Assembly (NCBI RefSeq): GCF_003992125.1
Contig: NZ_RQUY01000004.1
Coordinates: 1-64,000, forward strand
DNA length: 64,000 nt
Reading direction: 5' to 3'
Source: Veillonella caviae
GTDB taxonomy: Bacteria > Bacillota > Negativicutes > Veillonellales > Veillonellaceae
Below the pieces are notes generated by a model. That model was not told the DNA's origin. It searched no databases and saw only the letters and a program-made list of their open reading frames with translations. This document shows, in pieces, positions 1 through 64,000 of this stretch; the stretch's first letter is position 1, and every line of letters starts with the position of its first letter. The position numbers and the translations under genes are program-made.

Positions 1-5
1 AGATT

Positions 6-50
6 AAACCCTTATAACACTAGATATTTACTAGTATTACAAGGGTTTTT
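6..50 (+). terminator. Rho-independent terminator of a gene left of the window
   Basis: Two 18-nt arms (6-23 and 31-48) form an imperfect inverted repeat around a 7-nt loop, and a T-run closes the plus side (46-50). It probably ends a plus-strand gene outside the window. It may also act on the other strand, because the left arm begins with three A residues. Confidence 0.6.
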
Positions 51-90
51 ACACACACTTTTTGTCCTATAAGCCTATATCCGCAGCATA

Positions 91-174
91 AAAAAAACAT
101 GGCCTACAAGATGAATTTACGTAGCCCCCAAAGGGGGCGTTAAGCGTACTGAATCTTGTAGGACATGTTTTTTT
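91..174 (-). terminator. Nested-hairpin terminator of pckA
   Basis: Arms 91-112 and 153-174 are complementary over 22 bp with one mismatch, and on the minus strand they end in seven T residues. Inside the loop sits a second GC hairpin (GCCCCC-AAA-GGGGGC, 124-138). It lies 24 nt past the pckA stop codon, where a terminator is expected. The inner hairpin is unusual for a simple terminator. Confidence 0.7.
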
Positions 175-197
175 TACACACTAAAAGCAATATAAAA

Positions 198-1826
198 TTA
201 CATTAATGTTTTAAGTACATCAAGCACCTCTTGAGGCAACTCATTTTTCCCATCTTTTAAGTTTTCCACGTATGTATAGCGGAATTCAAAAGCTTGGTGC
301 AATTGATGGTGATATTCGCGCACATCGAATGGTGGCTCAAAACCTGGCACTTCTACATAGGACAAGTTTTCATACGCACCAAATGGTTCAAATATCAAAT
401 CACCTTCTACGAGGCGTTCTAATAAATCAAGGGTAATTTCTTTAGGAATTTTCTTTTCTAAGAAGAATCCTGTGTTCATAATGTAGCAATCAACACCACA
501 TTCTTTGAATAGTTTTTTGTAGCTTTCATAATCACGTACTAAAGGGTAAGTACGGAATGGATTTGCATATGGTTCGATAACAAGCGCATTTGGATCCACA
601 TTGGCATCTAATTTTTCTGCTGTAGAACGACGTGTTGCCAATGTAGCACCCATTGTCGATGCCAATACAGGGTCATCAATTTTAAGGATTGGTGGTAACG
701 TTTTATCTTTCATTAACCACACGATAGCATTAACAGGTTCACCTACGTAGTTAACACGATTATCTGTCCAGAATTGAGATTTAATAGCACGACCGTTATT
801 ATTGCGCACATCCTCAGCTAATACTACTTTGCGACCATCCTCATCAAGAGTAACACCTACATTTTGCAAAGTTAACAAGAATTTATTCGCTGGATGTTCT
901 ACAGGGTAGTCCTGCATTTTATCAAAATAAGTCGGTTCCATCGCAATAGAAGACAAGTCACCCGTATTAATGATGTACGCATCATCATGCAAAATAGAAA
1001 TATCGTAGCGACCATTATGTTTCTCATGGGTCAATGTAGATTTACCAGAGCCGGACAAACCGAATACACCGATAGTGTAAGAGCTACCATTTTTAAGATT
1101 ATAGCGTTTCATACCACCGTGGCATGCCACATAACCATAGCGGTTTGCCAAGGACCATGCCAAAGTTAATGTACCTTTTTTATGTTCTCCAAAATAACGC
1201 ATACCGAGAATCATAGCACAGTTATGAGCAGGATCAAAAATAGCAAGACCGCCTGGATGACCAGGAACTACATAATCAGGATCAGAATAGATATAAATAT
1301 CCCCTTCTGGAATCTCTTGGCTATTTTTATAGAATTCTTTTACTGCATCATCAAAGAATTTAAAATTCATCACCCACGAATACATAATAGATGCGTGATC
1401 TTTTGGAATCATCAAATGAGCGCGAGCAGTAAATTTTTCATCTAAACCTACGATAACTTGTGTAGAAATCCACGCTTTATTACGGCTATCGTATACAGCG
1501 TCGCGTGCAATACCAGCTAATTCTACCTCATCGATGCCTTCATCACCGATAATGCGACGCGCTTTCGCATAACGACCAGTAGTTTTTCCATCATTCGTAA
1601 CAAGCACCTTCGCATCCTGTGGCAAACCTTGCTCTTCAGGTTTACATACAGGCATATCTAATACGATAACACCTGGCTCTTCTGTGGCTAATGTATACGC
1701 TTCTGCTACAGATGTAACAGGATGCACATTATTACCGTAAAATGCAGTTTCAATAGTACTCCGTAATTTAGAAAATAATGGATTTGTTTTAATTTCGCTT
1801 TGATTCCAAACGCGTCTTGTTGACAT
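198..1826 (-). CDS. pckA: Phosphoenolpyruvate carboxykinase (ATP)
   Basis: Interconverts oxaloacetate plus ATP with PEP, CO2 and ADP, in the cytosol, linking C4 acids to gluconeogenesis. That suits a lactate/C4-acid fermenter. The 542-residue product has the usual length of the family. The kinase P-loop GLSGSGKST lies near residues 256-264, followed by the HDDAY acidic metal-site motif, and a typical RxxNxxxxEPVNAI segment comes later. The start is taken at the ATG at 1826 because a GAGGAG site sits just upstream; the longer frame would need a GTG lying inside that site. It stands alone with its own nested terminator. Family assignment is firm; the in vivo direction is inference. Confidence 0.93.
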   Translation of the reverse strand: MSTRRVWNQSEIKTNPLFSKLRSTIETAFYGNNVHPVTSVAEAYTLATEEPGVIVLDMPVCKPEEQGLPQDAKVLVTNDGKTTGRYAKARRIIGDEGIDEVELAGIARDAVYDSRNKAWISTQVIVGLDEKFTARAHLMIPKDHASIMYSWVMNFKFFDDAVKEFYKNSQEIPEGDIYIYSDPDYVVPGHPGGLAIFDPAHNCAMILGMRYFGEHKKGTLTLAWSLANRYGYVACHGGMKRYNLKNGSSYTIGVFGLSGSGKSTLTHEKHNGRYDISILHDDAYIINTGDLSSIAMEPTYFDKMQDYPVEHPANKFLLTLQNVGVTLDEDGRKVVLAEDVRNNNGRAIKSQFWTDNRVNYVGEPVNAIVWLMKDKTLPPILKIDDPVLASTMGATLATRRSTAEKLDANVDPNALVIEPYANPFRTYPLVRDYESYKKLFKECGVDCYIMNTGFFLEKKIPKEITLDLLERLVEGDLIFEPFGAYENLSYVEVPGFEPPFDVREYHHQLHQAFEFRYTYVENLKDGKNELPQEVLDVLKTLM

Positions 1827-2128
1827 GTTGCTCCTCACCTTTACTTATGGACTAGTATCTATAAAACAGCTTGTTTCTTGTGAAAGCTAAGGCTTATTAA
1901 TCTAGCAATCTATACTTTCACGAAACATAGCAAATACTCTCATGTATATCTATTTTACCTTGTTATTTCAAATTTGTATACACAAAGCAATATATATTAC
2001 ATAACAATAAGCATTTTTCTTTCATTAGTGCAACATAATTAAAGGTGAATTATATATCAAACCAATTTATTTTTTATTAACAAATCCATCAATAACACAA
2101 TTAAAAGTGAGTTATTTTTCAACCTAGT
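1827..2128. other. Gap between pckA and the DUF438 gene
   Basis: About 300 nt of AT-rich DNA between two minus-strand genes. It holds the pckA ribosome site at its left end and, at 2037-2098, a diverged copy of the neighbouring gene's 3' end (listed separately). I saw no clear sigma-70 promoter and no further reading frame. Confidence 0.5.
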
Positions 2129-2160
2129 TTATTTTTTGTTAATAAATGTATCAATATTAC
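2037..2160 (-). repeat. Tandem duplication of a gene 3' end (2 x 62 bp)
   Basis: Positions 2037-2098 and 2099-2160 align without gaps, and I count 49 identical positions of 62. The right copy contains the last codons and stop of the DUF438-family gene. The left copy, read in the same frame, still gives VIDGFVNKK-stop, against NIDTFINKK-stop in the gene. It is therefore a decayed duplicate of the coding tail that now lies downstream of the stop codon. Confidence 0.8.
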
Positions 2161-3829
2161 GAATCAAATCATGTACATCAACATCAGCTCGTTGCGCAAT
2201 CATTTCAACGGTCGCTACTTTTGCCATAATTTTCACCATTGGGGATTTAAGTTTTTCAAATTTAGGATTTAGGCTAATGAGGTAGTCCACAAGTTCAGGG
2301 CTTTGTTTGATTAATTTAGACAATGTTGTTTTTTCGTCTACTTTAAAAACGCCATTTGCATCAATTATTAATGCCTCGGCATCGGATTCTTTAGCTACTG
2401 TATTTACACTAGTTGCATCTTGAGTGCCACTATTCGCCATAGCCCCTATATTGCCTGTTGCTTGGCTTTCACCAACGTTAACGATAGAGCTTTCACCAGA
2501 ATTATCCCCTACATAGCCCTTATCCCATGTGAGCAATGTTTGGGATCCAGTCAATTCGCGAATGTGCGTACAATCCTGCATCATTTCGAGAACGCCGCGG
2601 AATTTGCCATTCTCATCGCGCACAGCAGTGTATAACACATAGATAAATAGACCTGGTTTATTTATCCAGAACTCAGCTTGACTTTGCTCGCCAGAACGGA
2701 ATTTTTCAATAATTTCTTCCACTACGTGCACCGATTTAGCAGGGTGACAATTTTTTACCTCACGACCGATTACATTGGCACTGCGTGGGAAGATACGATG
2801 CGAGGTATCACTATAGAACGCCACTAATTCGTTTTCATCTACATAGGATAAATCCACCGGCAAATGACGGAACAAGAGATTAATTTGTTCCAATGTCAAC
2901 TTACCTGTAGCTACATCGAGGACTTGATTCTTCGCTGGCGCACCGCCATTAATAGGCCCTACATATTTAGATAAAAGGCCTGCCAAATCTTGAAGGAATG
3001 CATTAGACACATTACTAGCACTAGCTATGCCTTCTCCACCTATTGCACCACAACCATTTGCTGTAACATCATCGTCATTAACACCTTCTACTACATATAC
3101 CGGTGGTGCTGAAATAATAGCATATCCGATTTCATGATCGCTTGCACTCATCCGTCCAAATTCTTCGTCAGACAATACTTTAACCGCTGTTGGATACAAC
3201 ACCTCTAACTCTTTAGCATTTAAATCGCGTAATTTTTCCAAGGTTTCTGGCATAGATGCAATAAATTCACTGAGTTTGTCTTCTCTGAGCAATGCATAGC
3301 TAGTGCTAATAGCATCACGCACGCCATCATCAAAGGTCCACATAATTCGTGTAGGACGGTCAAAACCATGGTCCTCTAACATTGGATATAATTGATTCTG
3401 TTTACGAGATAAATGGATACGCCATTGAGCTAAATTATCAAATACACCGAGCCAAGGATTTTTGATAAACTTATCTTGTTTCAATAATTCATCCGCTTCA
3501 ATCGCCACTTTTTCTACAGCGTTGATCTCCTCAACATAGACCCACAAAGGATGATTTTTAGGATACACATTATTTGTGCGAACTAATACGCCGTCAAACA
3601 AGGCGAGCAAATCATCCATTCTATCTAAAATTTCCTCGTCTTGGTAAACACCTTTCAAACTTTGCTCTGCAAAGGCAAACTCATCTGGTGTGCATGTGCC
3701 TAATTTCTCTTTTAAAATGCGATTGCCTTCCATCAAAGACAATTTACCGTCCAAATACTCTTCTTTTACGGACACAATCACTCTATATCGTTCGTTGTTA
3801 ATATCTAATTGTTGTTTTAATTCGTTCAT
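2129..3829 (-). CDS. DUF438/hemerythrin-like, PAS and DUF1858 domain protein
   Basis: A multidomain cytosolic protein of 566 residues, probably a redox, metal or gas sensor; no reaction is known for the family. In order I see an N-terminal DUF438-type helical region (about 1-85), a hemerythrin-like helical segment with spaced His/Glu residues (about 90-170), a PAS-like domain with the FYSDTSHRIFPRS core (about 330-450), a low-complexity Ser/Gly/Asn linker, and a DUF1858 domain (about 490-566). No membrane segment is seen. The start is the ATG at 3829, seven bases after AAGGAGG; an upstream in-frame start would extend the protein by 16 residues without a ribosome site. Its last codons are duplicated downstream. 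Confidence 0.8.
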   Translation of the reverse strand: MNELKQQLDINNERYRVIVSVKEEYLDGKLSLMEGNRILKEKLGTCTPDEFAFAEQSLKGVYQDEEILDRMDDLLALFDGVLVRTNNVYPKNHPLWVYVEEINAVEKVAIEADELLKQDKFIKNPWLGVFDNLAQWRIHLSRKQNQLYPMLEDHGFDRPTRIMWTFDDGVRDAISTSYALLREDKLSEFIASMPETLEKLRDLNAKELEVLYPTAVKVLSDEEFGRMSASDHEIGYAIISAPPVYVVEGVNDDDVTANGCGAIGGEGIASASNVSNAFLQDLAGLLSKYVGPINGGAPAKNQVLDVATGKLTLEQINLLFRHLPVDLSYVDENELVAFYSDTSHRIFPRSANVIGREVKNCHPAKSVHVVEEIIEKFRSGEQSQAEFWINKPGLFIYVLYTAVRDENGKFRGVLEMMQDCTHIRELTGSQTLLTWDKGYVGDNSGESSIVNVGESQATGNIGAMANSGTQDATSVNTVAKESDAEALIIDANGVFKVDEKTTLSKLIKQSPELVDYLISLNPKFEKLKSPMVKIMAKVATVEMIAQRADVDVHDLIRNIDTFINKK

Positions 3830-4357
3830 ATAGTGCCTCCTTATGGATTGTTTATGAAAATAATCTATATCGCTCACAACAGAAAGCTTATTTCTACAGT
3901 TGTGAACATCTATTGATAGGATTCTATCGGTGCTTACCTCATATAATAGTATATTTGTTTTGAAAGTAATTTTCAGTAGCCCAGGTTACACTTTTAAAAA
4001 ATATTCAAAAATCCTATTCCCTCGAATGAGTCGGTTTAGCTCACCCATGTCTAGTATATAAGAATCTAATCATTACAATCTTTAATTCATAACAATGTAA
4101 AGCCACTGCTATTCACCTCAAATCTATCCATAAAGATAGTCACTATATCAAAATATCCTACTTGCAGTTATAGGTGCATAAGCATATACTTTAGATATAT
4201 CGAAAATATTAAATTTATCTAAATATTAACAAGTATTATATGGATTCCATTCATTTTACTATGACACAAACCATTCTACCTGCTAATGACATTTAAAGAT
4301 ACTTTCACAAATACATTCACTATGACAAGGATTTATACGAGAAAGGATGTATGCTCT
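3830..4357. other. Divergent intergenic region
   Basis: About 530 nt separates two divergently transcribed genes. The only structure I can support is an interrupted inverted repeat at 3875-3904 (CACAAC-AGAAA, 5-nt loop, TTTCT, then GTTGTG). It falls in the probable 5' leader of the DUF438 gene and could be an operator or an RNA hairpin. The rest is AT-rich without a convincing -35/-10 pair or reading frame. Confidence 0.4.
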
Positions 4358-5131
4358 ATGAAACGCATGCCCGTTATATTCGCCGGTCACGGCAGCCCTA
4401 TGCTAGCCATCGAAGATAGCGAACAAACTAGAGGATTACAACAAATTGGAAAAGAGATTCTCCAAAATTATGGAAAACCAAAGGCTATTCTAGCCATTTC
4501 TGCTCATTGGTATACGAAGGGAACTTTCATCCAAAGTACTCCTGAACCAAAACAAATTTACGATATGTACGGTTTTCCCGATGAATTATACAAGATAACC
4601 TATCCTGTAAAAGGCTATATGCCACTCACCAAAACCGTGCAATCACAATTAGGTAACACTGTATCTATTCATGATTCATGGGGTATTGATCACGGCACAT
4701 GGACAATACTTATCCACATGTTTCCTAACGCTGATATACCAGTTGTGCAACTGTCTATCAACGGTTATCTCAATGCTAAAAAGTCCTACGAATTAGGCAA
4801 ACAGCTCATTACATTACGCGACGAAGGGTATCTCATTATTGGCAGTGGCAACATCGTACACAACCTAGGTGAACTAGAATGGAATAATGTTGGTGGTTCT
4901 ACAGAAGCAATTGAATTTAACACCGCTATTACTAACGCTGTAACAAGTGGTGATATAAAAACTGTAACACATTTTGAAAGCCTACCTCATGCTTCCTATG
5001 CGGTACCAACACCAGAGCATTATTTACCGTTATCCTACACACTAGGTGCTGCCGATGGTGATGATGTGCGGATATTTAATGATTTATACAGCACAGGCTC
5101 ATTATCATTGACTAGTTATATATGGGGCTAA
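4358..5131 (+). CDS. LigB-type extradiol dioxygenase (DODA/YgiD-like)
   Basis: A non-heme-iron class III extradiol ring-opening dioxygenase fold, 257 residues, close in length to E. coli YgiD (4,5-DOPA dioxygenase). Family landmarks are visible: the N-terminal FAGHGSP (metal-binding His), ISAHWY, the DHGTW motif (second His) and a SHASYAVP-like block near the C-terminus, here LPHASYAVPTPEH. The ATG at 4358 is preceded by GAAAGGA; a further 24 in-frame upstream codons lack a ribosome site. The gene is alone on the plus strand, between divergent and convergent neighbours. The natural substrate cannot be told from sequence. Confidence 0.85.
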   Translation: MKRMPVIFAGHGSPMLAIEDSEQTRGLQQIGKEILQNYGKPKAILAISAHWYTKGTFIQSTPEPKQIYDMYGFPDELYKITYPVKGYMPLTKTVQSQLGNTVSIHDSWGIDHGTWTILIHMFPNADIPVVQLSINGYLNAKKSYELGKQLITLRDEGYLIIGSGNIVHNLGELEWNNVGGSTEAIEFNTAITNAVTSGDIKTVTHFESLPHASYAVPTPEHYLPLSYTLGAADGDDVRIFNDLYSTGSLSLTSYIWG

Positions 5132-5202
5132 TGTTTTATAATCCAGTAATGCCCTACGTTTACACTCCATATATGGCGCAATATATATGCGCTATACACC
5201 AC

Positions 5203-5247
5203 AAAAGGGTTATAGAACCAATCTACATTGGCCTATAACCCTTTTTT
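5203..5247. terminator. Bidirectional terminator
   Basis: A perfect 13-bp stem (5203-5215 with 5233-5245) is flanked by A-runs and T-runs, so it can serve both the plus-strand dioxygenase gene and the minus-strand TonB-C gene that converge on it. Confidence 0.75.
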
Positions 5248-5279
5248 CTCATTCATTACTAGTCAAAACATCCCATTGT

Positions 5280-5618
5280 TTAAACATCTAAATCGATATA
5301 TTCAGTTTTCGATGCTTCTACAGGATTACCAGCACTATCAGTAGCAGGTACATACCGCCAAGTAGATACGGCCTCAACGATAGCTGTATCTACCGCCCAA
5401 TCACCAGTAGAGCCCTGCAATTCTACATTCTCTACCTCGCCATCCTTGTTGATATCAAAGTGAACATTAATACCTCCCACATCGCCATTATAGTGTTCTA
5501 ATACATCAGTATCAAAAGATGGTGTAGACACTGGCATTGGCGATTGATAGGTAGCACCATAGGATATACTTGTGCCAAGTATAAAAGCACCTAAGCATGC
5601 AATAATTAATTTTTTCAT
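5280..5618 (-). CDS. Small secreted TonB C-terminal-domain protein
   Basis: 112 residues: a Sec signal peptide (MKK plus a hydrophobic core, probable cleavage after SYG/A near residue 21) followed almost directly by a TonB-C-like domain (the pattern GEVENVELQGSTGDWAVD, then AVSTWRYVPA, with NPVEA near the end). There is no lasting membrane anchor and no Pro-rich spacer, so it is not a normal energy transducer. It lies 12 nt after a related gene and is very likely co-transcribed with it. It may modulate TonB-receptor contacts in the periplasm. That role is inference. Confidence 0.7.
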   Translation of the reverse strand: MKKLIIACLGAFILGTSISYGATYQSPMPVSTPSFDTDVLEHYNGDVGGINVHFDINKDGEVENVELQGSTGDWAVDTAIVEAVSTWRYVPATDSAGNPVEASKTEYIDLDV

Positions 5619-5630
5619 GGAAAAATACCT

Positions 5631-5999
5631 CTACTTCTTAGTCACTGGCAATGTAATCGTCATGCCAATAATAGATTCATGTGGGGTCTTATCTTTACCA
5701 ATCGCCGGTTTAAATTCCCATTGTTTCACAGCATCTTTTACGGCTTCATCTACTGGTTCATACCCTGAAGATCGTTCTACAAATACATTTTTTACTTTGC
5801 CTTTTTTATCGATTAAGAAACGAATGCGCATGTCATCTGCTACAACAGTTCCTTGAGGAATAATAGGCATCACTGGTTTGACTATAAAAACTTCCTTAGG
5901 TGGGGAAACAAAACCTGCTGCATCAACAGAGCTAGGTGTATATATGCCAACAGCTAAAGCCGCTACGGCAGTTACGAGCATGCGTTTTAGTACATTCAT
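5631..5999 (-). CDS. Small secreted TonB C-terminal-domain protein
   Basis: 122 residues with a signal peptide (cleavage likely after SVDA, near residue 28) and one TonB-C domain: VVADDMRIRFLID, then NVFVERSSGYEPVDEAV and VKQWEFKPA. The same block appears in the true TonB at 6960-7643 (VDKSSGYGPADDAV, YGWSFYPA). It lacks the Pro-rich periplasmic spacer and has no anchor beyond the signal peptide. The AGAGG site precedes ATG 5999. It is the first gene of a two-gene unit with 5280-5618. Function unknown. Confidence 0.72.
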   Translation of the reverse strand: MNVLKRMLVTAVAALAVGIYTPSSVDAAGFVSPPKEVFIVKPVMPIIPQGTVVADDMRIRFLIDKKGKVKNVFVERSSGYEPVDEAVKDAVKQWEFKPAIGKDKTPHESIIGMTITLPVTKK

Positions 6000-6269
6000 A
6001 ATAAGACCTCTTTTACAATAATATTAGTATATAGATATAATACTAAATTCATGTATAGAAAAAAAGCAGTTTCATCTATTTTACTCGTATAATAACAAAT
6101 ATACTTAGTACCTTGACACAAAATATCCAAATTAAAATACACAATTTCCCTTAACAAATTCTTATAGATAAGAACAGTAGTACACTATATAATTAATAGT
6201 AAGTCAGGATTAATTTGTTTCTTTTATATTGAAAAATACGTGTATACGTGTTAATATAAGGAGAGAAAT

Positions 6270-6446
6270 ATGAAAGACAAAGATTTGCTAAAACTACTAC
6301 TTCAAAATGGATGGAAAGATGTACGACAACGAGGTAGCCATCATCGATTAAAGAAAGACAATAAAGTCGAAGTAATCGCCATTCATGGAAAAGATGTCCC
6401 CACAGGACTATTAAATGCAATCTTGAAACGAACTGGACTAAAATAA
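6270..6446 (+). CDS. hicA: HicA-family mRNA interferase toxin
   Basis: A 58-residue double-stranded-RNA-binding-like HicA toxin, which in characterised systems cleaves mRNA or tmRNA. Visible features are the N-terminal KDLLKLLLQNGWK, the catalytic-region RQRGSHHRL (conserved His after GS) and HGKDVPTGLLNAILK near the end. AAGGAGAG lies 5 nt upstream of the ATG at 6270. It is followed after 14 nt by hicB on the same strand, the standard toxin-antitoxin arrangement. Confidence 0.88.
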   Translation: MKDKDLLKLLLQNGWKDVRQRGSHHRLKKDNKVEVIAIHGKDVPTGLLNAILKRTGLK

Positions 6447-6460
6447 AAGGAGTGATATAT

Positions 6461-6838
6461 ATGAGATTTATCTACCCTGCCATAATCCATGATGATACAG
6501 ATGGATTATGGATTGAATTCCCAGACTTGGAATATACCTCTTCCACAGGAGATACTTTAACCGAACTATTGCAGAATGCCCGTGAAGCAATGGAATTATT
6601 TATACTAGGGGCTCTAGAAGATGGCGAAATATTAGCAACTCCATCAGCCATACGTGACTTTCCTATTACAGATTCTACATACCCTACACTAGTAGAATGT
6701 GATGTCGATTTAGCTAAAAATACAAAATCTGTAAAGAAAACACTAACTATTCCTGCTTGGTTAAACGAACGAGCATTGGCAAAAAATCTAAACTTCTCGC
6801 AAATACTGCAAGAAGCATTGATTGAAAAAACGATATAA
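6461..6838 (+). CDS. hicB: HicB-family antitoxin
   Basis: 125 residues. The N-terminal half is the HicB RNase-H-like fold (YPAIIHDDTDGLWIEFPDLE, then a TSTGDTLTELLQNAREAMELF-like helix). The C-terminal part (about 85-125) resembles a ribbon-helix-helix DNA-binding region (TLTIPAWLNERA). It should bind and neutralise HicA and repress the operon. The ATG at 6461 is used because AAAAGGAG lies 8 nt upstream; a GTG at 6452 overlaps that site. It ends just before a bidirectional terminator. Confidence 0.88.
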   Translation: MRFIYPAIIHDDTDGLWIEFPDLEYTSSTGDTLTELLQNAREAMELFILGALEDGEILATPSAIRDFPITDSTYPTLVECDVDLAKNTKSVKKTLTIPAWLNERALAKNLNFSQILQEALIEKTI

Positions 6839-6844
6839 TAATAT

Positions 6845-6891
6845 AAAAATACCTAGAGAAGAGGGGCATGACCTTCACTCTAGGTATTTTT
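6845..6891. terminator. Bidirectional terminator between hicB and tonB
   Basis: A perfect 14-bp stem (6845-6858 with 6878-6891) with A-rich and T-rich ends lies between the plus-strand hicB stop and the minus-strand tonB stop. Confidence 0.75.
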
Positions 6892-6959
6892 AGTATTTCA
6901 TAACAGTGTAGACTTCTCACTTATTTATGAATATCATGGTTCATCAACACTTATCTATT

Positions 6960-7643
6960 CTATTTAATATCTACTTGGAAACGTTGTATTGCACTCGCTT
7001 CAATAGGGTTACCATCAGAATCTTTAGCCGGATAGAATGACCAACCATAGACTGCAGATACCACCGCATCATCAGCTGGACCATAACCAGAAGATTTATC
7101 AACCTCAACAAATGTTACATTACCACTAGTGCCTACATAAAGGCGAACTACGATTGTGTCACCAACAGCTTGTGCTTTTGGCACTTCTGGAATCGATGGG
7201 TACGGTCGGCTAATAGGGCGCAAACCTTCTGACTTATCCACCTTTCCTTCACCTTTGTTACCACCAACTAATTGATTTTGTCCATCAGTTGGATCCTGAG
7301 CAGTAGAATTATTTTGATCTTGGTTCTGATTTTGTGGCATCGGTGGTGTTGGCGTGTTATCATCTACCTTCTTATCCTCTACAGGAATAGTATTAGGTGC
7401 ATCTTTCACCATTTGCTGTACTTCTTCTTTAGTTGGTGGCGGTGGGATATCCACTTTTTGCTGTTTCGGTGCAGAAATTTGTGGTGCCGATGGCGCCACA
7501 TCATCAGAAACAATTTCCATTTCGATGGCTTCTGGTTTTGCATTAGCTTCCGGTGCGGAGTAGTTAAGGTATACTGCGCCACCTGTTAATAGTAAACAGT
7601 TAATAAGAAGGGAGCCTGCAAGAGATGATTTCCATCTAGACAT
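6960..7643 (-). CDS. tonB: Energy transducer TonB
   Basis: The periplasm-spanning transducer that carries proton-motive energy from ExbB/ExbD to outer-membrane receptors. It has 227 residues: an N-terminal membrane anchor (about 9-28), a Pro/Glu/Lys/Gln-rich spacer (about 45-145, with PPPP and NQNQDQN stretches) and a C-terminal TonB-C domain (about 150-227; VVRLYVGTSGNVTFVEV, SSGYGPADDAV, YGWSFYPA). TAAGGAGG precedes ATG 7643. It is the third gene of exbB-exbD-tonB and the only full-length TonB in the window, so it presumably serves all three receptors here. Confidence 0.93.
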   Translation of the reverse strand: MSRWKSSLAGSLLINCLLLTGGAVYLNYSAPEANAKPEAIEMEIVSDDVAPSAPQISAPKQQKVDIPPPPTKEEVQQMVKDAPNTIPVEDKKVDDNTPTPPMPQNQNQDQNNSTAQDPTDGQNQLVGGNKGEGKVDKSEGLRPISRPYPSIPEVPKAQAVGDTIVVRLYVGTSGNVTFVEVDKSSGYGPADDAVVSAVYGWSFYPAKDSDGNPIEASAIQRFQVDIK

Positions 7644-7654
7644 AGGGCACCTCC

Positions 7655-8059
7655 TTATTTACTTTCAGTAGCAATAGCAATTTTCGTGATATTCATTTGT
7701 TTCAACGTATCTAATACTTGTACGAATGCACCATATTGAGCAGCTGTATCAGCACGCAACACGACAGTCATATCAGTACCTTTAACTTGCTCAATTTGCA
7801 AATATTTAATCATGCCCTCAATATCTGTTTTCGTATCATTTACAAATACAGAGCCATCAGCAGTAACTGTAATGGGCACTTTCTTTTGAATGTCTACCTT
7901 AGCTGTTTGTGCACCTGGCAAATTGACTGGTACAGATTTTTGTACAACCATAGAGAGCATACTCATCATAAAGAATACGAGCAAGAAAAAGATGATATCA
8001 ATCATAGGGATAATCATCAATCTTGGTTTATTTGTAGTACGTAAGCTTCTAAGCTGCAT
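7655..8059 (-). CDS. exbD: Biopolymer transport protein ExbD/TolR
   Basis: 134-residue proton-channel partner of ExbB. It has a short cytosolic N-terminus (RSLRTTNKPRLMIIP), a single membrane helix containing the key Asp (MIDIIFFLLVFFMM, about residues 19-35) and a periplasmic domain ending KIAIATESK. The ATG at 8059 follows TAGGTGAC and overlaps the exbB 3' end by 11 nt, so translation is probably coupled. A GTG at 8068 is a less likely start. Confidence 0.92.
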   Translation of the reverse strand: MQLRSLRTTNKPRLMIIPMIDIIFFLLVFFMMSMLSMVVQKSVPVNLPGAQTAKVDIQKKVPITVTADGSVFVNDTKTDIEGMIKYLQIEQVKGTDMTVVLRADTAAQYGAFVQVLDTLKQMNITKIAIATESK

Positions 8060-8675
8060 CGTTGTCACCTACCAATGCTGTCATGTATACGGCGCCCACT
8101 TCTTCCATTTCAGATACTAAGCTATCTTCACGTTGTACTAAATACGCATGAATAACAAGAGCAATGATAGCTACGCAAAGACCTGTAGCTGTAGCGATTA
8201 AGGCCTCCCCTACACCGCCAGTAATAGCGAATGGTTCACCATCGGAAACGGACAATACGGAAAAAGAACCAATCATACCAGTTACAGTCCCCAACAAACC
8301 TAATAAAGGAGCTAGTGTAACGATTGTTTCAAGATAGTTTAAATGCGCACGCAAACGAGCTGCAATGGCGCCTGCTGCACCTTGTAAAGCTTGTGTTTGT
8401 TTATCCACATCGTGAGGCTGAGATGCTGCAGTTTCAACAAGCTCCGCTGCTACCCCGCCATCTTCTTCACAGACTTGGCGCAATTCCTTCCATTTACCTT
8501 GTGGCACAAGTTCAGCAACTTTAGCTTTTAATGTATCCATATTGGATTTTGCTGCATTGTACATGCATACACGTTCAATCAAAATCGTAATAGCAATAAT
8601 AGAACAAATCAATAAAGGCCACATAACAAGGCCCCCTTGTAGGAACAAATGTCCTGCATTAGTAATGAATTCCAT
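8049..8675 (-). CDS. exbB: MotA/TolQ/ExbB proton channel
   Basis: 208 residues with the ExbB topology: one N-terminal helix (LVMWPLLICSIIAITILIERV), a large cytosolic loop, then two helices (LETIVTLAPLLGLLGTVTGMIGSF and LIATATGLCVAIIALVIHAYL). Together with ExbD it forms the motor that drives TonB. AGGAGG precedes ATG 8675. It is first in exbB-exbD-tonB and lies downstream of a Fur-like site at 8777-8794. Confidence 0.93.
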   Translation of the reverse strand: MEFITNAGHLFLQGGLVMWPLLICSIIAITILIERVCMYNAAKSNMDTLKAKVAELVPQGKWKELRQVCEEDGGVAAELVETAASQPHDVDKQTQALQGAAGAIAARLRAHLNYLETIVTLAPLLGLLGTVTGMIGSFSVLSVSDGEPFAITGGVGEALIATATGLCVAIIALVIHAYLVQREDSLVSEMEEVGAVYMTALVGDNDAA

Positions 8676-8776
8676 AAAAACCTCCTATAGAATAAAACAA
8701 AATAGATTAATATCGTTATCCTACAATTCACAACTGAGAAATAACGACTAATAAGACTTGAATTATAACCATTTAA

Positions 8777-8805
8777 TGATAATACATATCATCAATTAAC
8801 GTCAA
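8777..8805 (-). promoter_or_regulatory. Fur-like box and possible promoter before exbB
   Basis: An 18-nt near-palindrome (8777-8794, TGATGATATGTATTATCA on the minus strand, 7 of 8 arm positions paired) resembles a Fur site. A TTGACG -35-like hexamer lies at 8800-8805. The -10 is ambiguous: TATTAT at 8779-8784 gives a 15-nt spacer, TTATCA at 8777-8782 gives 17. Iron repression of exbB-exbD-tonB is the expected result. Confidence 0.5.
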
Positions 8806-8855
8806 ATTACCTTTCACTATTTTTTCACCAATTACAAAAATAGCCAAAACTTATA

Positions 8856-10736
8856 TTAGAATGTATGACTCACACCAAATACAAAATGACGTTCTGGCAT
8901 AGCATAAGCACCACGCACTAAGTTTGTAGCCGCACTAGATTCATAATGTTCATTCGTCAAGTTATAGCCTTTAATATAGAATTTCGTATCTGGTCGCCAT
9001 TGATAATTGATATTCATATCCCATAAGAAGTAATTGTTGCTGGTATACAAATCACTGCGACCAGTTACATATGTAAAGTTATTGGAAATATCCCATTTAT
9101 GTTTACTATATGTCAATCCTAGAATATACCCATTGGGACGAGTGTTACGATCATCACTAGCAAAACCTCTACCATTGGCATTAATGCGAATTCGACTATA
9201 ATCATATCCAGCCCGTACACGCCAAGCATCATTGATTTTATAAGTAGCTCCAAGGCTCAATCCACGACGTTTCTCCTCATCCACATTGTAATAGCGAGTA
9301 ATTCCATTCCATTGCCAGTTCAAAGCATTTTTCAATTTAGAATCGTATACGCTAGCAGATAAAGTTAATGTATCATTAATCTTGCTATCAACGCCAACCG
9401 TTACTGTTCTTGACTTTTCTTGCTCTAAATCAGGATTGCCTTTCATATACGGAGTATTAGCATAACGCATTTTTAATGTTGGATTATTTACTGCAGACCC
9501 CCAAGATGCATACACATGAGTATCTTCACTAATCCGTTTATTAACACCAATATGACTCGTCCAGTCCCCACCATAATCACTATGATGTTCATAACGTCCA
9601 CCTAAATTCATGGACCACCCATCACCTAAAGTCCAACGGTCTTCCGCAAAGATGGATTTCGTAATAGCTTTAGCATCCATTGTAGAGCCATCATTGTTTT
9701 CCCATAAGTGTTGCTCTTCCCAAGAAACACCGCCTACAATATCATGATTCTTCAAAGTCCAATTTTTCTGACCTTCAAAGGTATAGTTTCTTAAATCATG
9801 CTCATACGGTGTGCCTGCAAATGGAGAATTCGTTTGATCACCATTACGAGTAAAGCGAAGGAATGTGCCTTCACCTTTTTCTTTCTGGTTAAACGTATAA
9901 GTCAAGCCTATATTAGTAATCGTAGAATCGAATGTAGAACCACGACCATATACAACACCTTGGGTTGGATTAGTTAAATAAATACCATATCCATCTTTAG
10001 CACGAGATCGTCCAAAATCAACAGTAGCACGATCTTTACCAAAATAGCGATCATAGCGGAAAGTCATATCTTCATGATCGCGATAACTATCATAGAATTC
10101 ATGACTATTACCGTTAATATCGCGATAATCGTAATTGCCGCGTTTTTCTTTTGAATACGTTATCATATAACGATTTAGCTCATCCCCACCAGAATGAGCA
10201 ATAGCGCCACGGCGGTGATTCCACGTACCATATTCAGCAGTAATAGATGTTTTAGTTTCTGGTGCAGGGTCTTTTGTAATAATATTAATAACACCAGCTA
10301 CCGCCTTTTGACCATACAACGCAGAATTTGGTCCACGTACAATTTCGATATGATCTACATTATCCATCGGAATTTGATTAATATCTACAGCATTATCATT
10401 TCCAGAAACAGTAAGATGATCGAAATTTACACGCCGCCCATTTACAAGAACTAGAACACGAGTATCACCGTTCAACACAGGATACGCTGCAGAGCCATGA
10501 TCTACTACATCAACATTAGATGCTTGTAATGCTTGAGATACAGAGCCAAAGTTTCCTTTTTCGATACTTTCACTATTAATAACACTAATATTCGCCGCTA
10601 CGTCTTGAACCGCTGTTTTTACCCGCGTACCAGTAACGATGATATCATCTAATTGATACTCCACCGCCAATGCACTAGGCACAATGGACATAGCAATAGC
10701 ACTTAATACAATGGATTTCAACACTCTTGTCTTCAT
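8856..10736 (-). CDS. TonB-dependent outer-membrane receptor (CirA/BtuB/heme type)
   Basis: 626-residue outer-membrane receptor: signal peptide ending SALA (about residue 24), TonB box DDIIVTGTR, plug domain (VNGRRVNFDHL, then IEIVRGPNSALYGQKAVAGVINIITK) and a 22-strand barrel ending in the terminal aromatic motif VSHTF. A KGNPDLEQEKS segment recalls the NPDL box of heme and siderophore receptors. Gene order places it after a FecCD-type importer, which points to an iron chelate or heme, but the substrate is not determined. The start is ATG 10736, 6 nt after GGAG. Confidence 0.87.
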   Translation of the reverse strand: MKTRVLKSIVLSAIAMSIVPSALAVEYQLDDIIVTGTRVKTAVQDVAANISVINSESIEKGNFGSVSQALQASNVDVVDHGSAAYPVLNGDTRVLVLVNGRRVNFDHLTVSGNDNAVDINQIPMDNVDHIEIVRGPNSALYGQKAVAGVINIITKDPAPETKTSITAEYGTWNHRRGAIAHSGGDELNRYMITYSKEKRGNYDYRDINGNSHEFYDSYRDHEDMTFRYDRYFGKDRATVDFGRSRAKDGYGIYLTNPTQGVVYGRGSTFDSTITNIGLTYTFNQKEKGEGTFLRFTRNGDQTNSPFAGTPYEHDLRNYTFEGQKNWTLKNHDIVGGVSWEEQHLWENNDGSTMDAKAITKSIFAEDRWTLGDGWSMNLGGRYEHHSDYGGDWTSHIGVNKRISEDTHVYASWGSAVNNPTLKMRYANTPYMKGNPDLEQEKSRTVTVGVDSKINDTLTLSASVYDSKLKNALNWQWNGITRYYNVDEEKRRGLSLGATYKINDAWRVRAGYDYSRIRINANGRGFASDDRNTRPNGYILGLTYSKHKWDISNNFTYVTGRSDLYTSNNYFLWDMNINYQWRPDTKFYIKGYNLTNEHYESSAATNLVRGAYAMPERHFVFGVSHTF

Positions 10737-10852
10737 AGTCATCTCCTACACAATCCCATAGGGGGATATTACACATTATTGTGAAAGCTAATTATAGCAA
10801 TACTTCACAGCCATATACATTCCTAATTTTCTAATCTACTAGGGCTATATCA

Positions 10853-11875
10853 TTAATTATCAGTTTCCAATCTATTTACAATCATTTCTAAGGCATCTAC
10901 GACACGGCCATTACCATTATTAACAGCGCTAAACAGAACAGGTATAATACGTCGTTGTGCTACAGCCCGCATATGTTGCAGATTGGGGTCCTCCGCAATA
11001 GACTGAATGCCTTTTTGGGTGAAAGCATCCATATTAGCAACATCATTAGTCATCACCAAAACTATATAGTCAGGGTCATAACCGAGGATACGTTCAGGCC
11101 CCACCGTCATCATTCCTTTGGAAGCCAATGTAATAGCGCCAGCTTTATGAACAATATCATGAATAATATATCTATCGCCATATACCGTATAAGTGCTATT
11201 GCCATACGTTTGTAAGATAAGCACGGTGGGGCTTGTGCCCCGTCGTGTGGCACGCAGTTCTGCATCAGCGATGCGATTCATCAAACTTTGCTTATACGCA
11301 TCTGTTCTGTCAGATACGCCAAAAATACGCCCCATATCGTCAATAAAAGGATATACGGTGCTCTCTACTGTCGGTTTACCTTGACGCACCGTAGCAGGCA
11401 CAATATAGGTACCTACACCTCGCTTGTACCAGTTCCGAACATCACCTAATGCATTAGGTAAAAAATGATGATTCCACCCTATAATTAAATCGGGCTGCAG
11501 GGCTAGTACTTCTTCTTTAGATGGTACAAAAGGCGCCTGTAATGTCGGTAACGCACTATAGGCACTCGCCAATTCAACTGGTTCTACGCCATAAGGCTTT
11601 AAGGTTCCTATAATGCGATTATCTAGCCCTAAGGCAATGAGCAGTTCCGTCGCCCCTGGATACGTAACAAGTACACGCTGTGGTGGCACTTGATAAGCCA
11701 CATCAATAGAATGTCCTTCTCCATCATAATTTTGAATTATCACCGCATCACTGCGGTCTAAATTTCTCAACGACTCCACTGTAACACCAGTACCATGAGT
11801 ATAGCCTAGCCATAAAATACCAATGGATACGATTGTTCCTACCAGTATCTGTGCCCATTTAGATATCCTATACAT
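10853..11875 (-). CDS. Iron-chelate-type ABC substrate-binding protein
   Basis: 340-residue periplasmic binding protein of the Peripla_BP_2/BtuF-FepB class. It has two lobes with the typical sequence PPQRVLVTYPGATELLIALGL near residue 65, then EEVLALQPDLIIGWN, and a C-terminal helix VVDALEMIVNRL. The N-terminus is a hydrophobic helix (about 9-24) with no lipobox Cys, so it is either a cleaved Sec signal or an uncleaved anchor. It overlaps the ATPase gene by 8 nt. The ATG at 11875 follows an AGGTG site. The ligand is unknown; the class carries siderophores, heme or B12. Confidence 0.85.
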   Translation of the reverse strand: MYRISKWAQILVGTIVSIGILWLGYTHGTGVTVESLRNLDRSDAVIIQNYDGEGHSIDVAYQVPPQRVLVTYPGATELLIALGLDNRIIGTLKPYGVEPVELASAYSALPTLQAPFVPSKEEVLALQPDLIIGWNHHFLPNALGDVRNWYKRGVGTYIVPATVRQGKPTVESTVYPFIDDMGRIFGVSDRTDAYKQSLMNRIADAELRATRRGTSPTVLILQTYGNSTYTVYGDRYIIHDIVHKAGAITLASKGMMTVGPERILGYDPDYIVLVMTNDVANMDAFTQKGIQSIAEDPNLQHMRAVAQRRIIPVLFSAVNNGNGRVVDALEMIVNRLETDN

Positions 11876-12716
11876 GATGGTCACCTATCATAGGGGATTC
11901 CTTTACATTACAGATATTAGGTGCCGCTTCATAACATTTACTACTGTGCAAGTCTTCTACTACATAACGAGCATGAGGAATATCGTATTCATCATAATTA
12001 ATAACCGACTCTACTCCATAGACATTAAACAAAGTAGATTCTGTAATGACCTCTTTCGGCGTTCCTAATTGCTGAATAATACCATCTTTTAAGACGCAAA
12101 TACGATCACAGAATAGAGCCGCTAAATTGAGTTCATGCAAAGCCGCTACCACACCAATACCAAGAGATTTTACAATTTTTAATAATTCCAGTTGATATGT
12201 AATATCTAAATGATTAGTTGGCTCATCAAGGATGAGATATTCAGGTTCTTGTACCAAAGCTCTGGCTAACATAACTCGTTGTTGTTCACCACCGGATAAT
12301 GTCATAAACGAGCGATTCTTAGCATGCCACATCCCCACCTTATTTAGAGAACTTTCAGCCAAAGCATAATCATATTCATTATCATCATCAAAACTCTTTT
12401 TATAAGGTGTACGCCCCATAAGAGCAATATCCATAACCGAAAAATCAAAATCAAGGTGTGTAAATTGCCCCATAACAGCAATCTTTTGAGCACTCTCACG
12501 AATGGATACATCTGCCAACGGCACATCATCAAAATAAATTTGCCCTTGTTGAATAGGATTAACTCGATAGAGGTGTTTTAACAGTGTAGATTTACCGCAA
12601 CCATTAGGTCCAATAAGCCCTACAAATTCATGCCCACCTAAAGTCAAAGATATATCCTGTAAAATCTGTTTTCCTTCAACTACATATCGCAAATGTTCAA
12701 TACGAATCGCTCTCAT
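11868..12716 (-). CDS. FecE/BtuD-type ABC transporter ATPase
   Basis: 282 residues. Walker A GPNGCGKST (about 36-44), Q-loop region MGQFTHLDF, signature LSGGEQQRV, Walker B LILDEPTNHLD and an H-loop in AALHEL are all present. It energises uptake through the FecCD permease encoded just upstream. The ATG at 12716 follows GGAGG. The permease stop is only 1 nt away, so the pair is translationally coupled. Confidence 0.92.
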   Translation of the reverse strand: MRAIRIEHLRYVVEGKQILQDISLTLGGHEFVGLIGPNGCGKSTLLKHLYRVNPIQQGQIYFDDVPLADVSIRESAQKIAVMGQFTHLDFDFSVMDIALMGRTPYKKSFDDDNEYDYALAESSLNKVGMWHAKNRSFMTLSGGEQQRVMLARALVQEPEYLILDEPTNHLDITYQLELLKIVKSLGIGVVAALHELNLAALFCDRICVLKDGIIQQLGTPKEVITESTLFNVYGVESVINYDEYDIPHARYVVEDLHSSKCYEAAPNICNVKESPMIGDHHV

Positions 12717-12717
12717 A

Positions 12718-13764
12718 TTAACCTCCAAAATTCCGCGAATTACCAAATAGTAATTTCATAAATAATGGAGCACCCATAAGGGCTGTAATAATACCGATTG
12801 GCAAATCACCAGATGAGAGAAGTACACGACTCAATACATCTGCCCATACGAGGAAGATGGCACCAAACAATACGCCTACAGGCAAAAGGTTACGATGCGA
12901 TGCACCCACTAAAGAGCGCATCATATGCGGAATTACTAGCCCCACAAAACCAATAATGCCACATTGAGATACAAGAACACCTACGAGAAGTGCAATAAGC
13001 CCCATATAGATACGACGTTGTTTCGTCACATCGATACCAAGTGTAATAGCAGCCTCTTCACCGAGAAGGAGGGCATCTAAAATGCGTACCCGGCTCATAA
13101 AATATGCTGTTATAACGGCTACAACAGCCATAGGCAAGACAAGACCATCCCATTTAGCATCTGCCAAAGAGCCCATAGTCCAAAATGTAGCCGATTGCAT
13201 CCCTTCTGCATCACCTGCCATGTAAATGATAAAATTCGATAATGCCGTGCACAAGGCACTCACTACTGCACCTGCTAGGATAAGACGCACAGTAGACATA
13301 CGACTTCGAATACCCGCTAATAAGAGTACGCCTACAGTGGCTACCATAGCGCCGATGAAAGCACCCATAGGAACACCGATAACAACACCTTGAACCGCCA
13401 ATATACTACCTAATAAGATAGTAGCAACAGCTCCTACCGATGCCCCGGATGCAATGCCTAAAATAAAAGGTTCTGCCAAAGGATTTTGTACAGATGCTTG
13501 CATAACAAGTCCTGACAATGCTAGCCCTGCCCCTACAATAGCCGCTAGGAGAGCTCGAGGTACCCGAATATCCCAAACGATATCAGCTATAGCTGGTGCT
13601 ACTAGAGGCTCCAGCCCCCACAGCTTGGCAACGATAATATGCCACACATCACTAGGTTGTATAGATACAGCTCCTGCTGATACAGCCAATACAATAGATA
13701 CTACTAAAAGCAATATTAACCCCCACTGTACAACCACTAATCGAGTTTGACTGATATAACTCAC
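12718..13764 (-). CDS. FecCD-family ABC transporter permease
   Basis: 348-residue inner-membrane permease with about ten hydrophobic segments. Typical family blocks are DIRVPRALLAAIVGAGLALSG, QNPLAEPFILGIASGA and GIIGFVGLVIPHMMR (split here for length). It is probably a homodimer with the downstream ATPase for import of an iron chelate, heme or cobamide. It is the first gene of the unit permease-ATPase-binding protein-receptor, behind a promoter with a Fur-like overlap at 13957-13985. Confidence 0.92.
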   Translation of the reverse strand: MSYISQTRLVVVQWGLILLLVVSIVLAVSAGAVSIQPSDVWHIIVAKLWGLEPLVAPAIADIVWDIRVPRALLAAIVGAGLALSGLVMQASVQNPLAEPFILGIASGASVGAVATILLGSILAVQGVVIGVPMGAFIGAMVATVGVLLLAGIRSRMSTVRLILAGAVVSALCTALSNFIIYMAGDAEGMQSATFWTMGSLADAKWDGLVLPMAVVAVITAYFMSRVRILDALLLGEEAAITLGIDVTKQRRIYMGLIALLVGVLVSQCGIIGFVGLVIPHMMRSLVGASHRNLLPVGVLFGAIFLVWADVLSRVLLSSGDLPIGIITALMGAPLFMKLLFGNSRNFGG

Positions 13765-13890
13765 CTACACTTTCTACTATACCAATACACTAGATATAAT
13801 TTATCCCCTACCAGCCTATATATCTTCACATTACACATTCATTCCATCAAATGAGTCAATCAAATATATTAAACTATTCTCATACGAAAA

Positions 13891-13921
13891 GGTTCTTATG
13901 ATTGTGACAATCATAAGAACC
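13891..13921 (-). promoter_or_regulatory. Perfect inverted repeat in the FecCD leader
   Basis: A 14-bp perfect stem (13891-13904 with 13908-13921) with a 3-nt loop, followed on the minus strand by TTTT (13890-13887). It begins roughly 30 nt after the expected transcription start, so it could be an early terminator/attenuator, or an operator acting as DNA. Confidence 0.5.
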
Positions 13922-13956
13922 AATCTATTTGACAAATTATATCACTACCACATCAT

Positions 13957-13985
13957 ATGATAATGTATATTATTTTCATTGTCAA
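13957..13985 (-). promoter_or_regulatory. Promoter of the FecCD operon with overlapping Fur-like site
   Basis: On the minus strand TTGACA (13980-13985) and TATCAT (13957-13962) are separated by 17 nt. The spacer and the -10 carry an A/T-rich imperfect palindrome (GAAAATAATATACATTATC) that resembles a Fur box, so a repressor there would block RNA polymerase directly. The regulator itself is not in the window. Confidence 0.6.
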
Positions 13986-14064
13986 TTTAGTTATTATATT
14001 TTACCAATGCTTATACAGATGTTACATAATATTACTACCTAACGTACAACCATCCTTTATTTGG

Positions 14065-14226
14065 CTAGCAAAACATATATAGACACATACTATAACACCA
14101 ATTCCTATCATGGAATTTACGCAAATATAAGCGATGCGCCACACTGATAATGGTTGCTTGTGGACACAATATTCTCAATAACTCATACATACGTGCCTCA
14201 TTATCCACATCCAAAGCCCCTAATAG
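14065..14226 (-). pseudogene. Remnant of an SbmA/YddA-type ABC transporter ATPase
   Basis: One minus-strand frame gives an ABC-ATPase C-terminal tail: a GALDVDNEARMYELL D-loop region, CPQATIISVAHR (H-loop His) and LRKFHDR, ending at a stop at 14065-14067. The order and the FHDR ending match fused permease-ATPase exporters of the YddA/SbmA class. Walker A, signature and Walker B are absent and no start is present, so only a fragment of about 40 recognisable codons survives. It points to a deleted transporter gene between the FecCD operon and the receptor. Confidence 0.72.
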
Positions 14227-14249
14227 TAGAAGTATAATTTTTGATACGA

Positions 14250-14282
14250 CAAAGACTCACATCAAAAACAATGTGAGTCTTT
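14250..14282 (-). terminator. Terminator after the receptor gene
   Basis: An 11-bp stem (AAGACTCACAT paired with ATGTGAGTCTT) around an 8-nt loop lies about 75 nt beyond the stop of the 14356-16509 gene. Confidence 0.65.
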
Positions 14283-14312
14283 CATTAGAACCTAGACAAT
14301 TCCACTATGTAG

Positions 14313-14366
14313 TTTTAAATTAGAATGTATTTTTAAATTAGAATGTATTTTTAAATTAGAATTTAG
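14313..14366 (-). repeat. 18-bp tandem repeat (x3) spanning a stop codon
   Basis: The 18-nt period starts at 14313, 14331 and 14349. The first two units are identical over at least 17 nt and the third diverges where it enters the coding sequence. Because 18 is a multiple of three, the TAA stop at 14356-14358 recurs in frame at 14338-14340 and 14320-14322. Confidence 0.8.
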
Positions 14367-16509
14367 TTTCCAAAGATACAACAGCGGTACGGCCTTTGCC
14401 AACATATACTGCTGGGTTATTACTCATAGCATTCCAGTAATCTTTGTTGAATACATTGTATACATCAGCACGCAATGTCATTGGGTGTCCACCAAAACCT
14501 TTAAACTCATAGCGAGCGCCTAAATCCCAAGTAACGCGGCCACCTACTTTATAAGTGTTCCATTGATCAATATAAGATGGACCTTGGTAGTTCGCACGAA
14601 GGTTAACAGATAAACCTTCCACAGATTTAATATCTTGCTCAACACGAGCCACTGCTTGCCAACGTGGAGTTCCCATTACGTCATTGCCTTCGTAGGAAGC
14701 TAGAGATTTGTGATATTTAGAGGTCAAGAACATTACAGAGCCCATAACACGAGTGCCTTCACGAGGTTCCCCAGCTACGGATACTTCTAAACCACGATTA
14801 CGCACTTTCCCACCACTAGTTAAGTATTCACGACCATTACGTGTTTCTACGAGTGTTCCTGCTTGCTCCATTTGGAATGCCGATACAGTAGTCAAATATT
14901 TACCTGTATTGAACTTAGTGCCTACTTCAAACTGTTTAGTTTTATATGGTGCCAATACTTCGCCGTCATTAGCATAATTATTATCTACCAAATCACCAGC
15001 CGTCAAACCTTGCATATAATTTGCATAAACAGATGTTTTATCATTCAATTTATGAACTACTGCAAATGCTGGAGAGAATGCATGTTCTTTATAGGTTTTA
15101 CCAGATGTGTTCACATTTTGTTTAATATGTTGGTAACGACCACCTACAACGAACGTCCATTTATCATCTTTTGTAGAAATAACATCAGTTAAAGCAACAC
15201 CAGTAAGTAAATTGGAATCGTTTAAAGCTGCCCCCCAACCATAACTGTGATCATAGTTGGATACCGTATTAGCAGTCAATTTATTCATAGCCGTCCACTC
15301 ACCAGTTTCATTAGTCATGTACCGTTTCCATGCTAATCGAGTAGCTACACCAGTTACTTCATGTTTTACAGATCCAGTCTGGAAGCGACCTTTTAAGCCA
15401 GCCTCTGCAGATATCGCTTTATTAATGTGATTATTATTGTGTAAACGATATTGCGCATTACCCTTTGCTTGGTAACGGAAATCATTATACACATAATCCA
15501 TCTTAGTTTCACGCATACCAAGAGCAGCAAAACCTGTTAAATGTTTGGAGAAATCGTATTCATAGCGAGCAACACCGAATTTTTCAGTAACGTGACGATA
15601 TGTATCAGGCAAACCATACTTTGCATTGTGATCCGCTTTAGGTAAACCATTTTGACCTATGTAATTATCCTGGATTTTTGTATTTGTAATTCCTGAAAAC
15701 TGTAATCGATATTGAGGATTCTCAATATTATTATATACATAACCAGCATCTAAATAGAAACGAGAATGACTACCTTGACGGTCTACACCTAAGAATGCCG
15801 AATTAGTATTGATTTTTTCATCTTTAAAAGATGTAGAGCCATTTGTATGATACCCAGTAAAATGTACACCCCATTTATTATCAGCTGTACGTGCCCCTAA
15901 ATCGATTTGTTGGCCGAATTGCTTACCGTCACCATAAGTAAATTTAATAGAATTTTGGTTTTCCCCTTGTTTAGCACGTTTTGGTACATAATTTACATTA
16001 CCACCAACAGAACCATTAGGAGACATACCGTATAGCAACGCACTAGCGCCTTTTAGTACTTCTACACGATCAATGCCTTCCACACCAGTGTAGAATCGAG
16101 GAGCAATACCATGAAGGCCATTGAAGGATACGTCTTGTTGTTGCGCACGGAAACCACGAATAGCCCACGCTTGCGATGCACCAGACAATGTTTGATTATT
16201 TGTAGATGCGTCCATAGCAATAACATCGGTAATATTACTAGCCTGAATATCTGTAATCGTCTTATCTGTGAAAGTAGTAGCATTAAATGGTGTTGTCATA
16301 GTATCTCGATTACCCAATACACCATAGTCTGCCGTTCTAGCCACTTGCCCACCAGGAACTTCATTATGTTCACTAATTGGTGCTTCGTGAACACGCACAC
16401 CAGTAACTACGATATCATCTAATTGATATTCCGCAGCATAGCCAGTAAATGGTAAAGACACCAAAAGAGCCGCACATAGCCAGTTTCGGTATTGTTGTTG
16501 CTTTTTCAT
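14356..16509 (-). CDS. TonB-dependent siderophore-type receptor
   Basis: 717 residues with the FhuA/FiuA layout: signal peptide ending TGYAAE (about residue 25), TonB box DDIVVTGVR, plug with WAIRGFRAQQ, GIDRVEVLKGASALLYG and GGNVNYVPKRA, and a barrel ending in LETKF. A ferric siderophore is the usual substrate for this class. AAGGAGATAGGGT precedes ATG 16509. It appears monocistronic, with its own Fur-like promoter about 220 nt upstream and terminator downstream. Its 3' end carries an 18-bp tandem repeat. Confidence 0.88.
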   Translation of the reverse strand: MKKQQQYRNWLCAALLVSLPFTGYAAEYQLDDIVVTGVRVHEAPISEHNEVPGGQVARTADYGVLGNRDTMTTPFNATTFTDKTITDIQASNITDVIAMDASTNNQTLSGASQAWAIRGFRAQQQDVSFNGLHGIAPRFYTGVEGIDRVEVLKGASALLYGMSPNGSVGGNVNYVPKRAKQGENQNSIKFTYGDGKQFGQQIDLGARTADNKWGVHFTGYHTNGSTSFKDEKINTNSAFLGVDRQGSHSRFYLDAGYVYNNIENPQYRLQFSGITNTKIQDNYIGQNGLPKADHNAKYGLPDTYRHVTEKFGVARYEYDFSKHLTGFAALGMRETKMDYVYNDFRYQAKGNAQYRLHNNNHINKAISAEAGLKGRFQTGSVKHEVTGVATRLAWKRYMTNETGEWTAMNKLTANTVSNYDHSYGWGAALNDSNLLTGVALTDVISTKDDKWTFVVGGRYQHIKQNVNTSGKTYKEHAFSPAFAVVHKLNDKTSVYANYMQGLTAGDLVDNNYANDGEVLAPYKTKQFEVGTKFNTGKYLTTVSAFQMEQAGTLVETRNGREYLTSGGKVRNRGLEVSVAGEPREGTRVMGSVMFLTSKYHKSLASYEGNDVMGTPRWQAVARVEQDIKSVEGLSVNLRANYQGPSYIDQWNTYKVGGRVTWDLGARYEFKGFGGHPMTLRADVYNVFNKDYWNAMSNNPAVYVGKGRTAVVSLETKF

Positions 16510-16726
16510 ACCCTATCTCCTTGTACACACTGAGAAAACACACCTATAATGTAACGCACCATTCCACAATTAATATAATTTCCAAAATAAATGGGAATAA
16601 GAACCGTTTCCAGTATAGAACTAATAATATATTTTACCAAAACAACAACAAATATCAATACCTAATTTAAAAACATATTAAACTAATCACAAAATTCCTA
16701 TTTTATAATATTTATCATAACTTTGT

Positions 16727-16754
16727 ATAATATAGCACTCATAGTTATTCTCAA
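16727..16754 (-). promoter_or_regulatory. Promoter with Fur-like box for the siderophore receptor
   Basis: On the minus strand TTGAGA (16749-16754) and TATTAT (16727-16732) have a 16-nt spacer. The 15-nt stretch TGAGAATAACTATGA (16739-16753), overlapping the -35 and spacer, matches the 7-1-7 Fur pattern TGATAATNATTATCA at most positions. Iron repression is the inference. Confidence 0.55.
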
Positions 16755-16839
16755 CTCTAAACATTCATAATGTAAAATCATTGTTTATAAGAAAGCAACC
16801 ATTGAATTCCTTTCGCAATACGTAGCGTTTCGTCTTTAA

Positions 16840-16876
16840 AAAGCCCTACCACGAACTATTATGGTAGGGCTCTTTG
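16840..16876 (-). terminator. Terminator of the receptor-ABC operon
   Basis: A stem of AAAGCCCTACCA with TGGTAGGGCTCTTT (one bulge) just after the last ATPase gene. On the minus strand it ends in a T-run. Confidence 0.7.
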
Positions 16877-16878
16877 TT

Positions 16879-17661
16879 TTATATATTATAATGACTGTCT
16901 ATCAAGTTGCTTGTAAATATTGTTTTAGGCTCTGACAAGACTTTATCGGTGCTTCCATTTTCAATAATGACACCTTCAGATATAACGGCTAACGAATCAG
17001 TCATAAAAGACATTAAGTCTATATCATGAGAAATAAACAGATACGTTAAATTATGTTTTAGCTTTAACTCTTTTAATATATTAAGCACTATATCTTGTGC
17101 AATTGTGTCTAGCTGGGTCGTTGGCTCATCTAAAATGATAGTTTCAGGCTCAATTAACAAACATCGTGCCAAACATACACGTTGTAATTCACCACCACTT
17201 AATTCCGAAATCTTTCTAGATAAGATTGATTTCGCCAACTTAACCTCTTCCAACTGATTTATACAAAACCGTCTCGCAATGTCGTCAAATCGTTTGTGAT
17301 GAATTAAATATACCTCAGCTAGAACCTCCTCTACTGTATATTTAGGATATACAGATGCATATGGATTTTGGCTGAGCAGTTGACATGATTTGCGAAATGC
17401 TAAATTTTCAAACTTGCACCATTCTTTTATTGACTTATGTTTATATAGAACACTCCCTGAATCATATGCCTCCAAACCTAAGAGGATGTTAGCTATAGTC
17501 GATTTGCCTGATCCACTAGAACCTACTAAACCAAATGAAGTTCCTTTAGCAATAGAAAAACTAATATTTTGTAATACAGATATGTCTTTCTTTCTAAAAA
17601 ATCCAGTCCTATAAATCTTCTTTAAGTTCTGAACGGTAATCATTTCACAACTATCAAACAT
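16879..17661 (-). CDS. Nickel/peptide-type ABC ATPase (NikE/OppF-like)
   Basis: 260 residues. Walker A GSSGSGKST (about 41-49), Q-loop in LLSQNPYASVYP, signature LSGGELQRV, Walker B TIILDEPTTQLD and H-loop FISHDI are present. The QNPYASVYP stretch is typical of the OppF/NikE half. It is the last gene of a six-gene unit, 5 nt after the other ATPase gene, and is followed by a terminator. It should pair with the NikD/OppD-like ATPase as a heterodimer. Confidence 0.88.
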   Translation of the reverse strand: MFDSCEMITVQNLKKIYRTGFFRKKDISVLQNISFSIAKGTSFGLVGSSGSGKSTIANILLGLEAYDSGSVLYKHKSIKEWCKFENLAFRKSCQLLSQNPYASVYPKYTVEEVLAEVYLIHHKRFDDIARRFCINQLEEVKLAKSILSRKISELSGGELQRVCLARCLLIEPETIILDEPTTQLDTIAQDIVLNILKELKLKHNLTYLFISHDIDLMSFMTDSLAVISEGVIIENGSTDKVLSEPKTIFTSNLIDSHYNI

Positions 17662-17666
17662 TACTC

Positions 17667-18452
17667 TTATTTCCCCACCCCTCTATTCAATAAAGTCTTC
17701 CTATAAAGGCTTTTAGACAACAATTGATTTAAGTATTTACTTTTAGGAGATAAGATGCATTTATACGTAACTCCACATTCTCTAATAAGACCTGACTCCA
17801 TAACAACTAAATAATGACTTAAAACTTCTGCGACTTGTAAATCATGTGTAATCACAATAATTCCACAGCTAATATTTTCTTGTAGCTTTCTAAAAATATT
17901 CACCACTTGCTTACGCGCAATCGCATCTAACCCTTTAGTCGGTTCATCTGCAATAATCCATTTTGGATGTAGTAAATTAGCCATTGCGCAAATAACTCGT
18001 TGTTGCATTCCACCACTTAACTGAAAAGGATAAGAGTTTAAGATACGCTGACAATCTTCCAATCCGTATTCTTTTAATACATTATGTATTTCAGAAACAT
18101 TAGAAACATCTTGTTCATTGAAATACAATAAATCTAAGAATTGTTCTCTAACTGTAAGTGTTGGATTCAAAGCCGTTAATGGATTTTGTGGAATATAAAA
18201 AATACCTTTTCCTCTTAGCTTATCTTTATAGGCACCATCCAACTTCTGGACTCCTACCTTAATTGTGCCACTAATCTTGGCTTCAGGAATCAAATTAACT
18301 ATACTTTTACCAAGTAGCGATTTGCCACTGCCAGATTCTCCAACAACCGCAGTAATTTTGTTATGCTGAAACCTCACAGACACAGAATGAACAACTTCAC
18401 CTTGTGCTAAAGGGAAAGAAATAGAAAGATTTTCAATTATAATATCATCCAT
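17667..18452 (-). CDS. Nickel/peptide-type ABC ATPase (NikD/OppD-like)
   Basis: 261 residues. Walker A GESGSGKS (about 36-43), Q-loop YIPQNPLTALNP, signature LSGGMQQRV, Walker B WIIADEPTKGLD and H-loop VITHDL. PLTALNPTLTV is the usual OppD/NikD block. The start is the ATG at 18452, whose A is the last base of the permease stop codon (TGATG overlap), a coupled start; a GTG one codon upstream is less likely. Confidence 0.88.
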   Translation of the reverse strand: MDDIIIENLSISFPLAQGEVVHSVSVRFQHNKITAVVGESGSGKSLLGKSIVNLIPEAKISGTIKVGVQKLDGAYKDKLRGKGIFYIPQNPLTALNPTLTVREQFLDLLYFNEQDVSNVSEIHNVLKEYGLEDCQRILNSYPFQLSGGMQQRVICAMANLLHPKWIIADEPTKGLDAIARKQVVNIFRKLQENISCGIIVITHDLQVAEVLSHYLVVMESGLIRECGVTYKCILSPKSKYLNQLLSKSLYRKTLLNRGVGK

Positions 18453-19252
18453 CACAAATAGTATCCTCTTAATCTCTCACCTATATAATTTAAACATCCA
18501 CAAAATAATATAATAGCTATTCCCGGAATATACACTAAACGAGGAAACGTACGATAATAAGTCATCCCTTCTTGTACCATAATTCCCCAGTCAGCCAATG
18601 GCGGTTGTATGCCTAAACCAATAAAACTAAGAGACGCTACCAATAAAATAGTAGTACTAATCCGCATCATCAGCAAAGTTAATGCCAAAGGAATAACCGT
18701 AGGCATAATATAATGCCTAATGCAATAAAAAGGTGTAGCACCTAACACAATTACTGATTTTACATAGGGCTTTGATTTTACAGCTAAAACTTCGCCCCTA
18801 ATCATCTGTGCAAAAGATGTCCATGACGTTATAACAACAGCCAAAGTCAAACTAAACATCGAAGGTTCTAAGATACCAGTTATAGCAATCATAAAGGCAT
18901 ATCCTGGTATCCCCTGAAACAAGTACACTACACTTTGGATGCCATAATCTACCCATCCCCCAAAATACCCACTAGCCACGCCAAGAATGAGCCCCAAAGT
19001 CATCGTCAAAAAAGCTGCCAATATGCCAAAAGATATAGAAATTCGACTCCCAAGCATTAATCGACTTAATATATCTCTCCCCAAAGAATCTGTTCCTAAT
19101 AAATATTCTGAACTCGGTTCCATTAATACATTCGATATTGCAACTTTCATAGGATCATGGGGCGTCCAAAAACAACTAACTATAGAGATAGCCAAAAATA
19201 TAAATAGTATACCGACTGAGGCCCAAAAACCAAAGCCAAACTTATGATTCAT
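18452..19252 (-). CDS. Nickel/peptide-type ABC permease (NikC/OppC-like)
   Basis: 266 residues. N-terminal helix, then the OppC/NikC-type block (HDPMKVAISNVLMEPSSEY, LLGTDSLGRDILSRLMLGSR) and the DppC-like core (TPFYCIRHYIMPTVIPL, the EAA loop region), ending in AIILFCGCLNYIGERLRGYY. About six membrane helices. GGAGG precedes the ATG at 19252, and the gene overlaps the NikB-like permease by 11 nt. Confidence 0.9.
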   Translation of the reverse strand: MNHKFGFGFWASVGILFIFLAISIVSCFWTPHDPMKVAISNVLMEPSSEYLLGTDSLGRDILSRLMLGSRISISFGILAAFLTMTLGLILGVASGYFGGWVDYGIQSVVYLFQGIPGYAFMIAITGILEPSMFSLTLAVVITSWTSFAQMIRGEVLAVKSKPYVKSVIVLGATPFYCIRHYIMPTVIPLALTLLMMRISTTILLVASLSFIGLGIQPPLADWGIMVQEGMTYYRTFPRLVYIPGIAIILFCGCLNYIGERLRGYYL

Positions 19253-20189
19253 GTGTTCCTCCTATAGAAATCTCTGGCTGTAGCCATACATATAATAGAT
19301 CTATCACGATATTCACTAATATAGTTATAATCCCCATAATAACTATATAACCTTGAATCATTGGATAGTCCCGAAGCTGTATCGCTTGTAATACAGCACT
19401 ACCCAATCCAGGTAATGAGAAAATCAACTCAACAACTACAGCGCCACCCAAGAGCGATCGACTATAATTACCTAATAGTGACAAAACGGATATAATTGAA
19501 TTTCTTATCATATATTTATATATAATATGCCATATTGGCAATCCCTTTGCTTTAGCAAATAATATATAATTCATACTCCTAACTTCTTCTAGCGAAATTC
19601 GTTGTACTCTTATTAAATTACCTGTAACAGGAATCGCTAAAACAATAGCTGGCAATACTAATGAGTACAAAGAATCATATCCATTAGTTGGAAACAGGCT
19701 CCAATTTTCAGCAAAAATATGTATGCCAACCATAGCTAACCAAAAACTCGGTACTGTAGCTATAAAAATCGATATAAGCTCTACACTAGTTCGTATTGTT
19801 TTATGACTACTCATCACTAATATTATTGCTAAAGGCAATGCAATACTCATAGAAATCAAAACAGCAAATACAGTTAATAATACAGTAACAAAAGAAGCTG
19901 TTATCAACATATCAAGTACCGGCTCATTAGTTATATAAGAATTTCCCCAATTACCATGCAATAATCCTTTAAGCCAATCCGTATATTGTTCTATATAAGG
20001 TTTATCAAGCCCCAACTCATGGCGCTTTATCTGGATTTCATCAATTGTTGGTGCATTGGTTCCATCTAAAGTTAATGATACTAAAGCAGGGTCGGAAGGA
20101 GCCAGCTGCAATAAGATAAATGCGATAAGGGTAATACCTAGTATTGTAGGTACAGCAAGAAGAACTTTTTTCCATAAATAACTAGCCAT
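19242..20189 (-). CDS. Nickel/peptide-type ABC permease (NikB/OppB-like)
   Basis: 315 residues. Starts with a membrane helix (VLLAVPTILGITLIAFILLQ), has the RHELGLDKPYIEQYTDWL periplasmic block typical of OppB/NikB, an EAA loop (YILFAKAKGLPIWHIIYKYM) and about six helices in all. It forms the channel with the downstream NikC-like subunit. Its ribosome site GGAGG lies within the last codons of the binding-protein gene, only 1 nt separating the two frames. Confidence 0.9.
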   Translation of the reverse strand: MASYLWKKVLLAVPTILGITLIAFILLQLAPSDPALVSLTLDGTNAPTIDEIQIKRHELGLDKPYIEQYTDWLKGLLHGNWGNSYITNEPVLDMLITASFVTVLLTVFAVLISMSIALPLAIILVMSSHKTIRTSVELISIFIATVPSFWLAMVGIHIFAENWSLFPTNGYDSLYSLVLPAIVLAIPVTGNLIRVQRISLEEVRSMNYILFAKAKGLPIWHIIYKYMIRNSIISVLSLLGNYSRSLLGGAVVVELIFSLPGLGSAVLQAIQLRDYPMIQGYIVIMGIITILVNIVIDLLYVWLQPEISIGGTHES

Positions 20190-20190
20190 A

Positions 20191-21747
20191 TTACCTCCAA
20201 TGAATAGTATCTAAGCTCACACCATAGGTTAGAGCTTGGAATCCCTCTATTTTTTGTTGATTATATACCAATGTGGTTCTGTCACTACCAAAAACTACTA
20301 CAGGCATATGCTCAGAACTTATTTTCTGAAGTTCATTATATTTTATAATATGCGCTTCTTTCGTAATATCTGTTTTTAAGTTATTTAATAGTAATTCTGC
20401 CCTCTCGTCATAATAGCCCACATGATATAGTCTGTTCATGCTTCCGTTTTCAGCCAAATATGTTCTAAAAATACCTTCAGGCGCATAACTAGACATCCCC
20501 ATCGTCCCCAAAGAAAAGTCATACTGACCCAGTGATACTAATTTTTTATGTGCAGCACCTTCTAAAATAGTAATGGACACATCAATACCAAGCTCTTTAA
20601 AAATAGCTTGATAATATTGTCCTACTTCCTTATATGAGTATCGGTTAATACCATATTGAGGAATTAACAAAGAAGCTTTAACACGTTGATTGCCCATTAC
20701 TTCATGTGCTAAAGACTTTGCTTGTGTCTCATCATAAATAGTCGCCATAGGAATTGCATAAGGATTTAAGCTGTTAAGTATCGAACCATAAGGTACAGCC
20801 TGCCCTGAAAAGTAAGTATTAATTACATCATCACGATGAATAATTAATGATATAGCCCTAATCATTCTAGGATCAGAAAATGGCCATTTGCTTTGATTAA
20901 CTGTAAGAACTTGATTTAATGTATTATTATTAGTTGATAACGCAAAGCGTTCGTCTTTTAACAAATCACGTGTTAAAGCTGGGGGTATTGCACCAATATC
21001 AACTACACCAACAATTTCTTCGGCCTTTAATGCAGCATACCGAGTATCAGCGTTAGGAATTGCACGTATCCGAATTGTATCAGCTTGAGCTAAATTACCA
21101 TGATACATTTCATTTCTAGACAAAAGAACATATTGATTTTTTTTATACTCTTTTAGTTTAAATGGTCCTGTCCCAATATCAGCATTTATAAAATCCCCTG
21201 TTTTTAAATCAAAACTATTAGGACTAAACATAGCCGATGAGAAATTAATTAATCGTTCAGGAAATACAGGGTCTGGAGACTTCAAATGAAATATTACTAC
21301 ATTATCGCCTCCAGCAGTCGCATTAATGAGCCCTGGATACATAGCCTTTATATTAAATGAATAAAATGGAGATGGCTTTGTACGCATAGCTTGCCATCGT
21401 TGCACATTTCTTATTACAGCATCAGAATTAAATATAGTACCATCGTGAAATGTCACATTATCTTTCAAATAAAAAGTCCATTCCGTATTGTCCTCATTAG
21501 ATTCCCAATGAGTAGCTAAAACACCAACCATAGAACCTTGTGCATCCACACCAATAAGGGGCTCCCACACCATAGCAATACTGCTTACAAAATAAGGGTC
21601 TTTAGGACCTGGTGCAATATCTCTAGGCGCAGCTAATACGATTTCGTTTGACTCCACACTCCCTTTTTGGTGAAATACTAATGCAATCGCAATAATCCAA
21701 ACAAATAAAATCAGCCAAAACCATCTATAAGTTTTTAAAATATACAT
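20191..21747 (-). CDS. Nickel/peptide-type substrate-binding protein (SBP family 5)
   Basis: 518 residues of the family-5 binding-protein fold (NikA/OppA/DppA class): VWEPLIGVDAQGSMVGVLAT, LKDNVTFHDGTIFNSDAV, GTGPFKLKEY and VVGV-like hinge blocks. The N-terminus is a strong hydrophobic helix (about residues 9-25) without a lipobox Cys, so it may stay anchored in the inner membrane. The ligand is not readable. The context (B12 riboswitch, TonB receptor) favours a cobalt or nickel chelate over peptides. The start is uncertain: ATG 21747 or TTG 21756, neither with a good ribosome site; a hairpin occupies the space just upstream. Confidence 0.82.
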   Translation of the reverse strand: MYILKTYRWFWLILFVWIIAIALVFHQKGSVESNEIVLAAPRDIAPGPKDPYFVSSIAMVWEPLIGVDAQGSMVGVLATHWESNEDNTEWTFYLKDNVTFHDGTIFNSDAVIRNVQRWQAMRTKPSPFYSFNIKAMYPGLINATAGGDNVVIFHLKSPDPVFPERLINFSSAMFSPNSFDLKTGDFINADIGTGPFKLKEYKKNQYVLLSRNEMYHGNLAQADTIRIRAIPNADTRYAALKAEEIVGVVDIGAIPPALTRDLLKDERFALSTNNNTLNQVLTVNQSKWPFSDPRMIRAISLIIHRDDVINTYFSGQAVPYGSILNSLNPYAIPMATIYDETQAKSLAHEVMGNQRVKASLLIPQYGINRYSYKEVGQYYQAIFKELGIDVSITILEGAAHKKLVSLGQYDFSLGTMGMSSYAPEGIFRTYLAENGSMNRLYHVGYYDERAELLLNNLKTDITKEAHIIKYNELQKISSEHMPVVVFGSDRTTLVYNQQKIEGFQALTYGVSLDTIHWR

Positions 21748-21754
21748 ATATACC

Positions 21755-21778
21755 AAAAGGGGCTAATATAGCCCCTTT
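21755..21778 (-). terminator. Intra-operon terminator-like hairpin
   Basis: A 10-bp GC-containing stem (AAAGGGGCTA / TAGCCCCTTT, 4-nt loop) followed on the minus strand by TTTT, beginning 7 nt after the receptor stop codon and ending at the start of the binding-protein gene. It probably attenuates transcription from receptor into ABC genes. It may also hide or present the ribosome site. Confidence 0.6.
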
Positions 21779-21784
21779 CTCCTT

Positions 21785-23944
21785 TTACAATTCAAATTGT
21801 ACTGACATCATATACGTTCTTGGCGTAGACACATACACTTGATCACCTCGTGATGCCATCCAATAGTTTTTGTTAAATACATTATAGGCTGTTAAACTAA
21901 TAACTGCTGGTGCATTGTTCCATCTTGTTTTATAACGTACACCTGCATCAAATACAGTATAAGAAGGAACATTAACCAAGCTTCCTGCACCATTACGAAT
22001 AACAGAGTCACCAAAGTATGTTAATCTAGTCATTAAAGCCCAGCGCTCATTAGGATTGTATTCAACCCCCAATGTACCGCTCCAATAAGGTTGAGCACTT
22101 ACACGCCAACCATCCTCACGACCACCTGCAGTTCGTTCTTTTTTTGCATCCAAATACATAGCACCACCAAAAATAGTCCACTTAGGTGCTACACGACCAT
22201 TAATAGTCCATTCAACCCCTTTGTGTCTATCTTGACCATCTTGCATTAACCATGTACCTGTATTATCAGCAACAGTACGATTAACTACAATATTATTAGA
22301 CATTTTAATGTCAAAAAATGCTAATGATGTGAGTAAACCATTTTTTTGATATTTTACTCCCACTTCATTCTGCTTAGTCTTAGCAGGCGGTAATATTTCC
22401 CCCGCATTTCTATATGCTGAACCAACAGGTACTCCTGCATCAAAATATTCAGAATGACTGCCATATATTGACCAATTATCGCTAGGCTTATACATCAATG
22501 CAAATGTCGGTGCTGTAGCACTAGATGTATTCGAACTCGTTAATGTACCAAGACGGTTGTTATAATTATTCGTTGTTGCTTTATGATAATGTACACCCCA
22601 GATTAAATCCCACTTTTTATATTTCACTTCATCTAAGAATGTAATCCCCCACATCTGTTGACGTGCAGCTAACCCGGTTTTATACCTTGTAATAGGCATA
22701 CTAATTTGTCGAATAGTACCATCCAAATTACCCGTACCAAGCACACCAAAACTCTTACTACCATTATTATAGTTTGGTGTAATACCACTTTCACGTTCTT
22801 TCCAAGATTTATCAAAAGCTACCGTCACCTTGTGTTTTACTGCCTTCGAGCCAAAATCATGACGTGTACCAATTTGAGTATAATATGTGTTTTGCGGAGT
22901 CCCACCAATTTGATACTCTAAATCAAAATCTCCTGCACCATTTTTAATAGTATAGGAACTGAACTTAGCCATAATATTATTATCTAAATTATTTCGATTT
23001 AAGCCACCATTAAAGAATACAGTAGTGGTTTTATTTAATTTTTGCTCATGATTAAGACCTACAATATAGCCATATGTTGATTTATACATACCATTAAAAG
23101 CATAATTATTTTTACCATCTGGAGCTTTCGGCAAATAATTCACATTACCTAATTTAAACCAACGCATCCCATTCTCAACTTCACCATCTCGATAACCTAA
23201 GAATAAATTAGTTTTTGAGTTTGCCGTACGATGATCAATATTAGCATATATACTTGCTGTATTTACACGTTCCTTATGAACAGATGTCTCACCTCTTAGA
23301 TATTCAGCATTAATCCGGACACCCCATTCCTTATTAGTACCGAAACGTTTACTCGCATCAATATATTGACCAAAATTACTTTTCCCTGTGAAAGTCTCCT
23401 TAAAAATAATACGAGGTTCCTCACCAGCTTTTTTAGTAACAAAATTTACCATACCACCTGCAGCTGTTGATTCATATTGAATTGCAGACCCAGTATATCC
23501 ACCTGCTGGCCCATTTAAAAATTCAATATGATCCATTGCATATGTTGGCGCATTAAATTGCGTCATTAAGCCAGGAATACCATTTATCAAGCTTGATGTC
23601 CCATTAGAACGAATACCTCTAATCGTAAAATCATTATGTAATGTGCTCCCCGCCATACGTACAGATGGGTTGACACTTAGCACCTTATCCAAAGGTAATG
23701 TAGATGCCGTAAACTGCTCTACTGTTCTAGGCCCAATAACACTTGCAGAGCTAGGAGTGTCAATAATATCGCGCTCCCCCATTAACCCATAAGATGTATC
23801 CGTCCTTGAATACCCTCCTTGCAATACTTTTTCACGATTACCATAAACAATAATATCATCCAGCTGATACTCTGCAGCATGACCTACACAAGGATATGAT
23901 AACAATACAGCCATTACAGCATAAAACAGCTCTCTCTTTCTCAT
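21785..23944 (-). CDS. TonB-dependent receptor under B12 riboswitch control
   Basis: 719-residue outer-membrane receptor: signal peptide ending VGHAAE (about 24), TonB box DDIIVYGNR, siderophore-type plug (FTIRGIRSNG, MDHIEFLNGPAGGYTG, GGMVNFVTKKA) and a barrel ending SVQFEL. The usual terminal aromatic is at the third-from-last place, with Leu last, slightly atypical. AAGGAG precedes ATG 23944. It heads a six-gene unit with a nickel/peptide-type ABC importer and is preceded by a terminator and a cobalamin riboswitch. Substrate likely cobalt-chelate or corrinoid (inference). Confidence 0.87.
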   Translation of the reverse strand: MRKRELFYAVMAVLLSYPCVGHAAEYQLDDIIVYGNREKVLQGGYSRTDTSYGLMGERDIIDTPSSASVIGPRTVEQFTASTLPLDKVLSVNPSVRMAGSTLHNDFTIRGIRSNGTSSLINGIPGLMTQFNAPTYAMDHIEFLNGPAGGYTGSAIQYESTAAGGMVNFVTKKAGEEPRIIFKETFTGKSNFGQYIDASKRFGTNKEWGVRINAEYLRGETSVHKERVNTASIYANIDHRTANSKTNLFLGYRDGEVENGMRWFKLGNVNYLPKAPDGKNNYAFNGMYKSTYGYIVGLNHEQKLNKTTTVFFNGGLNRNNLDNNIMAKFSSYTIKNGAGDFDLEYQIGGTPQNTYYTQIGTRHDFGSKAVKHKVTVAFDKSWKERESGITPNYNNGSKSFGVLGTGNLDGTIRQISMPITRYKTGLAARQQMWGITFLDEVKYKKWDLIWGVHYHKATTNNYNNRLGTLTSSNTSSATAPTFALMYKPSDNWSIYGSHSEYFDAGVPVGSAYRNAGEILPPAKTKQNEVGVKYQKNGLLTSLAFFDIKMSNNIVVNRTVADNTGTWLMQDGQDRHKGVEWTINGRVAPKWTIFGGAMYLDAKKERTAGGREDGWRVSAQPYWSGTLGVEYNPNERWALMTRLTYFGDSVIRNGAGSLVNVPSYTVFDAGVRYKTRWNNAPAVISLTAYNVFNKNYWMASRGDQVYVSTPRTYMMSVQFEL

Positions 23945-23980
23945 ATAAGCTCCTTAAAATTACACACACTACACACAAAA

Positions 23981-24018
23981 AAATAGGGTATATCTACAAA
24001 CGCAGATATACCCTATTT
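23981..24018 (-). terminator. Riboswitch expression-platform terminator
   Basis: A perfect 15-bp stem (23981-23995 with 24004-24018), 8-nt loop, and a seven-T run on the minus strand (23980-23974). It lies between the cobalamin aptamer and the receptor ATG, where ligand-dependent termination would act. Confidence 0.8.
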
Positions 24019-24100
24019 ATATAAAACATTATACTACTAGACTGTATATTATTTATATCATATTGCCTATCTATCACTCGTAGATTAAAACGGAAATATT

Positions 24101-24239
24101 AGATAGGCAGTTCTCCTGGCTTAGATTCATCGCATCTTTCACCTTCCCAGTTTCCCAGTGGCATTTTGAAAGTAGCTCCTCTTACAGTGGCGGGACCGCA
24201 TCGGCTTATACCGATTTCTCTATTAAGTATTTACACCTA
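24101..24239 (-). promoter_or_regulatory. Cobalamin riboswitch
   Basis: On the minus strand the conserved B12-aptamer blocks occur in the right order: AATAGAGAA, GGTATAAGCC, GGTCCCGCCACTG (24194-24185 core), a second GCCACTG B12 box (24162-24156), CTGGGAAGG and AAGCCAGGAGAACTGCC. The 3' end TGCCTATCT can also pair with AGATAGGCA at 24063-24071, a likely antiterminator or switching helix, upstream of the terminator at 23981-24018. High B12 should shut off the receptor-ABC operon. Confidence 0.93.
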
Positions 24240-24323
24240 CCCTAATTATATTCATTTGTTATTCGTAAGTATACTAAGAAGATATGAAAATAGCAAATTC
24301 AAAAGCTTCAATATAATTCCTTA

Positions 24324-24827
24324 TTAAAATGTTAACCGCATTTGATACCATTTCGCCCCACCGTGGTCGGACACCGATTCACCTTCATTAACAAATCCAA
24401 ATTTAGCATAGTAATGAATAAGTTTATCCTTACAAGTCAAAATAAGACCTTTCCGCTCTTCGTATTTAGCCAATTGAACAAAAGACTCTATTAATCGAGC
24501 CGCTACACCTCGATTCCGATACGCAGGTAATGTATTCAACCCAAAAATCATTTGCCATGCTCCTTGGGGATTGTGCAAAGATGCATCACTAAACATCTCA
24601 TCAGTGAGAACCATTTCATCAGATACAAAACCATCGATAAAACCGATGGGTGTTTCACCATCAAAGATGAGGAGAAAATGGTCTGCATAATGCGCCAAGC
24701 GTTCTTCAAAAGCTTCGCGAGGCGCCGCTTCAGCAGGCGGAAAACATGTTGCCTCGATAGAAGTTACAATATCTAAATCTGCTGGTGTAGCTTTTCGTAT
24801 TATTAGTGTATTATTATTTACGTTCAT
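24324..24827 (-). CDS. GNAT-family N-acetyltransferase
   Basis: 167 residues with the acetyl-CoA-binding pattern of GNAT enzymes: LNTLPAYRNRGVAARLIESFVQLA (motif A, V-x-x-x-R-x-x-G-x-A, split in my reading), then GLILTCKDKLIHYYAKFGFVNEG. Substrate unknown. ATG 24827 follows GGGAGG; a longer frame lacks a ribosome site. It lies 55 nt after another GNAT gene on the same strand, so the two may be co-transcribed. It is not part of the riboswitch operon downstream. Confidence 0.85.
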   Translation of the reverse strand: MNVNNNTLIIRKATPADLDIVTSIEATCFPPAEAAPREAFEERLAHYADHFLLIFDGETPIGFIDGFVSDEMVLTDEMFSDASLHNPQGAWQMIFGLNTLPAYRNRGVAARLIESFVQLAKYEERKGLILTCKDKLIHYYAKFGFVNEGESVSDHGGAKWYQMRLTF

Positions 24828-24882
24828 GATAGTCCTCCCATGATGGATTTTATACATCTTCAGCAATTATTATATTTAACTA

Positions 24883-25344
24883 TTACAATGCTCGCCTCAT
24901 ATAAATAACATCATCCATCGGGTTATGATAATACGGTTCACATTCAGCAAATCCATGTTTTTTATATAAATAAATCGCAGCTTGTAATGGTTCAATAGTA
25001 TCTAGTACCATTTCTGTATAACCAGATGCTTTGGCATGTTCCATAATGTCTACAATCAATTTATCCCCTAATGCATAACCACGACCTTCTGGTCGCACAT
25101 AGAGACGTTTCATTTCACAACGTGTATCACTATGCTGATAATATGCTACCATACCTAGTACAACATCATTGTCATCAACAGCTACTAACAACTCACCATT
25201 CGGTGCAGTATATTTTTCAGCAATATCCGCCAATTCCTTATCTAAATTCTGGAACGATAAATCGCGGCCTAACCAATTTGTATATTCTACGATTAAATCC
25301 TTAACTTGATCTAAGTACGGTTTACCGTCGGTAATTCTAATCAT
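24883..25344 (-). CDS. GNAT-family N-acetyltransferase
   Basis: 153 residues. Motif A is clear (CEMKRLYVRPEGRGYALGDKL), followed by AKASGYTEMVLDTIEPLQAAIYLYKKHGF and the terminal ECEPYYHNP block, as in small cytosolic acetyltransferases that act on amino acids or small metabolites. TAGGAG precedes ATG 25344. First of a probable two-gene unit with the next acetyltransferase gene. Confidence 0.87.
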   Translation of the reverse strand: MIRITDGKPYLDQVKDLIVEYTNWLGRDLSFQNLDKELADIAEKYTAPNGELLVAVDDNDVVLGMVAYYQHSDTRCEMKRLYVRPEGRGYALGDKLIVDIMEHAKASGYTEMVLDTIEPLQAAIYLYKKHGFAECEPYYHNPMDDVIYMRRAL

Positions 25345-25512
25345 GGTATCTCCTAAATCACTATTAATCACTATTGATAAACTATGATAGTTTTACATAA
25401 ATGACATAAAATCAAAGTTTTATCTACTAATTATTTCTTTTACAATTTGAGATTGTTCAATAATTTAATTTGCAAGCTTTTTTCAAACACAATACTCACA
25501 AAACTGCTATTA

Positions 25513-25552
25513 ATCAAACAAAGAGGCCGTTTTACCAGCCTCTTTGTTTGAT
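25513..25552 (-). terminator. guaA terminator
   Basis: A perfect 15-bp stem (25513-25527 with 25538-25552) 12 nt after the guaA stop codon. The minus-strand tail after it is only moderately T-rich. Confidence 0.7.
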
Positions 25553-25563
25553 TATATATTCTA

Positions 25564-27099
25564 TTATTCCCACTCAATAGTTGCTGGTGGTTTAGATGTA
25601 ATATCATACACGATGCGATTGATATGTTGCACTTCGTTTACGATGCGGCGAGAGATAGTATCCAATACATCGTAAGGGATACGTGCCCAGTCTGCAGTCA
25701 TAAAGTCAGTTGTAGTTACGCCACGAAGAGCTAAGGTGTAATCATAGGTACGGAAATCACCCATAACACCTACAGTACGTGTAGATGTTAACACCGCAAA
25801 GTATTGGTTGATGTCTCGGTCAAGACCAGCATTAGCAATTTCTTCACGGAAGATAGCATCTGCATCGCGCAAAATATCGAGTTTATCTTTTGTAATTTCA
25901 CCCATTACGCGAATGGCAAGACCAGGACCTGGGAATGGTTGGCGCCATACGAGGTAATCAGCGAGGCCCAATTCAGAACCGAGTTCACGCACTTCGTCTT
26001 TAAACAAATTACGAAGTGGTTCGATGAGCCCTTTGAAATCTACTACTGCAGGCAATCCCCCTACATTATGGTGAGATTTAATGACTTCTGCTTCACCAGT
26101 ACCGGATTCGATAACGTCAGGATAAATTGTGCCTTGTGCTAAGAAATCAACAGAGCCGATTTTACGACCTTCGTCTTCAAATACGCGGATAAATTCTTCA
26201 CCAATAGCTTTACGTTTCGCCTCTGGATCTTCAAGACCTGCCAATTTACCTAAGAAACGTTCTTCTGCATCGACGCGGATAAAATGCATACCGGAATCTT
26301 TGAACGCCGCTTCTACTTCATCACCTTCGTTTTTACGCATTAAACCATGGTCAACGAAGATACAAGTCAATTGGTCGCCTACGGCTTTTGAAATCAATGC
26401 TGCTGTCACAGAGCTGTCTACGCCGCCAGACAAAGCTAATAATACTTTGCCATCGCCTACTGTGTTACGAATGTCTTCGATAGCTGTTTTTGCGTAGTTT
26501 GCCATTGTCCAAGTGCCAGTGAAACCACATACTTCATACAAGAAATTGTGAAGCATTTCTTTACCATGTTCTGTGTGAAGTACTTCTGCATGGTATTGCA
26601 TAGCGTACAATTTACGTTCCTTATTTTGCATCGCTGCTACAGGGCAATCTTTTGTATGCGCTACAATTTCAAAACCTTCTGGCACTTGTGCTACATAATC
26701 TACATGGGACATCCATACCACTTGCTCTTCATCAAGACCTTTAAATAATGGAGATGTAGTGTCTACTTTTGTAGGTGTTTTACCAAATTCACGATTATCT
26801 GCAGACTTAACCTCACCACCTAATGTGTGTGCCATAAATTGCATGCCATAGCACATACCAAGCACTGGAATACCAAGTTCAAAAATTTCTTTTTCAATTT
26901 TTGGAGAATTTTCTTCATACACGCTATTAGGACCACCAGTGAAAATAATTCCTTGTGGCTTTAGCTCCTTAATTTTCTCCAATGCTTTGTTGTATGGATA
27001 CACTTCGCAATACACGTGATTTTCACGCACGCGACGAGCAATCAACTGATTATATTGACCGCCAAAATCGACAACAATGACAAATTCCTTGTTTTCCAT
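25564..27099 (-). CDS. guaA: GMP synthase (glutamine-hydrolysing)
   Basis: Converts XMP, ATP and glutamine to GMP. 511 residues, the usual length. The class-I amidotransferase domain (about 1-190) has the nucleophile in GMCYGMQ and the later His/Glu in [11 protein letters not shown]. The ATP-pyrophosphatase domain has the PP-loop LSGGVDSSV, and the C-terminal dimerisation domain ends with the near-universal KPPATIEWE. The ATG at 27099 is 5 nt after GGAGG; an in-frame upstream start overlaps that site. Stands alone with its own terminator. Confidence 0.97.
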
Positions 27100-27345
27100 T
27101 CGTTCCTCCATTAATCAAGAAATGTATACATTAACGCTACCCCGTTTATGTATGTTACATTCCATTATACCATATATTGGCAGCTATTCTAGAACTCTTT
27201 TTAACTGTCTCATACGAGTATCTAATAATTCTCCTATGGCAGTAATTCTTTCGGGTGAAAGCATGTCATTTTTATATAAGAATCTTTATTTTCAAATACT
27301 AATGGCAACGATTGACCGATGTGTAACGCAGGGCAAATAATATAT

Positions 27346-27546
27346 CTAATCTTTGATATCACTATCATTTACCACTATCTTCACAGCCCCTACAGGGCAT
27401 ATGGAATAACAATCACCACATCGAATACAGCCTTTACCTATAATAAATTGTGTCGCTTCTTCTGAGATACAGCCTACAGGACAATCTATGGCACAGGCAC
27501 CACATTTAACGCAGGTGTTATCAATATCAAATTGTATCTGACCCAT
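27346..27546 (-). CDS. 2[4Fe-4S] ferredoxin-like protein
   Basis: 66 residues. Two cluster-binding motifs are visible: CVKCGACAIDCPVGC and CIRCGDCYSICPVGA, each CxxCxxCxxxCP. It is a small soluble electron carrier. ATG 27546 lies 6 nt after GGAG; a longer frame (to 27600) has no site. It is isolated, with degenerate repeats upstream, so the partner enzyme cannot be inferred. Confidence 0.88.
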   Translation of the reverse strand: MGQIQFDIDNTCVKCGACAIDCPVGCISEEATQFIIGKGCIRCGDCYSICPVGAVKIVVNDSDIKD

Positions 27547-27603
27547 AGATATCTCCATTTCATGTAAATGATATAAACAGTGCACACGTCTTGATTTCAC
27601 AAC

Positions 27604-27760
27604 TCTATAACAACAAGTATTTAGACTAAGCAGTACCTATAGGCTACGCACAGCGTATCATTCCAAGACTTCCCATTTCTATAACACCAAGTGTTTAAAC
27701 TAGTGATACACCAGAATTTACGCTGCTATAATGCCAAATGTAAACTAGCGCTACACTAGA
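27604..27760. repeat. Degenerate direct repeats upstream of the ferredoxin gene
   Basis: Three imperfect copies begin with CTATAA(CA)-like sequence at 27604, 27679 and 27726, continuing as (C)CAAGTGTTTAAACTAG-like text of roughly 35 nt. They lie in the gap between two minus-strand genes and look like decayed duplications. Confidence 0.45.
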
Positions 27761-28688
27761 ATATATCAACCCGTGCATTATGCGCCACCGCAGATAATAT
27801 AGCCTCAGCCACTCCGTTATGATTATTATCTACTGTTTCATAGTGAGCAACAGATTTAATAGAATGTAGTGCATTGCCCATAGCAACACTATATTGGGCA
27901 AAGCGAAGCATGGATATGTCATTTTCGCTATCGCCAATGGTCATCACTTCATCAGATGTATATCCCCAATGTTTTGCTAGTGCCGCTACAGCTGTACCTT
28001 TTGTCGTATGAGGCAATACGAATTCTAAGTTGCCTTCACTAGACTCAAGGACATCATAAAAACGTTCTCGACCATCACCATCTACAGTGTGACCTTGAAA
28101 GGAATCTCGTAAATCACGGAGTATAGCATCGCGTTTTGCCGTATCATAGCCAAAAAAGATTTGTATTTTCTCTGGTCCTTCAGGCAATGCTTCTAAATGA
28201 GCCAACACATTGTCTACCATCGTCCGAGTTTGTAAAATAAAAGGCCGAATGTTAGGTCTGAAATATGCTTCATTCATATCTTCTACAGAAAGATTAACCG
28301 TTGGATACTGCCCAAAGATTTCTGCTTTCACATAAGCTTCTACAAAAACACCATAGGTCAACAGTCTTCTCACCAACCCTAATGCTAATGATTTATCAAA
28401 GGTAGTATGGAATAATTCTTTATTCTCCACCTTATCCATTACAAAGGCGCCATTGGTGCATATAAAATAACGCACATCAGGCAATGCATGAAATATATCA
28501 TCCATTTCGTGCCATGCTCGACCCGATGCAATAGCCACTCGAATATTACTTTCACAAGCAACATTAACCGCATGATGCACCTCAGAATCGATGAACTTCG
28601 CATCATCTACCAATGTACCGTCCACATCAGAGGCAATAAACCGAATTGGCTCAACCCCATCTAACCCAATATAATTCTTGATTTCCAA
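27756..28688 (-). CDS. HAD-superfamily hydrolase, Cof/IIB type
   Basis: 310 residues. Motif I DVDGTLVDD (about 21-29), motif II IASGRAW, a IIB cap in the middle, and motifs III/IV in GTAVAALAKHWG...GDSENDISML, then AMGNA. Such enzymes dephosphorylate sugar phosphates, FMN or PLP; the substrate is not readable. The only plausible start is TTG at 28688, preceded by AGAGGGA; no in-frame ATG occurs before motif I is lost. Not obviously in an operon. Confidence 0.87.
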   Translation of the reverse strand: MEIKNYIGLDGVEPIRFIASDVDGTLVDDAKFIDSEVHHAVNVACESNIRVAIASGRAWHEMDDIFHALPDVRYFICTNGAFVMDKVENKELFHTTFDKSLALGLVRRLLTYGVFVEAYVKAEIFGQYPTVNLSVEDMNEAYFRPNIRPFILQTRTMVDNVLAHLEALPEGPEKIQIFFGYDTAKRDAILRDLRDSFQGHTVDGDGRERFYDVLESSEGNLEFVLPHTTKGTAVAALAKHWGYTSDEVMTIGDSENDISMLRFAQYSVAMGNALHSIKSVAHYETVDNNHNGVAEAILSAVAHNARVDIF

Positions 28689-28774
28689 TATAATCCCTCT
28701 CGTTATGAATATATTATAAAATTTGGCATACTATCTCATTATGAATGTATCATAAAATTGACATACTCTAGTAT

Positions 28775-29962
28775 CTATTTGCCAGTTGTAATCGAAGCAG
28801 AAAACTCAGCTATAATATTCTCTAATAATGCTGGTTGTTCCATCAATGTAACAAAAGTATAACCAATTATACGCGCCCCATCTACAATGGTTTTCTCAAT
28901 GGTCGGTTCTAACATAGCATCAGCAAATTCTTTGGCGTGACACACCTTTGGTTCACCTGCAAGACGCAATTTAGGATGTAATGCAGCACATTGCCAACTT
29001 ACATTACCAATATCCGAGCTGCCACTGATATCAGCAGGGCCTGGCATAAACGAAATATCTAGTTCAGCCATAACTCGTTCTACGAGGTGCGTAGCCTCTT
29101 CATTTTGATTCATGCCGTCATAAGAATTGCCGTAGTAATCATAAGCCACCGTTGTGCCTGTACAGAGGGCTGCACCGTCAAAGATATGCTTAATTTTCTC
29201 TGACACCGTATTGAGATAATCCCGTTCGGTATGACGCACCGTCACTTCTAATTCACCGAATGCAGGAATAACATTAGATGCACCGCCACCATTGATAATC
29301 CACGTACCGATACGAGTTTCAGGCAACACATGTTGACGCAACATATCCATAGCGTGAATAGCAATTTGCACGCCATTCACTGCATTAACACCATTCCACG
29401 GTTCTCCTGCACCATGAGCAGGTTTTCCATAAAATTGAGCTCGGAAACAATCAAGGGCAAGAAATTGAGAATTAGGGCGTGTTTCTTCCCCATCGAGGTG
29501 GACCATAATAGCTAAATCATAATTTTTAAACACACCTTGATTCACCATATCCACCTTGCAGCCTGTGGCTTCCTCATCAGGAGTGCCGATAATATCAACA
29601 TCCATGTTGAAAGCTACGCCACTATCCGCCATATGTTTGAAAGCTAATGCCGCCAATACACTCATAGATCCACTGGCGGAATGACCACATGCATGTCCTA
29701 CATCAGGTAATGCATCGTATTCACAAAGAATCACTAAACGGCCTTGTGGATTATCTACCTTTACCACATTAGCTTTAAAAGCAGTTGGCAAACCACAAAA
29801 CTCATATTCTACAGGAATACCATATTTCTCTAATACAGCACCAATAGTTTTCACAGATTCAAATTCTTGTCCGGAAATTTCCGGGTTCTTAGCTAGTATA
29901 TAATTAACCGCAATCGCCTCGTTGGCAAAGCTTTCACAAAAATGATTAAATTCGGATTTCAT
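28775..29962 (-). CDS. M20-family amidohydrolase
   Basis: 395-residue metal-dependent amidohydrolase of the M20D/AbgB-like type. Metal-site blocks are visible: CEYDALPDVGHACGHSASG, GTPDEEATGC and a late His in KVCHAKEF. A dimerisation domain lies between about residues 180 and 300. Substrates of relatives are N-acyl amino acids, or p-aminobenzoyl-glutamate-type conjugates. AGGAG lies 5 nt before ATG 29962. The protein begins with a helical region rather than a signal peptide, so it is cytosolic. Confidence 0.87.
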   Translation of the reverse strand: MKSEFNHFCESFANEAIAVNYILAKNPEISGQEFESVKTIGAVLEKYGIPVEYEFCGLPTAFKANVVKVDNPQGRLVILCEYDALPDVGHACGHSASGSMSVLAALAFKHMADSGVAFNMDVDIIGTPDEEATGCKVDMVNQGVFKNYDLAIMVHLDGEETRPNSQFLALDCFRAQFYGKPAHGAGEPWNGVNAVNGVQIAIHAMDMLRQHVLPETRIGTWIINGGGASNVIPAFGELEVTVRHTERDYLNTVSEKIKHIFDGAALCTGTTVAYDYYGNSYDGMNQNEEATHLVERVMAELDISFMPGPADISGSSDIGNVSWQCAALHPKLRLAGEPKVCHAKEFADAMLEPTIEKTIVDGARIIGYTFVTLMEQPALLENIIAEFSASITTGK

Positions 29963-29994
29963 ACGTACTCCTATATACTATACATACACTAGTT

Positions 29995-30100
29995 CAACAT
30001 ATATCAACATATATTCCCAGCTAATTAACATATATCATATATCCATATATTCCCTGGTGATTACCATATAATATATAACATATATCATCTATCCAACATA
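29995..30100. repeat. CATATAT-rich degenerate repeats
   Basis: AACATATATCA-type sequence recurs at about 29995, 30027 and 30077, the first two followed by CATATATTCCC. The stretch lies between divergent genes and is likely low-complexity promoter-region DNA. Confidence 0.4.
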
Positions 30101-30256
30101 ATATTCATATCAACATAATGATGCCTATATGGCACAAGTGCAAAAATCAAAATAATGTACCCTTAATTATACAATGTTATTGCCTATTGGTACAAAATTC
30201 CGTACAATATAAACAGATTCTATATGATTTTATTAATGCATTGGGAGGACACGTTC

Positions 30257-31039
30257 ATGTTCAAATTCAAAAAATTGACCACCCTCGCCCTCGTAGCAGT
30301 AGCAGCTATGGGTATTTTGGCAGGTTGTGGCAACGAAAAACCAAAAATGACGCAACAAGAAGGCGTATTGCGCGTAGGTTCTGAAACTACATTCCCACCA
30401 TTCGAATTCACTGAAGGCAGCAAATACGTAGGTTTCGACGTAGATTTGTCCGAAGCGATTGCGAAAAAATTAGGCCTCAAAATGGAATTCAAATCTATGG
30501 GATTTGATGCTTTGATTCCAGCTGTACAATCTGGTGATATCGACATGATTGCCGCAGGCATTAACTCTACGCCAGAACGTGAAAAAGCATTAGATTTCTC
30601 TGATGTATATTTTGACCAAGGTGGTTTCATCACTGTTGTACGTAAAGATAACGATACAATCCACAACATGGATGAATTAGCTGGCAAAACTGTAGGTGCT
30701 CAAATTGGTACTATCCCTGTAGAAATGGCGCAAAAAATCCCTGGCACTACGGTAAAACAAATCGATAGCAATGCTAATATTTTCATGGAATTAAAAGCTG
30801 GCACTATCGATGGCGCTATCATCGACAATGCGGTAGCTATGTACTACCTCAAACAAGGTGCTGATCAAGACCTTAAACTCGTTGGCGAACCAACCCAATC
30901 CCCTGGCACAGTATTGGGCGTGAAAAAAGGCAACACAGAATTACAACAAGCTGTTAATAAAGCTTTAAAAGAACTTAAAGAAGACGGCACATACGATAAA
31001 ATTTATCAAAAATGGTTTGGTAACTATTTGAAAAAATAA
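30257..31039 (+). CDS. Amino-acid ABC transporter substrate-binding lipoprotein
   Basis: 260 residues of the SBP family-3 fold (GlnH/FliY class). Lipobox LAGC (Cys near 24) shows it is a lipoprotein. Family blocks are LRVGSETTFPPFEF, KYVGFDVDLSEAIAKKLG, GDIDMIAAGINSTPEREKALDFS and the final KIYQKWFGNYLKK. The ATG at 30257 follows GGGAGG; a longer frame has no site. No permease or ATPase gene is next to it, so its transporter is elsewhere or it is an orphan. Confidence 0.92.
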   Translation: MFKFKKLTTLALVAVAAMGILAGCGNEKPKMTQQEGVLRVGSETTFPPFEFTEGSKYVGFDVDLSEAIAKKLGLKMEFKSMGFDALIPAVQSGDIDMIAAGINSTPEREKALDFSDVYFDQGGFITVVRKDNDTIHNMDELAGKTVGAQIGTIPVEMAQKIPGTTVKQIDSNANIFMELKAGTIDGAIIDNAVAMYYLKQGADQDLKLVGEPTQSPGTVLGVKKGNTELQQAVNKALKELKEDGTYDKIYQKWFGNYLKK

Positions 31040-31050
31040 TATTTGAGGTC

Positions 31051-31130
31051 GAAAGGACCTCCGCCCCAAAGTTCAGAAGCCCACTTCTACCTTCGGTAGG
31101 AGCAATTCACTTTGGGGAGGAGGTCCTTTC
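31051..31130 (+). terminator. Nested-hairpin terminator
   Basis: Arms 31051-31072 and 31109-31130 pair over 22 bp with one mismatch. Inside the loop lies a smaller hairpin (CTACC-TTC-GGTAG, 31088-31100). It starts 12 nt after the lipoprotein stop. The layout resembles the nested hairpin at 91-174 though the sequences differ. Confidence 0.65.
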
Positions 31131-31317
31131 TCGCGTCTAACTTTATTTTTACCAGACTCATAAGAGGGAGGACCGGTCTTTTCACTTTCGCTCATGTCAA
31201 GTTAGTTAGGGATAACGATGTAGTGTTGGTACGGTATGCTTTCATTATTTTTAGTCCTGTACCGGTTATGTTCATACGTTATATAATAAGCATGTATAAT
31301 CGAAAGGAGGAAAATGG

Positions 31318-33627
31318 ATGTACTTTACGGAACGGTTAGATAAGGTGTTTCGGATGATATTTATGTCCTATGATAAGGCACAGGCTAAAGATGGAGTGCG
31401 TATATTAGAGACTATTGTGAATGATTCCAATTGTGCCGAAACACCATTACAACCTAACATAACAGCCTCCGAGAAACGAGAAGTCGGCGATGCCTATGCC
31501 CTATTAGCGCGCGTGTATGCAGGGCCTCAATTCACACCAGAAGAATTAGAGTTTCCCGAAGACAATATGCGCACCTATCAATATTTACATGCTAGTATCT
31601 GCCATAAAAGCCCTATCGGAACCTTACAGGCTTTGCGCATCTCTGGAGCTATAACACCAACAGTACAACAAGACATGAGCCTCGATTTTAATGATGCTTT
31701 CACCATTGTCCTCAATCACGCAAAACAAGGCGATGCCTATTGCCAATATGTGGTGGGCAATGTATATTTTTGGGGCGATTATCATCGTATTTCCTCTGCA
31801 AAATATCGTATCGAACCGTCTGTGTCATCTTGGAAAGTGCGGTTAAGTAAATTCGCTAGTAGCCGTTCTCTCCGCTCTGCCATCCATGCTCTTCGTGGCA
31901 CAATAAGCGATGAAGAACTAAAGAATATTGCCACCATAGAAGCCACCTATTGGTTTACACAAGCCCTCGACAATGGGCTCGCCTTATTTCAAGGGAATTT
32001 ACGAAATATATATATCGATACCAACAATCTGGAAATGGCAAGAGCAACTGCCAAAATAGCCGCCCAGCTAGGTAATCCAACGATGATGCTCTACGCCGGC
32101 CTTGATGCGCACGAACGAGGTGATTATACCGAAGCACTGTCATGGTTTACCAAAGGAGCCTCCAAAGGTCAGTCCGAATGTATCAGCGAATTAGCGGATT
32201 ATTACTTTCATTTTTATGAGGACGAAACATTCCAACGCACCATTCCTTTCGACCCGGCACGCGCTGTAGAACTCTATACAAAAGCAGCATCGCGGAACTT
32301 CCCCGATGCGGGGTATGCTGCACTACAAGCAGCCTTCGCCTATCTATTCCACATGGGATCCCTCCCTCTCGATTGGGGCCGCATTGCCGATTTAGTTCAC
32401 ACCGCAGCTATCAAAGAGCGCTACTTCTTCGCCTTACCCTATATTAGTTATACCCGCCTCCACGGCACAGGAGTATCGCCCAATATTCGCTACGCCGTTC
32501 AATCATTACAGCGCGTATTGGAAGAAGAGAAACGAGCGAAAGAGAAAGAACATCGCAAGCTCTTCTATGATATTACTAGCGCTTTGACTCGCGTTGCTAT
32601 GGGCTACGCTTATGAAAAGGGCTATGTTACAGGCGAACCTGATTTAGACAAGGCCGTTCAATATTACGAAGAATCTCACCTGTATATAGTGCGTTATAAG
32701 GAATCCTTAGAAAGCTTCGCCGATCATCCCCGCAATTTCATACCTCTTGATGATGAAGGGGCTGAACGATTGCAAGCATTCAAGCAGATTAATGGCCACT
32801 GGGCCTACAAAGAAGGCATAACGGAATCAACAACTACAGTTCGATTGAAACACCCAGCGTATCCATGCAATGCCATTCGACTAGCTGTAAAAGAAGACTC
32901 TCAACTGTGGGACACTACAGTCTACGATTGGTCTACCATCGAACAAGCCCTAACAGAGCATAAGACCCTACGTCTTAGCTGGTATAGCAGATATGTATCT
33001 ATAACGGACTATCTCCGCAACATATATGGTCTCACTGTAAAAGCCATACCAAACAATACATACCAATTAACAATGAATGGCTATCATTACGATGAAGGGC
33101 AAGAGCTGAGTTACGAAACTATCCGCACAAAAGACGAGACCTATGAGATACTCCACACATTGTATTGCGAAGAACGACTTCCTAACACCTTGGAAGGCTG
33201 GGCAATTGTAAAAGAACAAGAAACATCGACATGGCACTATGTACTAGATATAGACAACGAGCAATTCCTATTGGAAAACTACGACGATGCAACCGCTATG
33301 ATTCAAGCCGCTTTAGATGGAATCAAAACCAAACGATATCAACAAGTCAACATTCGGACTCACGATTTTATAGGCCCATCCTATTTCATTTACCATGGAA
33401 ATCAACACAATCCATTTCGCGTCCAACTTTTATTAAAAGAAGGAGCTCTAGAAATGCCTATTGACGACGGTGATATCATAAATATTCCTGGACAATCCTA
33501 TTTATTTGAAACCTACTTTAACAGCCAAATATCCCTGAACTATTGGTTGCAAAAAACAACACAAACCTTAGATGTACCTGATGTATCGGAATGGAAACAA
33601 ATATCCGTACCTAAACATTTACAATAA
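31318..33627 (+). CDS. Large Sel1/TPR-like repeat protein of unknown function
   Basis: 769 residues, no signal peptide or membrane helix seen. Residues about 100-460 contain alpha-helical Sel1-like repeats (for example GDYTEALSWFTKGASKGQ and DPARAVELYTKAASRNFPDAG, then DLDKAVQYYEES), a scaffold for protein contacts. The C-terminal third (about 490-769) is beta-rich with many Tyr/Trp, and I recognise no family there. AAAGGAGG lies 8 nt before ATG 31318. It sits alone between a terminator and the nucleoside phosphorylase gene. Role unknown. Confidence 0.75.
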   Translation: MYFTERLDKVFRMIFMSYDKAQAKDGVRILETIVNDSNCAETPLQPNITASEKREVGDAYALLARVYAGPQFTPEELEFPEDNMRTYQYLHASICHKSPIGTLQALRISGAITPTVQQDMSLDFNDAFTIVLNHAKQGDAYCQYVVGNVYFWGDYHRISSAKYRIEPSVSSWKVRLSKFASSRSLRSAIHALRGTISDEELKNIATIEATYWFTQALDNGLALFQGNLRNIYIDTNNLEMARATAKIAAQLGNPTMMLYAGLDAHERGDYTEALSWFTKGASKGQSECISELADYYFHFYEDETFQRTIPFDPARAVELYTKAASRNFPDAGYAALQAAFAYLFHMGSLPLDWGRIADLVHTAAIKERYFFALPYISYTRLHGTGVSPNIRYAVQSLQRVLEEEKRAKEKEHRKLFYDITSALTRVAMGYAYEKGYVTGEPDLDKAVQYYEESHLYIVRYKESLESFADHPRNFIPLDDEGAERLQAFKQINGHWAYKEGITESTTTVRLKHPAYPCNAIRLAVKEDSQLWDTTVYDWSTIEQALTEHKTLRLSWYSRYVSITDYLRNIYGLTVKAIPNNTYQLTMNGYHYDEGQELSYETIRTKDETYEILHTLYCEERLPNTLEGWAIVKEQETSTWHYVLDIDNEQFLLENYDDATAMIQAALDGIKTKRYQQVNIRTHDFIGPSYFIYHGNQHNPFRVQLLLKEGALEMPIDDGDIINIPGQSYLFETYFNSQISLNYWLQKTTQTLDVPDVSEWKQISVPKHLQ

Positions 33628-33684
33628 TATAGTATATTTTATATACTTATTATAAAATATAGTTTTATACTGAGGAGTCCTTAT

Positions 33685-34449
33685 ATGGAAACAAGAGATA
33701 ACTATCAAGAGGTTCAGGAAGCCCCTCAACCTCACATTCAATTAACATCCAGCATCGGTACAGCGAAGGCGATTATCGTAGGCGATCCGAAACGAGTAGA
33801 TACCATCGCAGCTCATTTAGACAATGCTACGCCACTCGCTTACAATCGGGAGTACAAATCGGTAGTAGGAACCTATAAAGGACAGCGCATATTAGCCATG
33901 TCTACTGGTATCGGTGCACCGTCTGCAGGTATTGGTATCGAAGAATTACATAATATTGGTATTCAATACATCATCCGCGTCGGTTCTTGTGGTGCTATGA
34001 AGTCTGCTATTGGCTTAGGTAAAACGATTATCGCTGAAGGTGTTGTTCGCGACGATGGCTTATCTCGCCGCTATGTACCGGAAATCTATCCCGCTGTGCC
34101 TTCTTCCATATTATTAAATTTAGCACATCGTCATGCGCCAAATGCCTATTACGGTATCATCCGTTCTCACGATGGATTTTATTGCGATAACAATCAAGAT
34201 GTTGAATCCTTTTGGGCCAACAAAGGTATCTTAGCTGACGATATGGAATCAGGCATTCTTATGGTCATCGGTCGTTTACGGGGACTGCACACATTATCTA
34301 TTCTTAATAATGTAGTACTCTACCAAGGTGATATAACAGAAGGCATCAATAATCTAGTATATAACGAGAACTCCGTTTCCCATGGTGAGGAACAGTCAAT
34401 CCTCATAGCTCTCAATATTTTATCGGATCAAGAATTGGAGAATCATTAA
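33685..34449 (+). CDS. Nucleoside phosphorylase (uridine-phosphorylase-like)
   Basis: 254 residues of the NP-I (hexameric) phosphorylase fold: VGDPKRVDTIA near residue 33, phosphate-site STGIGAPSAGIG, then IRVGSCGAM, and the base-site region ADDMESGILMVIG where the conserved ME pair binds ribose. It cleaves a nucleoside plus phosphate to base and ribose-1-phosphate. GAGGAGT precedes ATG 33685. The stop overlaps the pnuC start (TAATG), so the two are translationally coupled, which suggests the imported nucleoside is the substrate. Confidence 0.86.
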   Translation: METRDNYQEVQEAPQPHIQLTSSIGTAKAIIVGDPKRVDTIAAHLDNATPLAYNREYKSVVGTYKGQRILAMSTGIGAPSAGIGIEELHNIGIQYIIRVGSCGAMKSAIGLGKTIIAEGVVRDDGLSRRYVPEIYPAVPSSILLNLAHRHAPNAYYGIIRSHDGFYCDNNQDVESFWANKGILADDMESGILMVIGRLRGLHTLSILNNVVLYQGDITEGINNLVYNENSVSHGEEQSILIALNILSDQELENH

Positions 34450-35168
34450 TGACAACAACATCTAATAACTGGTTATATAATCAACTATTTACAAATTGGA
34501 AAACTTTTGAAATCTTTTACGTTCTATGTTTACTACTTGTACAAATCGCTGTCTTCATAGCCGTACCAGATAGTACTATTGGCATGATTTCCGGCATTTG
34601 CGGTGTGCTGTGCCTCGTATATGGTATGAAAGGACGAAAAATCTCATTCCTCTTTGGCGTTATTCAATGTATAGCCATGACTTATGTGGCTTGGATTAGT
34701 CAAGCTTACGGTTCCTTTGCCATGGGCATTGTGTATGTCATTTCTCAACCTATCGGCTGGTACTTATGGGGTAAAACACAAGAAACAAAATCCTTTGCTC
34801 CTGGAACACGAAAAAAAGTTTGTGCTATAGCGATCCTCGCTTGGGCCATTGGTTGGTTCATATTAGCTCAGTTAGGTGGTCAATTGCCATATTTTGACTC
34901 CATTAATTTTGTCATTAGTTTTATTGCCCAAATTCTCTATATCTTCAAATACAATGAAAATTGGTCTTTGTGGATTTTTGTAAACATCGCCAATATCATA
35001 TATTGGTCAGCTCTATCCATTCAAACGCTAACAGGTGACACTACCGTAGGCTCCTTAGGAGCTAACTTATCTCAAGTAGCTCTCCAAGCAGCCCTTCTAT
35101 TCAACTCTATTTATGCCACAAAAGTGTGGTCTAGCGGCGAAGCCAATAACGAAGGCGGTACTTTGTAA
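34449..35168 (+). CDS. pnuC: PnuC-family ribosyl-nicotinamide transporter
   Basis: 239 residues, about seven membrane helices, typical PnuC sequence: CGVLCLVYGMKGRKISFLFG, VYVISQPIGWYLWGK and ENWSLWIFVNIANIIYW (the aromatic-rich substrate region). PnuC proteins let nicotinamide riboside enter by facilitated diffusion; related PnuT/PnuX carry thiamine or riboflavin, which cannot be excluded. Starts inside the phosphorylase stop codon. A bidirectional terminator follows. Confidence 0.88.
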   Translation: MTTTSNNWLYNQLFTNWKTFEIFYVLCLLLVQIAVFIAVPDSTIGMISGICGVLCLVYGMKGRKISFLFGVIQCIAMTYVAWISQAYGSFAMGIVYVISQPIGWYLWGKTQETKSFAPGTRKKVCAIAILAWAIGWFILAQLGGQLPYFDSINFVISFIAQILYIFKYNENWSLWIFVNIANIIYWSALSIQTLTGDTTVGSLGANLSQVALQAALLFNSIYATKVWSSGEANNEGGTL

Positions 35169-35259
35169 TAATTTTGATGTAGAATGCAAATATTGTTCTT
35201 AGTCATACTCATTTCCTGTATAATGTAGCTTTAACTAATCAAATTGAATATGGCAAGCA

Positions 35260-35304
35260 AAAACGCAGATAGTTAGTAAATAAAACTAACTATCTGCGCT
35301 TTTC
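35260..35304. terminator. Bidirectional terminator between pnuC and ileS
   Basis: A perfect 13-bp stem (35264-35276 with 35286-35298) flanked by an A-run and a T-run, between the converging pnuC and ileS genes. Confidence 0.75.
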
Positions 35305-35407
35305 TTTTATCCTACTATAGATTTACGCCTCAACGACTGCCTCTATTGCAACTAGACTCTTCTAATTCTAGCAATACAATCGTCCAATCAATCGTTTTAT
35401 TGTATCA

Positions 35408-38248
35408 TTAATCCCCTAATGTTTTCACTACTTCTGCGCAACGATGGCATAGTGTTGGATGTTCACTGTCGGCACCAACAGAGTCGCGGTGAATCCAGCA
35501 ACGCTCGCATTTTTCGAGTTCCGATGCAGTAACTACTGTAGCAACGCCTGTGTCTTCGTCTGCTACCGCATCTGCAGGTGCTTCACCAGTAGAGATATGT
35601 GCTTCGGATACGATAACCAACTTAGCAAGGCCTTCTTCGCCAAGGGCTTCGAGGGCTGCTAAAGCATCGCCAGATGCGTATACAGTAATAGATGCATCCA
35701 ATGGATGGCCGATTGTTTTATTTTGCCGTGCTGTTTCCAATGCTTTTTGGATAGAGCTACGCAATACTAACAATTGATTCCATTTATCTGCCAATGCTTG
35801 ATTATAATGCTCTGGGTGACCTTGTGGCCAATCGATGAGCATCACAGACTCAGGCATACCGTCTTCTTTTGGCATGTATTTCCATACTTCTTCAGCTGTG
35901 AATGAAAGCACTGGAGATACCATAGCTACCAATGTTTTCAAGATTTCATACATCGCTGTTTGAGCAGAACGACGAGCTACCTTGTTTTTGCTTTCAGCAT
36001 ACATAGTATCCTTCATCACATCTAGGTAGATGGAGCTAAGGTCTACGGTACAGAAATTGTGAATTGCATGGTACAACATATGGAATTCGTAATTTTCATA
36101 TGCTTCTGTTACCTTTGCCCGCACTTCTTCAAGGCGCAATAACGCCCATTTATCAAACTCAGACAAATCAGCATAAGCTACTGTATCTGTATTTGGATTG
36201 AAATCATCTAAATTGCCAAGCAAGAAACGGAATGTATTACGAATTTTGCGATATACTTCGGACAATTGTTTTACAATGTCTTTAGACAAACGTACGTCTG
36301 CTTGGTAATCTGCAGAGGATACCCACAAACGCATAACGTCAGCGCCGTATACATCGATGATGTCGCTAGGTGCTACTGTATTACCTACAGATTTAGACAT
36401 TTTGCGACCTTCGCCGTCCACAACGAAGCCGTGAGTCAATACGGAATTGTAAGGTGCCTTACCTGTTGTTGCCACTGCAGTTAACAAGGAAGAGTTAAAC
36501 CAACCGCGATGTTGGTCAGAACCTTCTAGGTACATCGCACATGGTACATCGAGGCCATTTGTTTCTAAAACACCAGACCAAGAGGAACCAGAGTCGAACC
36601 ATACGTCCATGATATCTGTTTCTTTTTTGAATTCATCATGACCGCAATGAGGACATGTAAAACCTTGTGGCAACAACTCTTTTGCAGAATGTGCCCACCA
36701 AGCATCAGAGCCTTCAACGGCTACTTTTTCTTGTAATGCGTGGATTGTATCATCGTTGATGATGTGCTCGCCGCAGCTTTCACAATAGTAAATAGGAATT
36801 GGCACGCCCCAAATACGTTGACGGGAAATAACCCAATCGCCGCGGTCGCGAACCATGTTAAAAATGCGGTCATGACCCCATTTTGGAATCCATTGCACTT
36901 GGTTATCAATAGCGTCGAGAGCCTGTTGACGATAACCATCTACGGAAGAGAACCATTGTTCAGTCGCGCGGTAGATAACAGGATTTTTACAACGCCAGCA
37001 GTGTGCGTATTGGTGACGAAGGCTAGATTTATGAAGCAATGCATTGTTGTGCGCTAAAATTTTAATAACAGGCACTTCTGCATCGTGAATTTCTACGCCC
37101 GCCAATGGGAATTCAGTATCACCATAACGATTATCATCTACTTGTTTTGTGTAATTACCAGTTTCATTGACTAAAGAAATGATAGGCAACTCAGTTTTGC
37201 CTTCTTTGTTATAGCGCATAACAATGTTAAAGTCGTCTTCACCATGTGCAGGTGCCGTATGAACACAACCGGTACCAGCCTCAAGAGTTACATGGTCGCC
37301 TAACAATACAGTAGATGTACGTTCCACGAATGGATGTTTAAACTCTGCTAATTCAAGATCTGCACCAGAGAAACGGTTTACGATTTCATACGCTTCAATG
37401 CCGATGTCCTTCATAGCCGCATCAACAAGTTCTGTAGCCATCAAGTAGTACTCATCGCCCACTTTAACCCAGCCATATTCCAATTCAGGATTTACAGAAA
37501 TAGCCACGTTAGCAGGCATTGTCCAAGGTGTGGTAGTCCAAATAACAGCATAAGCTTGTTCAGGATTTAAACCTGCTGGCAATGTTACTTTTTGCTCAGA
37601 CACGTAAGGGAACTTTACATAAATAGAGAAAGATTTTTTCTCAGCATATTCAATTTCCGCCTCTGCCAATGCCGTTTCACAATGTGTACACCAGTATACA
37701 GTTTTAAGGCCTTTATAAATATGGCCTCGTTTTGCCATTTCGCCGAAGATACCTAATTGTTTTACTTCAAACTCAGGACGTAATGTCAAATACGGACGGT
37801 CCCACTCGCCTAATACGCCGAAACGGATAAAATCTTGTTTTTGATTTTCTACGCATTCTAACGCATATTCCTTACATTTATTGCGCAAATCAAGAGGCGC
37901 CATTTCATGACGGTTAAGACCTGTGTTTTTGATAACCGCATGCTCGATTGGCAAACCATGCGTATCCCAACCTGGGATATAACGAGTGTAATGACCTGTC
38001 ATAGTCTTGTATTTCATAATAATGTCCTTCAATGTTTTATTGAGGGCATGACCTATGTGTAATTTCCCATTTGCATATGGAGGGCCATCATGCAAAATGA
38101 ATGGTTTTCCTTCTTTGCGAAGCTCCAAACGTTTGTTATAAATGTCATTGTCTTGCCAGAATTTCAAAATCTCCGGTTCCCGTTTCGGCAAATTGCCGCG
38201 CATTGGGAATTCCGTTTCAGGCAAATGTAATGTTTTACCGTAATCCAT
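35408..38248 (-). CDS. ileS: Isoleucyl-tRNA synthetase
   Basis: 946 residues, class Ia synthetase charging tRNA-Ile. HIGH signature PPYANGKLHIGH (H64-H67), editing domain (VIWTTTPWTMPANVA, CVHTAPAHGEDDF), KMSKS loop GRKMSKSVGN and a C-terminal zinc site (CERCWIH then CHRC). AAAGGAG precedes ATG 38248. It is monocistronic, behind an Ile-specific T-box leader, so its transcription should rise when uncharged tRNA-Ile accumulates. Confidence 0.97.
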   Translation of the reverse strand: MDYGKTLHLPETEFPMRGNLPKREPEILKFWQDNDIYNKRLELRKEGKPFILHDGPPYANGKLHIGHALNKTLKDIIMKYKTMTGHYTRYIPGWDTHGLPIEHAVIKNTGLNRHEMAPLDLRNKCKEYALECVENQKQDFIRFGVLGEWDRPYLTLRPEFEVKQLGIFGEMAKRGHIYKGLKTVYWCTHCETALAEAEIEYAEKKSFSIYVKFPYVSEQKVTLPAGLNPEQAYAVIWTTTPWTMPANVAISVNPELEYGWVKVGDEYYLMATELVDAAMKDIGIEAYEIVNRFSGADLELAEFKHPFVERTSTVLLGDHVTLEAGTGCVHTAPAHGEDDFNIVMRYNKEGKTELPIISLVNETGNYTKQVDDNRYGDTEFPLAGVEIHDAEVPVIKILAHNNALLHKSSLRHQYAHCWRCKNPVIYRATEQWFSSVDGYRQQALDAIDNQVQWIPKWGHDRIFNMVRDRGDWVISRQRIWGVPIPIYYCESCGEHIINDDTIHALQEKVAVEGSDAWWAHSAKELLPQGFTCPHCGHDEFKKETDIMDVWFDSGSSWSGVLETNGLDVPCAMYLEGSDQHRGWFNSSLLTAVATTGKAPYNSVLTHGFVVDGEGRKMSKSVGNTVAPSDIIDVYGADVMRLWVSSADYQADVRLSKDIVKQLSEVYRKIRNTFRFLLGNLDDFNPNTDTVAYADLSEFDKWALLRLEEVRAKVTEAYENYEFHMLYHAIHNFCTVDLSSIYLDVMKDTMYAESKNKVARRSAQTAMYEILKTLVAMVSPVLSFTAEEVWKYMPKEDGMPESVMLIDWPQGHPEHYNQALADKWNQLLVLRSSIQKALETARQNKTIGHPLDASITVYASGDALAALEALGEEGLAKLVIVSEAHISTGEAPADAVADEDTGVATVVTASELEKCERCWIHRDSVGADSEHPTLCHRCAEVVKTLGD

Positions 38249-38263
38249 GATATTCTCCTTTAT

Positions 38264-38590
38264 ATAAAAAATCGCCCGTCCCCGAAGGGACGGACGTTAT
38301 ATCCGTGGTACCACCCTACTGACCTTCACTAGTAATAATGAAAGCTAACGCTCCTATTCAATCATTCTAGTCCGTAGGATACTGTGTAATTCCAATATCG
38401 CCCCTAGTCCATTGATGTGCGATGCTCTCTGTGAAAGCCACTTTAACATATAACGGTGTTCACCGGCAGTTACCTGCTTGCTCCAAAGTGATTCGCCTAT
38501 CTCCTGGTTTTCAAACCTTTCAGCCCATGAGTTTGATCTCTGCTAAACCATCCTGAAATACGCCGTCTTTTTCAACGCAATATTTATATA
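38264..38590 (-). promoter_or_regulatory. T-box leader of ileS (Ile)
   Basis: The minus strand carries the T-box AGGGTGGTACCACGG (38317-38303), then a strong terminator (CGTCCGTCCC-TTCG-GGGACGGGCG plus T-run, 38298-38264). In the upstream half a GGCGAATCACTTTGG stretch places an AUC codon followed by A at 38492-38490, which I read as the specifier for isoleucine. Uncharged tRNA-Ile should favour the antiterminator. Confidence 0.9.
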
Positions 38591-38597
38591 CTAGATA

Positions 38598-38627
38598 ATT
38601 ATAGAGCCCTTAATAGGCTGATGTCAA
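38598..38627 (-). promoter_or_regulatory. ileS promoter
   Basis: TTGACA (38622-38627) and TATAAT (38598-38603) on the minus strand, 18-nt spacer, just upstream of the T-box leader. Start near 38590. Confidence 0.78.
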
Positions 38628-38736
38628 ATACAATTTTCATCATATATAATCACTTTTCTTTTTTGTCTTCATCTTATATTCACTACAATTCATTACACTA
38701 TAGTTGTATCCGATATACCTTTTATAAAAAAGTACT

Positions 38737-38779
38737 TTGTAATATACTACAAAATATAATATATTACATTCTAATGTAA
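38737..38779 (+). promoter_or_regulatory. Promoter and palindromic operator candidate
   Basis: TTGTAA (38737-38742) and TATATT (38760-38765) with a 17-nt spacer. A perfect 16-nt palindrome TTACATTCTAATGTAA (38764-38779) overlaps the -10 and start point, as a repressor site would. It serves the gene at 38824. Confidence 0.6.
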
Positions 38780-38823
38780 GGTATTTTGGAAATATAAAAT
38801 ATAAGATTTTAAAGGAGACGATT

Positions 38824-39087
38824 ATGAATATGTTAAAAAAATCTTTATTATTAGCTGCCTTTGGTTTATTAGCAGCTACAGGCATTAACTCGGCTAGCGC
38901 TGCTGACATCCACAAGGACTATCCAAATTACGAGTTACAACAACATAAATATGATGTAAAAAAAGCCGACACTTATAACAAAGAGAACAGCAACAAAGAA
39001 ACACATAACAAAGAAAAAGCTAAGAAAGAGAAACACAAAAACAAGCAACATATAGAGCGCAAAACAGATTGCCCACTTCAAAAATAA
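38824..39087 (+). CDS. Small lysine-rich secreted protein, unknown
   Basis: 87 residues: a clear Sec signal peptide (KKS plus LLLAAFGLLAATG, cleavage likely after SASA near residue 27) and a mature part of about 60 residues that is very rich in Lys, Glu, Asn and His (NKEKAKKEKHKNKQH). It should be unstructured and basic, perhaps binding metal, nucleic acid or the cell surface. No family recognised. AAAGGAG is 7 nt before ATG 38824. Preceded by its own promoter and a palindrome. Confidence 0.72.
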   Translation: MNMLKKSLLLAAFGLLAATGINSASAADIHKDYPNYELQQHKYDVKKADTYNKENSNKETHNKEKAKKEKHKNKQHIERKTDCPLQK

Positions 39088-39247
39088 TCCCTAATACACA
39101 CTATTTACACACATTATTTATGTCCACACATAAATACCTCTTTTAACACACACATAACACACAATATTGATGTAACACACCCATACATCAAAATAACTCT
39201 CATACAAATAAACAACACACACTATTTAAAATCCTGATACATACGTT

Positions 39248-39294
39248 AAAAATCCCAGAAGCCTAGATAATCAAACCTAGACTTCTGGGATTTT
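39248..39294 (-). terminator. Terminator of the trp operon
   Basis: Arms AAAAATCCCAGAAG-CCTAG and CTAG-ACTTCTGGGATTTT form a long stem with a 10-nt loop, ending in T-rich minus-strand sequence, after the trpA stop. Confidence 0.75.
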
Positions 39295-39348
39295 ATTATT
39301 GAAGATACAATATAATCGTATTTCACTAGCTTTTTTATTTTGACGTTC

Positions 39349-40134
39349 TCATGCCTGAGCAACCGCAGCTTTCATAGCTTTCACATAGTCAAATAATACA
39401 TCATCAGCCTTATCGCCATGTTCCGCCACTATTTTCACGATAGCAGATCCTACGATAGCACCGTCAGATACTTTTGCCATAGCTGCCGCTTGTTCTGGTG
39501 TAGAGATGCCAAATCCCACCGCTACTGGTATATCTGTGTATTTACGGATAGTATCAACAATAGATTTAATATCTGTTTTAATTTCGCTACGCATACCTGT
39601 AACTCCGAGGGACGATACACAATATACAAAGCCTTCTGCTTCTTTGGCAATCATTTCGATGCGATTTTCAGAAGTCGGTGCTATGAGGGACACTACTTCT
39701 ACACCATGTTTTGATGCAAAATGTTGGAGTTCCCCTTTTTCTTCAAATGGCATGTCTGGTACGATAACACCAGCGATGTTCACCGCTTCGCAGTAGGCAA
39801 AGAATTTTTCACAACCGTATACGTAAATAGGATTTACATAGGTCATGAACACTAATGGAATTGTAATAGCATCATTACCAGTGCGCAAACGGCGTACCAT
39901 ATCGAAAATATCATCAATTTTAACACCTGTGCTAAGGGCACGCGTACTCGCTGCTTGAATGACCGGACCTTCTGCAGTAGGGTCAGAAAAAGGAATACCG
40001 ATTTCAATCATATCCGCACCAGCTTTCACCATTGTCCGAATATATCGTTCTGTTGTAGCAATACCGTGGTCACCAGCAGTGATGAACGGAATGAATGCTT
40101 TGCCGTTTTTAAAAGCGTCCTGAATCTTACTCAT
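39349..40134 (-). CDS. trpA: Tryptophan synthase alpha chain
   Basis: 261-residue TIM barrel that cleaves indole-3-glycerol phosphate to indole. Signature [17 protein letters not shown] (general-base Glu and Asp), [12 protein letters not shown], the second catalytic-region VPDMPFEE and phosphate loop [10 protein letters not shown]. Starts at ATG 40134, overlapping the trpB end by 8 nt, with GAGGGG upstream. Last gene of the operon. Confidence 0.96.
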
Positions 40135-41323
40135 GAATGTCCACCCCTCTATATTTCGCCATAGCCGCTACGTCTTTATCGCCACGACCAGATAAACAAA
40201 TAATAATGATATCGTCCTTACTCATAGTAGGGGCGATTTTTCGTGCATGAGCCACCGCATGGGCGCTTTCAATAGCAGGAATAATCCCTTCTAAACGGGA
40301 CAAGTATTCAAAAGCATCTACTGCTTCATCATCTGTTACAGGCACGTATTCTGCACGACCACTATCACGCAAATGAGCATGCTCAGGGCCGATTCCAGGA
40401 TAATCAAGGCCTGCAGAAATAGAATATACCGGCGCAATTTGACCATCTTCGTCTTGGCAGAAATAAGATTTCATACCGTGGAAAATGCCTACCGTTCCCT
40501 TCGCCATCGTTGCTGCATGTTCTTCTGTATCGATACCGCGACCGGCGGCCTCGCAACCGATAAGTTTTACATTCTCATCAGGAATGAAATTATAGAACAT
40601 ACCGATAGCATTGGATCCACCGCCTACACAAGCCATCACCGCAGTAGGCAACTTACCTTCTACAGCGAGAATTTGCTCACGCGCTTCACGGCTGATGATA
40701 GATTGAAAATCTCGGACGATGAGTGGGAATGGATGGGCCCCCATAACGGAGCCAAGCACATAATGAGTATCCGCCATGCGATTAGTCCATTCCCGCATCG
40801 CTTCGGAAACGGCATCCTTTAGCGTGCTAGTACCACTCGTTACAGGATGCACCTTCGCACCAAGCAGTTCCATACGATATACATTGAGGGCTTGACGTTC
40901 GCAATCTTCAGCCCCCATGAACACTTCACATTCCATACCCATCAAAGCAGCTACAGTAGCCGTTGCCACACCATGTTGACCGGCCCCTGTTTCGGCGATA
41001 ACACGAGTTTTTCCCATTCGTTTTGCCAATAACATTTGACCAATAACATTATTTAGTTTGTGGGAACCAGTATGATTTAAATCTTCCCGTTTCAAGTAGA
41101 TTTTAGCACCGCCTAAATCATTAGTCATGCGCTCTGCAAAATATAATAAGGACGGACGGCCCGTATATGTCCGATGCAAATCCTCTAATTCGCGGATAAA
41201 CTCTGGGTCATTTTTATATGTATTATACGCCTCTTCTAATTCGATAACGGCATTCATCAATGTTTCAGGCATAAATTGGCCACCAAACTCACCAAAATAG
41301 CCATGTCTTTGTTGTTCGCTCAT
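40127..41323 (-). CDS. trpB: Tryptophan synthase beta chain
   Basis: 398-residue PLP enzyme joining indole and serine. Schiff-base Lys in [14 protein letters not shown], active-site Glu in ETGAGQHG, phosphate loop CVGGGSNA and the C-terminal SGRGDKD. This is the conventional TrpB1 type. AAGGAAGG precedes ATG 41323. Lies 39 nt after trpCF and overlaps trpA, as required for the channelled alpha-beta complex. Confidence 0.97.
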
Positions 41324-41362
41324 ATAACAACCTTCCTTAAATAACTACGAAAACTATAGTGC

Positions 41363-42886
41363 CTACTTATTAATAGCACTTACTAACTCCATAAAAGCCG
41401 AAATTTGTTGAGCATCTTTTCGCCCCTCTATTTCTACGCCACTGCTAATATCAATACCATAAGGGCGAACAGTACGGATGGCACGTGCTACATTTGTTGC
41501 ATCGATACCTCCAGCTAACATAAAAGGTCGCTCAACTGTATCAAGGCTAGTCCAGTCAAAGCTATGACCTGTGCCGCCCCGTTCATCTTCGTGATATGCA
41601 TCAAAGAGGAGCATATCTGCCGCACTATCTAGCCAAGCCTTTGCATCATCAGCATTACACACCTGTACTGCTTTCCATATATCAGCTGTGGTTTTCTCTT
41701 TCAATACTTGAATGAAAGTTTCATCTTCATCACCATGTAACTGCACCACATCAAGCCCTGCTATGTCCACTGCAGACACAATGTTTTCTATGGTTTCATT
41801 AACGAAAACACCTACAGTCTTAATACGCTGTGATGCGTGTTCTACATCAGAACCATTTGTATCATTCCCATTCAGATCAACCGCATCAGATTCCTTTACT
41901 TGTTGAGACCATGCTTGAGCGGCAATGTTAATATACGCACTTTCTTTACGGCGCAATTCTAACACCAGTTCCTTCGCCTCTGCCACTGTCACTTGTCGTT
42001 TACTCGGTGCAAACACAAGACCCATGTAATCTGGCTTAGCTTCTACAATAGCAGGAATTGTTTCTATCTTTGAAATGCCACAAATCTTAACAGCTGGTTT
42101 ATAGTATATAGAACCATATAAATAAGCTAATTTTTCTATTTTATTAGAGGCCCGCATAAAACTTTCACCCATCAAAGCGACGCCAATATGATTGTCCCGC
42201 AATACTTGAATATCCTCAGGTGTTTCAAGACCGCTTTCAGATACAAATATAACATCATCGTCCACCAAATTGCGAAGACGCACGCTGTTATTCACATCTA
42301 CGGTAAAGTCCTTGAGATTACGATTGTTCACACCAATAATACGAGCACCACAATCGATAGCCATTTGCACCTCTTCCGCATCATGGGCTTCCACCAAGGC
42401 GGACAATCCCAAAGAGTCCGCCAACTGACGGAATCTTGTCAATGCAGATACATCAAGGCACGCACAAATCAAAAGAATAGCCGATGCGCCCCATATTTTA
42501 GCTTGATAAATTTGGTACTCATCGATGATGAAATCCTTGCGCAGCACAGGAATATTTACAGCTGCAGCAATCTCTTGTAAATACTGTTTACTACCTTTGA
42601 AAAACTCCGGTTCTGTTAATACCGAAATAGCAGCAGCACCAGCTAATTCATATTCCTTAGCAATCTCTAGATAAGGAAAATGCTCAGCAATAATGCCTTT
42701 TGAAGGAGATGCTTTTTTTACTTCACAAATAAAATTAAAATCTTGTTGGCGCAACGCCGCCTCAAAGGGAAATCCTGTATCACTAGGCAAGGCTAATGCC
42801 GCCGCTTTTACATCTTCTAAGGGCTGTTCTAATTTCTCCGCTGCCACCCGATGTTTCGTAGATTCTACGATTCTATCTAATATCAT
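41363..42886 (-). CDS. trpCF: Fused indole-3-glycerol phosphate synthase / phosphoribosylanthranilate isomerase
   Basis: 507 residues carrying two consecutive trp enzymes. The N-terminal IGPS barrel (about 1-258) shows FICEVKKASPSKG, LRKDFIID, IGVNNRNLKDF and FVSESGL. The C-terminal PRAI barrel (about 263-507) shows KICGI, YMGLVFAPSKRQV, VVQLHGDE and GGTGHSFDW. Between helix 2 and the next strand of PRAI there is an unusual polar insertion (about 313-357, Ser/Asn/Asp-rich). AGAGAGG precedes ATG 42886. Confidence 0.95.
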   Translation of the reverse strand: MILDRIVESTKHRVAAEKLEQPLEDVKAAALALPSDTGFPFEAALRQQDFNFICEVKKASPSKGIIAEHFPYLEIAKEYELAGAAAISVLTEPEFFKGSKQYLQEIAAAVNIPVLRKDFIIDEYQIYQAKIWGASAILLICACLDVSALTRFRQLADSLGLSALVEAHDAEEVQMAIDCGARIIGVNNRNLKDFTVDVNNSVRLRNLVDDDVIFVSESGLETPEDIQVLRDNHIGVALMGESFMRASNKIEKLAYLYGSIYYKPAVKICGISKIETIPAIVEAKPDYMGLVFAPSKRQVTVAEAKELVLELRRKESAYINIAAQAWSQQVKESDAVDLNGNDTNGSDVEHASQRIKTVGVFVNETIENIVSAVDIAGLDVVQLHGDEDETFIQVLKEKTTADIWKAVQVCNADDAKAWLDSAADMLLFDAYHEDERGGTGHSFDWTSLDTVERPFMLAGGIDATNVARAIRTVRPYGIDISSGVEIEGRKDAQQISAFMELVSAINK

Positions 42887-42950
42887 TACAACCTCTCTTA
42901 CATCCTATGAGGTACTCTAATACATTCAATAGTACTATATAATCCCCCTA

Positions 42951-43052
42951 CAACACGCTGTATACTATCATCATATGAAGTCATTAACTCATTGTAATAA
43001 TGCGAAAGCCTATTCAGTAACTTATCACAACACGCTGTATTCTATCATATAT
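42951..43052. repeat. Direct repeat pair between trpD and trpCF
   Basis: ACAACACGCTGTATACTATCAT at about 42951 recurs as ACAACACGCTGTATTCTATCAT at about 43028 (one mismatch, offset about 77 nt), within the 185-nt intergenic stretch inside the operon. Confidence 0.7.
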
Positions 43053-43070
43053 AGGGTACATCTTATATAA

Positions 43071-44081
43071 TTATACGTTTTGTGTAGTTCTTACAAATTC
43101 TTCTAGTGTAGCCAACGCTTTTCCTGAATCAATCATATCTTTGGCAATACGAAGCCCTTCTTCTAAAGTTATATCGTCTTTGCCTAGGTAAATAGCCATG
43201 CCTGCATTTAATAACACTGCAGTCCGTTTACCGTCTTGCTCACCACCAAGAATACGGCGAGTAATATCTGCATTCACAGCAGCATCGCCACCAACAAGCT
43301 CATCTTGTGTGGCATAGTCAAATCCGTAATCCTTTGGATCAAATTCATAGGATTTAAAAGTACCATTGTTGATTTCACAAATATAACTTTTACCAGTAGC
43401 GGTAATTTCATCAAGACCATCGAATCCATGAACTACAGCACCACGTTTTACGCCAAGATTAGATAATACTTGTGCCAACGGTTCCACCAAGGATTTGTCG
43501 TAAACACCCATCAGTTCTACAGTTGCCCCTGCAGGGTTTGCCAAAGGACCTAAAATATTGAACACCGTGCGAACCCCTAACGCCTTGCGCACAGGACCAG
43601 CATATTTCATAGCTTGGTGATACACTGGAGCAAACATAAAGCACATATTGGTCTTATTAAGAACTACTTCGTTTTGGGCGCCATCTAATTCTAATTTACC
43701 GCCTAAGGCTTCGATTAAATCTGCAGCGCCACATTTGCTAGATACACTGCGATTACCATGTTTCGCTACTGGAACGCCAGCGGCAGCGATAATAAAACTA
43801 GCAGTAGTAGAAATATTGAAAGTATTCGCTTCATCACCACCAGTTCCAACGATTTCTAGCACAGTTCCTTCGTGTGGTACAGCACCAGCTTTTTCACGCA
43901 TAACAGTAGCAAAAGCCGTCACTTCCTCTACAGTGGCACCCTTAGCCGCTAAAGCACATAAAAAGCCAGCCATCGGCACCGCTTCTATTTCACCTGACAT
44001 AATTTGATTCATCGTAACCTTCGCTAAATCATAAGATAAATCTTGGTTATGTGTAACCTTATATAATGCTTCTTGTATCAT
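43071..44081 (-). CDS. trpD: Anthranilate phosphoribosyltransferase
   Basis: 336 residues; joins anthranilate and PRPP. PRPP-binding GTGGDEANTFNIST, KHGNRSVSSKCG and the acidic pair near DGLDEIT. The start is ATG 44081, after AAAGGAG; the in-frame extension to 44108 lacks a site. It sits 71 nt after trpG and is separated from trpCF by 184 nt with direct repeats. Confidence 0.95.
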   Translation of the reverse strand: MIQEALYKVTHNQDLSYDLAKVTMNQIMSGEIEAVPMAGFLCALAAKGATVEEVTAFATVMREKAGAVPHEGTVLEIVGTGGDEANTFNISTTASFIIAAAGVPVAKHGNRSVSSKCGAADLIEALGGKLELDGAQNEVVLNKTNMCFMFAPVYHQAMKYAGPVRKALGVRTVFNILGPLANPAGATVELMGVYDKSLVEPLAQVLSNLGVKRGAVVHGFDGLDEITATGKSYICEINNGTFKSYEFDPKDYGFDYATQDELVGGDAAVNADITRRILGGEQDGKRTAVLLNAGMAIYLGKDDITLEEGLRIAKDMIDSGKALATLEEFVRTTQNV

Positions 44082-44152
44082 ATATAACTCCTTTATATCT
44101 ACTACCATTACAATTTATCTTGAAATAGTAGTAGCTTGAGCAATAGGCTCAT

Positions 44153-44719
44153 TTATTTAGATAAGAAATTGCGAATCATTTGTTCCCCATTCGGTGTCAT
44201 AATAGATTCTGGATGAAATTGTACACCGTAAATTGGATAGTCTTTATGTTCTACGCTCATCACTTCGCCATCTGCTGTAATAGATGTAACGATTAACGCT
44301 TCAGGTATGGTGTCATCCAAAATGGCCAATGAATGATATCTAGCTACAGGAAATTCTTCTGGTATATTAGCCAATAATTTAGATGGATGTACTTGTTTAG
44401 CAATGCTTTGTTTACCATGCATCACTTGCTTTGCATAAGATACGGTACCACCGAATACTTCACCGATGGCTTGATGACCAAGGCATACGCCGAGAATGGG
44501 AAATTCCCCTTTACACTGCCGTAGCAAGTCTTCATATACACCTGCATCAGCTGGGCGACCAGGTCCTGGCGATAAGATAACATAGTCTGGTTGTAACGCC
44601 CGAATTTCGTCTACTGTTAATTCATCGCTACGGATGACTTTAATATCAGGATCAATGGAACCGACCAGTTGGTAAAGATTAAAAGAAAAGCTGTCGTAAT
44701 TATCAATAAGGAGTACCAT
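44153..44719 (-). CDS. trpG: Anthranilate synthase, glutamine amidotransferase subunit
   Basis: 188-residue class-I glutaminase: oxyanion PGPGRPADAG, nucleophile in GVCLGHQA, and His-Glu at the end in VQFHPESI. Supplies ammonia to TrpE; may also serve folate synthesis (PabA role) as in many bacteria. Start ATG 44719 shares its A with the trpE stop (TAATG), so coupled translation is expected. Confidence 0.95.
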   Translation of the reverse strand: MVLLIDNYDSFSFNLYQLVGSIDPDIKVIRSDELTVDEIRALQPDYVILSPGPGRPADAGVYEDLLRQCKGEFPILGVCLGHQAIGEVFGGTVSYAKQVMHGKQSIAKQVHPSKLLANIPEEFPVARYHSLAILDDTIPEALIVTSITADGEVMSVEHKDYPIYGVQFHPESIMTPNGEQMIRNFLSK

Positions 44720-46188
44720 TATTCTACCTCCTGTGCTTGTGTAATAGCGGTTACCATAGATTGGGCCTTATAAATTGTTTCATTATATTCATTCTCAGGT
44801 ACACTATCTCGTACGATACCACCACCAGAGCGAACAAATACGCGGCCACCTTTATTCATAGCCATACGGATACCAATACATACGTCCATATTACCAGCAA
44901 AATCAATATAGCCCACTGCACCACCGTAAACACCACGAGGGCTTTTTTCTAATTCGTGTAAAATTTCCAATGCTCTAATCTTCGGTGCCCCCGACAAGGT
45001 GCCAGCTGGTAATGTAGCACCAATAGCATCTAAGGCATCACGGCCCTCTTGAATATGACCTGTTACAGTACTTGTAATATGGATTACATGAGAAAATCGT
45101 TGTAATTGATGAAGTGCGTCTACTTTCACAGAACCGAATGTAGAAATTTTACCTAAATCATTACGACCTAAATCGACGAGCATATTATGCTCTGCCAATT
45201 CCTTCTCATCAGTAATGAGTTTTTGCTCAATCGCCTTATCTTCAGCCTCTGTTTTCCCTCGTGGCATAGTGCCTGCAATAGGGAATGTATACAAGGTTCC
45301 ATCTGTAAGTTTCACCAATGTCTCTGGAGAAGCACCTGTCAATTCCACATCCCCACCAGATAGATAAAACATATATGGCGATGGGTTAATGGTACGAAGC
45401 ACACGATAGGCATTGAGCAAGCTCCCTTCAAACTGCGCTTCACGGCGATTGGATACAACGGCTTGGAAAATATCCCCTTCCTTGATGTAATGTTGGGTTT
45501 TCTTCACCACCGCTTCAAATTCATCCTTTGTAAACTCCGACGTAAACTCAGATTTCAATACCCCTCTTGGCACATCTGCTTCTTCCCCATATTTCACTAG
45601 GTCTGCTAATGCTTTCAATTCGATTTCCGCTTTGCGGTAATTTCTTTCAATATCATCGGTGCCAATATTGGCGATAAGATAAATTTTATTTTTATAATGA
45701 TCGAATGCAATGACCTTGTCAAAGAGCATCAAATCAACATCATTAACCATCGCCGCATCATCATCTGGCACGTGGAAATCGAGGGTAGGCTCAATATAGC
45801 GAATGTATTCACATGCAAAATAACCGACGAAACCACCGGTGAAAGTAGGCAATTCTTCGAGACGAGGACTCTTATATTGGTTCAAAATATTACGAATTTC
45901 CCCTGCTGGGTCAGAACATGGAAATGTACGCGTCACACTATCTTTGATAGTCATTTGATGATTTTTACAGAACAGCTCAATCTTAGGATCATATCCCAAG
46001 AAAGAATAGCGCCCCCAATGATTACTATTATCCGCACTTTCTAATAAATAAGTATGTCCAGACACTTGTTTCAACGCTTTAAGTACACTAATTGGTGTCC
46101 GCACATCGGACAAAATCTCCATATACACAGGCACAATATCGTAACCAGGTGCTATCGCTTTCACACGGTCAATACTTGGCTTCATCAT
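44719..46188 (-). CDS. trpE: Anthranilate synthase component I
   Basis: 489 residues. Chorismate-utilising domain with SPSPYMFYLSGGDVELTGASPE-like block (read as NPSPYMFYL, GASPETLVKL), PIAGTMPRGKT, HNMLVDLGRNDLGK and SGAPKIRA, GGAVGYIDF, IRSGGGIV-type ends. The N-terminal domain has the LLESAD tryptophan feedback motif. ATG 46188 follows GGAGG; an in-frame upstream start would read through that site. First gene of the operon, behind a Trp T-box. Confidence 0.96.
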   Translation of the reverse strand: MMKPSIDRVKAIAPGYDIVPVYMEILSDVRTPISVLKALKQVSGHTYLLESADNSNHWGRYSFLGYDPKIELFCKNHQMTIKDSVTRTFPCSDPAGEIRNILNQYKSPRLEELPTFTGGFVGYFACEYIRYIEPTLDFHVPDDDAAMVNDVDLMLFDKVIAFDHYKNKIYLIANIGTDDIERNYRKAEIELKALADLVKYGEEADVPRGVLKSEFTSEFTKDEFEAVVKKTQHYIKEGDIFQAVVSNRREAQFEGSLLNAYRVLRTINPSPYMFYLSGGDVELTGASPETLVKLTDGTLYTFPIAGTMPRGKTEAEDKAIEQKLITDEKELAEHNMLVDLGRNDLGKISTFGSVKVDALHQLQRFSHVIHITSTVTGHIQEGRDALDAIGATLPAGTLSGAPKIRALEILHELEKSPRGVYGGAVGYIDFAGNMDVCIGIRMAMNKGGRVFVRSGGGIVRDSVPENEYNETIYKAQSMVTAITQAQEVE

Positions 46189-46213
46189 AAGAACCTCCAT
46201 CTGGCATAGCCAA

Positions 46214-46553
46214 TAAAAAAACTCGCCCATGACAATCTAACGTCAAGGACGAGTTTACAGTTCTATATCATCGGACTAAGACCGATACGTTCTATAAATC
46301 GCGGTACCACCTTGTTTGAATGCAATGCATTCCCCTTTCGCAGGATACTAACATATCCCTCACGACTAACGCTCGTGTGACGTCGCACCATACTAGGAAT
46401 GATATATGTGAAAACTCATTCCGTTCCCTGCGCCCTCGGTGGTCCATTTAATAAGCTGCATACTACGGGTTCTCAGCTAATCCCGCTCTCTGTGAGTGCA
46501 TTTCCTATTTTTATCTCCACCTCATCGGTTTATGTAGGCGAGTATAAAATTAT
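46214..46553 (-). promoter_or_regulatory. T-box leader of the trp operon (Trp)
   Basis: The T-box AAGGTGGTACCGCG lies at about 46312-46299 on the minus strand, then a terminator with arms AAACTCG and CGAGTTT plus T-run (46254-46214). In the upstream stem I region, AAATGGACC holds a UGG codon followed by A at 46446-46444, the expected specifier for tryptophan. So the whole trp operon should respond to uncharged tRNA-Trp. Confidence 0.9.
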
Positions 46554-46559
46554 GATTCA

Positions 46560-46589
46560 ATTATACGTTTTCTATAGAATAAAAGTCAA
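46560..46589 (-). promoter_or_regulatory. trp operon promoter
   Basis: TTGACT (46584-46589) and TATAAT (46560-46565) on the minus strand with an 18-nt spacer, immediately upstream of the T-box leader. Confidence 0.75.
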
Positions 46590-46662
46590 CAACTGTTTTT
46601 TGATTATATAAAATAATTCATAATATGTTTGAAAGCCATAAACATCAAATTTAATAGAAGAG

Positions 46663-46710
46663 AAAACTTATGCAAAAACAGCATCGCGATGTTATATTTG
46701 CATAAGTTTT
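46663..46710. promoter_or_regulatory. Strong intergenic hairpin
   Basis: A perfect 14-bp stem (46663-46676 with 46697-46710) encloses a self-complementary GCATCGCGATG core, so nearly the whole 48 nt can pair. It lies between divergent trpE and the MFS gene, where no gene needs a terminator. It could be a terminator of antisense transcription, an operator or a small RNA. Confidence 0.5.
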
Positions 46711-46852
46711 GTTATTTTGAATGTAGTTTTTGCATTATTTTTATGCTTTCCAATGTCATTTTTGCATTAAAAAAAGGTATACTAATACTAAGGAGTTTAG
46801 TTATGTATATAAACGAACCATTGAACATACAATTTATGTAAAAGGAGCTCTT

Positions 46853-48031
46853 ATGGAAACTTGGAAACGAACGGTATATATAAGTTTAATCTGCGTTTTA
46901 TGTACCTCTTTTGGGGTCAGTCAATTGGCACCAATTCTACCTCTTTATTTTCATGATTTAGGAGTAGAAACACCAGAGGCCATGTCCCTATGGTCTGGTT
47001 TGGCTACGGGAATTACATTTCTCATCGTCTGTTTAGCCGCGCCGTTTTGGGGGCGATTAGCAGATCGGAGAGGTCGCAAAATCACATTAATTCGCTCTAG
47101 TTTCGGCATGGCGTTATGTAATATTTTAATTGCTTTTCAAACGACACCTGAAGGGGTGGTGTTCATCCGCCTCATTCAAGGTTTAGTAAGCGGGTTTTAC
47201 ACAGCCACCATCACCCTCATTGCATCAGAAACGCCATTTGAAAGAACGGGCTGGGCCCTTGGTATGTTGGCATCTGCCAATTTAGCAGGTTCCCTCATTG
47301 GACCTTTGCTAGGTGGCTATATTGCGGACACTGTAGGTATTCGCAATGATTTCATCCTCGTCGGCATCCTCATGGGAGTGGCTGGCATATTAGCAACCAT
47401 CTTTATCCACGAAAATTATCAACCAAAGCCAGATGTGGAAAAATTAACCATTGCCAAATTAAAAGAAAAAATCCCTGAATTTAACAGCATCATTGCATTA
47501 TGTGTAGCATCCTTCATATATGCAATTTGTATTATGTCATTACAACCTATCATTTCCGTATATATTAAAGGCATCGTACCTAGTAACACAGAAAATTTAG
47601 CATTCATCGCCGGCGCCGTATTCTCCGCCATGGGGATAGCTCAATTACTCAGCAGTTCACCACTGGGCAAATTAGTAGATAAAATCGGCCCCCGCAAAGT
47701 TCTTGTAGTATCACTAATTTATGTAGGAATACTTAACATACCACAAGCCTACGTAACAGACATTTACCAACTAGCAACCATTCGATTCCTCCAAGGATTC
47801 GGACTTGGCGGTATGCTCCCTGCATTAAACACCTATTTATCGTCTAAAACACCTCGTGAATTTACAGGACAAATATTCTCCTACAACCAATCTAGTCTCT
47901 TCTTCGGCTATTTCCTCGGCGCCATCGGTGGATCTAGCCTTATGGCGTGGTTAGGATTTACCACACTCTTCTGGGTCAGCGGTGGGTTATTTATACTTAC
48001 TGCACTTTGGATAGGATTGAAATTAAAATAG
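46853..48031 (+). CDS. MFS multidrug-type exporter
   Basis: 392 residues, 12 predicted membrane helices, major facilitator superfamily, DHA1/MdtG-like. Motif A GRLADRRGRK follows helix 2, the related GKLVDKIGPRK is in the second half, and helix 5 has the antiporter motif (ANLAGSLIGPLLGG). Proton-driven export of drugs or metabolites; substrate unknown. AAAAGGAG precedes ATG 46853; the 41 in-frame upstream codons look non-coding. Confidence 0.87.
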   Translation: METWKRTVYISLICVLCTSFGVSQLAPILPLYFHDLGVETPEAMSLWSGLATGITFLIVCLAAPFWGRLADRRGRKITLIRSSFGMALCNILIAFQTTPEGVVFIRLIQGLVSGFYTATITLIASETPFERTGWALGMLASANLAGSLIGPLLGGYIADTVGIRNDFILVGILMGVAGILATIFIHENYQPKPDVEKLTIAKLKEKIPEFNSIIALCVASFIYAICIMSLQPIISVYIKGIVPSNTENLAFIAGAVFSAMGIAQLLSSSPLGKLVDKIGPRKVLVVSLIYVGILNIPQAYVTDIYQLATIRFLQGFGLGGMLPALNTYLSSKTPREFTGQIFSYNQSSLFFGYFLGAIGGSSLMAWLGFTTLFWVSGGLFILTALWIGLKLK

Positions 48032-48357
48032 TCCGTCCTTAAGAAAAAAGAGATGATGTTCTCTCTAGGCCTCGGCTGGCCCCTTCTGACGGACTGCCGA
48101 GGCGAAATGTAAAAAAAGAACTTTATATCTCTCGTAGCCGAGCTTTGGCCCCTTCTGATGGACTGCCGAGGCGAAATGTAAAAAAAGAACTTTATATCTC
48201 TCGCAGCCGAGCTTTGGCCCCTTCTGATGGGCTGCCGAGGCGAAATGTAAAAAAAAGAACTTTATATCTCTCGTAGCCGAGCTTTGGCCCCCGAACGGGA
48301 ATCAGGCCAGCCGAGGCCTAGAGAGATATAAAGTTCTTTTATTATTTCCGACTCATA
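48032..48357. repeat. Structured 69-bp tandem repeat block between convergent genes
   Basis: Three head-to-tail units start (at GGCCCC) at 48078, 48147 and 48216, of 69, 69 and 70 nt, almost identical. They are bounded by a perfect 21-bp inverted repeat (48061-48081 with 48305-48325). The right end (48310-48340) also reads as the reverse complement of the AAAAGAACTTTATATCTCTC segment inside every unit, so each unit can pair with the end. The block fills the space between the MFS gene and an EamA gene. Confidence 0.9.
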
Positions 48358-49290
48358 CTATTTCCGACTCAAATGCGCCATTACTTCTCTTTTTAGTTTC
48401 CGCTGTTTTTCATAGGCAATGATAAATACTGTTGTAAGGATGAGTATCATACCAAAAATGCCAAGGAGGGTAAATTCATTGCCCAATAGAGCCCATCCGA
48501 AGAGGGCCGCTGAGATAGGTTCTAAGGATGACAAAATAGATCCTTGTACAGCACCGATACGGCGCACGCCTTCGATATAAACGTTAAAAGAAACGACTGT
48601 TCCTAAGATGATGACTGTAAATAAGCCGAGCCATGTCATGCCGTCCCAGATAGCGTGGGACTCAAAATTATGGAATATCCCTACAGCCATGATACCGCAG
48701 AGAAACATAGCAAAACCAACGATGGACATGGCGCTATATTTCTTCAATAGTTCTATGGGTTGCAAGGAATACACACAGATACCTGCCGCAGATAACAGCC
48801 CCCATAACAATGCGTAGGCATTAAAATTAGAGAAATCTAGACCTTCTTGCAAGACCATACACACCGTGCCAGCCATAGCAAGAATGATACTGAGCACTTC
48901 GCCGATACTAGGGATTTTAAAATAGCGCACAAATAAATAAACAATGAGCATAGTCGGTGCTACGTATTGCAATACAGTGGCTACCCCAACACCAGATAAC
49001 ATGATGGCTTGGAAATAGGTATATTGAGCCATGGCGATACCAAATATGCCAAATACGAGCAATTTGCCGAAATCCTTGGCATTTTTGAACACGTTGAAAA
49101 TGTTACTTCCATCTTTCACATAAGCTAACAAAATGGTCAACGCACCAGCCACGAGCAACCGCACCTCTAATAACCATTCGATATTGATATGTTTTGCATT
49201 CTCTAAAAACTGTACTGCCGTTCCTGAAAGTCCCCACAATAGGGCTCCAAGGATGGCGAGCCCCATGCCAATCCACTGTTTCTCCTCCAT
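48358..49290 (-). CDS. EamA-family (DMT) transporter
   Basis: 310 residues, ten membrane helices in two EamA repeats (about 7-150 and 155-300). Repeat blocks AILGALLWGLSGTAVQFL near the start, and GSILSSLEPISAALFGWALLG in the second half, are the family's hallmark. Exporters of amino acids or metabolites; substrate unknown. A close paralogue follows upstream at 49419-50318, with which it shares sequence throughout, so one is a duplication product. It has its own start with AGGGAGGG upstream. Confidence 0.88.
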   Translation of the reverse strand: MEEKQWIGMGLAILGALLWGLSGTAVQFLENAKHINIEWLLEVRLLVAGALTILLAYVKDGSNIFNVFKNAKDFGKLLVFGIFGIAMAQYTYFQAIMLSGVGVATVLQYVAPTMLIVYLFVRYFKIPSIGEVLSIILAMAGTVCMVLQEGLDFSNFNAYALLWGLLSAAGICVYSLQPIELLKKYSAMSIVGFAMFLCGIMAVGIFHNFESHAIWDGMTWLGLFTVIILGTVVSFNVYIEGVRRIGAVQGSILSSLEPISAALFGWALLGNEFTLLGIFGMILILTTVFIIAYEKQRKLKREVMAHLSRK

Positions 49291-49370
49291 CTATAATCCC
49301 TCCCTATACCTCAAATAATACATTCATCTTAACAAAGGATATGTAACTTAGCAATACTAATGGACATAGT

Positions 49371-49410
49371 AAAAGGACATCACTTTCCTATCTAGAAGTG
49401 ATGTCCTTTT
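49371..49410 (-). terminator. Terminator after the second EamA gene
   Basis: A perfect 15-bp stem (49371-49385 with 49396-49410) with A/T ends, 8 nt past the stop codon at 49419. Confidence 0.78.
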
Positions 49411-49418
49411 CACATATA

Positions 49419-50318
49419 TTAATCACTATTTCGTTTCTCTAAAGACGTAATAATAACAGTGCCAATAATCATAGCCATGCCAATAATACCGAGCAGACTA
49501 AATTGATTATCTAACAAAGCCCATCCGAAAAATGCTGCCGATATGGGTTCTACCGATGAAAGTATGGATCCAGACACAGCGCCAATACGCTTAACACCTT
49601 CTAAATAGGCATTGAATGATACAATGGTTCCGAGGAATACTACATTGAAGCAACCAATCATAGTCCAAACATCCCATTCAGCATACGAATGAGGCTGCTG
49701 GAATAACAAGCCAGCCATGATTCCACTAATAAGCATCCCCCACCCCACCATGGGTACAGTCCCATAAGTAGCTAGTAAACGTACAGGGGAAACGCTATAT
49801 ACAGCTACACCTACGGCCGACAATAATCCCCAAAACAGCACATCAGAACGGAAGCTTTCAACAGAAAAACTATCATTTCCCATCAGACAAATCGTGCCTG
49901 CCAAGGCAAGAATTACGGAAATGAGTTCTCCTCTAGTAGGGCGTTTGCCGTAACGGAGCAGCAAGTAGATGATAATCATGGACGGCGCCAAGTATTGTAG
50001 CACCGTAGCGATGCCGGCTCCAGCGATAACAATGGAGCGGAAATAGGTATACTGACATAACGCCATACCGAATACACCGAATATAACGAGGCTTATCGTA
50101 TCACGCCAATTACGGAATACATCGAAAATAGAATTACCTTGACGAAACCATGCATAGAGGACGGTCAACAATCCAGCCGTAGTGAGGCGCATGGTGATGA
50201 GCCATTCTAAATTCATATGTCGATAATTACCTATGAATTGCACCGACGTACCAGAAACGCCCCACAACGTAGCGCCTAACAAGGTTAACGCAATGCCAAT
50301 CCATTCATAGCGGGTCAT
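49419..50318 (-). CDS. EamA-family (DMT) transporter
   Basis: 299 residues, ten membrane helices, paralogue of the gene downstream: shared blocks include ATLWGVSGTSVQFIGN, the YTYFRSIVIAGAGIATVLQYLAPSM-type stretch (shown in part) and GSILSSVEPISAAFFGWALL. AAGGAGG precedes ATG 50318; the longer frame reads through the site. A terminator separates the pair, so they are independent transcripts. Confidence 0.88.
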   Translation of the reverse strand: MTRYEWIGIALTLLGATLWGVSGTSVQFIGNYRHMNLEWLITMRLTTAGLLTVLYAWFRQGNSIFDVFRNWRDTISLVIFGVFGMALCQYTYFRSIVIAGAGIATVLQYLAPSMIIIYLLLRYGKRPTRGELISVILALAGTICLMGNDSFSVESFRSDVLFWGLLSAVGVAVYSVSPVRLLATYGTVPMVGWGMLISGIMAGLLFQQPHSYAEWDVWTMIGCFNVVFLGTIVSFNAYLEGVKRIGAVSGSILSSVEPISAAFFGWALLDNQFSLLGIIGMAMIIGTVIITSLEKRNSD

Positions 50319-50410
50319 AGAACGCCTCCTTACGCTTCTCAATCTAATAATGTAGTCTAATTCGATACGAACAATACATATCTAATATAATCGACACATA
50401 GTTTAGTACA

Positions 50411-50884
50411 TTACTCATGTAACAAAGACACGTGCACCTTTACAACAACCTTACGAATAGAGATTGGTTCATGAACAGCCAGTAATGGACGATGAATATC
50501 AGACGGGAAAAACACCGTATAATAACCTTCTGGGCAATGAATCACACCTTCATCATGTGCTTCATTTGGATAGAAATAACAATCTCGTTCTGGATAGGAT
50601 TCGATAGGTGCTACTAAACCACGGTCTACAAAGAACCCCATATTCTCCTCGCCGCACACCATGAATTGAATATCGATATATTCCTTATGAGACTCTGGTT
50701 TTGTAGCGGAAAACTCTTTTGTTTGCACATCATCGACATTGGCGTACATCAAAGAACCTTCTATTTCATGACGCCCACCAGGTAAAGATGCTAAATCTGT
50801 ATGTTTAAGAAAATCTAAGGCCCGCACGATGGCCGCAGGGTAGCCCATTTTTGTGTAGTCTGCATAAATAGAAGAGAAAAACAT
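50411..50884 (-). CDS. YhcH/YjgK/YiaL-family protein
   Basis: 157 residues of the DUF386 beta-sandwich (cupin-like) family. Visible: YAAIVRALDFLKHTDLA-like start (FLKHTDLASLPGGRHEIEG), SHKEYIDIQFMVCGEE and the C-terminal PSDIHRPLLA (metal His) with VRKVVVKV. Relatives act in sialic-acid or other sugar-acid catabolism; the reaction here is unproven. ATG 50884 follows GAAAGG; the upstream TTG is unlikely. No sugar genes lie nearby. Confidence 0.87.
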   Translation of the reverse strand: MFFSSIYADYTKMGYPAAIVRALDFLKHTDLASLPGGRHEIEGSLMYANVDDVQTKEFSATKPESHKEYIDIQFMVCGEENMGFFVDRGLVAPIESYPERDCYFYPNEAHDEGVIHCPEGYYTVFFPSDIHRPLLAVHEPISIRKVVVKVHVSLLHE

Positions 50885-50932
50885 CTTAACCAACCTTTCG
50901 TAAAAGTAACTTTTCTTAATTATAGCACAAGA

Positions 50933-50965
50933 AAAACCTCCGTACGCTACATATACGGAGGTTTT
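50933..50965 (-). terminator. Terminator of the EF-G-like gene
   Basis: A perfect 12-bp stem (50933-50944 with 50954-50965) around a 9-nt loop, ending in T residues on the minus strand, between the EF-G-like stop and the next start. Confidence 0.75.
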
Positions 50966-51071
50966 GTAAAATACTATTCAGTTTTATGACGTAATGTCAA
51001 TTGTTATGCTATATTCGATTAGATTCAGTTGTGATTACTTTTTACACATGGATACCGCATTGGTTCTTACA

Positions 51072-53141
51072 TTATTCATCAGATTCCTTATAAGCCGCGA
51101 TAATTGCATCTGCCTCTTTGTGAGGAACCTCTTCATAACTGTAGAACTGGCGATTAAATACGCCTTGTCCTTGTGTAATAGAGCGCAAAACAGTTACATA
51201 ATCTGACATTTCTGCCAATGGTACTTGTGCCTTTACAACGGATATACCAGGTCGTTCACTTTGTTCCATGCCTAATACGCGACCTCTTCGACTATTAAGA
51301 TCCCCCATAATGTCACCCATGCAAGCGTCAGGAGCAAACACGTTGACTTCATAAATAGGTTCTAATAGGATTGGTTTCGCCTTCGGAATTACATCCTTGA
51401 TAGCTTGTGACGTAGCCACTTTGAAAGCTAGCTCTGAAGAATCTACCGTATGATACGATCCATCCAAGAGTGTCACCTGCACACCAATCATAGGATATCC
51501 TGCAATTAAGCCTTTTTCTAGGGTTTCTTTGGCACCCTTCTCCACTGCTGGAATATATTGCCGCGGTACAGCACCGCCAAAAATTTTGTCTACAAAAGCA
51601 AACTCTTCCCCATCATATAATGGATCAACTTGAATTTTAACGTGACCATATTGACCATGCCCGCCACTTTGTTTTTTATATTTTGATTCTGTTTCTGCAG
51701 AACCTTTTATGGTCTCACGGTATGGAATGTATGGTTTCACCAATTTCACTTGTACACCGTATTTACGGTCCATCTTGCTTAAGATATGTTCCAAATGAAC
51801 TTCGCCCATACATTCAATTTGCAATTGGCGAGCCTCTGGATTTTTTACCACTACACAAGTTGGGTCTTCTTCGGCTATTTTAAATACAGCAGTAGCTATT
51901 TTCTCCTCCTCACCTTTTTTCACTGGTTCCATAGCCACAGTGTAGAGAGGTTGAGGGAAACGAATAGCATCATATTTCACCTTAAAATCAAGCGATGTCA
52001 AGGTATCACCGGTTTTCGCATTTGGCAATTTCGGTATCACTACGATATCGCCAGCCTTTGCAACGGATACAGGAATTTGTTGCTTCCCTATGAGGGTAAC
52101 CATCTTAGTCCATTTTTCCTCGGCCCCTTGATTTACATCAAATAACTTATCACCTTCTTTGAGTTCACCAGAGAAGATACGTACAAAACTTTGTTTGCCT
52201 GCGAATGGGTCAAGCAGTGTTTTAAATACGAATGCTGTTAACGGTTTATCAACATGTACTACACATTGATCACCACTGACTGCCTCTGTGGCCGTCATCA
52301 CCTTTTTAGTAGCATCTGGCATGTAACGAATCATTCGATCTAACACTTGATCAAGCCCAATACGAGAAGTAGCACTGCCACACATGATTGGGCACACACG
52401 GCCAGTAATCATCCCTTCGCGTAGACCTTGGCGAATTTCTTCTAATGAAAGCTCTTCGCCTTCTAAATATTTCTCCAACAATTCATCGCTACCTTCAGCC
52501 GCAGCCTCTACGGTTAATTCCCGTATTTCTTGAGCCTTTTCCACAAGATGAGCTGGTACAGCGACCTCTGTTGGTTGGCCGTCCTTATATATAAACGCAG
52601 TCATTTTAGCTACGTCTATAACACCTTCAAAACTTTCACCATCACCAATAGGAATTTGCAATGGCATGATGGCCTTGCCAAATAATTCGCGCATCCGTTC
52701 AATGGTACCGAAAAAATCGGCGCCAGGAACATCCATTTTATTAATGAAAGCCATGCGCGGCATTTGCAATTCCACAGCGTAATCCCAAGCTCGTATCGTA
52801 TCTGTTTCTACACCAGATGTGGCGGACAATACCATGAGCATGCCATCACAAGCACGCAATGCAGCCCTCACCTCTCCGTGAAACTCGTTGTAACCTGGAG
52901 TATCGATAAAATTGACTTTATGGTCTTTCCATTCACAAGGCGCCATCCCCAATTGGATAGTCACATTCCGTTTAATTTCCTCCGGTTCAAAATCCATAAT
53001 ATGTTTATTATCTTGACCACGGCCAACAAAATCGACGGCACCAGAGGTTAATAACAACGATTCAACGAGTGCCGTTTTGCCTGCCCCATCATGGGACACA
53101 ACAGCTACATTACGAATTTGGTTACTGCTATACTCTTTCAT
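51072..53141 (-). CDS. Elongation factor G-like GTPase (EF-G paralogue)
   Basis: 689 residues, all EF-G domains in order: G domain (about 1-270), domain II, III, IV (SGGHGQYGHVKIQ) and V. The G motifs differ from standard EF-G: G1 reads SHDGAGKTAL rather than the usual HIDAGKTTT, G2 is NVTIQL rather than GITI, while DTPGYNEF and NKMD are normal. This pattern is typical of the stand-alone EF-G-like group whose role is poorly known. It is not next to rps12/rps7/tuf, so it is not the housekeeping fusA. GGAGG precedes ATG 53141. Confidence 0.88.
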   Translation of the reverse strand: MKEYSSNQIRNVAVVSHDGAGKTALVESLLLTSGAVDFVGRGQDNKHIMDFEPEEIKRNVTIQLGMAPCEWKDHKVNFIDTPGYNEFHGEVRAALRACDGMLMVLSATSGVETDTIRAWDYAVELQMPRMAFINKMDVPGADFFGTIERMRELFGKAIMPLQIPIGDGESFEGVIDVAKMTAFIYKDGQPTEVAVPAHLVEKAQEIRELTVEAAAEGSDELLEKYLEGEELSLEEIRQGLREGMITGRVCPIMCGSATSRIGLDQVLDRMIRYMPDATKKVMTATEAVSGDQCVVHVDKPLTAFVFKTLLDPFAGKQSFVRIFSGELKEGDKLFDVNQGAEEKWTKMVTLIGKQQIPVSVAKAGDIVVIPKLPNAKTGDTLTSLDFKVKYDAIRFPQPLYTVAMEPVKKGEEEKIATAVFKIAEEDPTCVVVKNPEARQLQIECMGEVHLEHILSKMDRKYGVQVKLVKPYIPYRETIKGSAETESKYKKQSGGHGQYGHVKIQVDPLYDGEEFAFVDKIFGGAVPRQYIPAVEKGAKETLEKGLIAGYPMIGVQVTLLDGSYHTVDSSELAFKVATSQAIKDVIPKAKPILLEPIYEVNVFAPDACMGDIMGDLNSRRGRVLGMEQSERPGISVVKAQVPLAEMSDYVTVLRSITQGQGVFNRQFYSYEEVPHKEADAIIAAYKESDE

Positions 53142-53278
53142 CGGAATCGCCTCCTTACAAGAAATTTATGCTCTTGTTATAAGGTTTCGACGTGTGGGGG
53201 TAAAAGTCCTCTTTAACAATAAAAATATTTTCTAAAATCGAACTTCAATAATTAATTTCATATAACTTTTATGCCAAA

Positions 53279-53323
53279 AATAAATGTTGGAGCCACACCA
53301 CAGGTGTCACCCCAACATTTATT
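53279..53323 (-). terminator. hydE terminator
   Basis: A perfect 12-bp stem AATAAATGTTGG / CCAACATTTATT encloses a second small inverted repeat (ACACC/GGTGT). It lies about 90 nt after the hydE stop and continues in a T-rich minus-strand tail. Confidence 0.7.
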
Positions 53324-53408
53324 ATAACCCCGTTTTATACACCAAAAGCTTAACTACCATCTAGTCAATATCCCCGTAAGTGTATAACGGAATTTTATTC
53401 ATATGCAG

Positions 53409-54527
53409 TTAAAACAACCCTGTCCGTTTCCCATAATGCTTAGAGTCGCCGTTTTGTTTCCAGCCAACGGTATCACCGATGGACATAACGCGACGTGTTA
53501 AGCAGTCTTTACATTTATCAGCATTGTCGTCTACGCATGGTTTGTTATCGTAGAGAAGGTATTTCCCGCGATGTTCTGGAATAGTAATGATAGGCATCAA
53601 GATATTAGCTCCTGCTTGAAGCCCTTTTTCTCGTCCTAATTTATCTAACGCTTGAAGTGCTGTTGTAGCAGCGATATTTACGTCTTTTAAGAATAGACGG
53701 GTTAAAGCGATCATTTTTAAACCTAATTGAATGCGTTTCAATTTGCCTTCTTCGGTGTCGATTCCCATCGCCAAAGCTTCTTGTCCTAATGGTGTATCGT
53801 GATGTACCACATAAGGACCCATGCCAATCATATCAATATCCATATCGCGGTAGAAGAGAATGTCGTTTACTAAATCTTCTTCTGTTTGACCTGGCAAACC
53901 AATCATAACGCCTGTGCCCACTTGAAATCCTACGCGGCGCAAACGGCGTAAACATTCTACGCGAGTATCAAAGGAGTGAAGTTCATCGTGAGGATGAATT
54001 TTTTTATATAATTCAGGGTTTGTCGTTTCAATACGCAATAAATAGCGACTAGCACCAGCCTCACGCATACGGCGATACGCCTCTTCTGATTGTTCTCCGA
54101 CGCACATAGTAATGCCTAACGAACCATCGCCGATGGCCTTAATATCGCGAATGAGGTCTACTACATAATCGACGAACACATCATCACAGCGTTCGCCAGA
54201 CTGCAAAGTAATAGAACCATATTCATGGTCATATGCCCATTGCGCCATTTTAATGATGTCTTCCCGATTCATATCAAAACGCTCGGTCTTATCATTTTCA
54301 CGACGAATACCACAATAATTACAATTCTTGATGCAGCGATTAGAAAACTCAATGAGTCCTCTATAATACGCTATAGGCTGTACATAGTGAGATTTCACTT
54401 CATACGCCTTTTTATAAATTAACTGCAACTCTTCCTCGTCGGTTACAGACATTAAATACCGCAATTCGTCAACGGTGAGCCATTCATCGCCAACTAGGTC
54501 TTTCTTTAAAATATCTTGCACTTGCAA
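53409..54527 (-). CDS. hydE: [FeFe]-hydrogenase maturase HydE (radical SAM)
   Basis: 372-residue radical-SAM protein needed to build the H-cluster of [FeFe] hydrogenases. The SAM-cluster motif CIKNCNYCG gives Cys 65, 69 and 72. Further blocks are GSITLQSGER, YLLRIETTNPELYKKIHP, GTGVMIGLPGQTEEDL and the final DCLTRRVMSIGDTVGW. Start TTG 54527 with AAAGGAGGG eight bases upstream; no ATG fits. hydF/hydG are not in the window, so this could also be a HydE-like stand-alone protein. Confidence 0.85.
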   Translation of the reverse strand: MQVQDILKKDLVGDEWLTVDELRYLMSVTDEEELQLIYKKAYEVKSHYVQPIAYYRGLIEFSNRCIKNCNYCGIRRENDKTERFDMNREDIIKMAQWAYDHEYGSITLQSGERCDDVFVDYVVDLIRDIKAIGDGSLGITMCVGEQSEEAYRRMREAGASRYLLRIETTNPELYKKIHPHDELHSFDTRVECLRRLRRVGFQVGTGVMIGLPGQTEEDLVNDILFYRDMDIDMIGMGPYVVHHDTPLGQEALAMGIDTEEGKLKRIQLGLKMIALTRLFLKDVNIAATTALQALDKLGREKGLQAGANILMPIITIPEHRGKYLLYDNKPCVDDNADKCKDCLTRRVMSIGDTVGWKQNGDSKHYGKRTGLF

Positions 54528-54547
54528 ACAATTATCCCTCCTTTACC

Positions 54548-54668
54548 AATTTATACGTAATACAACTCTAGACTATTATTCCTGTACCAACTGGATTATT
54601 GGTGAGCCGTCCACGATTTTTATAAATTTATAAGTAATACAACACTAGACTATTCCTGCCTACACTTA
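54548..54668. repeat. Direct repeat pair upstream of hydE
   Basis: AATTTATACGTAATACAACTCTAGACTATT-like sequence at about 54548 (AATTTATACGTAATACAACT, CTAGACTATT) recurs at about 54626 as AATTTATAAGTAATACAACA, CTAGACTATT, followed in both by TCCTG. Offset about 78 nt. Confidence 0.7.
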
Positions 54669-54698
54669 TCCGGAATAGTAAAACAGAATGTAGGTATA

Positions 54699-55424
54699 CT
54701 AATTTTCAGCTGTTTTCTCATACCGAATCGTCATCGATTCTAATGGCACATCGATGCCCATTACATCTGTAACAAGATAGAATCCATTCAGCTCTCTAGG
54801 CAATGCTGAAACACTATCGATACGGTGTTCCAAGCAATACCGAGCCATCATGCCCCGGCTTATTTTCGAAGACGTGCTCATTTGTTTATATACATTGCCT
54901 CGTTGTTCCCAAAATTCAACGGTTACCACCACTGGATGGGCAATCATTTTAGCATATTCTTTAGACGCTAAATTTAACACCCAATTTTCATTATGAAAAT
55001 ACTCATGCATTGCCTCATGCCATACTTCATAGAGAGGAATGCCGATTTTATCTACCACATCAAGGCGATATTCGCAGATCTCCATATGGGGTTCTACAGC
55101 TCCATACAGAGCGGACATAACTACTAGGTGGCTTTCACCATAAGCCTTAGTCGCGTCATCTAAAGTAGACCAATCTAAATATTTAAACGCAATGCCATCA
55201 TAGCTTTCTCCAGCAGCACCAACAGGCAAGGAGTTGAATTGTTGATATAACTCGTACAAAACTTGCGCCTTATCATCTTTAATTTTCAAAATTTTAGCCA
55301 GTGCTGCCGCATTAAGGGTCTGCACATGAGCCACGATAGACTCAGTAATGTGATTAAAATGATGTGCCCCTGTAGGCGTACCACTCAGGGTTTTAGTTTT
55401 ACTAGGAGAGAGGACGATTTTCAT
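54699..55424 (-). CDS. yaaA: YaaA-family peroxide stress protein (DUF328)
   Basis: 241 residues; E. coli YaaA lowers free iron under peroxide stress. Family blocks: MKIVLSPSKTK at the N-terminus, FNSLPVGAAGESYDGIAFKYLD-type core (SYDGIAFKYL), SALYGAVEPHMEICEYRLD and the C-terminal SKISRGMMARYCLE. Overlaps the upstream unknown gene by 23 nt, so co-translation is likely. Conserved Lys/Arg and DGIA residues are present, and the fold is intact. Confidence 0.9.
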   Translation of the reverse strand: MKIVLSPSKTKTLSGTPTGAHHFNHITESIVAHVQTLNAAALAKILKIKDDKAQVLYELYQQFNSLPVGAAGESYDGIAFKYLDWSTLDDATKAYGESHLVVMSALYGAVEPHMEICEYRLDVVDKIGIPLYEVWHEAMHEYFHNENWVLNLASKEYAKMIAHPVVVTVEFWEQRGNVYKQMSTSSKISRGMMARYCLEHRIDSVSALPRELNGFYLVTDVMGIDVPLESMTIRYEKTAEN

Positions 55425-56013
55425 GGGCTAATTCCGCCTTAATAGATTCCTCTGTGAGGTGATCGATAAGCTCTGGGTTCCATACCATCAATGGTACGGC
55501 AATAACATGAGCAGCTTTCATTTCTTTGCAGAGGCGAATACATTCTGTTAAGTATTGAGACTCCTTGTCGTGAATATCGCAGATAATAACGACGTGACGA
55601 CCTTTAAGATTCACCCCTTCGTAGTCAATGCTTTCACCAGACACAGTAAGAACGCCCGTTTCCAAACGTCCATCGCTCATATCGCCGATGCGAGTCATAA
55701 AAATATGTTCAAGCAAGGTAGACACAGGTGTTACCACATGTCCAGTACCGACAAGGGCCTCTGGTTGGGCATGAATGAGGACGGTTTTCTTCCGTTTATC
55801 GGTGCGGAAATCGCGCAACGCCTTCTCCAAGGCAGAGAAGAACACGAACAGTTGCCATGGGTCAAAAGAACCAGTTTGGAACATGTCGATAACGGTACCA
55901 TCTTCTTCAATATTAAGACGAGCTAACAATTCTTCCGCAATATCAGACACTACTTCATTATAATCAGATTGTAATGGTGCATTTAAAACAGGTGTTTCTT
56001 TTTCAGTCGCCAT
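55402..56013 (-). CDS. Unknown protein coupled to yaaA
   Basis: 203 residues; not recognised with confidence. Part of the C-terminal half looks like a phosphoribosyltransferase/Rossmann-type strand-turn-helix (GRHVVIICDIHDKESQYLTE, then AAHVIAVPLMVW), but the usual DDxxxTG PRPP motif is degenerate (CDIHDKES), so catalysis is doubtful. The middle is rich in charged residues. No signal or membrane segment. ATG 56013 follows AGGGGG; a longer frame has no site. It overlaps yaaA by 23 nt. Confidence 0.65.
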   Translation of the reverse strand: MATEKETPVLNAPLQSDYNEVVSDIAEELLARLNIEEDGTVIDMFQTGSFDPWQLFVFFSALEKALRDFRTDKRKKTVLIHAQPEALVGTGHVVTPVSTLLEHIFMTRIGDMSDGRLETGVLTVSGESIDYEGVNLKGRHVVIICDIHDKESQYLTECIRLCKEMKAAHVIAVPLMVWNPELIDHLTEESIKAELAHENRPLS

Positions 56014-56082
56014 GGGGCCCCCTATATCATCAATCTTATAGCATATATAATAATTTGTACCACAAATGTGGTGATACACAAG

Positions 56083-56123
56083 TAAGAGATAGGGATTGCT
56101 TTCACAACAAACCCTATCTCTTA
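56083..56123 (-). terminator. mntH downstream hairpin
   Basis: A perfect 12-bp stem TAAGAGATAGGG / CCCTATCTCTTA 14 nt after the mntH stop. The T-run is weak, so termination is likely but not certain. Confidence 0.55.
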
Positions 56124-56137
56124 TTGTACCATACTTT

Positions 56138-57397
56138 CTACCCTACATAGAGTAAATATATATTCATTATTGTCACAACAATACCGATAGACCACAATAA
56201 AACACCTGTAAATCTACGGTTCACATAATTTCCCATAACGCGACGACTACTGGTCATGTACAATTGCAAAAATATAGTAATAGGCAATTGTAAACTGAGA
56301 AACATTTGAGAAATAAGCAACGCTTGAAAGGAGTCTGTAATAAACAGAATCATCAACAGCGCTGGTACATAGGTGAGTGCCAATCCAAAACGACTGTGGA
56401 AATCCTTCATATCGTAGGACTCTCCAAACATGCCAGCGAAAATGCTAGCCCCTGCCATGCCTGCTGTAGCCGACGATGCAAGGCCAGCAAAAAGCAATGC
56501 TAATGCAAATATAGTACCTGCCGCAGGGCCGATGAGAGGTCGCAGCAATTCTTCAGCCTGTTCTAATTCCGTTACGCCTATACCATGAGAAAAAAAGACC
56601 GCTGCAGCCAAGAGAATCATGGCAGAATTAATCATCCATCCAATTCCCATGGACACCAATGTATCTAGGAACTCATAACGTAATTGTTTTTGCATCACCG
56701 CCTCATCTTGGATATTGAATTGGCGGCTCTGAATAATTTCAGAGTGCAAGAATAAATTATGTGGCATAATGACAGCACCTAAAATGCTAAGGATAACTAG
56801 CATGGATTCATTAGGTATACTAGGATTCACCCAGCCGATACCAGCTGCCACCCAATCTACATCGACCATATTCACCTCGACCAAGTATGCCAAAGCAATG
56901 AGGGATACGAAACCGGCAATGATGCGTTCCAGTTTACGATAGGAATTCGTCACCAGCATCACCGTGCACACTACCGCGGTAAGGACGCTACCGATGACAA
57001 GAGGCACATTAAAAAGCATTTTTAAAGCAATAGCGGCGCCAATAAATTCTGCTAGCGCCGTAGCTACTGCCGCAATACCGGTAGTACTGAGCACGATGCG
57101 AGATAACCAACGAGGTAAAAATTCATAGGCGCACTCCGCCAAGCACTGCCCACGAACGATGCCTAAATGGGCCACATTATGTTGCAATAAAATGAGCATA
57201 ATCGTAGATAAAGTAACAACCCATAGTAACTCATAACCAAAACTAGCACCAGCCGCTAAATTGGCAGCCCAGTTGCCAGGATCGATAAAGCCGACCGTAA
57301 CGATAATGCCCGGCCCAATGTATTTAAACACCTCACTGACCTGCTCTTTACCATTTTGATGGACTGTAAACAGTTTATTCTTTATTATATTAAACAT
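56138..57397 (-). CDS. mntH: Nramp-family divalent metal transporter
   Basis: 419 residues, 11 membrane helices. Helix 1 has FIDPGNWAAN (metal-binding DPGN) and helix 6 has the MPHNLFLHSE metal site (Met-Pro-His). The Met of helix 6 favours transition metals (Mn, Fe) over Mg. Proton-coupled import is the family role. GGGAG precedes ATG 57397. It follows the SLH-like gene by 29 nt, so the two may be co-transcribed. No Mn riboswitch or obvious MntR box was seen. Confidence 0.92.
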   Translation of the reverse strand: MFNIIKNKLFTVHQNGKEQVSEVFKYIGPGIIVTVGFIDPGNWAANLAAGASFGYELLWVVTLSTIMLILLQHNVAHLGIVRGQCLAECAYEFLPRWLSRIVLSTTGIAAVATALAEFIGAAIALKMLFNVPLVIGSVLTAVVCTVMLVTNSYRKLERIIAGFVSLIALAYLVEVNMVDVDWVAAGIGWVNPSIPNESMLVILSILGAVIMPHNLFLHSEIIQSRQFNIQDEAVMQKQLRYEFLDTLVSMGIGWMINSAMILLAAAVFFSHGIGVTELEQAEELLRPLIGPAAGTIFALALLFAGLASSATAGMAGASIFAGMFGESYDMKDFHSRFGLALTYVPALLMILFITDSFQALLISQMFLSLQLPITIFLQLYMTSSRRVMGNYVNRRFTGVLLWSIGIVVTIMNIYLLYVG

Positions 57398-57426
57398 TGT
57401 TTCTCCCTACGACGCCAGAAGATATT

Positions 57427-58143
57427 TTATAGGGTGAAAGCCAACTCTGTACGTACCCGACTATCTACGGTGGATTTTTTACTATCTGCTTTGCCGTAAC
57501 GAATACGCACATCACCACCTACCTTCACACGAGAATCATCGATTTTGAATTTCTTCATTTTCTCTTTAATTTGTTCCTCTGTAAGAGCCTTTTCACTATT
57601 ATTATTGACTCCATCGGCAGCCGCATCTAAAGCCTCTTGTTGAGCCTCAGAAAGTTTTGCTTTCCCCTTTTGTTTCGATGCCATTTTCTCTTCCTGTTGA
57701 CGTCGTTTTTCTAATTTTTCTTTCTTCTCTTTCTCTACGCGATAATTCATTACATCACGCATATTTTCTTGATAAATGCGGAGCGCAAACGTTCGATCAT
57801 TGTCATTCATTTGCTCTCGTTTATCTATGACTTTATCAATGAGCGGCATTAACTCATCCTTTGTGTAGGATGTAGTCCCATCAAAAACAAAACCCGTAGG
57901 CGCTTCAATAGCTTCATGTTTAATCAAAGTTTGTAATGCCGTATATGTCCAATCACTAGGTGTAATGAGGTTTGGATTACGAATTGTACCTGTACTACCC
58001 ATATTCACCTCAGATACTACACCGGCTTCCACAGGAATAGCACTAGGAATCTCTGCGGCATGTGCCGATAACAATCCAATGGCACCTGCTAATAAGGCCC
58101 CTCCAATGAATGAAGCCATTAATCTATGTTGTAAACGATTCAT
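57427..58143 (-). CDS. Secreted SLH-like protein with truncated outer-membrane porin end
   Basis: 238 residues. Signal peptide (MNRLQHRLM plus hydrophobic core, cleavage likely after SAHA), then a diverged SLH-type domain (about 55-115; DWTYTALQTLIKHEAIEAP, YTKDELMPLIDKVI), a charged coiled-coil region rich in Lys/Glu/Gln (about 115-205) and a short end (KVGGDVRIRYG, TVDSRVRTELAFTL) resembling the first strands of an OmpM/SLH porin. The barrel stops there. It could be an outer-membrane tether in its own right, or a truncated OmpM gene. ATG 58143 follows GGAGG. Confidence 0.7.
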   Translation of the reverse strand: MNRLQHRLMASFIGGALLAGAIGLLSAHAAEIPSAIPVEAGVVSEVNMGSTGTIRNPNLITPSDWTYTALQTLIKHEAIEAPTGFVFDGTTSYTKDELMPLIDKVIDKREQMNDNDRTFALRIYQENMRDVMNYRVEKEKKEKLEKRRQQEEKMASKQKGKAKLSEAQQEALDAAADGVNNNSEKALTEEQIKEKMKKFKIDDSRVKVGGDVRIRYGKADSKKSTVDSRVRTELAFTL

Positions 58144-58194
58144 CATAACCTCCACGAGTTAATCCCATATGGAATATATACGGGTAATAAAAAA

Positions 58195-58219
58195 ACCACA
58201 CATCCATCGGATATGCGGT
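58195..58219 (-). terminator. tRNA-Ser terminator
   Basis: An 11-bp stem ACCGCATATCC / GGATGTGTGGT (some G-U pairs, 3-nt loop) followed by seven T residues on the minus strand, just after the tRNA 3' end. Confidence 0.7.
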
Positions 58220-58227
58220 CTTCAGCA

Positions 58228-58318
58228 TGGCGGAGGATTAGGGATTCGAACCCTAGCGACGGTAACCCGCCCTAACGATTTAGCAAACCGTCCTCTTCAG
58301 CCTCTTGAGTAATCCTCC
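58228..58318 (-). tRNA. tRNA-Ser (anticodon GCT)
   Basis: 91-nt gene with a long variable arm, as in type II tRNAs. Acceptor stem GGAGGAT pairs with ATCCTCC, T-arm is GGGTTCGAATCCC, and the CCA end is encoded. The anticodon loop TTTGCTAAA gives GCT (58282-58284), reading AGC/AGU serine codons. A terminator follows. Confidence 0.95.
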
Positions 58319-58367
58319 ATGCTTACTGGGTAATCATATCATACCCAATAAGTCATTGTCAATCACA

Positions 58368-58802
58368 TTATTTCAACATGGATTCAATAAACCAAATTTG
58401 TTTTACATAATACTCTACATGGTCTTCCATCATGTTAGAAAGAGCGAAATGATCTTCTTCACTAGCAGCGGAACGAATAGCAAGGGCTTGGTCTTTCATA
58501 TATTTAAAATCATTCAACAAGATTTCAATAACTTGTGCTTGAGGAATATCTACTTGACCTAGTTCTTCTATTTTAGACAATGCAGCATATTCTTTTGAAT
58601 TTACCAATGGAAATTGGCCTGCCATTTTCACAGCTTCTGCAACTGCATCAAAGTAATCAAATGCCACATCATAGACGGACTCAAGGTATTCATGAATAGA
58701 TTTAAACTGTGGGCCTACTACATTAAAATGTAAATTGTGAAGTTTTACATTCCACACGGAAAGGTCTGCTAAATATTGATTAACTTGTGCTACATTTTTC
58801 AT
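58368..58802 (-). CDS. dps: Dps/ferritin-like DNA-protection protein
   Basis: 144 residues, four-helix ferritin fold of the Dps type, which oxidises and stores iron using peroxide and shields DNA. The ferroxidase site residues sit in VWNVKLHNLHFNVVG (His), FKSIHEYLESVYD (His, Glu) and DYFDAVAEAV (Asp, Glu). There is no basic N-terminal tail, so DNA binding may be weak. GGAGG precedes ATG 58802, and the promoter carries a PerR-like box. Confidence 0.92.
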   Translation of the reverse strand: MKNVAQVNQYLADLSVWNVKLHNLHFNVVGPQFKSIHEYLESVYDVAFDYFDAVAEAVKMAGQFPLVNSKEYAALSKIEELGQVDIPQAQVIEILLNDFKYMKDQALAIRSAASEEDHFALSNMMEDHVEYYVKQIWFIESMLK

Positions 58803-58892
58803 AATAATTTTCCTCCATCGTTAATTTTCAACTAGATTTATAAGGTCATATGTACCTTAAATAACTTATAAACTCTTAATTATCATCTTAAT

Positions 58893-58947
58893 TTATAATC
58901 ATTATTGATTATATCGATAGTATATCAATAATAATTATCTGTGTCAA
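58893..58947 (-). promoter_or_regulatory. dps promoter with PerR-like box
   Basis: TTGACA (58942-58947) and TATACT (58919-58924) on the minus strand with a 17-nt spacer. A TTATAATCATTATTG stretch (58893-58907) matches the PerR pattern TTATAATNATTATAA at 13 of 15 positions and lies just past the start point, where a repressor would block. Peroxide induction is inferred. Confidence 0.68.
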
Positions 58948-59101
58948 TAACTATATTTATATTTTTCGATTAGTTTAATATGCCTAATACATACTATAGT
59001 GCTATCATCATGTCCCCTCTATAAAGCTATTTGAAATCATAGAATCACTGTACAATACCGTTTCACAATCATAGAGTTTACGTAATGAACAGTAATAATA
59101 C

Positions 59102-59142
59102 AAAAACAGCACACCTATATCGATTAATAGGCATGCTGTTTA
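59102..59142 (-). terminator. cysE terminator
   Basis: AAACAGCA and TGCTGTTT plus an inner CCTAT/ATAGG pair around an ATCGATTA loop; A- and T-rich flanks. Overlaps the end of the cysE region. Confidence 0.65.
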
Positions 59143-59144
59143 TC

Positions 59145-59753
59145 TTATATATAATACTCAATATAATCTTCTGGTAATTTCTTTTCCGCTTTAGTAGGCG
59201 CTTTAGAATTACGGCGAGGTTTACGAACGTACATGTTTTCTGGATCGGTTTCAAAAATGACCATATCCTCTGGAATATCGTGTTTAATTACGAGATTACA
59301 ACCAATTTTTGTACGTGCACCGATAGTAATATCGCCAAGGATTTTTGTGCCCGTACCGATGAGAACTTCATTTTCAATAGTAGGATGGCGTTTCACCTTT
59401 TGCGATGACATACCGCCTAATGTAACTTGGTGAAACAAAGTTACATTATCTCCTACAATAGCAGTTTCGCCGATAACAACCCCCATGCCATGATCGATGA
59501 ATAAACCTTTACCGATAGTAGCACCGGGATGAATTTCAATCCCCGTTACATGACGAGAATGCAAGGCTACACGGCGCGCCAACGTAGGCCACCCCGCTTT
59601 GTACAAGCGATGCGCAAAAAAATGCCAAAACAAGGCCGTCATATGTGGATACGTCCAAATGACCATCCATACACTAGTAGCGGCTGGGTCAGAATCCATG
59701 ACGCGTTGAATATTATATTGAATTTTAGCCCATAACTCGCGTAAACTTCGCAT
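59145..59753 (-). CDS. cysE: Serine O-acetyltransferase
   Basis: 202 residues; makes O-acetylserine for cysteine synthesis. The C-terminal left-handed beta helix shows hexapeptide repeats (EIHPGATIGKGLFIDHG, ETAIVGDNVTLFHQVTLGG, IGTGTKILGDITIGARTKIG), with the active-site His in HSRHVTGIEIHPG and DHGMGVVIG. The N-terminal domain is short, typical of Gram-positive CysE. The ATG at 59753 follows TAGGAG; the in-frame extension to 59816 lacks a site. It lies 113 nt after cysK on the same strand. Confidence 0.94.
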   Translation of the reverse strand: MRSLRELWAKIQYNIQRVMDSDPAATSVWMVIWTYPHMTALFWHFFAHRLYKAGWPTLARRVALHSRHVTGIEIHPGATIGKGLFIDHGMGVVIGETAIVGDNVTLFHQVTLGGMSSQKVKRHPTIENEVLIGTGTKILGDITIGARTKIGCNLVIKHDIPEDMVIFETDPENMYVRKPRRNSKAPTKAEKKLPEDYIEYYI

Positions 59754-59865
59754 ACATGACTCTCCTACTATAGTTCTATCATAAACGAACGCATCTGAAA
59801 CTGTATATTCCATCACAGTTTTTATTATCCGCTTCTGTATTACAATCTCGCTGTACCGATAGTAT

Positions 59866-60780
59866 CTATTTTACATACTCTGTATTCTTAAAATCCATAA
59901 GAGATAGATATTTCTCCACCCCATCTGGTGCGATAACAACAATGGTTTTGTTCGGTTCTTCAGTACTGATGCGTTTTGCCGTACTAATGGCAGCCCCTGC
60001 ACTAAGTCCGATGGAAATCCCACTTTGTCGCATAAACCTTTGCACTTCTGTAAAAGCAGCTTCATCGCTAACTGTATAGGCTGCATCCATCAAAGATTGA
60101 TCAAAATTATGAGGAATAAATCCAGCCCCAATACCTTGAATGGTGTGAGGTCCACCCTTACCTTCGGTAATCACCGGAGAACCAGCCGGTTCTACTGCAA
60201 TAGCGCGTATCTTCGAATTATGTTCACGCAATTTACGCACTACGCCTGTGAAAGTCCCGCCTGTACCGATACCAGCGACGAAAATATCTACCTCAGGTAC
60301 TTGTTCTATGATTTCCTCGCCTGTAGTGCGATAGTGAATATCTGGATTCGCAGGATTTACAAATTGACCTAAGGTGAAAGCATTCGGATAGGTATCTAAA
60401 ATTTCATTAGCTCTTGCAAGAGCCCCTTTCATGCCTGTTTCTTTAGGCGTTAAAATGAGCTGAGCCCCATAAGCCTTAATGAGTTCCCGCCGCTCCTTAC
60501 TCATGCTTTCAGGCATGATAATCACAGTTTTAATGTTAAGCATAGCCCCTACCATGGCAAGAGCAATGCCAGTATTGCCACTAGTGGCTTCGACAATAAT
60601 GCTGTCATCATGGATGCGACCTTGTTCCTTAGCAGCTGTCAACATTCCCAATACAGCTCGGTCTTTCACAGAACCACCAACATTATACTTTTCCAATTTT
60701 ACATAAATTTTTGTATTCGGAATTTGATACACCGGTGTTTTGCCAATCAATTCAATAGCATTATTCGTGGTAAGACTCAT
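59866..60780 (-). CDS. cysK: Cysteine synthase (O-acetylserine sulfhydrylase)
   Basis: 304-residue PLP enzyme joining O-acetylserine and sulfide. Schiff-base Lys in GGSVKDRAVL, substrate loop EATSGNTGIALAM, PLP phosphate loop GTGGTFTGVVR and C-terminal GLSAGAAIS. Together with cysE it forms the cysteine pathway here and possibly the CysE-CysK complex. ATG 60780 follows GAAGG; the longer frame has no site. A complex leader with terminator lies upstream. Confidence 0.95.
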   Translation of the reverse strand: MSLTTNNAIELIGKTPVYQIPNTKIYVKLEKYNVGGSVKDRAVLGMLTAAKEQGRIHDDSIIVEATSGNTGIALAMVGAMLNIKTVIIMPESMSKERRELIKAYGAQLILTPKETGMKGALARANEILDTYPNAFTLGQFVNPANPDIHYRTTGEEIIEQVPEVDIFVAGIGTGGTFTGVVRKLREHNSKIRAIAVEPAGSPVITEGKGGPHTIQGIGAGFIPHNFDQSLMDAAYTVSDEAAFTEVQRFMRQSGISIGLSAGAAISTAKRISTEEPNKTIVVIAPDGVEKYLSLMDFKNTEYVK

Positions 60781-60906
60781 GGTAAACCTTCTCTCACACA
60801 TAGTAAAGAAATATAGTACGAATTTGATTATAATTGAAACAATCTAAACAATTATAATCACCCAATAGAGCCTACAGTAACATGTAAATACCTTATTAAA
60901 AAGAAA

Positions 60907-60932
60907 ACGCCCTTGGATACTCCCAAGGGCGT
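60907..60932 (-). terminator. Leader terminator before cysK
   Basis: Stem ACGCCCTTGG / CCAAGGGCGT (10 bp, 6-nt loop), then TTTTCTTTTT on the minus strand. It sits about 125 nt before the cysK start, in the leader, so it looks like an attenuator. Confidence 0.7.
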
Positions 60933-60934
60933 AA

Positions 60935-60980
60935 GTCACGGTTTCAACTATCGTTACCTGACTATACACGGGGTATAATC
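60935..60980 (-). promoter_or_regulatory. Structured leader of cysK, class unknown
   Basis: Between start point and terminator the minus strand holds a TATAC/GTATA hairpin and a second bulged hairpin: AGTCA-GGT-AAC, GATA loop, GTT-GAA-ACC-G-TGACT. The latter directly precedes the terminator stem and might compete with it. I do not recognise a known riboswitch; it is not a T-box (no GGTACCA) and does not match cobalamin or SAM aptamers I know. Confidence 0.4.
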
Positions 60981-60999
60981 ATTTGTACACTCTATATAC

Positions 61000-61036
61000 A
61001 TATTCCTACTTTAACACCTAGGAATATATATGTCAA
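61000..61036 (-). promoter_or_regulatory. cysK promoter with inverted-repeat operator candidate
   Basis: TTGACA (61031-61036) and TAAAGT (61008-61013) on the minus strand, 17-nt spacer. A perfect 9-bp inverted repeat ATATTCCTA / TAGGAATAT (61000-61008 with 61019-61027) brackets the -10 and lies partly outside the transcript, so it should act as DNA, for example for a CymR/CysR-type regulator. Confidence 0.58.
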
Positions 61037-61196
61037 CAAAAATAGAAGCCTTTAAAACCCGCAGTTTATAGGAATTATAAGGGTTTATAAGCGATATATA
61101 GTCCAACATACTAGGTTCTACCATAACAATTCCAAGTCGGTTTAAATAGCTCGTTCTCTTCTCAGTCGCTAACATATAGGAATACAAACTCTACCT

Positions 61197-62003
61197 TTAA
61201 AAATAGAAGAACAAACTAAATCCAAAGATAAGTCCTATGATGGATAAAATGACAGCAATATTAACCACAATACGACCGATTAGCACACCATCAGTACGGA
61301 GTTTGCTTTCATCATAGTGAAAGATAAGATGACCATAGAGATACCCCATAATGAGATAGGTACATATAAAACTACTCATTAATACAGGAACATCTGAATC
61401 GGTAGCACCCAAAAGGAGCGTTAATGCACCCCATTTAGGCACCAAGTACACCAATGCTAAATTGAGCAAGATTTCAATACTTTTACAGCTTAGCGCCCAT
61501 ACCACATAGGGCCAAGATGATCGCAAGGGAACCCGCAACATGTAAATAAAGGATACAAAGCAAGCGAGTACGGATTGAGAGTGAGATTGTACATACCGCT
61601 CTTCCCAACTAGGCGCTACTAATTCTTGCTTAATCTGTTCATACCGGAATATAAGGTTTCTTTTACCATGGGAAATATCCACTACGCCTGCCAAATCTAA
61701 AATACTGAAGGCTAGCACCAAAAGAATACCCGTGGATACGACAGGATTCTGCAATATAGCCAAATACTCAGTAATACTATATGCAGATATGTAAAACAGT
61801 TCTAAAAAATGCATCACCGCCATATCACACAATAATACAATGATGGACATAATGACAAAAGCAAACCAACGTTTGCCATTACTGCGTAAAGGGTGACTAA
61901 TATGGACGCCCGCTATCACAGACCCCGGTTGCAAAGATATGCCTATACCAATGAGAAAGCAAATAAAAAACGAAACACTTTCGCTAATTATATAATTTTC
62001 CAT
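61197..62003 (-). CDS. Unknown polytopic membrane protein coupled to queF
   Basis: 268 residues with about six to seven hydrophobic helices and no family I recognise. Landmarks: a first helix ending GIGISLQPGSVIAG, two helices around residues 45-105, a polar loop (HGKRNLIFRYEQIKQELVAPS, shown in part) and three helices after residue 165. It starts 2 nt after the queF stop, with no clear ribosome site, so translation is coupled. A role in queuosine precursor handling is possible only by context. Confidence 0.65.
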   Translation of the reverse strand: MENYIISESVSFFICFLIGIGISLQPGSVIAGVHISHPLRSNGKRWFAFVIMSIIVLLCDMAVMHFLELFYISAYSITEYLAILQNPVVSTGILLVLAFSILDLAGVVDISHGKRNLIFRYEQIKQELVAPSWEERYVQSHSQSVLACFVSFIYMLRVPLRSSWPYVVWALSCKSIEILLNLALVYLVPKWGALTLLLGATDSDVPVLMSSFICTYLIMGYLYGHLIFHYDESKLRTDGVLIGRIVVNIAVILSIIGLIFGFSLFFYF

Positions 62004-62005
62004 TA

Positions 62006-62503
62006 TTATCTATACGCTACGCGTTCTGGCTGCATATCATGGAAATGCAATCGTTCTTTCGCCGTTTGTTCCCAATCGGTACCAGGTTTACCATAATTGG
62101 CATACGGGTCGATAGACAAACCGCCACGCGGTGTAAATTTGCCCCACACTTCAATATATTTAGGATTCATCAACTTCACAAGATCCTTCATAATGATGTT
62201 AATACAGTCCTCATGAAAGTCCCCATGATTGCGGAAACTAAAGAGATATAATTTTAGAGATTTAGATTCTACCATTTTCTTATCTGGTACATAAGAAATA
62301 TAAATAGTGGCAAAGTCTGGTTGCCCCGTCATAGGACAAAGGCTAGTAAACTCTGGACAATTAAACTTAACAAAATAATCATTATCAGGATGTTTATTAT
62401 CAAACGCCTCTAATACTTGTGGCGCATAATCAGTAGGATAATCTGTTGTTTGGCCTAACATCGTTACGCCTTGTAATTCTTGTTCGGATCTGCCGGATGC
62501 CAT
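62006..62503 (-). CDS. queF: NADPH-dependent 7-cyano-7-deazaguanine reductase
   Basis: 165 residues, unimodular YkvM-type QueF: reduces preQ0 to preQ1 for queuosine in tRNA. The catalytic Cys is in [13 protein letters not shown], and the QueF signature [16 protein letters not shown] gives the NADPH site. HEDC and the final GGLSIDPYA fit the T-fold. GAAGG precedes ATG 62503. No preQ1 riboswitch is seen upstream. Followed by a membrane protein of unknown role. Confidence 0.95.
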
Positions 62504-62632
62504 GAGAGACCTTCTTTCTATAGGTAATACATAAAGTAATATATAAGGTAATATATAATAGTTTATTATACCATGAGCATATCATTCAACCTATTCCAAT
62601 CATAGGCACAGATATTCTCTATTCTACAAACT

Positions 62633-64000
62633 TCATCGAAGTTTTATATTTTTAAACCGTTCCGATACATTATCTATACGTTGCTTTACTGAATCTAATG
62701 ATTCTTTCATATCGCTCGGCGGTTTAATATATGCATTTTGTATAGATTTAACATTTCCTTGTATTTCTTTAGAGTTTTCCCCAGCTTGACGGAATCCACT
62801 CGTGATACGAGCCATTTGTTCTCCCACCTCATCGTAGGAGCTTTCATCATAGAGAATAAAATTACTACCACCATGTGAAGTAATATTAAGAGGCCCCATG
62901 GTGAGTTCCCCATTATCGATATGTAACGCATCAGTACTGATAACAGAAATCGGAGTTTCTACCTTCACATCTGCAAAGGATAAATGACGCCCTTTGTTGT
63001 GAAATTGACCAGAAATCCCCTTAATAGGGATGAGCATATAACGACCCTCACCAGACCAAAAATTCCCCCATACCTCCATATCCTTCGGCTGCCCTTGGCT
63101 AACAAAGTTGAGGTTTGCCGACACAGGCACGTCAAATTCCGGTGTTTTCAACGCCATACTGCTGTCCAAATCTTTAGCAACACCATACAATTTATAGGCA
63201 CGAGTATCGATGTTATACATTCCATGAGCCTCTAGTTTCCCCTTGTACACATTGGCAAATACCTCTTTAAAATTGAGAATGCCATCTTGGTATTCCACAT
63301 CACCTACGATATTTTCAAAGGTAAGTGCAGGGATTTGCAATATAGGCATAGTCACACGACCCGCTGCCAATGGTCGGTTTAAATCGCCAGTAACATACGT
63401 AAGCAATGTCATTTTATCATGAATGGAATCGCCAAATCCTAGCGATGACGGGTCTACACCAAAAATGTCCAGCTTCATGTCCACTGTCGGCATTTGACGT
63501 TTCTCCAAGGGTTTCATATTGATGCGACCTACCATTTTCACACTATCGCCAATGGCGGTACCACCAAATTTACCGGTGCTAACATCGATTTGTACAGCAC
63601 TCCGTGTATTAACATCAAATTTAGCATTTACATCATTCATTACATAATGACGGTGCTTTTGAAATAATTCTACTCGACAATTGTGCAATTCAACAGTCAT
63701 GTCTAACTGTTGACCATTCCAATTGAAGTTACGCACTTGTTTACCTAATTCTTCTTGCCGTTCTTGGGTTGTTTTCTTTGGTTTCTTCGCCCCTTTTTCC
63801 GCCTCTTCTAAAGATTTGTTTACATTTGGCGATAGCGGTGCAAAATCAAAACGATTATTATCATCTAAGTCGGCAACGATAACCGCATCATTTAGCTCAA
63901 TACTACGAATAGCAGAGGCTTTAAAATTCCGCGTTATTACATCCCACATACTAACCCGAATCTTACCACTCGGCACGTGGAGCAATTCGTTCCCTTCCGC
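62633..64000 (-). CDS. TamB/AsmA-like protein, partial (5' part beyond window)
   Basis: The frame is open to the right edge (five codons beyond the TTG at 63985 contain no stop), so this is the C-terminal 450 or more residues of a longer gene. It has the TamB/AsmA beta-helix-like pattern: repeated short strands such as GDLNRPLAAGRVTMPILQIP, NIVGDVEYQDGILNFKEVFA and GTAIGDSVKMVGRINMKP. The last 60 residues are polar and coiled-coil-like (DSVKQRIDNVSERFKNI). Such proteins span the periplasm in outer-membrane assembly or lipid transport. Strong support for a diderm host. Confidence 0.82.
   Translation of the reverse strand, partial: AEGNELLHVPSGKIRVSMWDVITRNFKASAIRSIELNDAVIVADLDDNNRFDFAPLSPNVNKSLEEAEKGAKKPKKTTQERQEELGKQVRNFNWNGQQLDMTVELHNCRVELFQKHRHYVMNDVNAKFDVNTRSAVQIDVSTGKFGGTAIGDSVKMVGRINMKPLEKRQMPTVDMKLDIFGVDPSSLGFGDSIHDKMTLLTYVTGDLNRPLAAGRVTMPILQIPALTFENIVGDVEYQDGILNFKEVFANVYKGKLEAHGMYNIDTRAYKLYGVAKDLDSSMALKTPEFDVPVSANLNFVSQGQPKDMEVWGNFWSGEGRYMLIPIKGISGQFHNKGRHLSFADVKVETPISVISTDALHIDNGELTMGPLNITSHGGSNFILYDESSYDEVGEQMARITSGFRQAGENSKEIQGNVKSIQNAYIKPPSDMKESLDSVKQRIDNVSERFKNIKLR

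Follow-up and report, generated by a model that had tools for sequence, protein, structure and literature searches.

Cobalamin (B12) riboswitches have been found before importers of the nickel family. In PMC2667541, B12 riboswitches preceding NikABCDE in two species are presented as exceptions to nickel specificity, and for operons of this type, from Clostridium tetani and Desulfitobacterium hafniense, cobalt rather than nickel is the suspected substrate. According to PMC9600662, the riboswitch of Sporomusa ovata nikA is functional in a B. subtilis reporter, in which most Negativicutes cobalamin riboswitches respond to all four corrinoids tested, the Sporomusa nikA switch being among the promiscuous ones. 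As for the outer membrane, no cobalt-specific receptor has been confirmed, according to the review PMC7689651. The locus described here combines a cobalamin riboswitch, an outer-membrane receptor and an importer of the Opp/Nik family in what appears to be a single operon.

A receptor-first operon behind a cobalamin riboswitch

The locus lies in a 64-kb stretch of Veillonella caviae DNA (the window), where six co-directional ORFs, spaced or overlapping by no more than ~30 bases, occupy 23944-16879 of the minus strand in the order TonB-dependent receptor, family-5 binding protein, two permeases and two ATPases. Their families were confirmed with Pfam and NCBIfam, and the gene order agrees with the initial annotation, which had a receptor gene joined to those of the binding protein, the permease pair and the ATPase pair. 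The features are listed below, with model scores given as score/cut-off in bits where two numbers appear.

24296-24268, minus strand: promoter-like site TTGCTA-17-TATACT, 13 bases before the aptamer, from a consensus scan only (9/12 consensus positions; shuffles yield such matches just as commonly)
24255-24089, minus strand: cobalamin (B12) riboswitch aptamer (RF00174, 96.5 bits, E 8.4e-23)
24018-23981, minus strand: intrinsic terminator of the expression platform, 17-pair stem plus T run
23944-21785, minus strand: TonB-dependent outer-membrane receptor TBDT1, 719 aa (PF00593, PF07715; TIGR01783 above cut-off)
21778-21756, minus strand: intercistronic hairpin AAAGGGGCTATATTAGCCCCTTT at the receptor/binding-protein junction, palindromic; the scan listed a plus-strand terminator-like site
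21756-20191, minus strand: periplasmic family-5 solute-binding protein, SBP (PF00496, 214.6 bits)
20189-19242, minus strand: permease B, NikB/OppB family (PF00528; Opp2B 278.7/350 and Opp1B 267.5/380, both under cut-off)
19252-18452, minus strand: permease C, NikC/OppC family (PF00528; Opp2C 230.9/300, under cut-off)
18455-17667, minus strand: ATPase D, NikD/OppD family (PF00005; NikD 195.7/318.7, under cut-off)
17661-16879, minus strand: ATPase E, NikE/OppF family (PF00005; NikE 193.6/332.6, under cut-off)
about 16871-16837, minus strand: operon-closing terminator GAGCCCTACCAtaatagttcgTGGTAGGGCTTTTT (GAGCCCTACCA ... TGGTAGGGCTTTTT), read from the sequence, after the last ATPase

From 24296 to ~16837 the minus strand resembles one transcription unit, whose genes are presumably co-transcribed. 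A second receptor gene, at 16509-14356, was considered as a member of the operon and ruled out by the terminator after the last ATPase, which makes separate units of this receptor and of the FecB/C/E and BtuB-like genes that lie further on. The TTG listed as the SBP start falls inside the intercistronic hairpin; an ATG a few codons downstream is the likelier start.

Both the cobalamin aptamer and the terminator recognised earlier are borne out. The covariance model RF00174, with a gathering score of 31.5 bits, matches above this cut-off over its full length (model positions 1-189), and this is the sole Rfam match at the gathering threshold within the window. The initial annotation ended at 24239, a coordinate that misses the first 16 bases of the aptamer. 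After the aptamer come a P13-like hairpin, the 17-pair terminator, a good ribosome-binding site (AAGGAG) and then the ORFs. The terminator stem alone is computed at -23.8 kcal/mol, the fold of the expression platform lies 5.75 SD below that of shuffles, and in the computed fold a weaker alternative pairing is possible for the 5' arm of the terminator. Judged from this terminator, the riboswitch is most likely an OFF switch.

Family membership of the importer, receptor and binding protein

One SBP_bac_5 protein, two BPD_transp_1 permeases and two ABC_tran ATPases encoded in one operon place the importer in the Opp/Nik family. The NCBIfam models for nickel, staphylopine and Opp systems all match its subunits and none reaches its cut-off: NikA, B, C, D and E equivalogs score 142.6/393 (TIGR02294), 238.8/447, 228.1/358.5, 195.7/318.7 and 193.6/332.6 bits, and the Cnt equivalog or exception models 109/800 for CntA, 160.3/440 for CntC and about 182/380-385 for CntD/F. 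The receptor TBDT1 scores 246 with the siderophore-receptor model TIGR01783, above the cut-off of 223.5, and its nearest solved structures by sequence in the PDB are BauA and FemA. The set does not have the composition of a BtuBFCD-type importer, as the receptor matches TIGR01783, not TIGR01779, and the permeases BPD_transp_1, not FecCD/BtuC. In a local look at part of the ORFs neighbouring the operon, no opine-metallophore synthesis gene was recognised.

The SBP is 25% identical to E. coli NikA (from NC_000913.3), with which 24 cassette SBPs were compared. In PMC2667541, Arg97, Arg137, Tyr402 and His416 are named as the chelate-binding set of NikA; the aligned residues in the window SBP are P128, F172, Y424 and G438, only Tyr402 being retained. 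In the alignment of all 24 cassette SBPs, Arg137 and His416 are absent throughout, Arg97 is kept in only two, and Trp100 and Trp398 are replaced in every one. The clade has invariant positions of its own, including Arg45, Phe131-Tyr132, Gly438 and Asn441, and a conserved GLPN/SSYAP region without the W..YDP pattern seen in many peptide and nickel proteins of family 5.

The structure model of the SBP is of middling quality (pLDDT 66, built with 11 distant sequences), and NikA, GsiB, CntA, DppA and others match it about equally, within a few Z units. NikA is the best Foldseek match, and the top five (5u4o, GsiB/YliB, NikA, Brucella NikA and CtaP, Z 25.3-26.9) are near ties. The fold matches include a SapA-heme entry; no dedicated corrinoid-binding protein is among the matches listed, which does not argue for the absence of such a function. 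The comparison with NikA/CntA-type proteins that the initial annotation had proposed thus recovers both, but does not separate them from GsiB and DppA. Likewise, its label "Nik-type" holds at the level of the Opp/Nik family and fails below it, where the nickel-chelate residues of NikA are absent and the subunits stay under the Nik cut-offs. By the features tested, in alignment and in model, the SBP is not a NikA.

Recurrence in Negativicutes and exchange among sister species

Relatives of the cassette SBP occur in 24 of 380 Negativicutes genomes and in 16 of 102 genera. A search of the genome contigs for related loci returned distant binding proteins only. We read the loci of 23 relatives, two of which end at the receptor, leaving 21 assessable for an upstream riboswitch. 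One or two TBDT1-like receptors adjoin the SBP, permease and ATPase genes in 22 of the 23, and RF00174 stands directly upstream in 16 of the 21, compared with 0.03 expected by chance, given how many such riboswitches these genomes contain; with this recurrence, the pairing of cassette and riboswitch goes beyond chance. At one locus (L055), the receptor gene diverges from the SBP operon, and each has its own cobalamin riboswitch. An upstream cobalamin riboswitch was not found even at a permissive threshold at four loci (L052, L059, L064 and L065), nor at the gathering threshold at L073, which has no receptor. At L060 the cassette adjoins two cobT genes having their own riboswitch. A SAM-dependent methyltransferase gene adjoins the cassette in five loci.

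The host genome (1.96 Mb, 56 contigs) contains eight anaerobic B12-synthesis genes (cbiD, E, T, F, G, H, J and C) in a single cluster followed by BtuC/BtuD-like genes; cbiD, cbiH and cbiC were called by NCBIfam, and the other cbi genes from methylase matches, gene order and the start of the sequence. CbiM was not found in this genome, which also has FecBCD-type importer genes and separate BtuC-like systems. Its four cobalamin riboswitches stand before the present operon, before mutAB (methylmalonyl-CoA mutase), before another Opp/Nik-family importer, which has no receptor (C30), and, in the fourth case, at a site with no gene directly after. The BtuB-like receptor in the window (8856-10742) has no riboswitch. 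Across the class, CbiD is present in 23 of the 24 cassette genomes, the exception being an 83% complete genome, and in 332 of all 380 (87%); being near-universal, it is uninformative for distinguishing cobalt from corrinoid and was dropped as a discriminator. CbiM occurs in 8/24 cassette genomes and 120/356 others, or, counting good genomes, in 4/19 with the cassette and 88/215 without it (p 0.14). The difference is not significant; an anticorrelation with CbiM was dropped as proof of cobalt, and we make no argument that the cassette replaces CbiM.

None of 13 congeners has the SBP or its cassette, and among the 28 genomes of the family a single further SBP match turned up, at 38% identity. 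A maximum-likelihood tree does not pair the window SBP with this same-family protein but makes it sister (100/100) to SBPs of another family, f24, which are 46-47% identical to it. This placement, together with a G+C content of 35.4% versus 39.3% for the window, points to acquisition of the cassette by lateral gain. Four congeners carry, downstream of the adjacent acetyltransferase gene (GNATb), a cobalamin riboswitch and behind it a FecB/C/E-type importer; at the same site six congeners have neither. In most congeners a different Opp-family importer is encoded elsewhere, immediately after a weaker cobalamin riboswitch that belongs to a group absent from the window's genome. Several types of B12-switched importer that are not orthologous thus replace one another, and a B12-controlled importer is in this sense a repeated need. 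Such swapping fits a single common need, the simplest candidate for which, in cobamide makers, is cobalt.

Possible substrates and comparison with known systems

The evidence from sequence supports a link of the receptor-importer set to cobalt or corrinoid supply, as the initial annotation had read from the B12 control, and the conservation of riboswitch and cassette across the class, together with the host's B12-synthesis genes, strengthens it. We propose, with a probability of roughly 0.58, that the operon serves the cobamide-repressed import of a cobalt source feeding cobamide synthesis, this source probably being a small cobalt chelate. Under cobamide shortage the leader RNA would avoid the terminator, perhaps through the weaker pairing of its 5' arm, and the receptor and the Opp/Nik-family importer would be made. 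The receptor, powered by TonB/ExbB/ExbD, would then move a small molecule that carries cobalt, most likely as Co(II) bound to an external chelator, across the outer membrane, and the family-5 binding protein would pass this cargo to the two-permease, two-ATPase importer, supplying cobalt to the cell's anaerobic cobamide pathway. Plentiful cobamide would bind the aptamer, allow the terminator to form and turn the operon off. Against the cobalt reading count the five of 21 assessable relatives without a riboswitch, the lack of the NikA metal-chelate residues in the SBP, the CbiM counts, the near-universality of CbiD and the failure to recognise a metallophore gene nearby; this last point, with CbiM being not significantly rarer, leaves the metallophore substrate suggested earlier a guess. 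A further thought, tentative and in our view rather doubtful, is that members of this SBP clade transport either a whole corrinoid or a specialised cobalt chelate (a "cobaltophore") by way of an Opp-family importer coupled to its own receptor, which would be an undescribed B12-switched route leading from the outside into the cytoplasm.

Intact cobamides or cobinamide might instead be the ligands of receptor and importer, which would then replace BtuBFCD or work beside it. Cobinamide is sensed by promiscuous Negativicutes switches (PMC9600662). Corrinoid uptake is often under cobalamin riboswitches, family-5 binding proteins can hold large ligands such as heme, as in the SapA-heme fold match, and at L060 the riboswitch-controlled cobT genes lie next to the cassette. 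However, the host has the synthesis genes and separate BtuC-like systems, TBDT1 matches siderophore receptors, and the window's BtuB-like receptor is without a riboswitch; characterised corrinoid importers are Btu-type or ECF-type and are not known to include an Opp-type system. We consider salvage of this kind unlikely.

It is quite improbable that nickel or a nickel chelate is imported, with B12 control for indirect reasons: the best named families are Nik and the Opp2 nickel models and the best Foldseek match is NikA, but every subunit falls under the Nik and Cnt cut-offs, R137 and H416 are replaced in all 24 cassette SBPs and R97 is kept in only two, the structure scores fail to tell NikA apart from GsiB, CntA and DppA, and the regulator is B12, not nickel. 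Membership in the Opp family at large, and peptide systems among the matched permease and ATPase models, would suit the uptake of peptides or another organic nutrient needed more when cobamide is short, methionine-rich peptides for example; coupling to a siderophore-class receptor in nearly all loci would nevertheless be unusual for peptide uptake, and the SBP has the GLPN/SSYAP region without W..YDP, making such a role very improbable in our estimate. To a siderophore (iron) importer brought under the cobalamin riboswitch through rearrangement we give scarcely any chance, although TIGR01783 is above its cut-off and BauA and FemA are nearest in the PDB, since a riboswitch kept at 16 of 21 distant loci would demand more than one rearrangement, and the host has a FecBCD-type importer too, the type to which iron-siderophore importers mostly belong.

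The closest described counterparts of this operon each share part of its make-up. The B12-switched NikABCDE operons (Clostridium tetani, Desulfitobacterium hafniense, and S. ovata nikA) have the same riboswitch and Nik/Opp-type SBP, permeases and ATPases; here a TonB-dependent receptor comes first in the operon, and the available portions of those sources mention neither such a receptor nor the SBP clade. In Novosphingobium, a receptor, a NiCoT permease and CobW likewise combine a B12 switch and an outer-membrane receptor with predicted cobalt supply (PMC7689651), but with a secondary permease where the window operon has an Opp-family ABC importer. The Helicobacter mustelae NikH receptor with its ABC importer, and FrpB4 of H. 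pylori, also join receptor and ABC import for nickel/cobalt, although a B12 switch is not reported for them in PMC7689651. Staphylopine and pseudopaline importers (the CntA family) share the family-5 SBP, theirs binding metal chelates including cobalt (PDB 5yhe); the window operon differs in having subunits under the Cnt cut-offs and no recognised opine-synthesis genes nearby. CbtJKL of Sinorhizobium meliloti is likewise an ABC importer under a cobalamin riboswitch, for cobalt (PMC7689651); being BtuF-like, it resembles the FecB/C/E operon at the same site in four sister species, not the window operon.

The idea that Nik-family systems import cobalt under B12 control has already been published (PMC2667541, PMC7689651), as has a B12-switched receptor with a cobalt permease. 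New relative to the literature compared, as far as shown, are the receptor-first cassette, its recurrence with the riboswitch in Negativicutes, the distinct SBP clade and the exchange of importers at a single site. Different B12-switched importers are readily exchanged among related cobamide makers, even at one chromosomal site, and the cassette, as a conserved B12-switched pair of receptor and importer in diderm Firmicutes, lets the gap at the outer-membrane receptor be tested directly.

Variants of the cassette in relatives

Among the cassette loci of relatives across Negativicutes, five carry a predicted SAM-dependent methyltransferase gene within or adjoining the cassette, and three of these five lack the riboswitch. 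In two genomes of one family, f4, a tandem pair of binding-protein genes lies inside a single cassette, and this arrangement suggests that one importer serves two ligands there.

L052, L063, L064, L065, L066 (example L066 8243-9091): methyltransferase-bearing cassette loci
L059 8268-11420; L064 7555-10716: tandem binding-protein genes

The chromosomal site and neighbouring Ton/Fec genes

Downstream of the acetyltransferase gene GNATb, where the window's operon lies, four sister species have instead a cobalamin riboswitch followed by a FecB/C/E-type importer (L135, L137, L139, L141); neither was found downstream of this gene in six other sister species. Elsewhere in the window the following genes stand in a row.

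Window 6960-13764 (-): TonB, ExbD, ExbB, BtuB-like receptor, FecB/C/E-type importer

The match of this receptor to the B12-receptor model is weak, and no cobalamin riboswitch accompanies it.

Other cobalamin riboswitches in the host and its genus

Further cobalamin riboswitches of the host genome (G000) stand in three settings.

L007 2647-7893 (G000:C30): second Opp/Nik-family importer, behind a riboswitch
L007 1503-2201 (-): apparent fused remnant of FecCD permease and FecE ATPase
L006 570-850 (G000:C16:575-745): orphan riboswitch
L005 12016-12192: riboswitch before mutA/mutB/meaB (L005 11733-6239)

The importer on C30 is without a receptor, and its binding protein has 67% identical counterparts in just two genomes, which belong to a different genus within the family. 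The FecCD/FecE remnant adjoins the C30 riboswitch and looks like the trace of a Btu/Fec-type importer that has disappeared from that place. In most congeners a weaker cobalamin riboswitch, scoring 56-73 bits, is followed immediately by yet another importer of the Opp family, made up of two permeases, a binding protein, two ATPases and, frequently, an additional binding protein (L144, L145, L146, L147, L149, L150).

The orphan riboswitch, which each of the 14 genomes in the genus has (counterparts L107-L110, L117, L119-L124, L127, L129), carries a conserved terminator but is not followed closely by any gene; the next ones, a tRNA gene and mfd, lie some 300-800 bases downstream. The switch may be a B12-responsive small RNA, or an attenuator of read-through into the tRNA/mfd region. 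The remaining switch stands ahead of a B12-dependent enzyme, and for a cobalamin riboswitch before mutA/mutB/meaB there is precedent in Veillonella (PMC9600662, PMC7160235).
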